NCBI GenBank assembly: GCA_011620345.1 | Contig: WOZJ01000014.1 | Coordinates: forward strand, 1 to 50,439 | Direction of reading: 5' to 3' | DNA length: 50,439 bases | DNA from: Nitrospirota bacterium | GTDB lineage: Bacteria > UBA2233 | Shown here: piece after piece, positions 1 through 50,439 of the stretch | Numbering within the stretch: the first letter of the stretch is position 1 | Layout: every line of letters starts with the position of its first letter | Translations under genes and position numbers: made by a program | Notes under the pieces: model-generated | The model's input: the letters and a program-made list of their open reading frames with translations, nothing else | Databases searched by the model: none | What the model was told of the DNA's origin: nothing

Positions 1-175
1 AGGAAGTCAGCTTCGTTCATGCGTGAGCAAGAATGAATAAGTCTGATGGAACGGCAGCCAACGCAAGCGGTGGTGCATAAAGTATTTTCGTCTTGCCGAG
101 CCCTTCCTTTTTTGATTGCGGACTTGCTGCTAGAGGTGTGAGGGTTCGGCGAAACATTCCAACAAGGAGGAAAGG
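1..175. other. Upstream edge of window, no gene assigned
   Basis: This stretch precedes pgi. All three forward frames close within the first 40 bases, so the end of an upstream gene could lie here but cannot be assigned. A Shine-Dalgarno sequence AAGGAGG at 164-170 belongs to pgi. No convincing promoter or terminator was recognised. Confidence 0.4.
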
Positions 176-1552
176 ATGGGAGTTCGGTTTTCCTACCCTT
201 TTTTGCTCGGCATCGAAAAAGAACAAGAGGTTCCCAAGGTCCTCCTGGATTCCTACCGCGCCCGCTATGAGAGCTTTCTGGCAAGCCTTAGGGGCAATGA
301 ATACCCTCAGCTCGACATGCCGGAGAAAATGCTCCAAGATACCCTTGCCATCCAAGAAGCACTCAAAGGCCTGGCAGGCGAGACCGAAGAGGTGGTGATT
401 GTCGGGATCGGAGGGTCTTCTTTGGGGCTCGCGGCCATCCACAGTTTTTTGTTCGGCCACCTTCCCTACGGGCATGGGGGGCTGGTGCCAGCCATCAAGA
501 AACGCGTACGAATCGTGGAAATGCCAACCGAAGAGGACATTTCAGGCATCCTTCAAGAGGCAAACCTCGAGCGTACCCGGTTTGTCGTCATCAGCAAATC
601 TGGAACGACGCTCGAGACGCTGCTCGGACTTCTCTCTTTCCTCGAGCCGCTTCGGCAAGCGCACGGGGAAGCCTACATAAAGGACCATTTCTTGTTTGTT
701 ACAGACCCTGAATCTTCCGCGCTCCTTTCCTTCGCAAAGGGCATAGGGGCAAGGACGTTTGTCATCCCCAACGAGATCGGAGGCCGTTTTTCTATCCTTG
801 GCTCGCACATGGCCGTCGTGTTCTTGGGGCTGCTTGGCTTGGATGCGGCCCCACTGTTCGAAGGCGCCATCAACGCCAGGAAGGCCGTCCTGAGCCTTTC
901 GGCGGAATCCCACGTCCCGTTCCTTTTGGGTTCCGGGGTTTACCAGGGGTTGAGCCGTTTGAGCAAGTCCATATGGGTGATGTTTGCCTATGGTGATGCC
1001 CTCGAAGGCCCGATGCTTTGGTTGAGGCAGCTTGTCTCCGAGTCCTTGGGCAAAGAGGGTTTGGGCGTTACGCCGTTGGCCGTTAAGGGGCCATCCGATC
1101 AGCACTCCATCCTTCAGCTGCTTGAGGATGGACCGGACGACAAGATCTTTACGTTTTTTAGCCTGTTGCCGCGGAGCCCAAGGGGAGAGGCGTTGCAGTG
1201 GGTGCCAGAGGAGTTCCGTTCTTTTTCTTTCCTGAAAGGAAAGCGGCTTCAGGAGGCATGGGAGGCGCTTTGGCAATCGAGCTATCTTTCGCTCGCTTCC
1301 AAAGGAAAGCCAGCGAGCTGGATGGGCCTGGAGGAGTCAACCCTGGAAGACCTGGGGGTATTCTTCTGGACGATGGAGGCGACGGTCATCTATATGGGCA
1401 CCTTGCTTGGGGTAAACCCCTTCGATCAGCCTGCCGTAGAGCGCTCCAAGAAGCTCTGCAGGGCGCTTCTAGGCGGGTCTGGGCTTGAAGCGGAGCAGGC
1501 GCGTATCGAAGAGCTTCTTGGCAAGCATAAGACAAAGAGCATCGAGGTTTGA
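176..1552 (+). CDS. pgi: Glucose-6-phosphate isomerase
   Basis: Interconverts glucose 6-phosphate and fructose 6-phosphate in the cytoplasm, linking glycolysis/gluconeogenesis to cell-wall precursor synthesis (GlmS, also in this window, uses fructose 6-phosphate). The 458-residue protein shows the family signatures in order: IGGSSLG near residue 80, SKSGTTLET near 140, EIGGRFSILG near 200, GPSDQHSILQ near 305 and NPFDQPAVERSK near 410. The length fits the shorter bacterial PGI form. The ATG at 176 is preceded by AAGGAGG with 5-nt spacing, a strong start. The stop overlaps the TTG start of miaA, so the two genes are translationally coupled. Confidence 0.96.
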   Translation: MGVRFSYPFLLGIEKEQEVPKVLLDSYRARYESFLASLRGNEYPQLDMPEKMLQDTLAIQEALKGLAGETEEVVIVGIGGSSLGLAAIHSFLFGHLPYGHGGLVPAIKKRVRIVEMPTEEDISGILQEANLERTRFVVISKSGTTLETLLGLLSFLEPLRQAHGEAYIKDHFLFVTDPESSALLSFAKGIGARTFVIPNEIGGRFSILGSHMAVVFLGLLGLDAAPLFEGAINARKAVLSLSAESHVPFLLGSGVYQGLSRLSKSIWVMFAYGDALEGPMLWLRQLVSESLGKEGLGVTPLAVKGPSDQHSILQLLEDGPDDKIFTFFSLLPRSPRGEALQWVPEEFRSFSFLKGKRLQEAWEALWQSSYLSLASKGKPASWMGLEESTLEDLGVFFWTMEATVIYMGTLLGVNPFDQPAVERSKKLCRALLGGSGLEAEQARIEELLGKHKTKSIEV

Positions 1553-2475
1553 AGAGGATCGCAGTTGTCGGCCCGACGGGGGCCGGAAAGACCGCGCTCG
1601 GCATCGAGCTTGCGTTACGGTTTGGCGGCGAGGTTATCAGTTGCGATTCCAGGCAGGTCTTCCTTGAGATGGACATCGGGACGGCCAAGCCCTCGCGCAC
1701 CCAGCGAAACGCCATCCGGCACTGGATGCTCGATATCCTGCAGCCAACACGCCTGTTTTCTGCTGGCGAGTTCGCCGCGCAAGCTAGGGATGCCCTGCGA
1801 GCCCTCCCCCAAAGAGGGCCGGCATGGCTTGTGGGCGGCAGTGGGTTTTATTTGAAGGCGTTTCTCGATGGTATAGACCTATGCCGGCATTACCCTCCGC
1901 CGAAGCCTGCGCTAAGGCGACGGCTCGAGACAGAGATCGGCCTGCTTGGCCAAGGGTTTGCCTACGAACAGTTACGCCGGCTCAACGCTGAAAGGGCCTT
2001 GAGCGTGCATCCCAACGACCGCTACAGGATCGTTCGCTCGCTTGAGGCCGTATTGGTTTCCGGCGGGGCGTTCGCTGCTGCTTTCAAAGGGCAGGACCCG
2101 CAGGATGCCAAAGAGCCTGCATGTCTTATTCTCGGGCTTCGTCCGGACAAAGAATGGCTGACGAGACGCCTGAGGACAAGGGCGGAAGGGATGCTGAAGG
2201 AAGGGCTTCTCGAAGAGGTAAAAAGGCTCAAGGAGCAAGGGTTCCATCGGTTCCCTCCTTTTTGTCTTACGACCGGTTATCCCGAAGCCCTCTCGGTCGT
2301 ACAAGGCGAACGCCCGCTTGTTTGGCTCATCGAGGCTATGGTGCTTGCTCACCTTAGGCTGGCAAAGAAGCAAATGACCTTTTTGCGGCATAAAATTCCG
2401 GGTATCGTATGGGTGAATGCCAAAGAGCCCCTGCCCGATGCTCGCGAGCGTGTTCGCCATTTTTTGGAGGGTTGA
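1549..2475 (+). CDS. miaA: tRNA dimethylallyltransferase
   Basis: Transfers a dimethylallyl group from DMAPP to N6 of A37 in tRNAs that read UNN codons. The 308-residue protein begins with the P-loop GPTGAGKT (residues 8-15), followed by the substrate-binding stretch SCDSRQVFLEMDIGTAKPS and later GGSGFYLKAFLDG, all typical of MiaA. The start is a TTG at 1549 that overlaps the pgi stop codon. No ATG is available near the P-loop, so a TTG start is favoured. The gene sits 5 nt ahead of accA. DMAPP comes from the MEP pathway, of which dxr is encoded further along. Confidence 0.95.
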   Translation: MKRIAVVGPTGAGKTALGIELALRFGGEVISCDSRQVFLEMDIGTAKPSRTQRNAIRHWMLDILQPTRLFSAGEFAAQARDALRALPQRGPAWLVGGSGFYLKAFLDGIDLCRHYPPPKPALRRRLETEIGLLGQGFAYEQLRRLNAERALSVHPNDRYRIVRSLEAVLVSGGAFAAAFKGQDPQDAKEPACLILGLRPDKEWLTRRLRTRAEGMLKEGLLEEVKRLKEQGFHRFPPFCLTTGYPEALSVVQGERPLVWLIEAMVLAHLRLAKKQMTFLRHKIPGIVWVNAKEPLPDARERVRHFLEG

Positions 2476-2480
2476 GCGTG

Positions 2481-3434
2481 ATGCACCTTGGCTTTGAGAA
2501 GCCGGCTGTTTTGCTGCTCGAGAAGATTCAAGAGCTGAGGGCCATACCGGATACAAAACTTGCGAGTGAGTTGGGCAGGCTCGAGCGCAAGCTTGTCCGT
2601 ATCCGCAGGCGTTTGACCGCAAGATTGAGCCCGATGGAGGTCGTCCAGCTTGCCCGTCATCCTCTCAGGCCTTACGCGCAAGAGTATATCTCGGGCATCT
2701 TTCGGCATATCGAAGAGATCCACGGGGATCGCCGCTTTGGGGACGATCAGGCCATTTTTGCCGGTTTTGGCGAAATCGGGTCTACGAGCGTGGCCATTCT
2801 GGGGCAGAAGAAGGGGCGGACAACGACCGAAAAGATCGCCGCCAATTTTGGCATGTCCATGCCAGAGGGCTTTCGGAAGGCACAGCGTCTTGTCCGTATG
2901 GCCGAACGGTTCGCCCTGCCGATCGTGAGCTTCGTGGATACGCCGGGTGCGTTTCCCGGGGTAGAGGCCGAGGAGCGCGGCCAGGCCGAGGCCATCGCGA
3001 GCACGCTCGAAGCGCTGCTTAGCGTGCCAGTGCCCACGCTTAGTGTCATCATCGGCGAGGGGGGCTCCGGCGGGGCGCTTGCGCTTGCCGTGGCCGACCG
3101 TCTTCTTATGCAGGAATTCGCCGTATTCAGCGTAATCTCGCCCGAAGGGTGCGCTTCCATCCTCTTTCGAGAGGCAAGCAGAGAGAACGCCCACAAGGCG
3201 GCCGGCCTTCTGAAGCTGACGTCCAAGGATTTGACGACGCTTGGGCTCGTGGATGCCGTTATTCCCGAACCGGAAGGCGGCGCCCACTGGGACAAGGAGC
3301 GCGCGCTCGCTCTTCTAAAGGATGCGATCGAGGCAGAGCTCGCTGCCCTCATCATGCAGCCTACCCAAGAAAGGCTTTTGAAGCGCCAGGAAAAGTATTT
3401 TACGATGGGACAGCATGCAACACGGGGACGTTAA
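2481..3434 (+). CDS. accA: Acetyl-CoA carboxylase carboxyltransferase subunit alpha
   Basis: Alpha subunit of the carboxyltransferase that moves the carboxyl group from biotin to acetyl-CoA, giving malonyl-CoA for fatty-acid synthesis; it works with AccD, AccB and AccC, which are not in this window. The 317 residues match the usual AccA size (about 319 in E. coli). Visible hallmarks are the EIHGDRRFGDD region, the KGRTTTEKIAANFGM stretch, the FVDTPGAFPGVEAEERGQ motif and the oxyanion-hole GEGGSGGALALAVADR motif. The start could be GTG 2478 or ATG 2481; GGAGG at 2466-2470 serves either (7 or 10 nt spacing). The 3' end overlaps pheA by 20 nt. Confidence 0.95.
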   Translation: MHLGFEKPAVLLLEKIQELRAIPDTKLASELGRLERKLVRIRRRLTARLSPMEVVQLARHPLRPYAQEYISGIFRHIEEIHGDRRFGDDQAIFAGFGEIGSTSVAILGQKKGRTTTEKIAANFGMSMPEGFRKAQRLVRMAERFALPIVSFVDTPGAFPGVEAEERGQAEAIASTLEALLSVPVPTLSVIIGEGGSGGALALAVADRLLMQEFAVFSVISPEGCASILFREASRENAHKAAGLLKLTSKDLTTLGLVDAVIPEPEGGAHWDKERALALLKDAIEAELAALIMQPTQERLLKRQEKYFTMGQHATRGR

Positions 3435-4503
3435 TGCCGAATCCAACCTGGCTTTGGTCAGGGAAGAGATAGATCGGATAGATACTAGTATCCTCTCGCT
3501 CCTTTCAAAAAGAGGGGAGCTGGCGCTGAAGGCCAGGGACATCAAAAAGGCCTTAAGCCTCCCTTTGTACGACTCAAACCGAGAAAAAGCGCTCCTTGAA
3601 AGGCTCAAGGGTCTCAACCAGGGACCTTTCTCGAACGAGGCTATAGATGGGGTGTTTCGCGAGATTGTAAGGGTTTGCCGAAGCCTAGAGGAGCCTCTTC
3701 GCGTGGCTTTCTTGGGGCCTCTGGCTAGCTTCTCGCACAAAGCCAGCCTCGAGAGGTTCGGGCCTTCTGGCGTGTACGAGCCGATGGGGACGATCGAGGA
3801 GGTTTTCGAGGCCGTAGAGCACCTAAGGGTGGATGTCGGAGTTGTGCCCGTCGAGAGCTCCATCGAAGGGGGTGTTACGGCCACGCTCGATAGGCTTGTC
3901 GACATGAAGGCGTGTGTCGTCGAAGAGAGGATCCTTCCCGTTGAACTTGCGCTTCTTGGCAATGATACACACCTAGACTCAATTCGGGAGGTTTACTCGC
4001 ATCCTCAAGCGCTCGGACAATGCAGGCAATGGCTTCTCAAGCGCCTTCCTGGAGCCTCCTTGTTCTCTACGGAAAGCACGGCGAAGGCCTCCATGCTTGT
4101 GCAGAAACGCCAAGGTGCCGCGGCCGTAGCTTCGAAGCTCGCAGCCCAGCTTTATGGCCTGAAGGTGATCGAAGACCACATCGAGGACGTTCCGTTCAAT
4201 CAGACCCGATTCTTTGTTCTTGCCATGAGGCCGGCGCCGCAAACGGGGAACGACAAGACTTCCGCCCTCGTCAAAATCAAGGACGAGCCGGGTGCGCTCT
4301 TTCGCATGCTTGCGCCGTTCTCTAACTGCGGAATCAACCTCAGCAAGATAGAATCCAGACCTAGCAGGTCTGGGCCCTTCAGCTACGTGTTCTTTCTCGA
4401 TTTCGCCGGCCATGCGCTCGATCCCGATGTTGAAAAAGCAATCACGGAAGTTCGCTCCGAGGCGCTTTGGTTCAAAGTGCTCGGGTCCTACCCCAAAGCC
4501 TGA
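3415..4503 (+). CDS. pheA: Bifunctional chorismate mutase / prephenate dehydratase
   Basis: Converts chorismate to prephenate and then to phenylpyruvate, the committed path to phenylalanine. Three modules are visible in 362 residues: an AroQ-type chorismate mutase helix bundle (about 8-95, with REEIDRIDTSILSLLSKR), a prephenate dehydratase domain (about 98-275, with VESSIEGGVTATLDRL and the catalytic-type PFNQTRFFVLA), and a C-terminal ACT domain (about 285-360, with GALFRML and KIESRP) that normally mediates feedback inhibition by phenylalanine. The ATG at 3415 overlaps accA by 20 nt. The gene is followed within 1 nt by tyrA, so the Phe and Tyr branches are co-expressed. Confidence 0.95.
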   Translation: MQHGDVNAESNLALVREEIDRIDTSILSLLSKRGELALKARDIKKALSLPLYDSNREKALLERLKGLNQGPFSNEAIDGVFREIVRVCRSLEEPLRVAFLGPLASFSHKASLERFGPSGVYEPMGTIEEVFEAVEHLRVDVGVVPVESSIEGGVTATLDRLVDMKACVVEERILPVELALLGNDTHLDSIREVYSHPQALGQCRQWLLKRLPGASLFSTESTAKASMLVQKRQGAAAVASKLAAQLYGLKVIEDHIEDVPFNQTRFFVLAMRPAPQTGNDKTSALVKIKDEPGALFRMLAPFSNCGINLSKIESRPSRSGPFSYVFFLDFAGHALDPDVEKAITEVRSEALWFKVLGSYPKA

Positions 4504-4504
4504 G

Positions 4505-5377
4505 ATGGGAAAAGCCTGCCCTCCGTACAAGAGCGTGGTCGTTGTTGGGCTTGGCCTCATAGGCGGGTCTGTGGCAAAAGGGTTGAGGCACCGTTTCCCG
4601 GGGCTTGAGGTGATCGGCGTGGATCCGGCCGAGGCTACGCTCCAAGCGGCGCTCGGGGATAGGGCCATCACGAGGGCCTATCCCGCCCTTCCTGGGAGGC
4701 TTGAAAAAGGAAGTCTTATCGTGCTGGCTACGGGCCTCAAGGGCATCCTTGAGGCCCTTGAGGCCTTAGATGGGGCTGTGCTGGAAGGCGTTTGGATTAC
4801 AGACGTAACGGGCCTAAAGCGGAGGGTCGTGGCTTTGGTTGAACAGCTCGGGGGAAGCTTGGCGCGAGCTTACGTCGGCTCACACCCGATGTCCGGGCGA
4901 GAAGTTCGAGGGTATGCCGCCTCCATGCCGGACCTGTTCGTTGGGTACCCCGTATTCCTTACGGGATGCTCCTTCAGCGAAGGCGAGGCCTATGCAAGGC
5001 TCACGGCGTTCTGGCGGGCGTTGGGGGGCGTAGTCCATAGACTCGAGCCCGTCACTCATGACCGTGTTGTGGCATGGATCAGCCATTTGCCGCACGTTCT
5101 TTCTTTTATTTTAAAACGTACCATTGCTGAAGAATGGCCAGGCCCAGAGGGCGCGTCAAAGGCAGAAGGCAGCGGACTCCAGGGGATGCTCAGGATTGCC
5201 CATTCAGACCCAAACATCTGGAGTGAGCTCATGATCGAAAATCGTGATTTTACGCTCGAGGCGCTGGATGCCTTCCTTTCGAAGATCCACGAAGCCAAGG
5301 AATCCCTCTTGGATGGGTCACTTGAGTCCCTTGCGCGCTCGCTCACCCCTGCAAACCCTAGGGAGGAAAGGCCATGA
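4505..5377 (+). CDS. tyrA: Prephenate dehydrogenase
   Basis: Oxidatively decarboxylates prephenate (or arogenate) to the tyrosine precursor using NAD(P). The 290-residue protein has an N-terminal Rossmann motif GLGLIGGSVAKGL (residues 15-27), the substrate-binding GSHPMSGRE motif near residue 125, and the SHLPHVLSFIL helix motif near 195, all diagnostic of TyrA. I chose ATG 4505, one base after the pheA stop, because the longer reading starting at 4412 adds a stretch that runs through pheA and resembles nothing. The end overlaps aroA as ATGA. Whether it prefers prephenate or arogenate cannot be read from the sequence. Confidence 0.93.
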   Translation: MGKACPPYKSVVVVGLGLIGGSVAKGLRHRFPGLEVIGVDPAEATLQAALGDRAITRAYPALPGRLEKGSLIVLATGLKGILEALEALDGAVLEGVWITDVTGLKRRVVALVEQLGGSLARAYVGSHPMSGREVRGYAASMPDLFVGYPVFLTGCSFSEGEAYARLTAFWRALGGVVHRLEPVTHDRVVAWISHLPHVLSFILKRTIAEEWPGPEGASKAEGSGLQGMLRIAHSDPNIWSELMIENRDFTLEALDAFLSKIHEAKESLLDGSLESLARSLTPANPREERP

Positions 5378-6675
5378 AGGCTTGTCATGTGGCGTCTAGG
5401 TGGCCGTTCCGTGGCTCCATCCGTATGCCTGGAGATAAGTCCGTATCCCACAGGGCCCTTATGCTCGCTGCAATCGCTCAAGGGAAATCAAAAATTGCGG
5501 GCCTGTCTCCCGCAAGGGACGTGAAGAGTACTCTCGGGTTCGTTCGTATGCTTGGCGTAAAGGTTCGCAGGCTCTCCGGCGTGCTAGAGGTCTTCGGCGA
5601 GGGGTTTGCCGGGTTGCGCGAGCCGGAAGACGTCGTGAACCTGGGAAACTCGGGGACCTCCATGCGCCTTGGAGCCGGGATAGCGGCCGCTTGTCCCTTT
5701 CTTACCGTGCTCACGGGAGATGCCTCGTTACGTTCCAGGCCCATGGCGCGCGTGATCGAGCCCTTAAGGAGAATGGGGGCGAACATCCTCGGCCGTGGAA
5801 ACGCCCGCCTTGGCCCGCTTGTGATCGCTGGAGGGGCGCTCAAGGGCATCGAATATACGCTTTCCCAAGCTTCCGCTCAAGTCAAGTCCGCCGTCTTGTT
5901 GGCCGGGCTTCGTGCCCACGGGCAAACTCGCCTAAAAGAGCCCATCAAAACGAGAGACCACACCGAAAGGCTCCTGAGACGTCAAGGCGTGGAGCTTGGC
6001 GAAGCGGATGGATGGCTTACCTTGGATGGCCCAAGGGAGGCTGTAGGGCCGTTCATGCTCTCGGTCCCGGGGGATTTCTCTTCGGCGGCCTTCTTCCTTG
6101 TGGGTGCCCTGCTTAAGGAAGGGTCCGACCTTTTGATCGAAGACGTCGGCCTAAACCCCTTAAGGACTGGCCTTCTTCGGGTGCTCGAGCGTATGGGGGC
6201 ACGCATCGAAGTGCACGTGTATGACGAAGGGGGCGAGGATGAGGAGCCTAGGGGGGATATCCGCGTATGGCACTCCCCGCTCAAGGGGGTAGATGTGTCA
6301 GAAAATGAGCTGCCAAGCCTGATTGACGAAGTTCCCGCGCTCTGCGTTGCCGCCGCTCTTGCTCAAGGAAGGACGCGTATCCTAGGGGCGAAGGAGCTGA
6401 GAGTCAAGGAATCAGACCGGCTCAGGGCCATGGCGACCGGCTTGCAAGGGCTTGGGGTCGAGGTGGAAGAGCTCGAAGACGGGCTCGTCATTCATGGAAC
6501 TCCTAAGGTGGGCTTTGGGCTGGTGGACAGCTTCTTGGACCACCGCATTGCCATGGCCTTTGCCATCCTAGGAAGTGTGACGTCCGATGGGCTCCATATC
6601 GGCAGGCCGGAGTGTGTCGAGATTTCTTACCCTGGATTTTGGCAAGATCTGGAAAAATTTGCAAAAATAGGATAA
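5374..6675 (+). CDS. aroA: 3-phosphoshikimate 1-carboxyvinyltransferase (EPSP synthase)
   Basis: Sixth step of the shikimate pathway: joins phosphoenolpyruvate to shikimate 3-phosphate. The 433 residues carry the family motifs in order: PGDKSVSHRALM (residues 19-30), NLGNSGTSMRLGAG near 90, LTGDASLRSRPM near 110, SAQVKSAVLLAGL near 170, DEVPALCVAAA near 315, LRVKESDRL near 345 and DHRIAMAFAI near 390. The ATG overlaps the tyrA stop (ATGA) and has GGAGG upstream. Its product feeds chorismate synthase (not here) and then PheA, encoded just upstream. The active-site glycine loop reads GNSGT, as in several non-enterobacterial enzymes. Confidence 0.96.
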   Translation: MKACHVASRWPFRGSIRMPGDKSVSHRALMLAAIAQGKSKIAGLSPARDVKSTLGFVRMLGVKVRRLSGVLEVFGEGFAGLREPEDVVNLGNSGTSMRLGAGIAAACPFLTVLTGDASLRSRPMARVIEPLRRMGANILGRGNARLGPLVIAGGALKGIEYTLSQASAQVKSAVLLAGLRAHGQTRLKEPIKTRDHTERLLRRQGVELGEADGWLTLDGPREAVGPFMLSVPGDFSSAAFFLVGALLKEGSDLLIEDVGLNPLRTGLLRVLERMGARIEVHVYDEGGEDEEPRGDIRVWHSPLKGVDVSENELPSLIDEVPALCVAAALAQGRTRILGAKELRVKESDRLRAMATGLQGLGVEVEELEDGLVIHGTPKVGFGLVDSFLDHRIAMAFAILGSVTSDGLHIGRPECVEISYPGFWQDLEKFAKIG

Positions 6676-6689
6676 CATAGTAGTTTTCA

Positions 6690-7367
6690 ATGGGTTTGGA
6701 AGGTGTGCTCATCGTTACGGTGGATGGGCCAGCAGGCGCGGGGAAGACCACGGCTGGAAGGTTGTTGGCGGAGCGCCTCGGGGCCTTTTTTTTGGAGACG
6801 GGCTTCGTATACAGGCTGTTGGCCTTCCTTGCCTCATCTTGCGGGTGGGAGCCAGAAATGTTCCACCAACGGCCCGATGAGGTCCAGAAAAAGCTTGAGC
6901 AGGCGTTTCGAGAGTCGCCGCTTCAAGCATGGGGAGATGCCCTTGATTCCGAAGAGGTGGCGATGCGGGCTTCTTTGCTGGCTAGAGACCCGGCCGTTCG
7001 GGGGGTGGCGCTCAAAGTCCAGCGGGGCCTCGCCCAAGGGCATGCTCGTATCGTAGCGGTAGGCCGGGACGCGGGATCGGTCGTCTTTCCGAATGCCTCA
7101 CCGAAATTCTTCTTGACCGCGAACCTTCAGGAAAGGGCGCGGAGACGTTGCAAAGACTTGGCCCGAAAGGGCGCGCAAGAACCGGAGCTTTCGATCCTAG
7201 AGCGCATGCAGGTGAGGGATCAGCAGGATATGGAACGCGAGGCATCCCCTCTTAGGGTTCCAGAGGGGGGGGTTGTCGTCGATACCACCACGATGAGCCT
7301 CGAGCAGGTCGAGGAACTCCTGTACCGCAAGGTTCAGGAGCGTTTTGGCTCCCAACGCGGGAGCTAG
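6690..7367 (+). CDS. cmk: Cytidylate kinase
   Basis: Phosphorylates CMP and dCMP to the diphosphates, feeding DNA, RNA and CDP-activated lipid synthesis (CdsA, also here, uses CTP). The 225-residue protein has the P-loop VDGPAGAGKTTAGRLLAERL (about residues 11-30), the LETGFVYR substrate stretch and the GRDAGSVVFPNA motif near residue 125, followed by the ERARRR lid arginines. The usual GRDIGT reads GRDAGS here, a mild variation. ATG 6690 is chosen although its ribosome binding site is weak; GTG 6705 is an alternative. It lies 14 nt after aroA and 41 nt before rpsA, a linkage seen in many bacteria. Confidence 0.93.
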   Translation: MGLEGVLIVTVDGPAGAGKTTAGRLLAERLGAFFLETGFVYRLLAFLASSCGWEPEMFHQRPDEVQKKLEQAFRESPLQAWGDALDSEEVAMRASLLARDPAVRGVALKVQRGLAQGHARIVAVGRDAGSVVFPNASPKFFLTANLQERARRRCKDLARKGAQEPELSILERMQVRDQQDMEREASPLRVPEGGVVVDTTTMSLEQVEELLYRKVQERFGSQRGS

Positions 7368-7408
7368 CGCAAACACAACCGACGCACAACGCCACTGGAG
7401 GAATGTGC

Positions 7409-9034
7409 ATGGCCATGGAATCCCGGCAGAGGGTAGACGCGCAAGACCCCTCCGCCCTGGAGACCTCGGGAAATGAGGATTTTGCTTCGTTGTTTGAGCA
7501 GAGCCTTGGGACAAACGAGATCCGGGTTGGAAGTGTGGTAACGGGCAAGGTGGTTGACATCACCGAGAACGACGTCATTATCGATGTTGGCTACAAGTCT
7601 GAGGGCAGATTGCCCATTTCGCAGTTTTTGGATGAAGCGGGCCAGGGGAGCCTCAAGCCGGGCGATCGCGTGGATGTGTACATCGAATACTTTGACAACG
7701 AGACGGGCCAGGTGGCCATCTCCAGAGACAAAGCTCAGTTGGTCAAAGTCTGGGATGATATCGTCCGCGCCGCCGAAGAGGGAAGTCCTATCAAAGGCCG
7801 GGTGATCCAGAAGGTAAAAGGGGGCTTGAGCGTCGACATCCAAGGACTAAAGGCCTTTTTGCCAGGCTCCCAGGTTGATATCCGGCCTACATCGGACTTC
7901 GACATCTACGTCGGGAATACTTACGACATCAAGGTGCTCAAGGTTACCCCGCAGACGGCCAACATCGTCGTTTCAAGGAAGGCGCTTCTCGAGGAAGAGC
8001 GGCTCAGGATGCGCAAAGACACGATCGACAGGCTCGTTCCTGGGGTCATGCTTGAAGGGATCGTCAAGAACGTGACGGACTACGGCGTATTTGTCGACTT
8101 GGGCGGTATCGATGGGCTCGTCCATATCACGGACGTTTCCTGGGGTAGGGTGTCCAACCTAAGGAGCCTGTACAACGTGGGCGAGAAGATTGAGGTAAGG
8201 GTCCTCAATTTCGATAAAGAGACAGAGCGCGTCTCTTTGGGCATCAAGCAGTTGAGCTCTGACCCTTGGGAGAGCATTCTCGAGAAGTACCCCGTCGGGG
8301 GCCGTGTCCGTGGCAAGATCGTCAGCATCACGGACTACGGCGCGTTTATGAAACTAGAAGAGGGGATCGAGGGGTTAATTCATATCTCTGAGATGTCCTG
8401 GACCAAGAAAATTAAGCATCCCTCAAAGGTGGCGAGTGTAGGCGATGAGGTCGATGCCGTCGTCCTCTCCATCGACCCAGAACGTCAGCGGATTTCTCTT
8501 GGGCTTAAGCAGACGATGCCCAACCCCTGGGATACGCTCGAAGATCGGTACCCAGAAGGCTCAAGGGCGAAGGGTACGGTCAACAACGTGACTGATTACG
8601 GCATCTTTGTTGAGCTTGAAGAAGGCATCAAGGGGCTCGTCCACATCTCGGACCTGACCTGGTCGAGCAAACCCCGCCCGCCGCACGAGCTTTATCAAAG
8701 GGGCGATGAGGTTGAGGCGGTCGTCCTCAAGATCGATAAGGGCAACGAGCGCCTTTCGTTGGGAGTCAAGCAGCTCAGCTCTGACCCATGGGAAGGGGTG
8801 GAAGTCGGCTACCAAACGGGACAGAGAGTCACGGGGAAAGTTTCCTCGATAACTGATTTCGGCCTTTTTGTCGAGCTTGAGCCGAACGTCGAGGGCCTCT
8901 TGCACGTCTCCCAGATTCCAGAGGATCTTGCTCAGGACTTACGAAAGGCTTTCCAGTTAGGCCAGGAACTCGAGGTGAGCGTTTTGAACGTGAGCAAGGC
9001 GGAAAGAAGGATCGCGCTTAGCCTCAAAGAGTAG
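7409..9034 (+). CDS. rpsA: 30S ribosomal protein S1
   Basis: RNA-binding ribosomal protein that helps load mRNAs onto the 30S subunit. The 541-residue protein contains six S1 (OB-fold) repeats. The first two are divergent ribosome-anchoring copies (around GSVVTGKVVDITENDVIIDV and GSPIKGRVIQKVKGGLSVDI); the last four have the classic pattern VTDYGVFVDLGGIDGLVHI, ITDYGAFMKLEEGIEGLIHI, VTDYGIFVELEEGIKGLVHI and ITDFGLFVELEPNVEGLLHV. Of three in-frame ATGs (7403, 7409, 7415), 7409 has the best spacing (7 nt) from GGAGG at 7397-7401; 7403 lies too close. It is the last gene of the block before a terminator at 9085. Confidence 0.96.
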   Translation: MAMESRQRVDAQDPSALETSGNEDFASLFEQSLGTNEIRVGSVVTGKVVDITENDVIIDVGYKSEGRLPISQFLDEAGQGSLKPGDRVDVYIEYFDNETGQVAISRDKAQLVKVWDDIVRAAEEGSPIKGRVIQKVKGGLSVDIQGLKAFLPGSQVDIRPTSDFDIYVGNTYDIKVLKVTPQTANIVVSRKALLEEERLRMRKDTIDRLVPGVMLEGIVKNVTDYGVFVDLGGIDGLVHITDVSWGRVSNLRSLYNVGEKIEVRVLNFDKETERVSLGIKQLSSDPWESILEKYPVGGRVRGKIVSITDYGAFMKLEEGIEGLIHISEMSWTKKIKHPSKVASVGDEVDAVVLSIDPERQRISLGLKQTMPNPWDTLEDRYPEGSRAKGTVNNVTDYGIFVELEEGIKGLVHISDLTWSSKPRPPHELYQRGDEVEAVVLKIDKGNERLSLGVKQLSSDPWEGVEVGYQTGQRVTGKVSSITDFGLFVELEPNVEGLLHVSQIPEDLAQDLRKAFQLGQELEVSVLNVSKAERRIALSLKE

Positions 9035-9084
9035 GCCCAAGTCCTTTGAGGCAATGGCTAGCGTCCTGGAGTATATTCCCCACC

Positions 9085-9120
9085 ACAGCCGGGGCTTTCT
9101 AGCCCCGGCTGTTGATTTTA
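9085..9120 (+). terminator. Rho-independent terminator after rpsA
   Basis: A perfect 12-bp GC-rich stem (9085-9096 paired with 9101-9112) with a 4-nt loop TTCT is followed by a T-rich tract (TGATTTTA). It lies 50 nt after the rpsA stop and closes the pgi-rpsA block. Confidence 0.9.
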
Positions 9121-9315
9121 GGGCGTGATTATCCCCGACCATAGGCATTTTGCTGTATTGCTGGGCAGGACACCGTCTTCTGCAGAAAAGGCTTTAGGAG
9201 CACGCCCGCTTCACCGCGCCCGATAGATGGGACATCCTTGTCCAGCTACGCTAGGCTTGGCCGCCTGGTTTTTCCAGACCGCGCTTGCAAAGTGCTCCAT
9301 CCTTTCTTTCTTGAC

Positions 9316-9345
9316 TTGCAAGTTCTCGTGGAAAAAGTGTAGGAT
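9316..9345 (+). promoter_or_regulatory. Candidate sigma-70 promoter for HIT-lapA-rlpA
   Basis: TTGCAA at 9316-9321 and TAGGAT at 9340-9345 are separated by 18 nt. The predicted start, near 9352, would leave a leader of about 30 nt before the ATG at 9382. An overlapping TTGACT at 9311 is a better -35 but is spaced too far (23 nt). Confidence 0.4.
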
Positions 9346-9381
9346 CGAGTATCGGAAAGGCCACAACCGGGAAGTTGCGCG

Positions 9382-9864
9382 ATGGAGCCTCTTTTTTCGC
9401 CTTGGCGCGGGGCCTACGTAGAGGACATTCATAAGAGAAATGAAGGCGGATGCATCTTTTGTTCCGCCTTTCAAGGGGACGACGAGAGCCATCTCGTTGT
9501 TGGCCGCGGAAAGGTTAGCTTTGCGATGCTCAACCTTTATCCTTACAACCCAGGACATATCCTCATCGTTCCCAATCGTCACCTTAGCCGGGTTCAGGAG
9601 CTTGGAGAAGCCGAAAGGGGCGAGCTGGCGGAGTGGGTCGCAAAGCTGGAGGGCGTGCTGAGGGGCTCCTACAAGCCAGACGGGATCAACGTCGGAATGA
9701 ACCTTGGAAAGGCAGCCGGGGCCGGCATCGAAGACCACCTCCACGTGCATATGGTGCCCAGATGGAACGGTGACACAAACTTCATGCCTGTTTTCTTCGG
9801 AACCAAGGTGATTTCCGAGGCGTTAAAAGACAGCCTCCGAAAGATACGCCAAGCGCTCCTATGA
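9382..9864 (+). CDS. HIT family hydrolase/phosphorylase (Ap4A phosphorylase-like)
   Basis: Histidine-triad nucleotide-binding protein of 160 residues. It begins with the PLFSPWRGAYVEDI stretch and CIFC zinc-type motif typical of the bacterial HIT branch related to Ap4A phosphorylases, then has NPGHILIVPNRH near residue 55 and the triad HLHVHMVPRW near 120. The family acts on nucleoside polyphosphates or nucleotidyl adducts in the cytoplasm; the actual substrate is not readable from sequence. It starts the block after the rpsA terminator, and its stop overlaps the next ATG (ATGA). Confidence 0.88.
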   Translation: MEPLFSPWRGAYVEDIHKRNEGGCIFCSAFQGDDESHLVVGRGKVSFAMLNLYPYNPGHILIVPNRHLSRVQELGEAERGELAEWVAKLEGVLRGSYKPDGINVGMNLGKAAGAGIEDHLHVHMVPRWNGDTNFMPVFFGTKVISEALKDSLRKIRQALL

Positions 9865-10229
9865 GCACGATGCCATTTAGGGTTGTTCGAGTTGCGCTTA
9901 TATTTTTAATATTTCTTGCGCTGGTCGTCTTCTGCTTTCAGAATGCAGCGGTTCTTTCGGCGCGGCTCCAGCTCTATTACGATTTAGGGTTTGTACGAGT
10001 TACCCCTTTCTCGGCCCCCGTGTATGCTCTTTTCTTGGTTGCGTTTCTTGTGGGGCTTTTCGTTGACGGGCTCATAGGGTTGGTGTATTGGTACAAAGCC
10101 GCAGTTCTCGAAGAAAGGCTAAGGCGGCTCTCAAAAACCAAGGCCCGGGAAGAATCAGAGGAAACAGCGACACTTCCAGCCCAGCAAGAAGAAAAGGAGG
10201 GAACATCGCCATGGGATGAACCGGCTTAG
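9861..10229 (+). CDS. LapA domain (DUF1049) inner-membrane protein
   Basis: Small protein of 122 residues with two hydrophobic segments, roughly residues 7-27 (VALIFLIFLALVVFCFQN) and 50-75 (PVYALFLVAFLVGLFVDGLI), followed by a charged coiled-coil-like cytoplasmic tail rich in Arg, Lys and Glu. This is the architecture of the LapA/DUF1049 family, whose E. coli member works with LapB to control lipopolysaccharide assembly through LpxC turnover. No lapB is in view, so the role is inferred from the family. It is coupled by ATGA to the HIT gene and overlaps the RlpA gene by 14 nt. Confidence 0.8.
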   Translation: MSTMPFRVVRVALIFLIFLALVVFCFQNAAVLSARLQLYYDLGFVRVTPFSAPVYALFLVAFLVGLFVDGLIGLVYWYKAAVLEERLRRLSKTKAREESEETATLPAQQEEKEGTSPWDEPA

Positions 10230-10689
10230 CATGTTCGCTCAAAGCCTTGCCTTCAAACCTTTTGGATGGTTCGGCCTGTTTAGCACCACCCTTTGGATTC
10301 TTACGGGCGGAGGCTGTTTTTTTGCCGGCAGGCAAACTACCGATCGATTGCCCCAACAACACCGTATTTTGGTCCCCGTTTCCAAGGAGCGAGGGGTAGC
10401 CAGTTGGTACGGTCCAGGGTTTCACGGAAACGCAACGGCCAACGGAGAGGTGTTCAACGGCAAATTGTTCACGGCGGCCCATAACGAGCTTCCCTTTGGG
10501 ACGCTCGTGAGGGTTCGATCGCCGAAAACAGGCCGGTGGGCTGTTGTACGGATCAACGACAGGGGACCTAACTGTCCCGGTAGAGCCATTGACCTTTCAG
10601 AAGCTGCGGCAAAACAGATCGGCCTCAAGCGTTCAGGAACGGCCGAGGTCGTTATTGAGGTTTTAGAGCCGATGATGGTGTTTCGGTAA
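10216..10689 (+). CDS. RlpA-like septal/lytic transglycosylase family lipoprotein
   Basis: The 157-residue protein has an N-terminal hydrophobic segment ending at Cys34 (sequence ILTGGGC, a weak lipobox because the -3 position is Gly). A double-psi beta-barrel domain follows with the RlpA hallmarks VASWYGPGFHGNATANGEVF, LPFGTLVRV, VRINDRGPN and AIDLSEAAAKQIGL. Known RlpA proteins cleave naked glycan strands at division septa; the conserved Asp in INDRGP is present. It has no SPOR domain, unlike E. coli RlpA, so septal targeting may differ. The ATG at 10216 lies 15 nt from AAGGAGG; ATG 10211 is blocked by an immediate stop. Confidence 0.85.
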   Translation: MNRLSMFAQSLAFKPFGWFGLFSTTLWILTGGGCFFAGRQTTDRLPQQHRILVPVSKERGVASWYGPGFHGNATANGEVFNGKLFTAAHNELPFGTLVRVRSPKTGRWAVVRINDRGPNCPGRAIDLSEAAAKQIGLKRSGTAEVVIEVLEPMMVFR

Positions 10690-11031
10690 GGCCAAGCGAG
10701 CTTAAGGCTATGTAGCCTTCCTACTGCTTAGAATTTGCTTAGAATTCCGCCTAAGGCAGCAAAGCAGGGGGCCGCTCGGCCTCCGATCGAGCGCGCCTGA
10801 TCCTTGCGATCCCGCGTTCTCCAGGACGCGCCCTGTGTTTGTAGGTCCTACCCTGTTTAAACCCCGATCTATGGCGTCTTTTGGTGTGTATAAGCGAGGC
10901 GCTTGAGTAGCAGCCCAGGGCTTGCTCACGTTGAACGCCATCCCTCGATAGCCGGGTCAACCTTGCCTCGCTTCGAGGCTCAATGCCCCGGCTATCGAAA
11001 GGGAGAATCGAGCGTTATACACGATCAGGCC
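10690..11031. other. Intergenic region between convergent rlpA and porin genes
   Basis: This 342-nt gap has no recognisable gene. It contains a short hairpin AAGGCTA-TG-TAGCCTT at 10704-10719, a perfect tandem duplication of TGCTTAGAATT at 10725-10735 and 10736-10746, and a large nested inverted repeat at 10941-11004 (listed separately). Reading frames in it resemble no family. Confidence 0.6.
10941..11004. repeat. Nested inverted repeat between convergent genes
   Basis: A 12-bp perfect arm TCGATAGCCGGG (10945-10956) pairs with 10987-10998, and TCCC/GGGA extends it outward with one unpaired base. Inside, GCCTCG at 10965-10970 pairs with 10974-10979. There is no T-run on either side, so a simple intrinsic terminator is not assured. 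A role in ending the two facing transcripts is inference. Confidence 0.75.
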
Positions 11032-12351
11032 CTAAAATTGAAGGGTAAGCCCGACCCCTCCCGCGATCTGGTAGCCGTCTGCCCTCCAAGATGGCTGGCC
11101 CAAGCTTGGGTCTTTTTCTTGGTTGCGGTTCTCCATCATCTGGTACTGGACGAACGCGTCCAAAAGCAAGGGGTATTTGAGCTTGGCCTGCGTGAAGGGT
11201 ATATGGAGGTCTTCGAGGACGTAACCAACCCCCCAGGAGAGCACGTTCTTGTCGTTGTCCAAATAGTTGCTCGGGATGTCTCCCTGGTCGGGAACGGGCG
11301 ATTCCTCGTGCCAGTAGCCCATCCTGACGAAGAGGTTCTTGTAAAGCTCGTACTCGGCCCCAACCCTGGGGACGTACGTGTCCTTCCATTTCCTTACGGG
11401 CGTTTCATGCCATGAGGGAATGCTGAAATCGCTCCACTTGTACCAGGTTAAATCAAAAGACACCAAGAGCTTGTCTATTGGTCTTATGGCTATCCCCCAC
11501 GTGTGGTTCTGGGGCAGGTAGTAATCGATAAACATTAACCTCAGGTTAATCGGAAGCTCGATGCCAGGCGATGCCCCTGGGATGAGGTCGGCCGTCGTGT
11601 TGATCCTCACAGGGTTCTTTTGTTGCATTTCGCCCCGATACGTGTAGGAGAGCTTAAGCCAATCCATCGGAACAAAAAGCACCCCTCCGATCGGGGCGAT
11701 CTCCCAGTTTGCATCGATGTCAATCTCTTTTGCGTAGATGTTGCCCCTGAGGTCGGTACGTACGTTCAACTCCGGAATGCCGATGTCATGCCACATGTTG
11801 AGCGAGGCGCCCGCGAAGAGCTTATTTTTGATCACCTCGATCCCAGTTCCCACGACTGTGTGAATCCGATTGGCGTTATCGCCGTAGCGGATGAAACGCG
11901 GGTTTTCAGGGGCCCAGTCGTGGATCCGCCAGGCGGCCTTTAGGTTGTCTCCTATGGCTGAAAACACGCCAAAGTTGATCCGCCTGTCGATGTCGATGAT
12001 TTTTGAGAGGTCGACCGTGAGACCGATGATCGGCGCGTCGAACTCCTCATCGTTTAAAAGGCTCATCCTGCCGTTTTCGCCTGGCAGGTACTGCTTGAGT
12101 CGCGGCTGTCCGTAGAGGTAGCCCAAAAAGAGCTGATGGTGGCGAATCTGGGCCAAGCCCGCGGGGTTGTAGTATGCCGCGCTGAAATCGTCTGCCACGG
12201 CAGAGTAGGCGTTGCCCATACCGATCGCCCGGGGAGACATGCCGAACACCTCCTGAACGTTGGCCGAGGCTTGGCTGCTCAGGATACCAAGAAGGCCAAA
12301 CAGGGCAAAAAGCCCGATGGCCGCGCTTTTGTAGCCTCGCTGCATGTGCAT
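11032..12351 (-). CDS. FadL/OMPP1-type outer-membrane porin, second of a tandem pair
   Basis: Predicted beta-barrel transport protein of 439 residues with a Sec signal peptide (hydrophobic core about residues 12-25, cleavage near SQASA-NV). The mature N terminus carries the family hatch motif AIGMGNAYSAVADD...YYNPAGLAQI (residues 41-67), and the C terminus ends LTLQF, with the terminal aromatic used for BAM recognition. FadL relatives move hydrophobic compounds such as fatty acids or aromatics across the outer membrane; the substrate is unknown. The ATG has GGAGGT about 6 nt upstream. It lies 15 nt after its paralogue at 12367-13677 and is evidently co-transcribed with it. The partner shares the same layout. 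Confidence 0.85.
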   Translation of the reverse strand: MHMQRGYKSAAIGLFALFGLLGILSSQASANVQEVFGMSPRAIGMGNAYSAVADDFSAAYYNPAGLAQIRHHQLFLGYLYGQPRLKQYLPGENGRMSLLNDEEFDAPIIGLTVDLSKIIDIDRRINFGVFSAIGDNLKAAWRIHDWAPENPRFIRYGDNANRIHTVVGTGIEVIKNKLFAGASLNMWHDIGIPELNVRTDLRGNIYAKEIDIDANWEIAPIGGVLFVPMDWLKLSYTYRGEMQQKNPVRINTTADLIPGASPGIELPINLRLMFIDYYLPQNHTWGIAIRPIDKLLVSFDLTWYKWSDFSIPSWHETPVRKWKDTYVPRVGAEYELYKNLFVRMGYWHEESPVPDQGDIPSNYLDNDKNVLSWGVGYVLEDLHIPFTQAKLKYPLLLDAFVQYQMMENRNQEKDPSLGQPSWRADGYQIAGGVGLTLQF

Positions 12352-12366
12352 CTTCCTACCTCCCTT

Positions 12367-13677
12367 CTAAAACTTTAGCGTAATGCCGCCGGCAACGGTG
12401 ATGACGTTGCCCTTGATCGTGTAATCGCTCAAGCTCGGGTCGCTCTTGTCCATCGTGCGGCTTGGCAAATGCCAGTACTGCATGGCCAAATCAACCGTGA
12501 TAGGTACCTTGATCACCCCCAACGGGTCGTTGAATCTGTAGCCTAACCCCCAAGAAAAGACGTGCCTGTCGGTATCCAGGTAATTAGACCTGGCGTACTG
12601 GTTGGGTACGGGCGAGGGCTCGTAGAAGTACCCGGCCCTTAGTGCGAGCGCATCGGTTAGCTTGTACTCAACCCCGACCCTTGGGATGACCGTATCGTCC
12701 CATTTGGGCGTAGGGCCGCCCCTGTAGGGGTTACGGTAGCTAGACCACTTGAACCAGGAGACATCGAGCGAGGTTAAGAGTCTTGGCGTCCAGTCGTAGG
12801 CCACGCCAAAATTGTGCTGCTGGGGCACGAAGTAGGCGTTGAAGCCTGGGATGTCCAGGTTAATCGGGATGTCGATCAGGTTCGAGCCCGGGACGGAGTG
12901 CGTAACGGCCTGGGCATATACAGGTGCCACGTCCAGTTCGAGCTGGCCCCTGAAGCTATAGCCGAGCCTAAGCTTACTTGTTGGCTTCAAGAGGGCGCCT
13001 ATTATGGGTGCGATTTCGGTATCGACTCCCTCGTTGAAGTTTGCCCCCGAGGAACGCGAGCGGCCAAGATCGATCCCCAACCCTTCGCTTGCCATTGCGG
13101 GCATCCTGGACTTGCCAGAGATGATGAACCGGATGCCCGCCCCAAAAGAAATCCACTTCCAGCGCTCTGGCTGCAAGGAGAGCCCGGCCACCAAATGGAT
13201 TCTATCCAGGTAATCTCCGTAGCGGTACCAGTGCGGCGTGCTCGGGTCTGGGTCGTAGATCCGGTAGATGGATTGAAAGTTGTCCGGGCTCGAAACAATC
13301 AGCCCAAACCGGCTGTGCACGGGAAGCGTGCCCTCGAAGGCCTCGTCTAGGTTGAAGGCCATCGCGATGACGGGGGCCCTTAGGTTGTCTGGCCCGCGCG
13401 ACTGGGCAGGCCCTGGCCCCCCGTTCATTTTTAGAGAAGGGCTCGAGTAGATGTAGCCCAGGCTCATCTCATGCTCGCTGAGCTGGGCCAAGCCCGCCGG
13501 GTTGTAGTAGACGGCGTAGACGTCGTCGGCTACGGCCGTGTAGGCGTTCCCCATGGACATCGCCCGGTAGCCGATGCCGTACATGTCGAAGATGTCTGCC
13601 CTAGCCTTGAAGGGCAGGAAAAGCAGGATCAAAAACCCGAGGAGCAAAGCCAAGCATCGTTGCCCTTTTGAGTTCAT
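12367..13677 (-). CDS. FadL/OMPP1-type outer-membrane porin, first of a tandem pair
   Basis: Beta-barrel protein of 436 residues with a clear signal peptide (hydrophobic core about residues 8-20, cleavage after KARA). It has the FadL N-terminal motif AMSMGNAYTAVADD...YYNPAGLAQL and a C-terminal ITLKF ending. It is paralogous to its neighbour along the whole length, including the PRVGVEYKL and DTDRHVFSWGLGYRF strands. I start it at the internal Met at 13677 because GGGGAG sits 7 nt upstream; the longer form from 13701 lacks a ribosome binding site and would put charged residues before the signal peptide. A strong promoter lies upstream at 13765-13792. Confidence 0.85.
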   Translation of the reverse strand: MNSKGQRCLALLLGFLILLFLPFKARADIFDMYGIGYRAMSMGNAYTAVADDVYAVYYNPAGLAQLSEHEMSLGYIYSSPSLKMNGGPGPAQSRGPDNLRAPVIAMAFNLDEAFEGTLPVHSRFGLIVSSPDNFQSIYRIYDPDPSTPHWYRYGDYLDRIHLVAGLSLQPERWKWISFGAGIRFIISGKSRMPAMASEGLGIDLGRSRSSGANFNEGVDTEIAPIIGALLKPTSKLRLGYSFRGQLELDVAPVYAQAVTHSVPGSNLIDIPINLDIPGFNAYFVPQQHNFGVAYDWTPRLLTSLDVSWFKWSSYRNPYRGGPTPKWDDTVIPRVGVEYKLTDALALRAGYFYEPSPVPNQYARSNYLDTDRHVFSWGLGYRFNDPLGVIKVPITVDLAMQYWHLPSRTMDKSDPSLSDYTIKGNVITVAGGITLKF

Positions 13678-13984
13678 CTCGATTCTCCCCGAACATTTCA
13701 TTCATCAGAAAAAAAGAAGCAAAGAATTTTTCTAGAACTTGGTTTTCTAATTCCGCTCTATTTGATTAGATCAAAACCTGTACGCTTGTCAAGGGGTGAG
13801 CAAAAGCTATTCTCTTTTTTAATAGACGTATTTATAAACCTGCAATGATGGATTTTTTTGATGCAAGCCGGCCGATACGCTCATGTCCCGTCCGGGAAGG
13901 TCCATAGAAATTTGGTTGCCCGTGGGTGCTAGCCCCGAGACAGGCCGTATTCCGGTATTCGGGAATGGCCGGTTCCTTGGTATA
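13678..13984. other. Divergent intergenic region between porins and uppS
   Basis: This 307-nt region holds the minus-strand porin promoter and, at its right edge, a consensus -10 box TATAAT at 13981-13986 on the plus strand, with only a poor -35 (TTCGGG at 13958, 17-nt spacing). An in-frame extension of uppS upstream to 13883 is open but resembles nothing. Confidence 0.55.
13765..13792 (-). promoter_or_regulatory. Sigma-70-type promoter for the porin pair
   Basis: On the minus strand a perfect TTGACA (13787-13792) is followed after 16 nt by TCTAAT (13765-13770, 5 of 6 to consensus), giving a leader of about 80 nt before the ATG at 13677. The surroundings are markedly AT-rich compared with the coding DNA. 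Confidence 0.65.
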
Positions 13985-14770
13985 ATGATAACCTTAAGGA
14001 AAATACGGGGGCTGGGAGCGTGTTTGGTGTCCAGGGTGTGGGGTAGCGGGGAGCTTCCTAGGCATGTAGCCATTATCATGGACGGAAACGGCCGCTATGC
14101 CCAGAATTTGGGCAAATCAAGGCTCTACGGTCACAAGATGGGTGTAAGGCGCCTTTGGGACATCCTCGAGGCGACGCTGGAAGCCGGCATTCCCTATCTA
14201 AGCGTGTTTGCCTTTTCGACCGAGAACTGGCAAAGGCCAACAAAGGAAGTCAAGGGGCTGTTCCGGATCGCCCGGTCGACCGTGCGGGTCTATACGCCGA
14301 AAATTCAATCCCTCGGTGTGCGTTTCTTGTGCATCGGGAACAAACGGACGCTGAACCCAAAGGACTTGCAAGCTATCGAACGGCTTGAATCGGACACATC
14401 TAAGAACCAAAAGCTCACTTTGGCCGTTGCGTTAGACTACGGGGGCAGGTGGGAAATCCTTGAAGCCGCCCGCAAGGCGGCCGAGCTTGCGGCCAAAGGG
14501 GAGCTTTTGCCCGAAGCGCTTACGGAGGAGCGGTTCGGCTCGATGCTTCAGAGCGCTGTCATCCCAGACCCGGACCTGTTGATCCGGACAGGTGGCGAGT
14601 GCCGGTTGAGCAATTTTATGCTTTGGCAGGCGGCGTACAGCGAGTTGTATTTCAGCCAAGAGCTTTGGCCCGCGTTCACAAAAGAGCATTACTTAAGCGC
14701 ATTAGAGGATTATGTTGGGAGAGAGCGTAGGTTCGGCCGGGTGTCCAAGCGCCCCTTTTCGTTCGCTTGA
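13985..14770 (+). CDS. uppS: Undecaprenyl diphosphate synthase (isoprenyl transferase)
   Basis: Adds isopentenyl units in cis to farnesyl diphosphate to build the C55 lipid carrier for peptidoglycan and O-antigen. Motifs are canonical: HVAIIMDGNGRYA (catalytic Asp, phosphate-binding GNGR), SVFAFSTENWQRP, and near the C terminus LLIRTGGECRLSNFMLWQ followed by YSELYFSQELWPAF. The start is uncertain. ATG 13985 gives 261 residues but overlaps a TATAAT box; TTG 14024 or GTG 14027, both served by GGGAG at 14014-14018, would give 248 or 247 residues. It opens the uppS-cdsA-dxr-rseP run. The pyrH and frr genes that often precede uppS are absent here. Confidence 0.93.
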   Translation: MITLRKIRGLGACLVSRVWGSGELPRHVAIIMDGNGRYAQNLGKSRLYGHKMGVRRLWDILEATLEAGIPYLSVFAFSTENWQRPTKEVKGLFRIARSTVRVYTPKIQSLGVRFLCIGNKRTLNPKDLQAIERLESDTSKNQKLTLAVALDYGGRWEILEAARKAAELAAKGELLPEALTEERFGSMLQSAVIPDPDLLIRTGGECRLSNFMLWQAAYSELYFSQELWPAFTKEHYLSALEDYVGRERRFGRVSKRPFSFA

Positions 14771-14803
14771 GGAAGGCTTTCCTAAAATTTGGAACAACCA
14801 TGC

Positions 14804-15652
14804 ATGGCTAAGCCTTTCCCGATAAGACGGCCAAAACCCTTGGAGATGCCTCGAGCCGGCGTGCCTCTTGTGGCTCGCCTTTTGACGGGGATCGTCGGGG
14901 CCATTTGCCTCGTCTGGGCCCTTTGGGCCGGAAGAGAGGCTGCGGCTTGCGCGTTGATTGCGGCCTTTTCTTTTTTGGGCGCGCTCGAGTTTTTTCAAGC
15001 GGCAGGTCTGGGTCGTAGGGTTGGGCTAGGCATCCTTGTCGGGTTACTCGTTCTTACGAGCGCGACTTTTGAAGCCGAAACATTCCTTGTCGCCTACGGC
15101 CTGTCGCTTACCTGCTTGTGGCTTTTTTACCCTTTAAAGCGCGAGGACCCGAGCCGCTTGCTTGTGAGGCTCTCGCTCGAGACGACAGGGTTCGTTTATG
15201 CGAGCCTTCCATTCATTGCTCTGGGGATGCTCCTGAGAACAGACGGAGGGTTAGGCTGGCTCGTTTATTTGCTCTTTGTCGTGTGGATGGCGGATGTGGG
15301 GGGCTTTGTATTCGGCAGCCTCTTTGGTAGGCACAGAGTATTTGCCATGAGCCCCTCCAAGACGCTCGAGGGTTTTTTGGGGGGAGTTTGTTCCTCCGCG
15401 CTGGCCTCTTGGCTTGCGGCCTGGGCTGGGCTTGTCGAAGGGGGCGTGCCATGGGCGGTTTGGCCTTTTTTGGGCGCAGCGCTTGGGGTATTGGGCGCGC
15501 TAGGAGACCTGTTCGAGTCGTTCCTTAAAAGGGCGCTCGGAATCAAGGATTTTGGCCGGAGCCTGCCCGGACACGGGGGGGTCTTAGACCGCGTAGACAG
15601 CCTTGTGTTCAGCTCCTGGGCGCTCTTAATGTTGCGAAGAATCGGGCTATGA
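14804..15652 (+). CDS. cdsA: Phosphatidate cytidylyltransferase (CDP-diglyceride synthase)
   Basis: Makes CDP-diacylglycerol from phosphatidic acid and CTP in the inner membrane, the branch point to all phospholipids. The 282-residue protein has about seven hydrophobic segments and the family signature SPSKTLEGFLGG followed by GDLFESFLKRALGIKDFG, LPGHGGVLDRVDS (about residues 183-265). ATG 14804 is preferred, with GGAA upstream; TTG 14789 would add five residues. The product is the substrate of PssA, encoded in the same run at 22630, whose product Psd then decarboxylates. The stop overlaps the dxr start (ATGA). Confidence 0.92.
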   Translation: MAKPFPIRRPKPLEMPRAGVPLVARLLTGIVGAICLVWALWAGREAAACALIAAFSFLGALEFFQAAGLGRRVGLGILVGLLVLTSATFEAETFLVAYGLSLTCLWLFYPLKREDPSRLLVRLSLETTGFVYASLPFIALGMLLRTDGGLGWLVYLLFVVWMADVGGFVFGSLFGRHRVFAMSPSKTLEGFLGGVCSSALASWLAAWAGLVEGGVPWAVWPFLGAALGVLGALGDLFESFLKRALGIKDFGRSLPGHGGVLDRVDSLVFSSWALLMLRRIGL

Positions 15653-16830
15653 GGACCTCAAAGAAGCCCAAACGTTTGGCAATCCTCGGCGCGACGGGCT
15701 CTGTCGGCGCGCAGGCCCTGGATGTATTTCAGTCCTACCGCGAGGGCTTTGAGCTTGTAGGCATAAGTGCATGCAAGAGCTGGGAGCGGCTCGCCTCTTT
15801 GGCAGAGGCGTTCGAGCCCGAGTGGGTGTTTTTGGCGGACCCTAGTGCCAGGGGGTTTTTGAGGAAAACCTTGGCGAAGACGAGCGTAACCATCCTCGAG
15901 GACGAACAGGCCCTGCTCGATACGCTTTCGCCGGAGGCGCTCGACCTTGTTTTGGCCTGCGTCTCGGGTACGGACGCGCTCAAGCCCACCCTTGCGGCCC
16001 TGGAGCGGGGCATTGACGTTGGGCTGGCCAACAAGGAAGCCATGCTCGTGCTGGGGCCGTTGCTCAAGAAGGCGGCGAAGGGTTCGGGTGCGAGGATTTT
16101 TCCGATGGACAGCGAGCACGCGGCCGTGGAGCGAGCGTTGAGGGGCGTTCAAAGCCGCAAAGAGGTACGCAAGGTGATCCTTACCTCCTCCGGCGGTCCT
16201 TTTTGGACGCTTCCCGAAGAGGCCCTCAAGCATGTCTCCAGAGAGGAGGTTCTTAAGCATCCCGTATGGAGCATGGGTTCCAAGATCACGGTGGATTCGG
16301 CCACGCTCATGAACAAGGGTTTTGAGCTGATCGAAGCCTGCTTGCTGTTCGATATCCCCATGGAAAAGCTCGAGGTGTGGATCCACCCTCAAGGGTTGGT
16401 GCACGGAATTCTAGAGTTGAACGATGGTCAGCACATATGGATCGTTTCGGAGCCGGATATGCGCATCCCGATCGCCCAAGCCATGTTTTTTCCGTGGGTG
16501 CCCCCGACTCCTCTCCGTTCTTTTCGTCCTTTTGGTAGGGAGTTTACGTTTTTCATGGCGGACGACGCGCGATTTCCTGCGCTTAAGCTCGCACGGGAGG
16601 CGTTTTCGGCCTCCCGTGCGAGCGTTGTCCGGCTCGTTGCGGCCAACGAGGTGTTGGTTGAAGCGTTTCTTCATGGAAACTTGCCATTTTGGCGTATCGT
16701 TCCGTTATTAGAGGAGTTTGCGGCCTCTAGCCAGGATGAGGCGGCACCCGGCCTTTCAGACCTTTCGTCCACGCTTGCGTTCCTTGGGGTGACGAAAGAT
16801 GCCGCATGCACTCTTCTAAACCAGGACTGA
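15649..16830 (+). CDS. dxr: 1-deoxy-D-xylulose-5-phosphate reductoisomerase
   Basis: Second step of the MEP pathway, making 2-C-methyl-D-erythritol 4-phosphate with NADPH, the source of the isoprenoids used by UppS and MiaA. The 393 residues show the NADPH motif GATGSVGAQALD (residues 14-25), the LANKEAMLVLG stretch, the metal-binding MDSEHAA, the substrate stretch MGSKITVDSATLMNKG, and HPQGLVHG. The ATG overlaps the cdsA stop. A perfect 15-bp inverted repeat lies inside the coding sequence (16587-16623). It encodes the stretch just after the ARFPALKLA motif and is described separately. Confidence 0.95.
   Translation: MRTSKKPKRLAILGATGSVGAQALDVFQSYREGFELVGISACKSWERLASLAEAFEPEWVFLADPSARGFLRKTLAKTSVTILEDEQALLDTLSPEALDLVLACVSGTDALKPTLAALERGIDVGLANKEAMLVLGPLLKKAAKGSGARIFPMDSEHAAVERALRGVQSRKEVRKVILTSSGGPFWTLPEEALKHVSREEVLKHPVWSMGSKITVDSATLMNKGFELIEACLLFDIPMEKLEVWIHPQGLVHGILELNDGQHIWIVSEPDMRIPIAQAMFFPWVPPTPLRSFRPFGREFTFFMADDARFPALKLAREAFSASRASVVRLVAANEVLVEAFLHGNLPFWRIVPLLEEFAASSQDEAAPGLSDLSSTLAFLGVTKDAACTLLNQD
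16587..16623. repeat. Perfect 15-bp inverted repeat inside dxr
   Basis: GCTCGCACGGGAGGC (16587-16601) is exactly complementary to 16609-16623, separated by the 7-nt loop GTTTTCG. It lies wholly within the dxr reading frame, and no T-run follows it. Confidence 0.95.
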
Positions 16831-16846
16831 CGTAAGGAGGGTCGTT

Positions 16847-17941
16847 TTGAGCGTGCTTTGGATTGCTGCCGCCATTGCTATGGTAGGCGTGCTGATTCTT
16901 GTGCACGAGTTTGGCCATTTTCTCATGGCTAGGGCTCTAGGAATCGGCGTGGAAACTTTTTGTCTGGGGTTCGGCCCAATGCTCCTGAAGAAAAAGCTAG
17001 GCCAAACCCTGTATGCGGTTGCGCTCGTGCCCTTGGGCGGTTTTGTAAAGCTCGTCGGAGAAAGTGATCAAGAAGAGGTTTCCCCTGAGCTACTAAGCCG
17101 TTCGTTTGCGCAAAGGCCCGTGTTCCATAGGCTGCTCGTCGTCTTAGGAGGCCCTTTGTTCAACATCCTGTTCGCGCTGCTGGTGTTTGTCGGCCTTGGG
17201 CTTGGGGGTTCCGAAAGGCCTGCCGCGGTTGTTGGTGAGGTGCTCGAAGGGACTCCTGCGTTGGCCGCGGGCATTCGGCCAGGCGATCGGATTCTTCGCA
17301 TAAACGGCCAAGCCTTGCAATCCTGGGGTGAACTCCTAGGTATCGTTCATGATTCAAAAGGAAAACCGCTTACACTCGAGATACTAAGGGGTGGCAAGAA
17401 TATCCACGTCTCTGTCGTCCCTAGGCTCGGCTCTCGTGAAGACGAGTTCGGGGAGAATAAGCCTGCATGGATGATCGGCGTTGCCCCGGACCCAAAAGCC
17501 CGGGTTTTTGTCCGCCAGGGGCTTTTCCAGGCCCTCCAAGATGGGGCAGGGAATACCTACCGCCTAGTGAAGCTGACCTTCGTGGCGCTCTATAAAATGT
17601 TCACGGGGGCGTTATCGTACAAAAATATCGCCGGGCCTATCCAGATTTTTGCGCTCGCCGGCGAACAGGCACGTACGGGGCTTGCCTCGGCGTTGTTCTT
17701 TCTGGCGGTCATCAGCGTAAACCTTGGCGTCATCAACTTACTCCCCATCCCCGTGCTGGATGGAGGGCACGTGCTGTTCCTGACGGTAGAGGGTATTACC
17801 GGCAGGATGCCAAGCATGAAAGCAAGGGAGATTGCCCAGCAGGTAGGCTTATTTATCCTGCTTGCCCTTATGCTGCTCGCGTTCTTCAACGACATTACCC
17901 GCATCCTTAAGGGCGGACTCTTGGGGAATGGTCAGATCTAG
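16847..17941 (+). CDS. rseP: Site-2 intramembrane metalloprotease, RseP family
   Basis: Inner-membrane zinc protease that cleaves transmembrane segments, typically of anti-sigma factors (RseA in E. coli) or leftover signal peptides. The 364 residues include the zinc motif HEFGH (residues 20-24) in the first membrane segment, a central PDZ domain (about 125-185, with GIRPGDRILRINGQ), and the second active-site motif NLLPIPVLDGGH near residue 300 before the last membrane segments. It has one PDZ domain, against two in E. coli RseP. The start is a TTG at 16847 preceded by AAGGAGG with 6-nt spacing. The linkage to dxr, cdsA and uppS is conserved in many bacteria. Confidence 0.93.
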   Translation: MSVLWIAAAIAMVGVLILVHEFGHFLMARALGIGVETFCLGFGPMLLKKKLGQTLYAVALVPLGGFVKLVGESDQEEVSPELLSRSFAQRPVFHRLLVVLGGPLFNILFALLVFVGLGLGGSERPAAVVGEVLEGTPALAAGIRPGDRILRINGQALQSWGELLGIVHDSKGKPLTLEILRGGKNIHVSVVPRLGSREDEFGENKPAWMIGVAPDPKARVFVRQGLFQALQDGAGNTYRLVKLTFVALYKMFTGALSYKNIAGPIQIFALAGEQARTGLASALFFLAVISVNLGVINLLPIPVLDGGHVLFLTVEGITGRMPSMKAREIAQQVGLFILLALMLLAFFNDITRILKGGLLGNGQI

Positions 17942-18602
17942 CGTTCGGCTAGCGCTTGATTTCTGCTCTGATACGCTAGGGGTAGCCCTTCAAGCTCGAA
18001 GCGGAGTGGAGCCTGTCTTCATCGTTGAAGCGCGAGGGTCTTCGCTTGGAAGGGTTACGCGGATGCTAAAGCGGGCACTAGAGCACGAAGGCGTTGGTGT
18101 CCGGGATTTGCACGAGGTTGTCCTTGCTACCGGCCCTGGCAGGCTCATGGGAATCAAGGTGTCCCACGCCTTTGCCTACGGACTCAAAGAGGCTGCCTCT
18201 CAAGTAGCGCTCTACGGGATGAACCGCCTCGATGCGCTCTCTACCCTCCTTCCCAACGATCAAGGAGGATGGGTAGTGCTAGGCTCTCACGGGAAGGCCG
18301 CCATTGCAAGCGGCTACACGCCGTCTGGCGGCGTTCTCCTTAGGAGGGCCGAACCGGTCGTAGGGCTGAAAGAGAACTTATTAGAGCTAGTAGGTCAAGA
18401 GCCTTGCGTGAGCGACCTTTGTGATTTCAGCCGGTTGCCCAGGGTGAGCGTGCTTGAGCCCGAGGAGGTAACCCGAATCATTCTTCGTCGGCTTGTATCC
18501 GGTGAAGATTGTGCGTTATATTTTTCTAAAGACCCGGAGCCCTGCTTTTTCAGGCCTTTCATGAGCTTGGGTCAGTCCGGTAAAGAACGGGTTGTGTTTT
18601 AA
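17928..18602 (+). CDS. tsaB: TsaB-like protein (t6A37 tRNA modification partner, divergent)
   Basis: The 224-residue protein matches the actin-like fold of TsaB. The N-terminal LALDFCSDTLGVALQ corresponds to the usual AIDTS-type strand and LATGPGRLMGIKVSHAFAYG to the TsaB GPGSFTGLRIG loop. TsaB is the non-catalytic partner of TsaD in making threonylcarbamoyl-adenosine at tRNA position 37. Several normally constant residues of that loop are changed (SFTG reads RLMG), so the protein is divergent. ATG 17928 overlaps rseP by 14 nt; the longer in-frame form from 17862 runs through rseP and is rejected. A different role in the actin-like family is possible. Confidence 0.68.
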   Translation: MVRSSVRLALDFCSDTLGVALQARSGVEPVFIVEARGSSLGRVTRMLKRALEHEGVGVRDLHEVVLATGPGRLMGIKVSHAFAYGLKEAASQVALYGMNRLDALSTLLPNDQGGWVVLGSHGKAAIASGYTPSGGVLLRRAEPVVGLKENLLELVGQEPCVSDLCDFSRLPRVSVLEPEEVTRIILRRLVSGEDCALYFSKDPEPCFFRPFMSLGQSGKERVVF

Positions 18603-18615
18603 GGGGGGAAGCCGT

Positions 18616-20310
18616 ATGGCCATAAAGTTAGGGGCAGAGATGGTGTTAGAGGCGCTTCGCAAGGAGGGGGTGGAGGTCATTTTCGGCTACCCTGGCGGAG
18701 CGGTACTGCCTATTTATGATGCCTTGTACGATTCAGGGCTTCGCCACATCTTAGCAAGGCATGAGCAGGGCGCGGTTCACATGGCGGACGGGTTTGCCAG
18801 GGCTTCCGGGAGGGTGGGCGTTGCTCTCGTCACCTCTGGGCCGGGGGCTACGAACACCGTGACAGGGCTGGCAACGGCCTACATGGATTCGATCCCGGTC
18901 GTTGTCTTGACAGGGCAGGTCCCGACAAGCCTTATCGGCAACGATGCGTTCCAGGAGGCCGATACGGTCGGAATCACAAGGCCCGTGACCAAACACAACT
19001 ATCTCGTCAAAAGCATCAAGGATCTCCCGAGGATTCTCAAGGAAGCTTTTTATATCGCCTCCTCCGGCCGTCCAGGGCCCGTAGTGGTAGACCTCCCCAA
19101 GGATGTCGTTAGCTCGGAGGCCGAGTTCGAATACCCCGAAACGATCGCCCTGAGGAGCTATCGGCCAACCGTATGCGGGCACGTTGGACAAGTCAGGAAG
19201 GCGCTGGAGATGCTTTTTACCGCCAAAGCACCCGTGGTCTTCGTGGGCGGAGGGGTGATCCTCTCCAACGCCGCCGATCGGTTGACCCAGTTTGCAAGGC
19301 AGCTTGGTGTTCCTGTAACGATGTCGCTCATGGGGCTGGGCGGCTTTCCTGGCTCCGACCCTTTGAGCCTCGGTATGCTAGGCATGCACGGGACTTACCA
19401 GGCCAACATGGCCATCCAAAACTCAGACCTTATCTTCGCCGTCGGCCCGCGCTTTGACGACAGGGTCACTGGCAAGCTGGAGACGTTCGCCCCGAAGGCA
19501 AAGATCGTTCACATCGACGTTGACCCGACCTCGATCTCCAAGAGCATCCGCGTGGACATTCCCATCGTAGGCGATGCTAGGGCGGTGATGGGCCAGTTTT
19601 TAGAAGAGCTCGGACGGAACGAACCGCCAAAGGAGTATTTCGATCATCTCGGGCATTGGCGGGGCCGGATCGAAAACTGGAAGGCATTGCATGCGCTCGA
19701 TTACGACAGGAACGGAAGCCGAATTCGGTCTCAGTACGTCATCGAGACGCTCTACGACCTTACAGGCGGCGATGCCGTCGTGGCCACGGACGTCGGCCAG
19801 CACCAGATGTGGGTAGCCCAATTCTTCAAGTTTGACAAGCCTCGCACCCTCTTGACGTCCGGAGGCTTGGGGACGATGGGATTCGGATTTCCTGCCGCCT
19901 TGGGGGCCAAGATTGCCCGGCCGAACGAGACTGTCATTGCCATCAGCGGGGACGGGAGCATCCAGATGAACATCCAAGAGCTAATGACGGCCGTTCAGTA
20001 CGGAATCGACGTGAAGGTCGTCATCCTGAACAACAGCTTCCTTGGCATGGTCAGGCAATGGCAAGAGCTGTTCTACCGAAGCAGGTACGCGTCTTCTTGC
20101 ATGGCGATGGTTCCCGATTTCGTCAAGCTTGCCGAGGCTTACGGCGCGAAGGGTTTCAGCAGCGCCGCCCCTGAGGATGTCGTTCCGATTCTAAAAGAGG
20201 CGCTTGCCCACAAAGGGCCCGTCCTCATCGAGTTTCGAGTGGCCGAGGAGGACAACGTCTACCCGATGGTGCCTCCCGGTGGGAGCATCGGCGACATGCT
20301 GCTGGTATAA
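18616..20310 (+). CDS. ilvB: Acetolactate synthase large (catalytic) subunit
   Basis: Thiamine-diphosphate enzyme joining two pyruvates (to acetolactate, for valine and leucine) or pyruvate and 2-ketobutyrate (for isoleucine). The 564 residues carry the catalytic Glu in ARHEQGAVHMADGFARA near residue 50, the FAD-domain region around LGMLGMHGTYQANMA, and the ThDP/Mg motif SGDGSIQMNIQELMTA near 450. I start it at ATG 18616, 7 nt after AAGGGGGG; the longer form from 18592 overlaps the tsaB-like gene. It is 11 nt ahead of its regulatory subunit ilvN and begins the branched-chain amino acid part of the run. Confidence 0.96.
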   Translation: MAIKLGAEMVLEALRKEGVEVIFGYPGGAVLPIYDALYDSGLRHILARHEQGAVHMADGFARASGRVGVALVTSGPGATNTVTGLATAYMDSIPVVVLTGQVPTSLIGNDAFQEADTVGITRPVTKHNYLVKSIKDLPRILKEAFYIASSGRPGPVVVDLPKDVVSSEAEFEYPETIALRSYRPTVCGHVGQVRKALEMLFTAKAPVVFVGGGVILSNAADRLTQFARQLGVPVTMSLMGLGGFPGSDPLSLGMLGMHGTYQANMAIQNSDLIFAVGPRFDDRVTGKLETFAPKAKIVHIDVDPTSISKSIRVDIPIVGDARAVMGQFLEELGRNEPPKEYFDHLGHWRGRIENWKALHALDYDRNGSRIRSQYVIETLYDLTGGDAVVATDVGQHQMWVAQFFKFDKPRTLLTSGGLGTMGFGFPAALGAKIARPNETVIAISGDGSIQMNIQELMTAVQYGIDVKVVILNNSFLGMVRQWQELFYRSRYASSCMAMVPDFVKLAEAYGAKGFSSAAPEDVVPILKEALAHKGPVLIEFRVAEEDNVYPMVPPGGSIGDMLLV

Positions 20311-20321
20311 GGAGGGGTTTT

Positions 20322-20834
20322 ATGGGCGCTGCAAACGGGCACAACAAAACACCAAGGAGGATTCTCAGTATCCTCGTGAACAACGAGTTTGGCGTACTGT
20401 CTAGAATTTCCGGGTTGTTCTCAGGCAGAGGGTTCAACATCGAGAGCCTTTGCGTGGCCGAAACGCTCGACCCGGAGGTCTCCAACATGACGATCGCTAC
20501 TTCTGGGGATGAGCAGATCATCGAGCAGATCATCAAGCACCTAAGAAAACTGATTCCCGTGATCAAGGTGACCGACTTGACAGAGCTCGCCTACGTGAGC
20601 AGGGAGATGGTGCTTGTAAAGGTGCATGCCGAGGGGGATGCCAGGGCCGAGGCGATGCGCCTTTCAGAGATCTTCCGGGGGAGGATCGTGGATGCCGCCC
20701 AGAAGAGCTTGACGATCGAGGTCACGGGCGACGATGAGAAAATTCAGGCTTTCTTGGATCTTATCCGGCCGTTGGGTGTAAAAGAGATCGCAAGGACGGG
20801 CAAGATCGCCATGGCCAGGGCACAAAAGGGCTAA
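20322..20834 (+). CDS. ilvN: Acetolactate synthase small (regulatory) subunit
   Basis: Regulatory partner of IlvB that confers valine feedback and raises activity. The 170-residue length matches the IlvH/IlvN long form. The N-terminal ACT domain is clear (ILSILVNNEFGVLSRISGLF, then GFNIESLCVA), followed by the C-terminal domain with LVKVHAEGDARAEAMRLSEIFRGRIVD and a DKIQAFL-like helix. AAGGAGG precedes the ATG. A gap of 169 nt separates it from ilvC. Confidence 0.95.
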   Translation: MGAANGHNKTPRRILSILVNNEFGVLSRISGLFSGRGFNIESLCVAETLDPEVSNMTIATSGDEQIIEQIIKHLRKLIPVIKVTDLTELAYVSREMVLVKVHAEGDARAEAMRLSEIFRGRIVDAAQKSLTIEVTGDDEKIQAFLDLIRPLGVKEIARTGKIAMARAQKG

Positions 20835-22005
<1,171 letters not shown>

Positions 22006-22025
22006 GGCCGTTAGCCAAGCACGTA

Positions 22026-22667
22026 ATGGGTGTTCGTATTCTTAAAGAAGGGATTCTGCTTGCCCTTCCGTTGATCGTGATCGGGGCGTACCTAGGGGCG
22101 GGTGCGCCGTTCGAGGCGGCTGTATCGTTCGCGGTAGCCGGGTTTATCCTGTTCTTTTACAGGGATCCAGTCAGGCAAGTTCGTCCGGTGGAAGGTGCCA
22201 TGCTTGCCCCCTCGGACGGGACCGTGCTTGAGATCCAGGAGGAAACCTCTCTTCTGGGGGAAACATGCTGGCGCGTGGGGGTTTTTCTTTCCGTGTTCGA
22301 TGCGCACGTGAACCGCTCGCCTATAGAGGCCACGCTCGTTCGCCGCTCCTACACGAAGGGTAAGTTCCTTCCCGCGTTTTTGGGGAGGGCAGGCTTAAGA
22401 AACGAGCGGATGGAGTATAATTTAATAGACAAGGCAGGCGAAGCGGTCCTGGTCACCCAGGTTGCCGGCTTTCTTGCAAGAAGAATCGTGAGTTTCGTCA
22501 AGGAAGGTCAAGACGTTGCACAGGGCCAAAAGATCGGGTTTATCCGGTTTGGTTCAAAGGTCGAGGTCAAGGTCCCGGGGAGTTACCGGCTTCTTGTGCG
22601 AAAGGGGCAGAAGTTAAAGGCGGGGAAAAGTGTCATTGCCGTCCGCGAGGTCTCGAGTAGGGTTTAA
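22026..22667 (+). CDS. psd: Phosphatidylserine decarboxylase proenzyme, short form
   Basis: Decarboxylates phosphatidylserine to phosphatidylethanolamine. The 213 residues fit the short (Psd-B, about 215 residues) bacterial form. There is a membrane segment at about residues 8-45, the motif APSDGTVLEI, the conserved FLSVFDAHVNRSPIEA, and the C-terminal self-cleavage site GFIRFGSKVEVKVP, where cleavage between Gly and Ser makes the pyruvoyl cofactor. The chosen ATG at 22026 is 20 nt after ilvC and has a weak ribosome binding site; the longer frame from 21870 runs through ilvC. It overlaps pssA by 38 nt. Confidence 0.93.
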   Translation: MGVRILKEGILLALPLIVIGAYLGAGAPFEAAVSFAVAGFILFFYRDPVRQVRPVEGAMLAPSDGTVLEIQEETSLLGETCWRVGVFLSVFDAHVNRSPIEATLVRRSYTKGKFLPAFLGRAGLRNERMEYNLIDKAGEAVLVTQVAGFLARRIVSFVKEGQDVAQGQKIGFIRFGSKVEVKVPGSYRLLVRKGQKLKAGKSVIAVREVSSRV

Positions 22668-23493
22668 AGAGTTCATACCAAACGCCGTAACATTGGCGGG
22701 GCTTTGCTTGGGGTGCCTGAGTCTTTTGCTCGCCTGGGAAGGAAAGACCCTGGAATCAGGCCTGGTCATCCTCCTTGCCGGTGTCTTCGACGGGCTTGAT
22801 GGTCGCATCGCCCGTGCAATCGGTGTACAGAGCGAGCTCGGAAAAGAGCTCGACTCGTTAAGCGATTTGGTTTGCTTTGGCGTGGCGCCGGCCTTTTTGA
22901 TGGCGGCATCCGGGGTTTGGCGTTTAGGGCTGCTCGGGTTCTTCGGGATGTTTGTCTATATCGCCTGTGGCGCGTTCCGCCTTGCGCGTTTCAACCTTGA
23001 GCATCTCCACGACCCAAGCACTTTCTTCAGCGGGCTTCCGATTCCGATGGCAGGAGGGCTTCTGGCAAGCCTTGCCATCCTTAAGGGAGGCGGAAATCCC
23101 GTGCTTGCTTCTCCGGAAAGCCTCCTTGGGTTCCTTCTCATCCTAGGGGCGCTCATGGTCTCCAGGGTTCCGTTCCCAAGCATCAAGAAAGCGTCCATCG
23201 GAGCGTTGTTTAGACCCCGAATGCTTCTTGCAGGGATTCTATTGGCGGCTTTTGGCCTGGCATGGCCCTATGCGCTGCCCTTCTTGTTGTGCCTTGGCTA
23301 TCTGTTCATCGGTCTAGGGAGGCTTTTCTTGGCGGAACTTGCGGATCGCAACCAGAAGGCGAGGGTTTTGTCGTTTCAAGACAGGCCGAAGGGTTCGGCT
23401 TCAACGCGTCCCAAGAAAGGACCACCTTCGAGCGAGCGGAAGCATGTATTTAAGCTGATCCGCCTACGAAAGGACGAGGGAAGGGGAGCATGA
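22630..23493 (+). CDS. pssA: CDP-diacylglycerol-serine O-phosphatidyltransferase
   Basis: Integral membrane enzyme making phosphatidylserine from CDP-diacylglycerol and serine. The 287 residues contain about seven hydrophobic segments and the CDP-alcohol phosphatidyltransferase signature DGLDGRIARAIGVQSELGKE followed by LDSLSDLVCFGVAPA (residues about 54-90), with all the signature Asp residues present. A basic hydrophilic tail of some 40 residues ends the protein. The start is GTG 22630, inside the psd coding sequence (38-nt overlap); TTG 22636 is an alternative. The stop overlaps the leuA start (ATGA). Confidence 0.92.
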   Translation: MSLPSARSRVGFKEFIPNAVTLAGLCLGCLSLLLAWEGKTLESGLVILLAGVFDGLDGRIARAIGVQSELGKELDSLSDLVCFGVAPAFLMAASGVWRLGLLGFFGMFVYIACGAFRLARFNLEHLHDPSTFFSGLPIPMAGGLLASLAILKGGGNPVLASPESLLGFLLILGALMVSRVPFPSIKKASIGALFRPRMLLAGILLAAFGLAWPYALPFLLCLGYLFIGLGRLFLAELADRNQKARVLSFQDRPKGSASTRPKKGPPSSERKHVFKLIRLRKDEGRGA

Positions 23494-25049
23494 GCGAACA
23501 AGATAGGGTTTATATCTTCGATACAACCCTGCGTGACGGGGAGCAATCGCCCGGTGCAAGCATGACGTTCCAAGAAAAGCTCCTTATGGCGAGAAAGCTT
23601 GAGGAGCTGGGCGTAGACTGCATCGAGGCGGGGTTTCCGATCGCCTCGGAAGGCGATTTCGAGGCCGTTTCGAAGATTGCCAGGGAGGTTGAGGCCCCCG
23701 TTGTCGTCGGGCTGGCCAGGACAAACCGGGCCGATATTGAACAGGCGGCCAGGGCGCTCGAAGGGGCCAAGATGCCGAGGGTACACGTGTTCATCGCAAC
23801 CAGCCCGATCCACCGCAAGGCCAAGCTCAAGAAGGACAAGGCTCAGGTGTTGGAGGCCATCGCAAGCGCTGTTACGCTCGCCAAGTCTTACGTGGGCGAC
23901 GTCGAGTTCAGCGCCGAGGATGCCACCCGTACAGAGTGGGATTTTCTAAGGGAAGCGTTCGAATGCGCCATTGCCTCGGGGGCAAGCGTCATCAACGTAC
24001 CCGATACGGTTGGCTATAGCGTTCCCGAAGAATACCGCTCGCTCATCGCCTACTTGAAGGCCAATGTGCCCGGCGCGGGAGGCGTGATGTTTTCGACCCA
24101 TTGCCACGACGATCTTGGGCTTGCCGTGTCCAACTCTTTGGCCGGCATTCTAGGGGGGGCAAGGCAGGTGGAAGGCGCGCTCTTGGGAATCGGCGAAAGG
24201 GCCGGGAACGCCTCCATCGAAGAGGTTGTCATGGCCATCAAGATGCGGGGAGATGTCCTTCCTTTCTATACTGAGGTCAATACCTGCCAGATCTACCCCG
24301 CCTGCAAACTGCTTTCGCAGATTACGGGGATTCCGATCCCGATCAACAAAAGCATCGTCGGGGCGAACGCGTTCGCTCATGAAGCTGGCATTCACCAAGA
24401 CGGCGTGCTCAAGGATGTGCTTACGTACGAAATCATGAACCCCGCCGATGTCGGAATTCCGGGGAATGCGTTGATTTTGGGGAAGCACTCCGGGCGCCAT
24501 GCCCTCAAAAACAAAATTGAAGGGATGGGCTTTAGGCTTACCGAGGATGAGCTTGGACGCGTGTTCAAGCGCTTCAAGGCGTTGGCGGACGAAAAAAAGC
24601 AGGTATTTGACGAGGACATCGAGACGCTCGTCACGGAAGAGCTAAGAAGGGCCGACCAGGAAGGGGCCGAGGAAGCGTTTGTTTTGAAGTACCTCCAGGT
24701 GACTTCGGGCAGCATGAGCATCCCGACGGCTACGGTGACGATGGCGGTCCGGGGCGAAGAGTGTAGGGAGGCAGGGTTTGGCGATGGGATGGTCGATGCA
24801 ACCTACAAGACGATCGCCCGCATGGTCGGGACCAGCTCCGAGCTCGTCCGCTACCAGGTGAACGCGATTACCGGCGGAACGGACGCCCAAGGCGTGGTAA
24901 GCGTTACAATCAAGGAGGGCTCGTCCACGGCGACGGGGAAGGGGGCGCACACGGACATCATCATGGCGTCTGCGCTCGCTTACATCAACGCCCTCAACAG
25001 GATCGAGCGGATGAAGGCCAGGAAGGCTGCCTCACCGCTTAACCCTTAG
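23490..25049 (+). CDS. leuA: 2-isopropylmalate synthase
   Basis: First committed step of leucine synthesis: condenses acetyl-CoA with 2-ketoisovalerate. The 519 residues match the long LeuA form with a C-terminal regulatory domain. The catalytic barrel starts with IFDTTLRDGEQSPGASM (residues 9-25), and the metal-binding HCHDDLGLAVSNS lies near 205, followed by a GIGERAGNASIEEV motif. The LeuA dimer/feedback domain (about 385-510) carries GTDAQGVVSVTIKEG. The ATG is coupled to pssA by a 4-nt overlap. Confidence 0.96.
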   Translation: MSEQDRVYIFDTTLRDGEQSPGASMTFQEKLLMARKLEELGVDCIEAGFPIASEGDFEAVSKIAREVEAPVVVGLARTNRADIEQAARALEGAKMPRVHVFIATSPIHRKAKLKKDKAQVLEAIASAVTLAKSYVGDVEFSAEDATRTEWDFLREAFECAIASGASVINVPDTVGYSVPEEYRSLIAYLKANVPGAGGVMFSTHCHDDLGLAVSNSLAGILGGARQVEGALLGIGERAGNASIEEVVMAIKMRGDVLPFYTEVNTCQIYPACKLLSQITGIPIPINKSIVGANAFAHEAGIHQDGVLKDVLTYEIMNPADVGIPGNALILGKHSGRHALKNKIEGMGFRLTEDELGRVFKRFKALADEKKQVFDEDIETLVTEELRRADQEGAEEAFVLKYLQVTSGSMSIPTATVTMAVRGEECREAGFGDGMVDATYKTIARMVGTSSELVRYQVNAITGGTDAQGVVSVTIKEGSSTATGKGAHTDIIMASALAYINALNRIERMKARKAASPLNP

Positions 25050-25087
25050 CTTTGCTGTTTCATGATGCAAATCGAGAAGGATCAATA

Positions 25088-26350
25088 ATGGGCATGACCA
25101 TCACGGAAAAAATTCTCGCGGCCCACTCGGGGAATAAGCAGGTTCGGCCAGACGACCTGATCATGGCCAAGGTCGATTTTGTCATGGGCAACGACGTAAC
25201 GGCCCCTTTGGCCATCAGTCAGCTCAAGAAGTATGGTCTCGGAGGCGTGTTCGACCTAAGCCGGGTTGCGCTCGTTCCTTCGCACTTTTCCCCCCCAAAG
25301 GACATTAAGGCCGCAAACAACGTCCGCGTGCTCCGTGAGTTCGCCAAAGAAAAGGGGATTGTAAATTTTTTTGAGCTTGGCGCTGCGGGAATTGAGCATG
25401 CTCTCCTTCCCGAGCAGGGCCTTGTGTTGCCCGGAGATTTGGTGATCGGGGCGGACAGCCATACCTGTACGTACGGGGCGCTGGGGGCCTTTTCGACTGG
25501 CGTCGGCTCGACAGATCTGGCCTATGCCATCGCGATGGGCGAAGTTTGGCTCAAGGTGCCCCCGTCTCTGAAGTTTTGCTACGAGGGCAAACGGCAACCC
25601 TACGTTTACGGAAAGGATCTGATTCTGTACACGATCGGCCATGTCGGTGTAGACGGCGCGCTGTACTGTGCGATGGAGTTTGTGGGCGGGGTGATCGAGT
25701 CCATGTCGATTCAAGAGCGGCTTACGATGTGCAATATGGCTATCGAGGCGGGGGGTAAGTCCGGCATCATCTCGCCCGATGCCACTACAGAGGCTTTTGT
25801 CAAGCCTAGGGCCAAGCGTCCTTACTCGTTCTACGCATCCGATGAAGACGCTGAATACGAACGGATTTACGAGTTCTGCGTAGACGGTATCGAGCCTCAA
25901 GTGGCGCTACCGAACCTTCCAAGCAACGCCTGCCCGATCTCAGAGGTGGGAGAGGTAAAGATTGACCAGGCGTTCCTTGGTTCTTGCACGAACGGGTGCC
26001 TCGAGGACCTCGAGATCGGCGCGAAGGTGATCAAAGGAAAGAGGGTCCACTCGGACGTCCGGCTGATCGTTATCCCCGCAACTCCTACGATTTATAAGGA
26101 TGCGATGGAAAAGGGCATACTAAAAACCTTCCTGGAAGCCGGCGCAGTCGTGAGCACGCCCACCTGCGGGCCATGCTTGGGGGGTTATATGGGAGTACTA
26201 GGCGACGGGGAAAAGGCGGTTTCCTCGTCTAACAGGAACTTTGTGGGAAGGATGGGCTCGCCAAAGAGCGAAGTGTACCTAGCGAACCCGGCCGTCGTGG
26301 CTGCGAGCGCGGTTGCCGGAAAGATCGTCCATCCGGACGACGTACAATGA
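25088..26350 (+). CDS. leuC: 3-isopropylmalate dehydratase large subunit
   Basis: Aconitase-family Fe-S subunit isomerising 2- to 3-isopropylmalate together with LeuD. The 420 residues correspond to the shorter LeuC type. The [4Fe-4S] ligands appear as GSCTNG near residue 300 and TPTCGPCLGGYMG near 360, and the substrate region includes IGADSHTCTYGALGAFSTGVGS. I start it at ATG 25088, which has GAAGGA upstream; a longer TTG form from 25052 is less likely. LeuD follows 13 nt later. Confidence 0.95.
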   Translation: MGMTITEKILAAHSGNKQVRPDDLIMAKVDFVMGNDVTAPLAISQLKKYGLGGVFDLSRVALVPSHFSPPKDIKAANNVRVLREFAKEKGIVNFFELGAAGIEHALLPEQGLVLPGDLVIGADSHTCTYGALGAFSTGVGSTDLAYAIAMGEVWLKVPPSLKFCYEGKRQPYVYGKDLILYTIGHVGVDGALYCAMEFVGGVIESMSIQERLTMCNMAIEAGGKSGIISPDATTEAFVKPRAKRPYSFYASDEDAEYERIYEFCVDGIEPQVALPNLPSNACPISEVGEVKIDQAFLGSCTNGCLEDLEIGAKVIKGKRVHSDVRLIVIPATPTIYKDAMEKGILKTFLEAGAVVSTPTCGPCLGGYMGVLGDGEKAVSSSNRNFVGRMGSPKSEVYLANPAVVAASAVAGKIVHPDDVQ

Positions 26351-26363
26351 AGAAGGAGGAACG

Positions 26364-26867
26364 ATGACCACCCAAGGACGGGTCTGGGTGTTCGGTGACA
26401 ACATCGATACGGACGGGATCATTCCCGCGCGTTATCTGACGACGTTCGACGCCAAGGAGCTTGGAGCTCATTGCATGGAAGACGTAGACCCCGAATTTTC
26501 CTCGAAAGTCAAGCCTGGAGACGTTCTTGTAGCCGGCAAGAACTTCGGCTGCGGGTCTTCGAGGGAGCACGCCGTGCTTGCTATCAAAGGGGCTGGGATT
26601 GCCGCGGTCTTGGCCGAGTCGTTCGCCAGGATTTTCTTTCGGAATGCGATCAACACGGGCCTTCTAGTTTTGGAGGCCGACGGGGTTCGAGGTGTTTTTG
26701 ACACCGGGGATACCGTTAGGGTGGATGTCAAATCTGGGACAATCGTGAACGAAACCAAAGGCCGTTCGTTAACGGCAAAACCGGTCCCCGCCTTTATCCA
26801 GGAAATCCTGGATGCGGGCGGGCTTATGGAGTATGCCAAGAAGAAACTCCAGACCGATGCTAGGTAG
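26364..26867 (+). CDS. leuD: 3-isopropylmalate dehydratase small subunit
   Basis: Swivelling-domain partner of LeuC. The 167-residue protein fits the short LeuD type found with the 420-residue LeuC. Motifs: FGDNIDTDGIIPARYL (residues 9-24), and the conserved GKNFGCGSSREHAVLAIKGA that lines the substrate pocket. ATG 26364 has AAGGAGG upstream. The 3' end overlaps the following YdjM-like gene by 11 nt. Confidence 0.95.
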   Translation: MTTQGRVWVFGDNIDTDGIIPARYLTTFDAKELGAHCMEDVDPEFSSKVKPGDVLVAGKNFGCGSSREHAVLAIKGAGIAAVLAESFARIFFRNAINTGLLVLEADGVRGVFDTGDTVRVDVKSGTIVNETKGRSLTAKPVPAFIQEILDAGGLMEYAKKKLQTDAR

Positions 26868-27318
26868 AACTCACTTAGCTTGCGGGGTGTTGCTCTGCTC
26901 TCTACGCTTTCATGGGCCCGCGGAGGTAGGAGCATGTCTTTTTGGGAGCCTTCTGCCCGACTTGGACCACCCTCGCTCGTTCATTGGGGGGCGTCTGCGG
27001 CCTGTCTCGGGCTTTTTGTACGCTATCGCCGGCCACAGGGGAGCGTTCCATTCTTTGTGTGCCCTCCTCATCGTTGTTTGCGGGCTTTGGCGGCTGCTCC
27101 CCAATGACGTATCGCTTGCCTTGGCGGCAGGGTTTGGGCTTCACCTGGCATTGGACCTATTGACCCAAAAAGGAATCCCTTTACTATGGCCGTTTTCGAG
27201 GGCGCGCTTGGGAATTGGCCTTATCAGAACTGGCGGCGTGGCCGATAGACTGCTTGGGCTTTTGGCTTTCTCCTACGGGTTCTTCGTGATCGGCAGACAT
27301 TGGGTTTCTGTGGGATAG
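26857..27318 (+). CDS. YdjM/DUF457-family membrane-bound metal-dependent hydrolase
   Basis: Membrane protein of 153 residues. It has four or five short hydrophobic stretches and the polar pattern of the YdjM family: THLACG at the N terminus, GSLLPDLDHPRS near residue 30, AGHRGAFHSL near 60, and HLALDLLTQKGIPLLWPFS near 100. The repeated His and Asp residues form a probable metal site, as in membrane phospholipase-like hydrolases; the reaction is not established for the family. It sits between leuD and leuB, with an 11-nt overlap with leuD. A hypothetical gene at this position is, from memory, also found in Desulfovibrio-type leu clusters. Confidence 0.75.
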   Translation: MLGRTHLACGVLLCSLRFHGPAEVGACLFGSLLPDLDHPRSFIGGRLRPVSGFLYAIAGHRGAFHSLCALLIVVCGLWRLLPNDVSLALAAGFGLHLALDLLTQKGIPLLWPFSRARLGIGLIRTGGVADRLLGLLAFSYGFFVIGRHWVSVG

Positions 27319-27362
27319 GTCGGTATGGGGACATCAATCGCATTTTTGGAGGGCTTTTGTCT

Positions 27363-28475
27363 ATGAAACACGCACGGCTCGTGGCGTTTCCTGGGGATGG
27401 GATCGGGCCGGAAGTCATGGAGGAGGGGTTTCGCATCCTTAGCCTACTCAAGGGGCGGGGTGTGATCGAACTCGAAGTGCAAACGTTCCCTATTGGCGGG
27501 GCTTCCCTGGACCGCTTCGGGGTTCCTTTGACCCAGGAAGCGTTGGACGCGGCGCTGCAGGCGGATGCCGTCCTGCTCGGCGCGATCGGTGGGCCAAAGT
27601 GGGACAAGGTTGAGTTCGCCTTGAGGCCGGAGGCGGCCCTGCTGGAGCTGCGCAAATCGCTCGAAGTTTTTTGTAATTTAAGGCCTGTCAAGGTGTTCGC
27701 AGGGCTCGAGAGCCTCTCCCCCATCAAAGAATGGCGAATCCGGGGTGTCGACCTTCTGCTTGTTCGGGAGCTTACTTCGGGCCTATATTTTGGCTCCCCA
27801 AAGGGGATTTTTACCGATCCTGAAACGAACGAGCCTTACGGTGTCAACACGCTCGTGTACAGAAAGCACGAGGTCGAGCGCTTGGCGAAGCTAGGGTTTG
27901 AGCTGGCCTTGGCAAGAAAAGGAAAGGTGACGAACGTCGATAAGGCCAACGTTCTCGAAAGCTCCAGGTTTTGGCGAGGCGTCGTTGAAGAGGTGCACGC
28001 ATCCTTTCGGGGTGTCGCGCTGGACCATCTGCTTGTCGATGCGGCGGCCATGCGCATCATCCTTTCTCCTTCCCAGTTTGACGTGCTCATCACGACAAAC
28101 ATGTTCGGAGATATCCTGACGGACGAGGCGGCCTGCATTGTGGGCTCGATCGGCCTTCTGCCGTCTGCCAGCCTTGGTGAACGGCTCAATACGCTTGCTG
28201 AACGCAGCGGGTTCTACGAGCCCATCCATGGGAGCGCTCCGGACATCGCGGGCAAAGGCCTGGCAAACCCGTCCGCCATGATCCTAAGCGTGGCCATGAT
28301 GCTCGAGATGAGCCTAGGAGAGGCAAGCCTAGCAAAGAAGCTTGCCGAAAGTGTTGAACTCGTGCTGAAGGAAGGGCACAGGACCAAAGACTTAACCTCG
28401 GACAACGAGGCCTATCTCAAGACAAGCGAATTTGGCGAAAATGTTGAGCACGCCTTCCGGAAGGCCCTTGGATAG
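27363..28475 (+). CDS. leuB: 3-isopropylmalate dehydrogenase
   Basis: NAD-dependent oxidative decarboxylase of leucine synthesis. The 370 residues show the decarboxylating-dehydrogenase motifs: FPGDGIGPEVMEEG (residues 9-22), LLGAIGGPKWD, the active-site Arg/Tyr region LLVRELTSGLYFG, VDKANVLESSRFWR, the metal site VDAAAMRII, the signature TTNMFGDILTDEAACIVGSIGLLPSAS, and the NAD-specific GSAPDIAGKGLANP. ATG 27363 has GGAGGG 9 nt upstream; the longer frame from 27300 is rejected. Asd follows within 41 nt. Confidence 0.96.
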   Translation: MKHARLVAFPGDGIGPEVMEEGFRILSLLKGRGVIELEVQTFPIGGASLDRFGVPLTQEALDAALQADAVLLGAIGGPKWDKVEFALRPEAALLELRKSLEVFCNLRPVKVFAGLESLSPIKEWRIRGVDLLLVRELTSGLYFGSPKGIFTDPETNEPYGVNTLVYRKHEVERLAKLGFELALARKGKVTNVDKANVLESSRFWRGVVEEVHASFRGVALDHLLVDAAAMRIILSPSQFDVLITTNMFGDILTDEAACIVGSIGLLPSASLGERLNTLAERSGFYEPIHGSAPDIAGKGLANPSAMILSVAMMLEMSLGEASLAKKLAESVELVLKEGHRTKDLTSDNEAYLKTSEFGENVEHAFRKALG

Positions 28476-28516
28476 CCTAGGGCTCTTGGATGGCTTTTGA
28501 AGTGAGGGTAGGGGTG

Positions 28517-29557
28517 ATGAAAGGAAAAAAATCGTTTCGTGTAGCAATCGCCGGGGCGACGGGCGCTGTGGGTCAGATGATGCTCAAGGTTCTCGAAGAA
28601 AGGAGCTTTCCCGTCTCCGAGCTGGTTCCGTTGGCCTCGGTAAGGTCGGCGGGGAAGTATGTTCTCTTTCAAGGAGAGCGTATACCCGTAGCCGAGCTGA
28701 CACACGCCAGCTTTCGGGGGGTGGACGTGGCGCTGTTCTCTGCCGGTGCGTCCAGAAGTCTGGAGTTCGTGCCAGCCGCCGTGGAGTCGGGTGCCGTCGT
28801 TGTCGATAACTCGTCTGCGTACCGGATGGACCCGGACATCCCCCTCGTCGTACCGGAAGTCAACCCGGAAGACGTCGCCCTCTACAAGAAAAAGGGCGTC
28901 ATTGCCAACCCTAACTGTACGACGATCATCTTTGTTGTTCCCTTAAAGCCGCTCCACGACGCTTTCGGCGCCGAACGTGTGGTGATTTCGAGCTACCAGG
29001 CTGTCTCCGGGGCGGGGGCTAAGGCGATGGAAGAGCTAAGGCACCAAGTGCTAGCCTTTGGCCGTGGTCAAGACCCTAAATCCCTGCCGTCCGAGGTATT
29101 TCCCTACCCGATCGCGTTTAATGTGATTCCTCACATAGATGCCTTCTTGGAGAACGGCTACACCAAGGAAGAAATGAAGGCTCACAACGAAACACGAAAG
29201 ATGTTCCACTCGGATACGCTCGCCGTCAGCGCGACATGCGTTCGTGTCCCCGTCATGCAAGCGCACGCCGTGTCCGTCCATGCCGAGTTTGCAAGGGACT
29301 TTTCGCTGGAGGAGGCCAGAAGGGTCCTTGCCAAGGCCCCTTTCGTCGAACTCGAGGACGAGCCTAAGAGCAAACGTTACCCTATGCCTTTGTTTGCAGC
29401 AGGCCGGGATGCCTGTTTTGTGGGAAGGATAAGGAAAGACATCTGCCATGACCGTGCGCTCAACTTCTTCGTCGTTGGCGACCAGCTAAGGAAGGGGGCG
29501 GCGCTCAACGCCGTACAGATCGCAGAGATCTTGGCCAAGGAACACCTGCAAGGCTAA
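28517..29557 (+). CDS. asd: Aspartate-semialdehyde dehydrogenase
   Basis: Reduces aspartyl phosphate to aspartate semialdehyde, the branch point to lysine/diaminopimelate, methionine and threonine. The 346 residues (from ATG 28517) open with VAIAGATGAVGQMML, and the catalytic Cys lies in IANPNCTTI near residue 130, followed by SSYQAVSGAGAKAMEEL and the substrate-binding stretch around SATCVRVPVMQAHA. An earlier in-frame ATG at 28490 would add nine residues; 28517 was preferred because GAGG/GGGG lies close upstream and the Rossmann motif then sits near the N terminus, as usual. Confidence 0.95.
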   Translation: MKGKKSFRVAIAGATGAVGQMMLKVLEERSFPVSELVPLASVRSAGKYVLFQGERIPVAELTHASFRGVDVALFSAGASRSLEFVPAAVESGAVVVDNSSAYRMDPDIPLVVPEVNPEDVALYKKKGVIANPNCTTIIFVVPLKPLHDAFGAERVVISSYQAVSGAGAKAMEELRHQVLAFGRGQDPKSLPSEVFPYPIAFNVIPHIDAFLENGYTKEEMKAHNETRKMFHSDTLAVSATCVRVPVMQAHAVSVHAEFARDFSLEEARRVLAKAPFVELEDEPKSKRYPMPLFAAGRDACFVGRIRKDICHDRALNFFVVGDQLRKGAALNAVQIAEILAKEHLQG

Positions 29558-29563
29558 GGGCAG

Positions 29564-30415
29564 ATGTCGGCGGAGGCAGGGCCGAAGCGCTGCTACCTGC
29601 TAAGGCTGGCCTACGACGGGTTTGGGTTTTCCGGCTGGCAGACCCAGAAGAATGCCTCGACGCTCCAAGGGGTCCTAGAGTCTGCGCTTTCGTCCGTCTT
29701 TGACCAGCCTATCCAAGTCGTGGCGGCCGGAAGGACGGATGCGGGCGTGCATGCCCTGGATCAGGCAGTCCACTTCAAAACGTCCACGTACCGGCAGCCC
29801 CGTGCGCTCTACGAGGCGCTACGAACGATGCTTCCCCAGTGCATGAGCGTTCGCTGCGTCAACATGGTGGAGCCAGAATTTCACGCGAGGTTTTGGGCCC
29901 TTCGGAGGACGTACGTCTACTGGATCCGCTGCTCGGAAAGGCACGACCCCTTTCTTTCGCGGCTTTGTTGGCGTGTGAGCCTACCGCTTAATTTCGACGC
30001 CATCCGAAAAGGGCTGGATGCTCTCGTAGGAACCCACGATTTTTCGGCTTTTGCCGTGAAGTCGCCGGGCAGGAACCCTCGCGTGACGATGGACTTGGCA
30101 AAAGTGCTCGGCCTAGGAGGCGAGAACGTGTACTTCGTGTTCCGGGCAAGCCATTTCTTGCGTAAAATGGTGCGCATTCTGCTTGCAGGCTTGATCGAGC
30201 TTGGGCTTGGGAGGCTTGTCCTGCAGGATCTGAAGACCTCGCTCGAAACGGGCGTATTGGCCAAGCATGTTGCGCCAGCCCCTCCTGGCGGGTTATTCCT
30301 GGCCCAAGTCCTCTATCCTGCCGACGTTAGGGTGTTCGAGCGCTACCCAGCTGAGGCCGGCGATGAAAAAATTCCGGGGATTTTGTATCCGCAGGACGGA
30401 CACGTTCCGTTTTGA
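29564..30415 (+). CDS. truA: tRNA pseudouridine(38-40) synthase
   Basis: Makes pseudouridine at positions 38-40 in the tRNA anticodon arm. The 283 residues have the catalytic Asp in AAGRTDAGVHALDQAVHF (residues about 54-71), the RTYVYWI strand with the conserved Tyr, and the C-terminal HFLRKMVRILLAGLIELG region. It lies 6 nt after asd and is the last gene of the long plus-strand run. The final 73 nt overlap the end of the convergent amrS gene on the opposite strand. Confidence 0.94.
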   Translation: MSAEAGPKRCYLLRLAYDGFGFSGWQTQKNASTLQGVLESALSSVFDQPIQVVAAGRTDAGVHALDQAVHFKTSTYRQPRALYEALRTMLPQCMSVRCVNMVEPEFHARFWALRRTYVYWIRCSERHDPFLSRLCWRVSLPLNFDAIRKGLDALVGTHDFSAFAVKSPGRNPRVTMDLAKVLGLGGENVYFVFRASHFLRKMVRILLAGLIELGLGRLVLQDLKTSLETGVLAKHVAPAPPGGLFLAQVLYPADVRVFERYPAEAGDEKIPGILYPQDGHVPF

Positions 30416-31386
30416 AGTGATACTCTTACAGTCTGGAATCCCCTCCGCTCGATCAGGCATGTCTTACACCTTGGACAGGTGGTGTTCTCGAAACGATTCC
30501 CGGGCATGTTGCCCACGTACACGAATTGTAATCCCGCCTTTTTCCCGATTCTATAGGCTGAAATCAGTGTTTCCGTTGGCGTTGAGGGCGTGCTCGTCAT
30601 TTGGTAATCGGGGTGGAACCTAGAGACATGCCAAGGAATTTGAGGGTCGACGCTCGCCAAGAATTCCGCGATCTCTCCTAGCTCCAGCTCAGAATCGTTC
30701 AACCCAGGGACCACGAGGGTGGTCACTTCGAGGAAAATCCCGAGCGCCTTCATCTCCTTGATACTCTCGAGCACGGGCTCAAGCTTTGCCCCCATGACTC
30801 TTCGATAGCGTTTGTCGTCGAAGCCTTTGAGGTCGACGTTGGCCGCAGCCAGGTAGGGTGCGAACGTCTGCAACATTTTTTGGGTCATGTAGCCGTTGGT
30901 GACGTACAGGCTAAGAATCCCTTCTTCATCGGCCAGTCTTGCCGTGTCGAAGGTGTACTCGAAAAAGATTGTCGGCTCTGAATAGGTGTATGCCACCGTC
31001 TGGCAGCCGGATTGCTTGGCCAGCCTCACGACCTCTTTGGGCGGGAGGTCCCTTCCGAACGCCTCGACACCGCGTTTTTGCGAAATATCCCAATTCTGGC
31101 AAAACGCACACCGGAAATTGCATCCGATCGTGGCGATTGAGAACGAACGCGTCCCCGGCAGGACATGAAAAAATGGCTTTTTTTCGATCGGGTCGATCGC
31201 CGAGGCAATCGCCTTGCCGTAAACGAGCGTATAGAGCTTATTCCCGATACGCTTTCGCACTCCACAAATCCCGAGCCTGCCGTCTTTTAGCTTGCAGTAA
31301 TGTGCGCAGAGCTCGCAAACGAGCATTTCCCCTTCCTGCCGGTAGAGCATCGCCTCTATCGGGGGCAAGCCGCTCTCAGTATTCAT
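30343..31386 (-). CDS. amrS: AmmeMemoRadiSam-system radical SAM enzyme
   Basis: Radical S-adenosylmethionine enzyme of 347 residues. The iron-sulfur/SAM motif is CNFRCAFCQNW (near residue 90), preceded by an N-terminal Cys-rich stretch CELCAHYCKLKDGRLGICGVR and followed at the C terminus by another Cys pair (CPRCKTC ... CPSCG). This is the AmrS family, usually encoded with AMMECR1 and Memo proteins; its reaction is not well established. Neither partner is in this window. GGGGAG lies 5 nt before the ATG. The gene points toward truA and overlaps it by 73 nt, tail to tail. Confidence 0.88.
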   Translation of the reverse strand: MNTESGLPPIEAMLYRQEGEMLVCELCAHYCKLKDGRLGICGVRKRIGNKLYTLVYGKAIASAIDPIEKKPFFHVLPGTRSFSIATIGCNFRCAFCQNWDISQKRGVEAFGRDLPPKEVVRLAKQSGCQTVAYTYSEPTIFFEYTFDTARLADEEGILSLYVTNGYMTQKMLQTFAPYLAAANVDLKGFDDKRYRRVMGAKLEPVLESIKEMKALGIFLEVTTLVVPGLNDSELELGEIAEFLASVDPQIPWHVSRFHPDYQMTSTPSTPTETLISAYRIGKKAGLQFVYVGNMPGNRFENTTCPRCKTCLIERRGFQTVRVSLQNGTCPSCGYKIPGIFSSPASAG

Positions 31387-31521
31387 TGTTGCTCCCCTAC
31401 TTATCTTATTTGGACTTTGTTGGGCTTGAGCTTGGCGAAGGCCCTTCTTTTATTTTAATATAGTTGACGTCCGTTTCGTGGCGTTAACGAAGCGTTCCAC
31501 AGAGCAATGACGGGAGCAATG
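31387..31521. promoter_or_regulatory. Divergent regulatory region amrS / UshA-like cytochrome
   Basis: This 135-nt region has an AT-rich island around 31448-31463. TTGACG at 31464-31469 on the plus strand resembles a -35 box, but no good -10 sits at normal spacing. On the minus strand TATATT (about 31456-31461) could be a -10. Both promoters probably lie here, but neither is well defined. Confidence 0.35.
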
Positions 31522-33051
31522 ATGCGATCTTTCTTTGTTTGCCTACTGGCCGGGTTTTTGGCGTCCTTGGGAGGTTGCCTAGCCAGCCAGAAGCGTCCTA
31601 CCTTCCAGGGGCCGAAATCCGTTCAGGTTCTCTATTCTGGGGATGTGCGCGGTGAGGTGGAGCCCTGCGGCTGTGCGACGGGCCAAAAGGGTGGCATCCC
31701 TAGACGTGCGAGTTTTATCCGGCAGGCGCTCCAGAAGAACCCAGCCACGCTGGTTTTCGATACGGGAAACGCGTTCAACGGTTCGGATGCTCAAAACCCT
31801 TTCTTGGGCCCGCTCATCGAGAAGAAGGCACGGTTTATCGTTGAAGCCATGAATGAGATGGGCTACTCGGCCTATACTCCCGGCGTTTATGACCTCGCGC
31901 TCGGAAAAGAAAGGCTCTCGAACCTGCTTCAAGGGGCTTCTTTTACCGTTTTGGAGTCTACCAAAGAAAAAGACCTCCCTAATGCCAAGGGAGACCTCTT
32001 TGGGGATTTGTTTGGAATCGGGATGAATGTCGGCGTCGTAGGGTTCGCCTTGTCAGAAAACCCTAGCCGCGACGCGCTCGGTGCGTTTGAAAAGGGGTTT
32101 TCGACGGCCGTTCAAAGTCTGAAGAAAAAAGGCGCAGGGCTTGCCATTGTCCTTTATTCCGGCCCCTACCGCTACCTGGATTCGCAAATAATTCAAGGTG
32201 TGCCGCTGAACACGCTTGTTTTGCTCTCCTACGAAGGCGCCATGTGGCCAAAGCCAAAGGTGTTAGGAGGCGGCCGGGTGCTGCTTGTCTCAATCCCCAA
32301 AGAGGGCCAGCAGATGGGGCAAGTCGAGCTTGTTCTTTCCGACCCAAGCCAGCCTTTTGTTCCAAGGCTCGAGTGGATGTTTGCCTTTTACAAAAGGCGA
32401 ATGTTCGAAGCGGCCTTACAAAAAAAAGACCTTAAGAACCGTCCTCTTGTAGAGCAGCGGCTCGAGCTGGCCAGAGCAGAAACAGAGGGGCTGGAAAAGA
32501 AGAATCTCTTTGATTGGCAAGTGGTCCCGTTGGATTGGCGTTTTATAGAGGACCCGAAGATGAAGGCGGGAGTGGATGCGCTTAAGGCCCAGATTCAGCA
32601 GGCATACGCTCGTCAACTAGCTTTGGCCACGACAGCGGCCGAGCGCGAAAAGGACGGCGAAAAAGCCTTGTCCGACAAAGACTGCAAGTCCTGCCACCAG
32701 GAGGCGTGGTCTGCATGGTCGCATACCTCTCATGCAAAGGCGTTTGCTACGCTCATCGAGAAGAAGGTCGATACAAACCCGGAATGCGTTGCCTGCCATT
32801 CTACGGGGTTTGACAAGGAGCTTAGGCTACTTGAGCTTAAAGATGGCACTGCAAAACCAAACGTGCTTTGTAGCGCCTGCCATGGCCATCGGCCCATGCA
32901 CCTGAAGGATCCCAAAGGCTATCCGATGGAAACGGGCGCTCGAAGGACGGTGTGCATCGGATGTCACGATCCAAAGAACAGCCCCGGGTTCGTATTTGGC
33001 CCGTACATCCAGGCCATACGGTGCGATCGTGAGGGCAAAAAGAGCCTATAG
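31522..33051 (+). CDS. Lipoprotein: UshA-like metallophosphatase-type domain fused to tetraheme cytochrome c554-like domain
   Basis: Exported protein of 509 residues. Residues 1-19 form a lipoprotein signal ending FLASLGGC, so Cys19 is probably lipid-anchored. Residues about 35-340 resemble the UshA/SoxB-type 5'-nucleotidase fold (LYSGDVRGEVEPCGCATGQK, then GGIPRRASFIRQ and LVFDTGNAF), but the family's usual Asp-x-His reads DVRG, so hydrolase activity is doubtful. The last 130 residues hold four CxxCH heme sites at about residues 388 (CKSCH), 422 (CVACH), 450 (CSACH) and 478 (CIGCH), in the style of cytochrome c554. It probably transfers electrons in the periplasm; its partner is unknown. ATG 31522 is chosen for its 5-nt spacing from GGGAG; 31507 is possible. 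Confidence 0.82.
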   Translation: MRSFFVCLLAGFLASLGGCLASQKRPTFQGPKSVQVLYSGDVRGEVEPCGCATGQKGGIPRRASFIRQALQKNPATLVFDTGNAFNGSDAQNPFLGPLIEKKARFIVEAMNEMGYSAYTPGVYDLALGKERLSNLLQGASFTVLESTKEKDLPNAKGDLFGDLFGIGMNVGVVGFALSENPSRDALGAFEKGFSTAVQSLKKKGAGLAIVLYSGPYRYLDSQIIQGVPLNTLVLLSYEGAMWPKPKVLGGGRVLLVSIPKEGQQMGQVELVLSDPSQPFVPRLEWMFAFYKRRMFEAALQKKDLKNRPLVEQRLELARAETEGLEKKNLFDWQVVPLDWRFIEDPKMKAGVDALKAQIQQAYARQLALATTAAEREKDGEKALSDKDCKSCHQEAWSAWSHTSHAKAFATLIEKKVDTNPECVACHSTGFDKELRLLELKDGTAKPNVLCSACHGHRPMHLKDPKGYPMETGARRTVCIGCHDPKNSPGFVFGPYIQAIRCDREGKKSL

Positions 33052-33114
33052 CCCAAATCCTGGCTGGGTCGTATACTAAACCTTTTTAAGAACATGTCAA
33101 ATTAGGAATTGGCA

Positions 33115-33561
33115 ATGGCACCAAAGGTCTTTCCCGATTGGACGGTTTTTATTCAGATGGCGATCTTTCTTCTGGCCTACCTTGTAGTGAAGGTGCTGGT
33201 GATCCGTCCTTATTCGAGGCTTAAAGGCTTTCGCGAGGGACTGACGTCGAAACGGATCGAAGAAGCACAGGCGCTCGTTCAGAAAGCAGAGGCGCTGAAG
33301 GCCTCCTACGAGGCCAGCCTTACTGATGTCAGAAAAGAAGCGGACAGCAATCGGGATGCTATTTTCAAGGGGTATGAGCAGAAAGCCCGCGGGGTTGAGG
33401 CACAAGCGAAAAAAGAGCTCCATGACTTGCTTCAGCTTCGGCAAAAACAGATTCAGGAAAGTCTTGAGGCGATGGAATCTCAGTTTCGCGGCAACAAAGA
33501 GTTGCTAAAGCAGCTGTTCTTTGAAGTCTTGACGGGCAAACGGCCGAAGAGGATGGGTTAA
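33115..33561 (+). CDS. atpF': ATP synthase F0 subunit b' (second b-type stalk subunit)
   Basis: Peripheral-stalk subunit of 148 residues with one N-terminal membrane segment (about residues 8-30, VFIQMAIFLLAYLVVKVLVI) and a long charged alpha-helical coiled coil, the shape of F0 b subunits. It is the first of two consecutive b-type genes, so it is called b'. The start is ATG 33115 with AGGA 7 nt upstream; TTG 33109 is possible. The stop shares a base with the next ATG (TAATG). A TATACT box at 33072-33077 may be part of a promoter, but no clear -35 accompanies it. Confidence 0.85.
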   Translation: MAPKVFPDWTVFIQMAIFLLAYLVVKVLVIRPYSRLKGFREGLTSKRIEEAQALVQKAEALKASYEASLTDVRKEADSNRDAIFKGYEQKARGVEAQAKKELHDLLQLRQKQIQESLEAMESQFRGNKELLKQLFFEVLTGKRPKRMG

Positions 33562-34061
33562 TGGAGGGGATTTGGTCGCTGGCTCCTGGTTTTTTGAACC
33601 TTGCACTGTTCGTGGGGATCGTAGCGTATTTCGCCAAGGGCGCGATCCGGGGGTTCTTCCAGCAAAGGGCCGATGGGGTGGCCGCCTCTATCAAGGAGGC
33701 CACCAGAGCGTACGAAGAGGCGCGTTCCAGCTTAGAGCTCTGGGAGAAAAAACACGCCATGCTCGAGGCGGAAGCGAGGACAATCCTCGAACACGCCGAA
33801 AAAAGGGCTCGAAGTACTGGGGAAGAATTAGTCCGTCAGGCCGAGGCGTACTCAAGGCGCATGCTCGAGGAAGCGAGGCTTAGGATGGAGACCAACGAGC
33901 GGGATGCGCTCGAAGCAAGGAGGCGTACGTTCTTGAAGCAGCTTATTGGAGAGCTCAAAGGGGTGTTCAAGGAGAGGCTTAGCGAAGACGAGCGGTATGT
34001 GCTCGTTCGGTCCGCGATCGGACGGCTAGCCAGCCTTCAGCAAGAGAGGGGAAAAGGATGA
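33561..34061 (+). CDS. atpF: ATP synthase F0 subunit b
   Basis: Second b-type stalk subunit, 166 residues. The membrane segment is near the N terminus (FLNLALFVGIVAYFAKGAI) and is followed by a long helix rich in Arg, Glu and Ala with a typical RSTGEELVRQAEAYSRRMLE pattern. Paired b' and b make a heterodimeric stalk in many delta-proteobacteria and phototrophs. The start overlaps the b' stop and the stop overlaps the atpH start (ATGA), so the three are translationally coupled. Confidence 0.87.
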   Translation: MEGIWSLAPGFLNLALFVGIVAYFAKGAIRGFFQQRADGVAASIKEATRAYEEARSSLELWEKKHAMLEAEARTILEHAEKRARSTGEELVRQAEAYSRRMLEEARLRMETNERDALEARRRTFLKQLIGELKGVFKERLSEDERYVLVRSAIGRLASLQQERGKG

Positions 34062-34606
34062 CCCCGAAAGCCAGGAGGGCGCTCAAGAAGCTCGCCCGGG
34101 TCTTACTCGATATGGCAAATGCCAAGGGTAAGGCAGACGAGTATGAGGCGTCTCTAGGAGAGGTTGAAAAGGTCTTTAAAGGGCAGCCCAACATCGCAAA
34201 GTTCCTAGATGCTCCGATCTTCGAGCTTAAAGAGCGGACGGATACGGTGCGTCTTTTGGCTGGGCCTTTGAACCTGGACGATTTGCTCGTAAAAACGCTA
34301 GAACTTCTGGTGGAACAATCGCTGCTGTACGCAATATCGGATTTTGTCGGGATGTACTCCGCCCTCCTGATGGAGCGTAAGGGCATTCTCGAAGTCGAAG
34401 TCGTTACGTCCGCGCCGCTCAAGCAGGCGGATCGGGACGCGATCCTTGATGCCCTTAAGCTCTTGTACCCCGGCTTGAGCCTGCATCTAAAAGAGGTGCG
34501 GGATCCTGAGCTGCTCGGAGGGTTTGTCCTGTATGTAGAGGACCGGGAGGTGGATCTGTCGCTTTTGGGCGAGTTGGACCAGTTGTTGTCATGGATGATG
34601 GCCTAA
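34058..34606 (+). CDS. atpH: ATP synthase F1 subunit delta
   Basis: The 182-residue delta (OSCP) subunit connects the b stalk to the top of the alpha3-beta3 hexamer. An N-terminal helical domain (residues about 5-110) is followed by the characteristic C-terminal LGGFVLYVEDREVDLSLLGEL region, similar to the GGxxxxxGDxxxDxSxxxxL signature of the family. It is coupled to atpF by ATGA and sits 12 nt ahead of atpA. Confidence 0.9.
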   Translation: MTPKARRALKKLARVLLDMANAKGKADEYEASLGEVEKVFKGQPNIAKFLDAPIFELKERTDTVRLLAGPLNLDDLLVKTLELLVEQSLLYAISDFVGMYSALLMERKGILEVEVVTSAPLKQADRDAILDALKLLYPGLSLHLKEVRDPELLGGFVLYVEDREVDLSLLGELDQLLSWMMA

Positions 34607-34618
34607 GGAGTTGTTCGC

Positions 34619-36130
34619 ATGCAATCGAAAACGCTAGATTTCACCGAGCAAATTAAGCAGAAACTCATGGGGTTCGAAGCGAGGCTCGAGATTGCCGAGA
34701 AGGGCAAGGTCTTGAGCATAGGGGATGGCATTGCAAGGGTCTATGGACTCAACAATGCCATGTCGTCAGAGCTGCTAGAGTTCCCAGAAAAGACCATCGG
34801 GCTCGTCTTGAACCTCGAGGAAGACCAGGTTGGCGTTGCGCTGCTGGGGTATTACGCCCACATCAGGGAGGGGGATGAGGTCAAGCGGACAGGACAAATC
34901 CTCGAAGTGCCGGTTGGCGAAGAGCTGCTCGGCAGGGTTGTCGACCCTTTGGGCAGGCCGCTTGATGGGAAGGGAGAAATCCAGACCAAGGTTCATTTGA
35001 GGGCGGACGTGATAGCTCCAGGCATCGTCGTGAGGCAGCCCGTCAAGGAGCCGTTGCAAACCGGGATCAAGGCCATTGATGCGATGATCCCGATCGGCCG
35101 TGGCCAGCGGGAGCTGATCATAGGCGATCGCCAGACGGGAAAAACCGCTCTGGTGGTCGATACAATCTTAAACCAGAAGGATACGGGCGTATTTTGCATT
35201 TATGTGGCCGTTGGCCAGAAGCAATCGACAGTCGCGCAGGTGGTGGACAGGCTAAGACAGGCGGGCGCGCTCGAGTACACGATCGTCGTTGCCGCAAATG
35301 CATCCGACTCGGCGACCCTCCAATACCTAGCCCCGTTTGCTGGGTGTGCGATGGGCGAGTACTTCAGGGATAACGGCAAGCACGCGCTCATCGTGTACGA
35401 CGATCTCTCCAAGCATGCCGTGGCCTATAGACAGCTTTCGTTGCTTTTGAGGCGTCCTCCGGGACGCGAGGCATATCCGGGCGATGTCTTCTACCTCCAT
35501 TCCCGCCTCTTGGAACGGGCTGCCAAGCTCAACGAGGAAAAGGGCGGCGGGTCGCTCACAGCCTTGCCGATCGTCGAGACCCAGGCGGGCGATATCTCGT
35601 CCTACATCCCGACGAACGTGATTTCGATTACCGACGGACAAATTTTCCTCGAATCGGACCTATTCTATGCTGGGATACGCCCTGCCGTAAACGTAGGGCT
35701 TTCTGTGAGCCGCGTGGGTGGGTCTGCCCAGATCAAGGCCATGAAGCAGGTGGCGGGGAGGCTACGCTTGGAGCTTGCCCAGTACCGAGAACTGGCCGCC
35801 TTCGCCCAGTTTGGGTCCGATTTGGACAAAGCGACGCTGGCCCAGCTAAAGCGCGGAGAGCGGCTTGTCGAAGTTCTCAAACAGAAGCAATATGCCCCCT
35901 TGCCCGTAGAAAAGCAGGTGGTCATGATCTTCAGCGCTGTCAACGGGTTTTTAGACGATCTCGCTGTCAATACACTCGGCCGTTACGAACAAGAACTCCA
36001 CGCCTACATTGAAGAGCGGGACCCCAAGCTTTTCGAGGAGATTCGAACCAAAAAAGAGCTTTCTAAAGAGCTTGAAGCAAGGCTCAAAGAAAGAATCGGC
36101 GCTTTTACCGAAGATTTCAAGAAAGCCTAA
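34619..36130 (+). CDS. atpA: ATP synthase F1 subunit alpha
   Basis: Non-catalytic nucleotide-binding subunit, 503 residues. The P-loop reads [15 protein letters not shown] near residue 170, and the region [22 protein letters not shown] near 365 matches the ATP synthase alpha/beta signature (PxxNxxxSxSRxGxxAQ). AAGGAG is upstream of ATG 34619. It is followed 9 nt later by atpG. Confidence 0.97.
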
Positions 36131-36139
36131 GGCAGAGCC

Positions 36140-37042
36140 ATGCCGAACTTAAGAGCGATCCTAAGAAGGATCCAAAGCATCCGGAATACCGGACAGATTA
36201 CGAAGGCAATGCAGATGGTGGCGGCCTCGAAGCTCAAGGGCGCGCAATCTCGGGTTGAGCATGCCAGGCCCTACGCGCTCGCTTTAAGAGAAGTAGTCGG
36301 CCGGCTATCAAGCTACGCTTTAGATGCCCCAGAGGGCAACGAAAAGCCGCTCCACCCCTTTCTAAAAATTCCAAAAGAGGACGCACCGAAGCTTTTCGTC
36401 GTACTGGCCTCCGACCGAGGGCTTTGCGGAGCGTTTAACGCAAACCTCTTGCGATTTGCGCATGCTCAGGTCGCTACGGAACGTCGACAGGATCAAGATG
36501 TCCAGGTGTATGCCGTCGGGAAGAAGGCGCTCGATTACTTCCAACGTCGAGGCGTTTCTATCACCAAGCGGTACCTTGGTGCGACTGGATCTCCTTCTTA
36601 TGCCTCGGCGCAATCTATGGTAGACGAAATTGTCGAGCTGTTCACTTCTGGACAGTTCTCTGGAGTCGAGCTCGTTTTTACGCGATTCCGCTCGATCGCC
36701 TCGCACGTTCCTACGAGGGTCAGACTTTTGCCCATCCAGGGGGTTGAGAAGGAAGCTGTGGCCCAAGAGGGCGCCCCTAAGTGGGAATATATGTTCGAAC
36801 CCGACCGAGACGGGGTTCTTGGCGCGCTGCTTCCGCGATACGTGACCGTTGTCTTGTTCCAGGCGCTCCTGGAGAGCTCGGCAAGCGAGCATGCGGCAAG
36901 GATGATGGCTATGGAGAACTCCAACAAAAACGCCAAAGAAATGATCGAAAGGCTTACGCTCGAATTCAATAAAACCAGGCAGGCTACGATTACAAAGGAA
37001 CTTACGGAGATTGTCGGCGGCAAGGAAGCGCTGGAGGGTTAA
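36140..37042 (+). CDS. atpG: ATP synthase F1 subunit gamma
   Basis: Central rotor shaft, 300 residues. The N-terminal helix IQSIRNTGQITKAMQMVAASKL and the C-terminal helix with SNKNAKEMIERLTLEFNKTRQA form the coiled coil that turns inside the hexamer; SDRGLCGAFNANLLRF near residue 90 is typical of the middle domain. It lies between atpA and atpD. Confidence 0.95.
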   Translation: MPNLRAILRRIQSIRNTGQITKAMQMVAASKLKGAQSRVEHARPYALALREVVGRLSSYALDAPEGNEKPLHPFLKIPKEDAPKLFVVLASDRGLCGAFNANLLRFAHAQVATERRQDQDVQVYAVGKKALDYFQRRGVSITKRYLGATGSPSYASAQSMVDEIVELFTSGQFSGVELVFTRFRSIASHVPTRVRLLPIQGVEKEAVAQEGAPKWEYMFEPDRDGVLGALLPRYVTVVLFQALLESSASEHAARMMAMENSNKNAKEMIERLTLEFNKTRQATITKELTEIVGGKEALEG

Positions 37043-38488
<1,446 letters not shown>

Positions 38489-38503
38489 GGCGGGGTCGCA
38501 GAC

Positions 38504-38926
38504 ATGGCCGACCAGATTCCCGAAAAGCTTCAGTTGAAGCTGTATACGCCCGAAAAGAAGATTGTCGAGGCCGAAGTCCACGAGGTCATAGCTCCTGGTA
38601 TCGAGGGTGAGTTCGGGGTGTTGCCGGGCCACATTCCATTCATCACCGCGCTGAAGATCGGCGAGCTGACATTCCGGACCGGGCAAAAGGTAGAGCGTCT
38701 TGCCGTGGCCTGGGGATACGCCGAAGTCCTGCCCGAGCAGGTGACGATCCTTGCCGAAACGGCAGAGCTAGCGAGCCAAATCGACGTTGAAAGGGCCATC
38801 CGGGCGAAGGAACGGGCCGAAGCGCAGCTTAGGAAGCTCTCCTTGGAAGAGAAAGAATACGCCCAAGCCCTTGTCTCGCTCCAGCGGGCGATCAACCGCA
38901 TTCAAGTCGCAAGCAAGGGGCGCTAG
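38504..38926 (+). CDS. atpC: ATP synthase F1 subunit epsilon
   Basis: Inhibitory rotor subunit, 140 residues. The N-terminal beta-sandwich has LKLYTPEKKIVEAEVHEVIAP, then EGEFGVLPGHIPFITAL, and the C-terminal two-helix domain (about residues 90-138) has AIRAKERAEAQLRKL. It ends the ATP synthase cluster 6 nt before glmU. The F0 a (atpB) and c (atpE) genes are not in this cluster and must lie elsewhere. Confidence 0.94.
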   Translation: MADQIPEKLQLKLYTPEKKIVEAEVHEVIAPGIEGEFGVLPGHIPFITALKIGELTFRTGQKVERLAVAWGYAEVLPEQVTILAETAELASQIDVERAIRAKERAEAQLRKLSLEEKEYAQALVSLQRAINRIQVASKGR

Positions 38927-38932
38927 GATCCT

Positions 38933-40201
38933 ATGGATCGCCGACCGGGGGGCGCCTTTCGTGGCGTCCTCTTCTTGGAGCTAGAGACCTTTCCGTTGGC
39001 GATTCAGCCCATCCTTGGGTCTCCTTTGGTCTTTGGGCCTTTTCGTGCGCTCAAGGATGTGCTTGGGGAAGAAGAGGTCGGTGTTGCGGCGCCGCAGGAT
39101 AAACAGTCGTACTTGGAGCGGATGCTTGGGCTTACCTCTCCGCTCATTCCTGTCATGCCAGGCCAAGATGCGCTAATGGCATGCCTTCTTAGCATTTCCC
39201 CGGCCCAAAAAGGTCCTTTCGTGCTCCTTTCAGGGACCCTTCCGTTTTTAAGCTCCGGCGCCTTGGGCGTATGTCTTGATAGGCACGCAAGCGAAGGAGC
39301 TTTTGCTTCGGTCCTGATCGTCAAGGGACCCGAGGAGCAAGAAGGCGCATCCTTGAGGATCGGGGGGGCTATTTTGAACGATCTTGGTCCATTTCCACAT
39401 GCGGAAACCTTTAAAGAGCTCTTGGGCGTTTGGGATGCCTTGGGAAAGCGCGTGAATTATGTAAAGCTCGAACCGCCCGACGGGTTAGATGTGAGATTTC
39501 CCGGCGAGGTTTTATGGGCGTTTGACCGGGCAAGGCGGCTTAGGCTCGAAGCGCTCCTGAATTCGGGTGTGCTGTTTGAAGACCCGAACTCTGCGCATAT
39601 CGAATCCTCCGTTACTATCGAAAAGGGCGTTCGTATTGGCAAAGGGGTGGTGCTTCAAGGAAAGACAAGCCTTGGCGAAGGTGTGTGTATAGGCCCCTAC
39701 TGCATCCTAAAAGACGCCGTGCTTCATCGTGAGGTGGAAGTTTTGGCACACAGCGTGTTAGAGGGCTGCGAAGTGATGGAAAAGGCCAAGGTTGGCCCGT
39801 TTGCCAGGGTTCGGCCGGAAACCGTTATCGGAAAGCGCGCCAGCGTTGGTAACTTTGTCGAGCTTAAAAAAACTACGCTCGGCGAGGGGGTGAAGGCGAA
39901 CCACCTGAGCTATTTGGGCGATTGCGAGGTTGGAGCCTTTAGCAACATAGGGGCCGGCGTGATCACGTGTAATTTTGATGGCGTGCGCAAGCATCGGACG
40001 AGGATTGCAGAGCATGCGTTTATAGGGTCCGACTGCCAGCTCGTGGCTCCCGTAGAGATCGGGCACCATGCCTACATCGGGGCCGGCTCCACAATCACCC
40101 GGGATGTTCCGGCCCGGGCCTTGGCCGTCAGGCGTGCCAAGCTTAGGTCTGTCCTTGATTGGGCGAGCCCGAAAGCGAGCGAAGACGAGCGGGAGGGGTA
40201 G
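38933..40201 (+). CDS. glmU: GlmU homologue: intact acetyltransferase, degenerate uridylyltransferase domain
   Basis: The 422-residue protein aligns end to end with GlmU (about 456 residues). The C-terminal left-handed beta-helix (from about residue 225) keeps [20 protein letters not shown], the catalytic His324 in [21 protein letters not shown] and [14 protein letters not shown], so glucosamine-1-phosphate acetyltransferase activity is expected. The N-terminal half keeps the fold outline but not the chemistry: the nucleotide loop LAAGxGTRM-x-PK is replaced by [14 protein letters not shown], the Gln-x-Gly-Thr segment is gone, the metal Asp in YGDVP reads SGTLP, and the EGVNNR Asn is missing. 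A stop codon 9 nt upstream in frame rules out a missed N terminus. It is followed at once by glmS. Confidence 0.88.
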
Positions 40202-40204
40202 GGC

Positions 40205-42028
40205 ATGTGCGGGATTGTAGGCTACATCGGCAGGGGACAGGCCCAAGAGATTCTCTTGGAGGGGCTAAAGCGCCTTGCGTACAGGGGGTACGATTCCTGC
40301 GGCATCGCTACCTATAATTCCGGAGAGCTTGCCCTTAGGAAGGCCCTGGGGAAGGTTACCAATCTGGAGACGCTATTAAACGAACAGCCGGCTAAAGGGA
40401 GCGTGGGCATTGGGCATACGAGATGGGCAACCCATGGTCGGCCTTCGCTTGTAAATGCCCATCCTATCCGTGTAGGCGCTTCTATTGTCGTCCATAACGG
40501 TATCATCGAAAACTATGCGGAACTAAAAGATGAGCTCCTAGGAAGAGGAAGGGTGTTCGAGACAGATACGGACACCGAGATTATCGCCCAGTTGATCGAG
40601 GAGGGAGTCCAATCAGGAAAGAGCCCAGAAGAGAGCCTCGATGAGGCTTTAGGCCGCTTGAGAGGTTCTTATGCGATCTTATTCTTTTGTCTTTTCAAGC
40701 CGGAAGCGCTCTTTCTTGCCAGAAAAGACCTCCCGCTTGTCGTTGGCAGGGGCAGGTTGGGGTTGTTTGCTTCGAGCGATACGTTCGCGATCGCTCCGTT
40801 TGCCGACGAGATCGGTTATGTGCCGGACGGAGCAGTGGTGGTCCTTCAAGGTGAAAGCCCTAAGGTGTTCCGCGAGAAAAGCGGGGCCGAGGCGTTTACG
40901 CTCGAAAGGCTCCTTGTCCGGGATATAGACATGGAGAAGAAGGGCTTCAAGCACTTCTTGCTGAAAGAGATCTTCGAACAGCCCCTGGCATTGACGAGGA
41001 CGCTCGAAGCGTACGTCAATGAAGATCTGGTCGCCTTTGACTCCCTAACCCACCTGGAGAATGAGAATCTCAACGACTTAGAGGTCGTCTACCTCATAGG
41101 TTGCGGGACAGCCTACCATGCGGCCATGCTTGGAAAGCGCTTCTTTCAGGAATTTGCCGGGATTGAGGCGGTTAGCGAAAGTGCATCCGAGTTCAGGCTT
41201 CGCGGGTATCTCAACCCAAAGAGCTGTGGCGTTTTGATTTCCCAATCCGGGGAGACCGCAGACACGCTCGCCGCCCTCAAGATGCTCCAAAAAGCAGGAA
41301 TCCCCTCGTTTGCGATCACCAACGTGGGTCATTCGACGCTTGCTAGAAGCACGCCCTCCCTCCTGACAAAGGCGGGCCCGGAGGTTTCGGTTGCCTCTAC
41401 GAAGGCGTTTACCACGCAGGTTCTCGTTTTGTACCTTCTTGCCCTTTGGCTTGGGCTCAGAAGAGGCAGGATGGATCCTAATACCCTAGACTCTAAACTC
41501 TCGACCCTCAGGGGGCTTGCAGCCTCGATAGACCAGGTGTTGAACCTCTTTCCAGTGGTTAAACGGCTTGCGGGTGGGCTTTTGGATGCTGGGTACCTTG
41601 TGTACCTAGGCAGGGGTTCTTTCATGCCGCTTGCACTCGAGGGTGCGCTCAAAATCAAGGAGATTGCCTACGTTCATGCAGAGGGTTACCCGGCGGGGGA
41701 AATGAAGCACGGACCGATCGCGTTGATTGAGCCCGGCGTTCACGTTATTGCACTTCTCGATGCCAACGATGGGATCCATCGAGACAAGATGCTAGCAACG
41801 ATCGAGGAGATGCGTTCGCGGGGGGCAGAGGTTCTTTTGGTGCACACCGGCCATCTTGATAAGGCATGCGCATTCCCGACGCTTGCCTTGCCCCCGGTTG
41901 GATGCCCTTTCCTTGCCACGATCCCGGTTGCCGTAATGCTTCAGCTGCTCGCCTATGCCGTAGCGGTGCTTAAAGGTACAGATGTCGACCAGCCGAGGAA
42001 CTTGGCCAAGAGCGTCACGGTAGAGTAG
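40205..42028 (+). CDS. glmS: Glutamine-fructose-6-phosphate aminotransferase (isomerising)
   Basis: First step of UDP-GlcNAc synthesis, giving glucosamine 6-phosphate. The 607 residues comprise an N-terminal glutaminase domain (catalytic Cys2 after Met removal, MCGIVGYIG; RGYDSCGIA; GIGHTRWATHGRPS) and two SIS sugar-isomerase domains (about 290-420 and 460-600, with IGCGTAYHAA, ISQSGETADTLAAL and the C-terminal DVDQPRNLAKSVTVE that ends all GlmS proteins). It lies 3 nt after glmU, so two UDP-GlcNAc genes are co-expressed with ATP synthase. A terminator follows at 42046. Confidence 0.97.
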   Translation: MCGIVGYIGRGQAQEILLEGLKRLAYRGYDSCGIATYNSGELALRKALGKVTNLETLLNEQPAKGSVGIGHTRWATHGRPSLVNAHPIRVGASIVVHNGIIENYAELKDELLGRGRVFETDTDTEIIAQLIEEGVQSGKSPEESLDEALGRLRGSYAILFFCLFKPEALFLARKDLPLVVGRGRLGLFASSDTFAIAPFADEIGYVPDGAVVVLQGESPKVFREKSGAEAFTLERLLVRDIDMEKKGFKHFLLKEIFEQPLALTRTLEAYVNEDLVAFDSLTHLENENLNDLEVVYLIGCGTAYHAAMLGKRFFQEFAGIEAVSESASEFRLRGYLNPKSCGVLISQSGETADTLAALKMLQKAGIPSFAITNVGHSTLARSTPSLLTKAGPEVSVASTKAFTTQVLVLYLLALWLGLRRGRMDPNTLDSKLSTLRGLAASIDQVLNLFPVVKRLAGGLLDAGYLVYLGRGSFMPLALEGALKIKEIAYVHAEGYPAGEMKHGPIALIEPGVHVIALLDANDGIHRDKMLATIEEMRSRGAEVLLVHTGHLDKACAFPTLALPPVGCPFLATIPVAVMLQLLAYAVAVLKGTDVDQPRNLAKSVTVE

Positions 42029-42045
42029 AAAGCTCTGTGGAGAGA

Positions 42046-42080
42046 AACAAAAAGGGGCAGGTAACCTGCCCCTTTTTGTT
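42046..42080. terminator. Bidirectional rho-independent terminator between glmS and RRM gene
   Basis: A near-perfect palindrome: the 17-nt arms 42046-42062 and 42064-42080 are complementary, with a GC core GGGGCAGG/CCTGCCCC flanked by A5 on one side and T5 on the other. The T-run after the stem on each strand lets it end both glmS (+) and the convergent RRM gene (-). Confidence 0.93.
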
Positions 42081-42096
42081 TGATGGATGTCGCCGG

Positions 42097-42390
42097 CTAC
42101 CGGCCGTATCCCATACGCGGCTTTGGCTTGGGAGGTCTTGCCTCGTTCACGCGGAGCGTACGCCCCGAGAAGTTCTGGCCGTCTAAGGCCTCCTTGGCCT
42201 TCACCGCATCGCTCTGTGAGCCCATTTCCACGAAGCCGAAACCTTTGCCCTCGATTACTCGAACGCTCTTGACTTCGCCGTACTTCGAAAATAGCTCCTT
42301 GAGCTGCTCGTCGTCTACAGAATAGGTTAGGTTGCCTACGTAAAGTTTACTGCCTTGCACTTCTGTGTCCTTCTGCGAAAAAAAGTCCAT
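42097..42390 (-). CDS. Small RRM-domain RNA-binding protein
   Basis: Single RNA recognition motif protein of 97 residues. RNP2 reads LYVGNLTY and RNP1 reads KGFGFVEM, with the usual beta-alpha-beta spacing; a short Arg/Pro/Gly-rich tail ends the protein. Similar bacterial RRM proteins (cyanobacterial Rbp type) bind RNA and some are cold-inducible; the role here is unknown. Two starts are possible: ATG 42399 lies almost on top of its ribosome binding site, while ATG 42390 has AGGGA 9 nt upstream and is chosen. It is preceded by a long 360-nt unexplained region with its own promoter. Confidence 0.88.
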   Translation of the reverse strand: MDFFSQKDTEVQGSKLYVGNLTYSVDDEQLKELFSKYGEVKSVRVIEGKGFGFVEMGSQSDAVKAKEALDGQNFSGRTLRVNEARPPKPKPRMGYGR

Positions 42391-42750
42391 ACGAGCCATT
42401 CCCTGTTCGTTTAGTTGATTCTGTGAAGGATAAAAGAAAAAACAGTCGGTTCCGCGCTACCTCATGCCCTCAAACAGCACACCTCCTTATGCTCCGTTCT
42501 CGTTGCAATTCCCTTGCCTTTCTAGGGGTAAGCGCAGCTCGCCCCTTTGGACAGGCTCGGAGCCAACCTTGTGATGTGACCGCTTGTGTGCCGTGACGAG
42601 CGAGAACCGGTACGGACAAGAGATGACAAAAGGACCAACTTTCCATCCAGGCGGGCAACCTACGCATCGTTTCACCCGATCATTCTCATCGGCAGCATCT
42701 CCGGAAGTTCCGAGGACACCTGATAAGTCCATCACAAAGACATTTTTAGG
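42391..42750 (-). ncRNA. Possible structured leader or small RNA upstream of RRM gene
   Basis: This is a 360-nt stretch without a recognised gene. A promoter at its right end (42748-42776) would start a minus-strand transcript near 42741. Several local hairpins are visible on that strand, for example CCGAT-gagaatg-ATCGG and CGGAA-c-TTCCG, and a run of six T follows at about 42437-42442 without a strong stem before it. An 82-codon minus-strand frame (42487-42735) is open but resembles no family I recognise. It could be a long 5' UTR, a small RNA or a decayed element. Confidence 0.3.
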
Positions 42751-42776
42751 CTAAAATATTTTCGACGTTTTGTCAA
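42748..42776 (-). promoter_or_regulatory. Candidate promoter at the end of cca
   Basis: On the minus strand a perfect TTGACA (42771-42776) is followed after 17 nt by TAGCCT (42748-42753), which has the three most conserved -10 positions. The -10 box overlaps the stop codon of the upstream cca gene, so the RRM gene and its long leader can be transcribed separately. Confidence 0.45.
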
Positions 42777-43692
42777 GCATTCTCCGGACAAGCCGAATAT
42801 TCTTCTTTGCGTAACCTAGACCAAAAAGCCCTCTGTCCAAAGCCTCCCCTTGGCCAAAAAGGAAGCTTAGGAGCACCCCTGTACGAAGCCATGGGAGCAT
42901 GGGGAGTGCCTGAAAGGCGAAAGTGCTACCCTCGGACGGTTCGCTTCGCCCATTTCCTGGGGAAACGGCCAGCATGGCGGCCAGTGCCCCGTCTAGGCCA
43001 AGCATTCGGATATCCAAGACGAGCCTTCCTAGGTCTAGCCCCCGATCCACGAGAACCCGTTCGAGCTCTTGCCGAATCCGTTCTGCCGCGACGCAACCTA
43101 GGATGCCCGATGCAAGGCTTGCCCGAATGGCGGCTTGGAATCCAGGCTCCAAGGTGAAGCCGAGAGTATGATGAAGCCTAAGCGCCCTTATGACGCGTAC
43201 CGGATCGTCAAGGAGTGTGGCCAGCGGATCCTTCGGCGTCTTGATCCTTTTTTCTGTCAAGTCTTTCATGCCTAAGCCGAGTGGATCGTCGACAACTAGG
43301 GCTTGGTTTTGGCCCGGCAAGCCGATACAGGCGTTAATGGTGAAGTCGCGAAGTTTTAGATCTTCCTTAAGAGAGCCCCCACGCAAAGGGAGAATGTCGA
43401 ACGCCACCCCAAGCCCTTGATGGACATAGCGGTACCGGACGTCCTTCGTCCCCTTTAAGACATAGGGCCCTTTTGTCCCCGGAAGGAAGTAAAGCAGTGC
43501 TTCGCGTAGCGCGTCCGGGTTGATGTCGGACAATGCCACGGCGTCGAGCTCCTCTACGTGCCTTGAAAGCAGCCAGTCGCGGATGCATCCCCCTACGAGC
43601 ACAATCGGAACGCCTAAACGCCGGCAACGAAAAAGCCAAGGGACAAGCCAAGACCATTGCCTTGGGTTTTGATAGAAGAAAAGCTCCCTCAA
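42751..43692 (-). CDS. cca: CCA-adding enzyme / poly(A) polymerase family nucleotidyltransferase (altered motifs)
   Basis: Class II nucleotidyltransferase of 313 residues, shorter than the usual 400 or so. Family motifs are clear: VLVGGCIRDWLL (residues 31-42), FDILPLRGGSLKEDLKLRDFTINAC near 98-121, VVDDPLGLGMKDL and the DDPVRVIRALRLHHTLGF neck. Two motifs deviate. The catalytic Asp-x-Asp reads Glu48-Leu-Asp50, and the nucleotide-choosing EDxxR reads DDPVR. It may be a full CCA enzyme, a CC- or A-adding specialist, or a poly(A) polymerase. It starts 6 nt after the HD exonuclease gene, in one RNA-metabolism operon. Confidence 0.75.
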   Translation of the reverse strand: MRELFFYQNPRQWSWLVPWLFRCRRLGVPIVLVGGCIRDWLLSRHVEELDAVALSDINPDALREALLYFLPGTKGPYVLKGTKDVRYRYVHQGLGVAFDILPLRGGSLKEDLKLRDFTINACIGLPGQNQALVVDDPLGLGMKDLTEKRIKTPKDPLATLLDDPVRVIRALRLHHTLGFTLEPGFQAAIRASLASGILGCVAAERIRQELERVLVDRGLDLGRLVLDIRMLGLDGALAAMLAVSPGNGRSEPSEGSTFAFQALPMLPWLRTGVLLSFLFGQGEALDRGLFGLGYAKKNIRLVRRMLDKTSKIF

Positions 43693-43698
43693 GCAGCG

Positions 43699-44757
43699 TT
43701 ACCCGCTCAACCCTTCGAACAAGGAAGGCTCACGTTTTATAACATCCAAGGACGGAGCAGGGGACGATTCTTCTTGAGATGGATCACTTACGAAGCGTGC
43801 GACGTCTCTGAGGAGGTAGCGACCAAGCCAACGGTTATATCCTGTCCACGGCCCCGCATCCTCTTCTCCGCTTTGCTGCCGGATAAACTCTCTTATCTGG
43901 AAAAGCTTTGAATCGATTTCATCTAAATAGTACAATACGATCGCTTCGGCGAATTTTGGGCGCTTTGGAGAGCCGAACTCGTAGGTGCCCTGATGAGAAA
44001 GGATCATGTGGAGCACAACGCTCCGTAGGCTCCTGGGAAAACCTCGAATCTTGGACATGCGCTTTTCGGCCATCATCGCCCCCAGCGTAATGTGCCCCAA
44101 AAGCCTTCCTTCGTCCGTGTATATGCCTTCGTGATCCGGGTCGAGCTCTTCCACTTTCCCGATGTCGTGCAGGAATGCGCCTGTCAGTAAGAGGTCTAAG
44201 CTTAACGCACTGTAGTGTTCTTTGAGTTTTACGCAAAGTCCCATGATCGAGACGGTGTGCTCCAAAAGCCCGCCTTCGTGCGAATGGTGAATCTCCTTGC
44301 CCCCTGGGGCATGGCCAAAACGCTCCATGAACGCCCTATCTTCAAGAAAAATTATAAGGAGCTTGCGCAGATAGGCGTTTTCTATCTTGAGAGAGAGGTC
44401 TTTTAAGCGTGCCAACAGCCAGTGCTTGCGCCCAAGCGGAAGAATGTCTAGCCGTTCCTTGACCCAAGGGTCTTCCGGGACCTTGGCGAGCGACTTGATG
44501 GTCATACATCGTTTTCCTAGGTAAGAAGAGCCAACGCCCTCGACCCGAAAGGTTTCGCCTTGGCGAAGCGCTTCTTCGAGCCGTTCTAGGTCTGGGTTCC
44601 ATAGTGTAGCGTCGAGCGTGCCAGATTTATCCTCGAACACCAGCCGAAGATAGGGGTCGTTGACTTTTGAGCGCTTTCGCTCTTTAATTTTTAGACGCAC
44701 GATCGTAACGAAGGGTTTTCCAGGGAGAACGTCTTTAAGCCAAGTGAGCTCGTTCAT
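43699..44757 (-). CDS. OB-fold plus HD-domain 3'-5' exoribonuclease, YhaM-like
   Basis: The 352-residue protein combines an N-terminal OB-fold nucleic-acid-binding domain (about residues 15-100, PFVTIVRLKIKERKRSKVNDPYL-like strand pattern cut short here) with an HD metal-dependent phosphohydrolase domain (HHSHEGGLLEHT near 160, FLHDIGK near 195, GHITLGAMM near 220, ILSHQGTYEFGSPKRPKFAEA near 255). This order matches YhaM, a 3'-5' exoribonuclease of Firmicutes with relatives in delta-proteobacteria. GGAG lies 5 nt before the ATG, and a good promoter sits at 44831-44859. Activity on RNA rather than DNA is inferred from the family. Confidence 0.85.
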   Translation of the reverse strand: MNELTWLKDVLPGKPFVTIVRLKIKERKRSKVNDPYLRLVFEDKSGTLDATLWNPDLERLEEALRQGETFRVEGVGSSYLGKRCMTIKSLAKVPEDPWVKERLDILPLGRKHWLLARLKDLSLKIENAYLRKLLIIFLEDRAFMERFGHAPGGKEIHHSHEGGLLEHTVSIMGLCVKLKEHYSALSLDLLLTGAFLHDIGKVEELDPDHEGIYTDEGRLLGHITLGAMMAEKRMSKIRGFPRSLRSVVLHMILSHQGTYEFGSPKRPKFAEAIVLYYLDEIDSKLFQIREFIRQQSGEEDAGPWTGYNRWLGRYLLRDVARFVSDPSQEESSPAPSLDVIKREPSLFEGLSG

Positions 44758-44830
44758 CCTATCTCCTGGGCCTTATAGCTCCCTTATGTTTAGCCCGGCA
44801 AACAGCGTACAACAACCACAATCCAGGTCA

Positions 44831-44859
44831 ATTCTAACAATAAAACGCAGAAAGTGCAA
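44831..44859 (-). promoter_or_regulatory. Promoter for the HD exonuclease-cca operon
   Basis: On the minus strand TTGCAC (44854-44859) and TAGAAT (44831-44836) are separated by exactly 17 nt. The expected start near 44824 leaves a leader of about 65 nt before the ATG at 44757. Confidence 0.6.
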
Positions 44860-44886
44860 GGATTTCGTTTTAAGATGGGCTTTTTT

Positions 44887-44938
44887 AAGGGACTGTCCTT
44901 GTAATGCATAGCCATTCAGTGTCCCCTTTAGTCTATGC
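44887..44938. repeat. Interleaved inverted repeats upstream of TIGR02757 gene
   Basis: AAGGGAC (44887-44893) can pair with GTCCCCTT (44921-44928) with one bulged base, and GCATAG (44906-44911) pairs perfectly with CTATGC (44933-44938). The two helices interlock, as in a pseudoknot. The unit ends 20 nt before the proposed TTG start of the next gene. Confidence 0.5.
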
Positions 44939-44957
44939 GTAAGTGGGGGATCCGGTT

Positions 44958-45830
44958 TTGAGTTTGACAAACCCCATAAAGTGCCGCACAAAAGCGCTTA
45001 TTGAGCTTAAGGAGGCGTTTTGGAAGCAGCTTCCGTCCTCGGTTTGGAAGGATCCTGTGATTTTTTTACGCTCGTACGAAGACCCGAAGGATGTCGAATT
45101 GGTGGGGTTCCTCGCCGCTACCCTCGCATTTGGGAGTGTTTCTGTCTTGAAGGGGCGTCTGGAAGCGCTGTTCTTGGCGCTTGGCCCTTCTCCATGGCAA
45201 AGCCTGTGTCATTATGATAGGGAGCGAACGAGGCTTGCCGACGCGCTGTCCGGCTGGAAGTACAGGTTTATCCCGTCCGAGGCGCTCATTCGGCTTCTTG
45301 GGGGCCTAGCCCGCATCCTCCAAGCCCACGGCAGCCTGGAAGCCTTGTTCATGGAGGAATACCTAGGCTCTGGGGAGGTATGGGAGGCGAGCGGGGCCTT
45401 TCTTAAACGCTTGAGGCAGGAGGCAGTCTCTAAGGGGCAGTCCCCTGGGCGCTCAATCTTGTTTCTCTTGCCCCAAGGCAATGCGTCCCCTTTGAAGCGC
45501 TTGAACCTATTCTTGCGTTGGATGGTCCGCAAGGACGGGTTTGATCATGGGCTTTGGAAGGGGATTCCGAAGGATAGATTATTCGCCCCCTTGGACACGC
45601 ACGTGTTTCGCCTCGGGAGACAGCTTGGGCTCATCCAGGCCAAGACGCCAGGCAAAAAAGCCTGCATCCAGCTTACGGAGGCCTTTCTTGAGGCATGTCC
45701 TGAAGATCCGCTGTCCTTCGATATGCCCCTTTCTCATTTTGGAATGATGCGGACGTGCAGTAATCGGTTTGAGCCCGGGGTTTGTCGGGCTTGTCCCTTG
45801 AAGCCTGTCTGCATGCTCGCCCAACCATAA
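44958..45830 (+). CDS. TIGR02757 family protein with C-terminal endonuclease III-like Fe-S motif
   Basis: The 290 residues match TIGR02757/DUF2400: DPVIFLRSYEDPKDVELVGF near 35, LKRLNLFLRWMVRKDGFDHG near 185, PLDTHVFRLGRQLGLI near 215, and CPEDPLSFDMPLSHFG near 250. The family has no agreed function, though its helical core recalls HhH-GPD DNA glycosylases. The C terminus carries Cys267, Cys276, Cys279 and Cys285 (C-x8-C-x2-C-x5-C), close to the [4Fe-4S] loop of endonuclease III (C-x6-C-x2-C-x5-C). No ATG is near; TTG 44958, with GGGGGA 7 nt upstream, is preferred over GTG 44943. Confidence 0.78.
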   Translation: MSLTNPIKCRTKALIELKEAFWKQLPSSVWKDPVIFLRSYEDPKDVELVGFLAATLAFGSVSVLKGRLEALFLALGPSPWQSLCHYDRERTRLADALSGWKYRFIPSEALIRLLGGLARILQAHGSLEALFMEEYLGSGEVWEASGAFLKRLRQEAVSKGQSPGRSILFLLPQGNASPLKRLNLFLRWMVRKDGFDHGLWKGIPKDRLFAPLDTHVFRLGRQLGLIQAKTPGKKACIQLTEAFLEACPEDPLSFDMPLSHFGMMRTCSNRFEPGVCRACPLKPVCMLAQP

Positions 45831-45850
45831 CCGCCGGAGGGTTAAAGACT

Positions 45851-47107
45851 ATGGGTACCTCTCAGCCATACTCCATTGACCAGATTTTTGAGGAGGTCGA
45901 CCGAAGAAAGCATGCCATCGGCCAGACGCTTTGCGACCTGATCGGGTTCGACACCTCAAACCCTCCAGGGCGCAATTATCCAGAGCTCTGCGCCTATATC
46001 CGCTCTTTCCTCGCTCCGCTGGGCTGGAGCTTTGAAGAAATCCTTGTTGAACAATCGAAGCTTGAGGGGCTTCCATTCTTGCTCGAAGGCGATCGTGTCA
46101 ACCTTGTTGCGAAGGGTCCGTTCAAAAGGCCTCCGGTAAGCCTTTACGCACACTTGGACGTTGTCCCTGCCCAAGCCCAAGAGGGATGGAGCTCCCCTCC
46201 GTTTCGCGGCGTGATCGTGGACGATTGCGTATTCGGCCGCGGGGCCGTCGATATGAAGGGTGCGATGGCCTGCGTGCTTTTTGTGGCGCACCTTTTGGGC
46301 AAACTTGGGATCGAGCCTAGGTATAATCCGGTCGGCCTGTTCTGCACGGACGAAGAGATCGGCGGGTATCCAGGGGTTTACGAGGTTGCTCTCCAAGGAA
46401 AGATCCAAGGCCCGCTTCTTTGGCTCGAGGGGGGAGGGCAATGGCCTGTCTTGTTGACCTCGCTTTTGGGCTCGATGGAAGTCCATCTGACATTCCTTGG
46501 CAAAGGTGCGCATGTGGCGCTTCCTTTCTTGGGGGACAATGCGCTCGAAAAGGCAATTCCGGCGCTTGCAAGCCTGTTGGAATACAAACGTTCCCTTTCT
46601 TCGAGGCTTACCGATGAACCGCTGCTATTTTTTCCGGACAAGAGAATGGGCTCAACGATGAACATCACAATGATCCAATCTGGCCTAAAGGCGAACATCA
46701 TCCCCGATACCTGCAGCGTGGTTATCGACAGGCGCTTTACCCAGGAGGAGAGTTTTGAGGGAATAAGGGAGGAGATGGAATCGCTCCTTGCCGGGTTCGA
46801 GAATGTCCGCCTCGAGGCCCATCATTTCTACGACCCTGTCCAAGTTGCATGGGATACGCCATGGCACCAGAAAAAAATCGATGCGCTGTCCAAAATTTAC
46901 GGGTTAAGCTCGACGATGTTTAAGAAAGGGGGAATGGGGGGCGCCTCCGATATGAGCTACATTCAGAAGGCCTGCCCGGATGTGCCGATCGTAGGGATGG
47001 GGGTTATGAGTCCAAGGTCAAAAGGCGCGCATGCCGCCGACGAGGCCGTCCATTTGGACGATCTGGCAGGTCTTGCCAAGGAGATTCTCTACATGCTGCT
47101 TGTATAG
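45851..47107 (+). CDS. M20 family metallopeptidase / ArgE-DapE-type deacylase
   Basis: Dizinc amidohydrolase of 418 residues. Metal and catalytic residues are visible: SLYAHLDVVPA near 95, GRGAVDMKGAMA near 128, TDEEIGGYPG near 170 with the catalytic and metal Glu pair, and the C-terminal SKGAHAADEAVHLDDL with the last metal His. The insertion domain (about 200-310) is the usual dimerisation lid. The family includes acetylornithine deacetylase, succinyl-diaminopimelate desuccinylase and carboxypeptidases; the substrate cannot be assigned. ATG 45851 has GGAGGG 9 nt upstream; a longer frame from 45782 runs through the previous gene. It is followed by acylphosphatase 9 nt later. Confidence 0.85.
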   Translation: MGTSQPYSIDQIFEEVDRRKHAIGQTLCDLIGFDTSNPPGRNYPELCAYIRSFLAPLGWSFEEILVEQSKLEGLPFLLEGDRVNLVAKGPFKRPPVSLYAHLDVVPAQAQEGWSSPPFRGVIVDDCVFGRGAVDMKGAMACVLFVAHLLGKLGIEPRYNPVGLFCTDEEIGGYPGVYEVALQGKIQGPLLWLEGGGQWPVLLTSLLGSMEVHLTFLGKGAHVALPFLGDNALEKAIPALASLLEYKRSLSSRLTDEPLLFFPDKRMGSTMNITMIQSGLKANIIPDTCSVVIDRRFTQEESFEGIREEMESLLAGFENVRLEAHHFYDPVQVAWDTPWHQKKIDALSKIYGLSSTMFKKGGMGGASDMSYIQKACPDVPIVGMGVMSPRSKGAHAADEAVHLDDLAGLAKEILYMLLV

Positions 47108-47116
47108 GAGAAGGCG

Positions 47117-47401
47117 ATGTCTGGAGCCGTTTGTAGGGTCAGGGTTGCTGTCGAAGGGCGAGTTCATGGGGTGAACTTTCGCGCGTTTACGAGCGAGCAT
47201 GCAAGAAGTCTGGGCCTGAAAGGCTACGTAAAAAACCTTCCCGATGGAAGCGTGGAGGCCGTGATCGAGGGCGATCCAGAAGGGGTTGAGCGCCTCGTTG
47301 AGGCCCTTAAGGAAGGCCCGCCGGCCGCATACGTAACAGGGCTTCGCGTGGAGGAGGAAAAACCAACCGGAGAGTTCGTGGACTTTGAAATCCGCCGCTA
47401 A
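47117..47401 (+). CDS. acyP: Acylphosphatase
   Basis: Small enzyme of 94 residues hydrolysing carboxyl phosphates such as acetyl phosphate or 1,3-bisphosphoglycerate. The active-site strand-loop reads VEGRVHGVNFRAFT, with the catalytic Arg in NFR, and the catalytic Asn lies in GYVKNLPDGSVEAVIEG. The usual Gln of GRVQGV is His here. AGGAGA precedes the ATG. A tRNA gene on the opposite strand begins 13 nt beyond its stop. Confidence 0.93.
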   Translation: MSGAVCRVRVAVEGRVHGVNFRAFTSEHARSLGLKGYVKNLPDGSVEAVIEGDPEGVERLVEALKEGPPAAYVTGLRVEEEKPTGEFVDFEIRR

Positions 47402-47414
47402 GCGTTGAAGAGGG

Positions 47415-47491
47415 TGGTGCGCCCAAGAGGATTCGAACCTCTGACCTTTGGATTCGTAGTCCAACGCTCTATCCAGCTGAGCTATGGGCGC
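47415..47491 (-). tRNA. tRNA-Arg (anticodon ACG)
   Basis: Read on the minus strand, the gene folds as a full cloverleaf. The acceptor stem GCGCCCA/TGGGCGC is closed by discriminator A, the D arm is AGCTCAGCTGGATAGAGC, the anticodon stem TTGGA/TCCAA carries the loop CTACGAA with anticodon ACG (probably edited to ICG), and the T arm is CAGAGGTTCGAATCCTCTT. The 3' CCA is encoded (47415-47417). It lies between acyP and the OPT transporter, opposite to both. Confidence 0.97.
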
Positions 47492-47499
47492 AAAAAATC

Positions 47500-47529
47500 A
47501 TCATAACGTGGAGAGAGCCATGCGGTCAA
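47500..47529 (-). promoter_or_regulatory. Promoter of tRNA-Arg overlapping OPT start codon
   Basis: On the minus strand TTGACC (47524-47529) and TATGAT (47500-47505), 18 nt apart, lie just upstream of the tRNA 5' end at 47491. The element spans the ribosome binding site and first codons of the plus-strand OPT gene. Confidence 0.65.
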
Positions 47530-49361
47530 CGCTTCCAGAGAAAGAAATGACGCTTCGGGCCGTTGTAATCGGCGTACTGGTGGGGCTCGTGTTCGGCGCG
47601 GCCAACGCCTACGTGGGGCTTCGAGTGGGGATGACCGTCTCGGCCTCGATTCCGGCCGCCATCGTGGGGATGGCCGTGTTGCGGGCGCTGAAAAGCGCCA
47701 ATATCCTCGAGGGCAACATCATCCAAACGATTGGCTCCTCGGGAGAGGCGCTTGCAGCAGGAGTAATCTTCACGTTTCCCGCGCTCTATATATGGGGGAT
47801 TGAGCCCGGCACCCTTCGGATCATGACGATTGCCATGCTCGCCGGGACGCTCGGGGTTTTGTTGATGATCCCCTTGAGGGATTACCTTGTTCGGGTCGAA
47901 GACAAAACGCTGCCCTACCCGGAAGGTAGGGCCTGCGCCAAGGTGCTGGAGGCAAGCGTAGGCGACCCAGCCCGCGCTACTCCCGTTTTCCTTGGCTTCC
48001 TTGTAGGCTTGGCCTACCAAGCGTGTGTCAACTCTAGGGCGCTGGGGCTTTGGCCTTCGAGCATAACGTTCGGGCTGCCCTTCTTGCCTAAGGCCCAGGT
48101 TGCAGCGGATTTGGCGCCGGAACTGCTGGCGGTGGGGTTTTTGGTCGGGCCTGTCGTGGCCAACGCGATGGTTTCTGGCGGAGCTGTGGGCTGGCTCGTG
48201 ATCATCCCGTTGATCGCCTTCTTTGGGGCAGGGGCCGCTGCTCCCATCTTTCCAGAGGATGCGCTGCCTATCTCGGGGATGAGCCCCGATTTGCTTTGGG
48301 ATCGCTACATCCGGTATATCGGCGCGGGAACGGTAACCTTGGGCGGGATCCTTGCGATGCTCGAGGCGGCTCCTTCGCTTGCAAGAAGCCTCAAGGACAG
48401 CGTTCATGGGTTGTTTACCCAGGCCGAGTCGAAAGGGGACCTGCCGATTGTCGTGGTCCTTTTGGGCATTTTGGGTATTGGGGTGACTTTTGCCCTGCTT
48501 CCAAAGTCTTTTGTGCCCTTGGGGTGGCTTGGCGCTGGTTTGACACTCGCGTTCGCGTTCTTGTTCGTCGCCGTGAGCGCAAGGATCGTAGGAATAGTTG
48601 GCTCGAGCAACAACCCCGTTTCTGGGATGACGATTGCCACGCTCATTGGAGTCACGTCGATTTTGGTTCACATCCAAGTGGATTTCAACACGCTGCGCGT
48701 CCAGGCGTTGCTCATCGGGGCGATTGTTTGCATCGCCGCCGCGATCGCCGCGGATACATCCCAAGACTTAAAAACCGGCTACCTCGTTCGGGCTACGCCC
48801 TATAGGCAGCAGATCGGCCAGATCATCGGCGTTCTCTCCTCTGCACTTGTCGTGGCATGGGTTCTTTATCTTTTGCAGACCACTTACGGGATCGGTTCGA
48901 AGGACCTTCCCGCACCCCAAGCGCAACTTATGGCCGTCGTCATTCAAGGCATTGCGGGCGGAAAGCTCCCATGGTCGTTGCTAGGCATCGGGGCCGTGCT
49001 TGCCGTTATCGTTCGTATGCTTGGAGTGAACGTCATGGCGTTCGCGATAGGGATTTATCTTCCCTTTAGCCTATCCGTCCCGATCTTTGCGGGCGGGGCG
49101 ATCCTTTGGCTGCTCAAAGGGCTTGGGGTCCCTGAAGCTTCCGTTGAAAAGGGGACGCTTTTCAGCTCCGGGCTGATCGCGGGCTCCGCCCTGTTGGGCG
49201 TGTTTATCGCACTCCTTATTTTCCTGGGACAGTTCTTTCCCCCGCTCGACTCGTTTATGGGCTTTCTTGCCAAGACCTCGGAGCTTGGTGGGCAGGGCGT
49301 ATCGTTAGCGGTGTTTTTGGGGCTTGGATGCATGCTTGCCTACATCGCAAGCCGCCGGTAG
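47520..49361 (+). CDS. OPT family oligopeptide transporter
   Basis: Inner-membrane secondary transporter of 613 residues with about 14-16 hydrophobic segments. The first segment carries the OPT-type VFGAANAYVGLRVGMTVSAS pattern (near residues 25-45), followed by NIIQTIGSSGEALAAGVIFT, and GSSNNPVSGMTIATLIG near 360 is characteristic of the prokaryotic OPT branch. The family takes up oligopeptides or metal chelates; the substrate is unknown. ATG 47520 with GGAGAG upstream is preferred; the reading from 47484 would enter the tRNA gene. Confidence 0.9.
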   Translation: MRSTLPEKEMTLRAVVIGVLVGLVFGAANAYVGLRVGMTVSASIPAAIVGMAVLRALKSANILEGNIIQTIGSSGEALAAGVIFTFPALYIWGIEPGTLRIMTIAMLAGTLGVLLMIPLRDYLVRVEDKTLPYPEGRACAKVLEASVGDPARATPVFLGFLVGLAYQACVNSRALGLWPSSITFGLPFLPKAQVAADLAPELLAVGFLVGPVVANAMVSGGAVGWLVIIPLIAFFGAGAAAPIFPEDALPISGMSPDLLWDRYIRYIGAGTVTLGGILAMLEAAPSLARSLKDSVHGLFTQAESKGDLPIVVVLLGILGIGVTFALLPKSFVPLGWLGAGLTLAFAFLFVAVSARIVGIVGSSNNPVSGMTIATLIGVTSILVHIQVDFNTLRVQALLIGAIVCIAAAIAADTSQDLKTGYLVRATPYRQQIGQIIGVLSSALVVAWVLYLLQTTYGIGSKDLPAPQAQLMAVVIQGIAGGKLPWSLLGIGAVLAVIVRMLGVNVMAFAIGIYLPFSLSVPIFAGGAILWLLKGLGVPEASVEKGTLFSSGLIAGSALLGVFIALLIFLGQFFPPLDSFMGFLAKTSELGGQGVSLAVFLGLGCMLAYIASRR

Positions 49362-49617
49362 TTCCTGGTGTCCTCTCGTATGCGCTACAATAGAAAGAAA
49401 ACGCCAGAAAAGGGGGGATATGCGCGGCTTGCCAGAGAGCTTGGCCGGACCTAAGTCTTTTCGCTGGTGTCAGTAGCATACTGCTCTTCTCTCTGTTCGT
49501 CTTGCTAGGGGAAGGCTTGGATGTCTGGAAGCAGCCGGATGGGGTTTGCAGTGCCCTTATGCGTGTCAAAAGACAAAGATGCCTTTCGGGGGACCAATAA
49601 GGCAATAGGGGAAAGCC
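49362..49617. other. Gap with short, possibly frameshifted membrane ORF
   Basis: A 19-codon frame, ATG 49420 to TAG 49476, has GGGGGG just upstream. The +1 frame across the same DNA stays open to TAA 49600 and encodes a hydrophobic segment (LFAGVSSILLFSLFVLLGEG) and a basic tail, without a start codon of its own. One missing or extra base near 49451-49465 would join them. Nothing else was recognised here. Confidence 0.3.
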
Positions 49618-50439
49618 ATGGAAAGCAAGATCGCTAAAGCTCTGGGGCTTCGCTACGAACCCGTAGCGAGCCTTTGGGAGGATGAGCGGCCTGGCGGGGC
49701 GTTAGGGTTTAAGCCGGGGCGCTTTGGGTGTGTGATGAGCCTTTTTGCCGCTGTTGCGCAAACGGGGCGCGTTGCCGCCTTCGACCGTGAGACCTATGGC
49801 TGTTGGGGAGGTGGCGTGGGCCTAGGGTTTGGCAACGCCTACCGAGCGTTTCCAGGAGGCGAGGAGTGCTTTTCCCGGTTTCTTTCTTCTGGCAACGCCA
49901 CATGGGAAACGGGACAAGCTCGGGCCGAGTCACTCAAGGACAGCATGGGTAAGGAGTTTGCCGAGAATTTTTTGAAGGGCGAAGGGTACTTAAGAGGTCC
50001 TGAGCAAGTAAAGGTCTTTATCGAGAGCCTCCCGATCCGTGAGATCCCCGCTCGTTTTTCGGTCTTCGCCCCCTTGAAGGCCTTGGATGGGGTGAGCACC
50101 CAAACAAAGGTCGTGACGTTCCTGGCAAACCCGGATCAGCTCGCCGCGTTGGTTGTTTTGGCCCATAGGGCCAAGGAAACACCGGGTGAGGCAGTTGCCG
50201 CTCCCTGGGCCGCAGGCTGCCAGTCTATCGGTATTTTGAGTTACTACGAGGCCGAGCGTGAAAACCCCCGCGCGATCCTCGGACTCATGGACATTTCGGC
50301 CAGACGCCATGTCCGTAAGCTTGGTGCAGACATTTTATCGCTTAGTGTCCCCTTTTCGATGTTCCTAGCCATGGAGGATGCACTCGAGGGAAGCTTTGTC
50401 GAAAGGAGTACATGGAAATCGCTCCTTTCAGAGAAGGAA
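49618..50439 (+). CDS. DUF169 domain protein (3' end beyond window)
   Basis: The reading frame runs 274 codons from ATG 49618 (AGGGGAA upstream) to the window edge without a stop, so the gene is truncated by the window. It matches DUF169: PVASLWEDERPGG near the N terminus, GCVMSLFAAVAQTGRVAAFD near residue 38, the Gly-rich GCWGGGVGLGFGN near 62, VVTFLANPDQLAALVVLA near 160, the GCQSIG cysteine near 200, and LGLMDISARRHV near 220. The family is widespread in anaerobes and has no established function. Conserved Cys and Gly residues hint at a ligand- or cofactor-binding site, which is inference. Confidence 0.82.
   Translation, partial: MESKIAKALGLRYEPVASLWEDERPGGALGFKPGRFGCVMSLFAAVAQTGRVAAFDRETYGCWGGGVGLGFGNAYRAFPGGEECFSRFLSSGNATWETGQARAESLKDSMGKEFAENFLKGEGYLRGPEQVKVFIESLPIREIPARFSVFAPLKALDGVSTQTKVVTFLANPDQLAALVVLAHRAKETPGEAVAAPWAAGCQSIGILSYYEAERENPRAILGLMDISARRHVRKLGADILSLSVPFSMFLAMEDALEGSFVERSTWKSLLSEKE

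Follow-up and report, generated by a model that had tools for sequence, protein, structure and literature searches.

A GlmU variant with a degenerate uridylyltransferase domain and an intact acetyltransferase domain

Well-studied bacteria cannot live without the uridylyltransferase of GlmU, which is a drug target. A GlmU gene that appears to have lost this activity raises the question of how the cell obtains its UDP-GlcNAc and what becomes of the domain left behind. Here, we have analysed such a gene in a window of 50,439 nucleotides taken from a draft genome of 1.80 Mb (72 contigs, 96.8% complete). The open reading frame, profile searches and a residue table together indicate that the 422-residue GlmU variant encoded at 38933..40201 on the forward strand consists of a dead uridylyltransferase domain and an intact acetyltransferase domain.

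The boundaries of the reading frame are exact: it starts with the ATG at 38933, separated by just two codons from the in-frame stop on its 5' side, and its TAG stop codon ends at 40201. On the 5' side the gene is 6 bp from atpC (38504..38926, forward strand), the last of the F1 ATP synthase genes, and on the 3' side 3 bp from glmS (40205..42028, forward strand), which encodes glutamine--fructose-6-phosphate aminotransferase and belongs to the same pathway. The gene order in E. coli is likewise atpC-glmU-glmS. Since the variant occupies the usual place of glmU, it is no stray paralogue. Of the 80 named GlmU loci, 32 had both an atp gene and glmS within 4 kb flanks; the 11 mainly non-proteobacterial loci that we checked had glmS alone or neither atp nor glmS. 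In the same region, the ATP synthase cluster begins with two neighbouring AtpF-like (b, b') genes at 33109-34061, with no atpB or atpE noticed beside them, and a small RRM-type RNA-binding protein of 100 residues is encoded 3' of glmS on the opposite strand (42097-42399).

The uridylyltransferase half (aa 1-205; 38933..39547, forward strand) is degenerate. When 120 GlmUs, 117 of them intact, were aligned with MAFFT and numbered on E. coli GlmU, nine residues (G14, R18, K25, Q76, G81, D105, E154, Y197 and N227) were invariant in 117/117 intact enzymes, and none of the nine was kept with confidence in the variant, which bears out the loss of uridylyltransferase residues claimed in the first-pass annotation. 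The Gly-rich nucleotide loop is deleted, its site being taken by the FLELETF region (aa 14-20; 38972..38992, forward strand) in place of LAAGxGTRM, where the alignment is uncertain, and K25 is replaced by Leu. YGDVP of intact GlmU is replaced by SGTLP (aa 100-104; 39230..39244, forward strand), in which the metal-binding Asp105 has become Thr, and GVNN by DVRF (aa 186-189; 39488..39499, forward strand), with loss of the second metal ligand Asn227. The residues with which GlmU holds UTP, GlcNAc-1-P and Mg2+ have thus disappeared from the variant. At the position of E154, one aligner places a Glu in a badly aligned stretch and another a gap. Neither the G-loop nor the GDxP motif was found in the other two forward frames of the gene, so no frameshift is hiding these motifs.

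The N-terminal part is also shortened, as had been noticed before, by a larger amount than the roughly 30 residues then given: it has 190 residues compared with a median of 228 in intact GlmUs, so that about 38 are absent, and the G-loop itself accounts for part of them. Profile searches tell the same story of two unequal halves. The NCBIfam GlmU profile TIGR01173 matches aa 203-414 only, with 283 bits, which falls short of its cutoff of 366.85. Pfam finds hexapeptide repeats and no nucleotidyltransferase domain in the protein. Of the full-length alignment with GlmU that had been proposed, the C-terminal half thus stands firmly, while the N-terminal half is supported weakly, by a profile-profile match to GlmU over aa 19-130 with a probability of 54% and E=1.3e-4, which provides moderate support for homology.

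In the acetyltransferase half, the site is preserved. Eleven of the 12 residues checked are identical to those of intact GlmUs, namely R333, K351, H363, Y366, N377, A380, N386, K392, S405, A423 and R440, and they include the catalytic His (E. coli H363; codon 39902-39904, forward strand). The exception is Y387, which is Phe in the variant and also in two intact enzymes. In a larger alignment, all nine of the site residues R333, K351, H363, Y366, N377, N386, K392, S405 and R440 were again present. The earlier claim of an intact acetyltransferase half is borne out by these counts. In the same larger set, the number of ten key uridylyltransferase residues kept was bimodal, with 121 proteins keeping 9-10 and 28 keeping five or fewer, and the nine acetyltransferase residues were complete in 28/28 of the latter. 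As the variant carries both hexapeptide repeats and the GlmU acetyltransferase residues, which mark a GlcN-1-P N-acetyltransferase, it would work like the acetyltransferase half of GlmU.

To describe the fold, we built an AlphaFold2 model with an alignment of 49 relatives. The left-handed beta-helix of the acetyltransferase domain (aa 206-414; 39548..40174, forward strand) is clear, with pLDDT mostly 95-99. The N domain is predicted as alternating strands and helices with low to middling confidence (pLDDT ~46-91 as means of ten-residue blocks), and a Foldseek comparison of the predicted model with full GlmU structures gave query TM-scores up to 0.85. The same program run on the single sequence, with no alignment, gave a pLDDT of 31. 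Since the guide alignment is full of intact GlmUs, the GlmU-like fold predicted for the N domain indicates compatibility and not proof.

Our set contains a single further genome of the genus (draft, 93% complete), which encodes a 422-residue counterpart with 91% identity, the identical losses and the identical neighbours. This one species pair, on which selection in the genus was measured, differs in the dead domain by 19 nonsynonymous changes over 462 sites and 21 synonymous changes over 154 sites (pN/pS 0.30, p=1e-4), and in the acetyltransferase domain pN/pS is 0.19. Selection on the dead N domain is somewhat relaxed relative to the acetyltransferase, yet purifying. The genus mate, which is in the same state, and the purifying selection acting on the degenerate half show that the variant reflects neither decay nor a frameshift, and with the residue table they support the first-pass view of an open frame without simple decay.

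Where, then, does UDP-GlcNAc come from? The organism requires it because lpxD-fabZ-lpxA-lpxI is present in its genome. We made an inventory of nucleotidylyltransferases in this genome by family profile searches. PF00483, PF12804 and TIGR01173 together matched GalU, a MocA-like protein, MobA, KdsB, IspD and CofC, and no second GlmU N domain was found with these three profiles. A UAP1-type UDPGP was rejected as the missing uridylyltransferase because PF01704 had no match in the genome at E up to 10. GlmR, an accessory uridyltransferase of Listeria and a source of UDP-GlcNAc other than GlmU (PMC10128056), was rejected likewise: GlmR/YvcK was not found, and the single CofD-family protein of the genome is a true CofD (320 bits by TIGR01819 vs 41 bits by TIGR01826). 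IspD, KdsB, MobA, the MocA-like protein and CofC were rejected as each fits its own family or pathway context. As observations in their own right, genes of F420 biosynthesis (CofC with a CofE-like neighbour, and CofD; contigs C4 and C28) occur alongside the lipid A genes, and contig C36 groups genes resembling those of molybdenum hydroxylase large subunits with genes for an XdhC-like protein and a MocA-like cytidylyltransferase.

GalU is the sole PF00483 protein in this genome and likewise in the genus mate, where searches with TIGR01173, PF00483 and PF01933 found no second GlmU N domain, nothing but GalU and no GlmR. The GalU of the window's genome (contig C55) scores 326.3 bits by TIGR01099, just below the cutoff of 326.8, with its motifs kept and an end-to-end match to solved GalUs. 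The normal product of this family is UDP-glucose, and use of GlcNAc-1-P by this GalU would be an additional role; E. coli GalU converts UTP and GlcNAc-1-P to UDP-GlcNAc in vitro (PMC4340641). Since GalU is the only sugar-1-phosphate nucleotidylyltransferase found, it probably forms UDP-GlcNAc in this organism, as suggested by elimination in a draft genome and by the E. coli precedent. The second, separate uridylyltransferase that the first-pass annotation had expected is therefore borne out only in part: family searches found no dedicated enzyme, and the step would fall to an enzyme with another main product.

To see how widespread the loss is, we surveyed 386 genomes from many families and inspected 80 GlmUs that score below the cutoff. 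Most of them show the opposite loss and keep the uridylyltransferase part without the acetyltransferase; Rickettsia GlmU, which lacks the acetyltransferase domain and retains the uridylyltransferase (PMC5615194), is thus the mirror image of the variant, each having one activity left of two. GlmUs with the C-terminal half only are few in the sample: proteins of 340, 342 and 226 residues and one at a contig end. The 340- and 342-residue proteins carry short N-terminal remnants and the 226-residue protein is a stand-alone acetyltransferase (L167, L169 and L166; three lineages). In the lineage of the last, catalysis would seem able to do without the N domain.

GlmUs with a dead N domain of almost full length also occur in Aminicenantes. 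One was found in the MAG Ch100, and about 25 genomes carry such proteins (L146:3461-4801, L195-L224), while some relatives are intact. These proteins diverge to ~48% identity over their full length, and their dead N domains are under purifying selection, with pN/pS 0.17-0.24 in the tested pairs. That of L214 looks half-lost, keeping 5/10 key residues with D105 replaced by N, so the Aminicenantes proteins look like a graded loss series inside one phylum. Like the window's variant, they combine a full acetyltransferase site with a near-full-length dead N domain under purifying selection, but their losses and gene neighbours are different. Among the relatives, which the first-pass annotation proposed to survey for the same losses, the genus mate shares them, and dead-N GlmUs recur in these more distant genomes. 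The window's protein and its counterpart in the genus mate branch apart from the Aminicenantes dead-N clade in an unconstrained acetyltransferase tree, but a single clade of the two groups was not rejected by an AU test (p=0.22); separate loss of the uridylyltransferase in the two groups is thus likely but not proven. Most Aminicenantes dead-N GlmUs are accompanied in their genomes by a 306-residue nucleotidylyltransferase of no named NCBIfam family (L258:520-1437), which is a candidate GlcNAc-1-P uridylyltransferase in that phylum. It is present in 18/19 Aminicenantes genomes G386-G404, in most of the neighbouring G405-G419 and more rarely further out, and the window's genome lacks it. The idea that it is a partner specific to dead-N GlmUs was rejected, since it is common in G405-G419 too, some of which likewise have a dead-N GlmU.

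We argue, with a probability of roughly 0.7, that this GlmU is now a monofunctional acetyltransferase, that GalU uridylylates GlcNAc-1-P and that the dead domain serves in structure or protein contact. GlmS and a presumed GlmM would supply GlcN-1-P. The variant, judging from its conserved residues, would acetylate it to GlcNAc-1-P and release the product, which GalU, by elimination and the E. coli precedent, would then uridylylate. The dead domain would most likely persist as a module of the trimer that serves its structure or its contacts with other proteins. Whether it acts as a scaffold or a docking site, or is slowly decaying, is a guess. A tentative idea, to which we give perhaps one chance in four, is that the domain has been turned to regulation or docking, contacting pathway proteins such as GalU or GlmS for handover of GlcNAc-1-P, in a conversion that happened more than once in bacteria. 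That the domain is instead a functionless remnant on its way to deletion is unlikely: the truncated remnants and the stand-alone acetyltransferase of other lineages, and the relaxation of selection relative to the acetyltransferase, would fit such a course, but its pN/pS is far below 1, and the dead domains of Aminicenantes have stayed near full length under purifying selection despite their divergence. Purifying selection and the predicted nucleotidyltransferase-like fold could also be read as signs of an N domain that still binds nucleotide or transfers uridylyl through a rebuilt site. We consider this very improbable, as the G-loop, Lys25, Gln76, Asp105 and Asn227 are jointly gone and the alignment offers no replacement. 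An intact GlmU that only looks dead through assembly error or frameshift could be imagined in a draft of many contigs, but it is practically refuted by the genus mate, with the same open ORF, neighbours and losses, and by the lack of the motifs in other frames.

For the step assigned to GalU, the rival is a dedicated uridylyltransferase gene that was missed in both assemblies or belongs to an unrecognised family, with GalU making UDP-glucose only. Both genomes are incomplete drafts, and the 306-residue enzyme of Aminicenantes illustrates that other enzymes could serve. We nevertheless find this doubtful, a little less so than the remnant, because the known families were searched in the window's genome without success, the genus mate agrees in the three profiles searched there and the 306-residue enzyme is absent here. 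We therefore retain GalU as the probable source of UDP-GlcNAc.

By family cutoff and defining residues the variant is not a bifunctional GlmU such as that of E. coli (TIGR01173), with which it shares the two-domain layout, the acetyltransferase residues and the gene order, and from which it differs in the missing uridylyltransferase residues, the shorter N domain and the score below cutoff. We file it as a new variant within a known enzyme and not as a new kind of system. A full-text search, with most subscription journals outside its coverage, found no published GlmU with a dead uridylyltransferase domain. Lineages that have discarded the uridylyltransferase but kept its domain suggest that another enzyme, here probably GalU, can take over the synthesis of UDP-GlcNAc, and dead-N GlmUs are natural cases in which to probe roles of the N domain other than catalysis. 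Such proteins may be wrongly called 'bifunctional' by automatic annotation. In the list of relatives there is one genus mate and all others share no rank below domain with the window's genome, whose lineage looks like an isolated phylum within the genome collection used.
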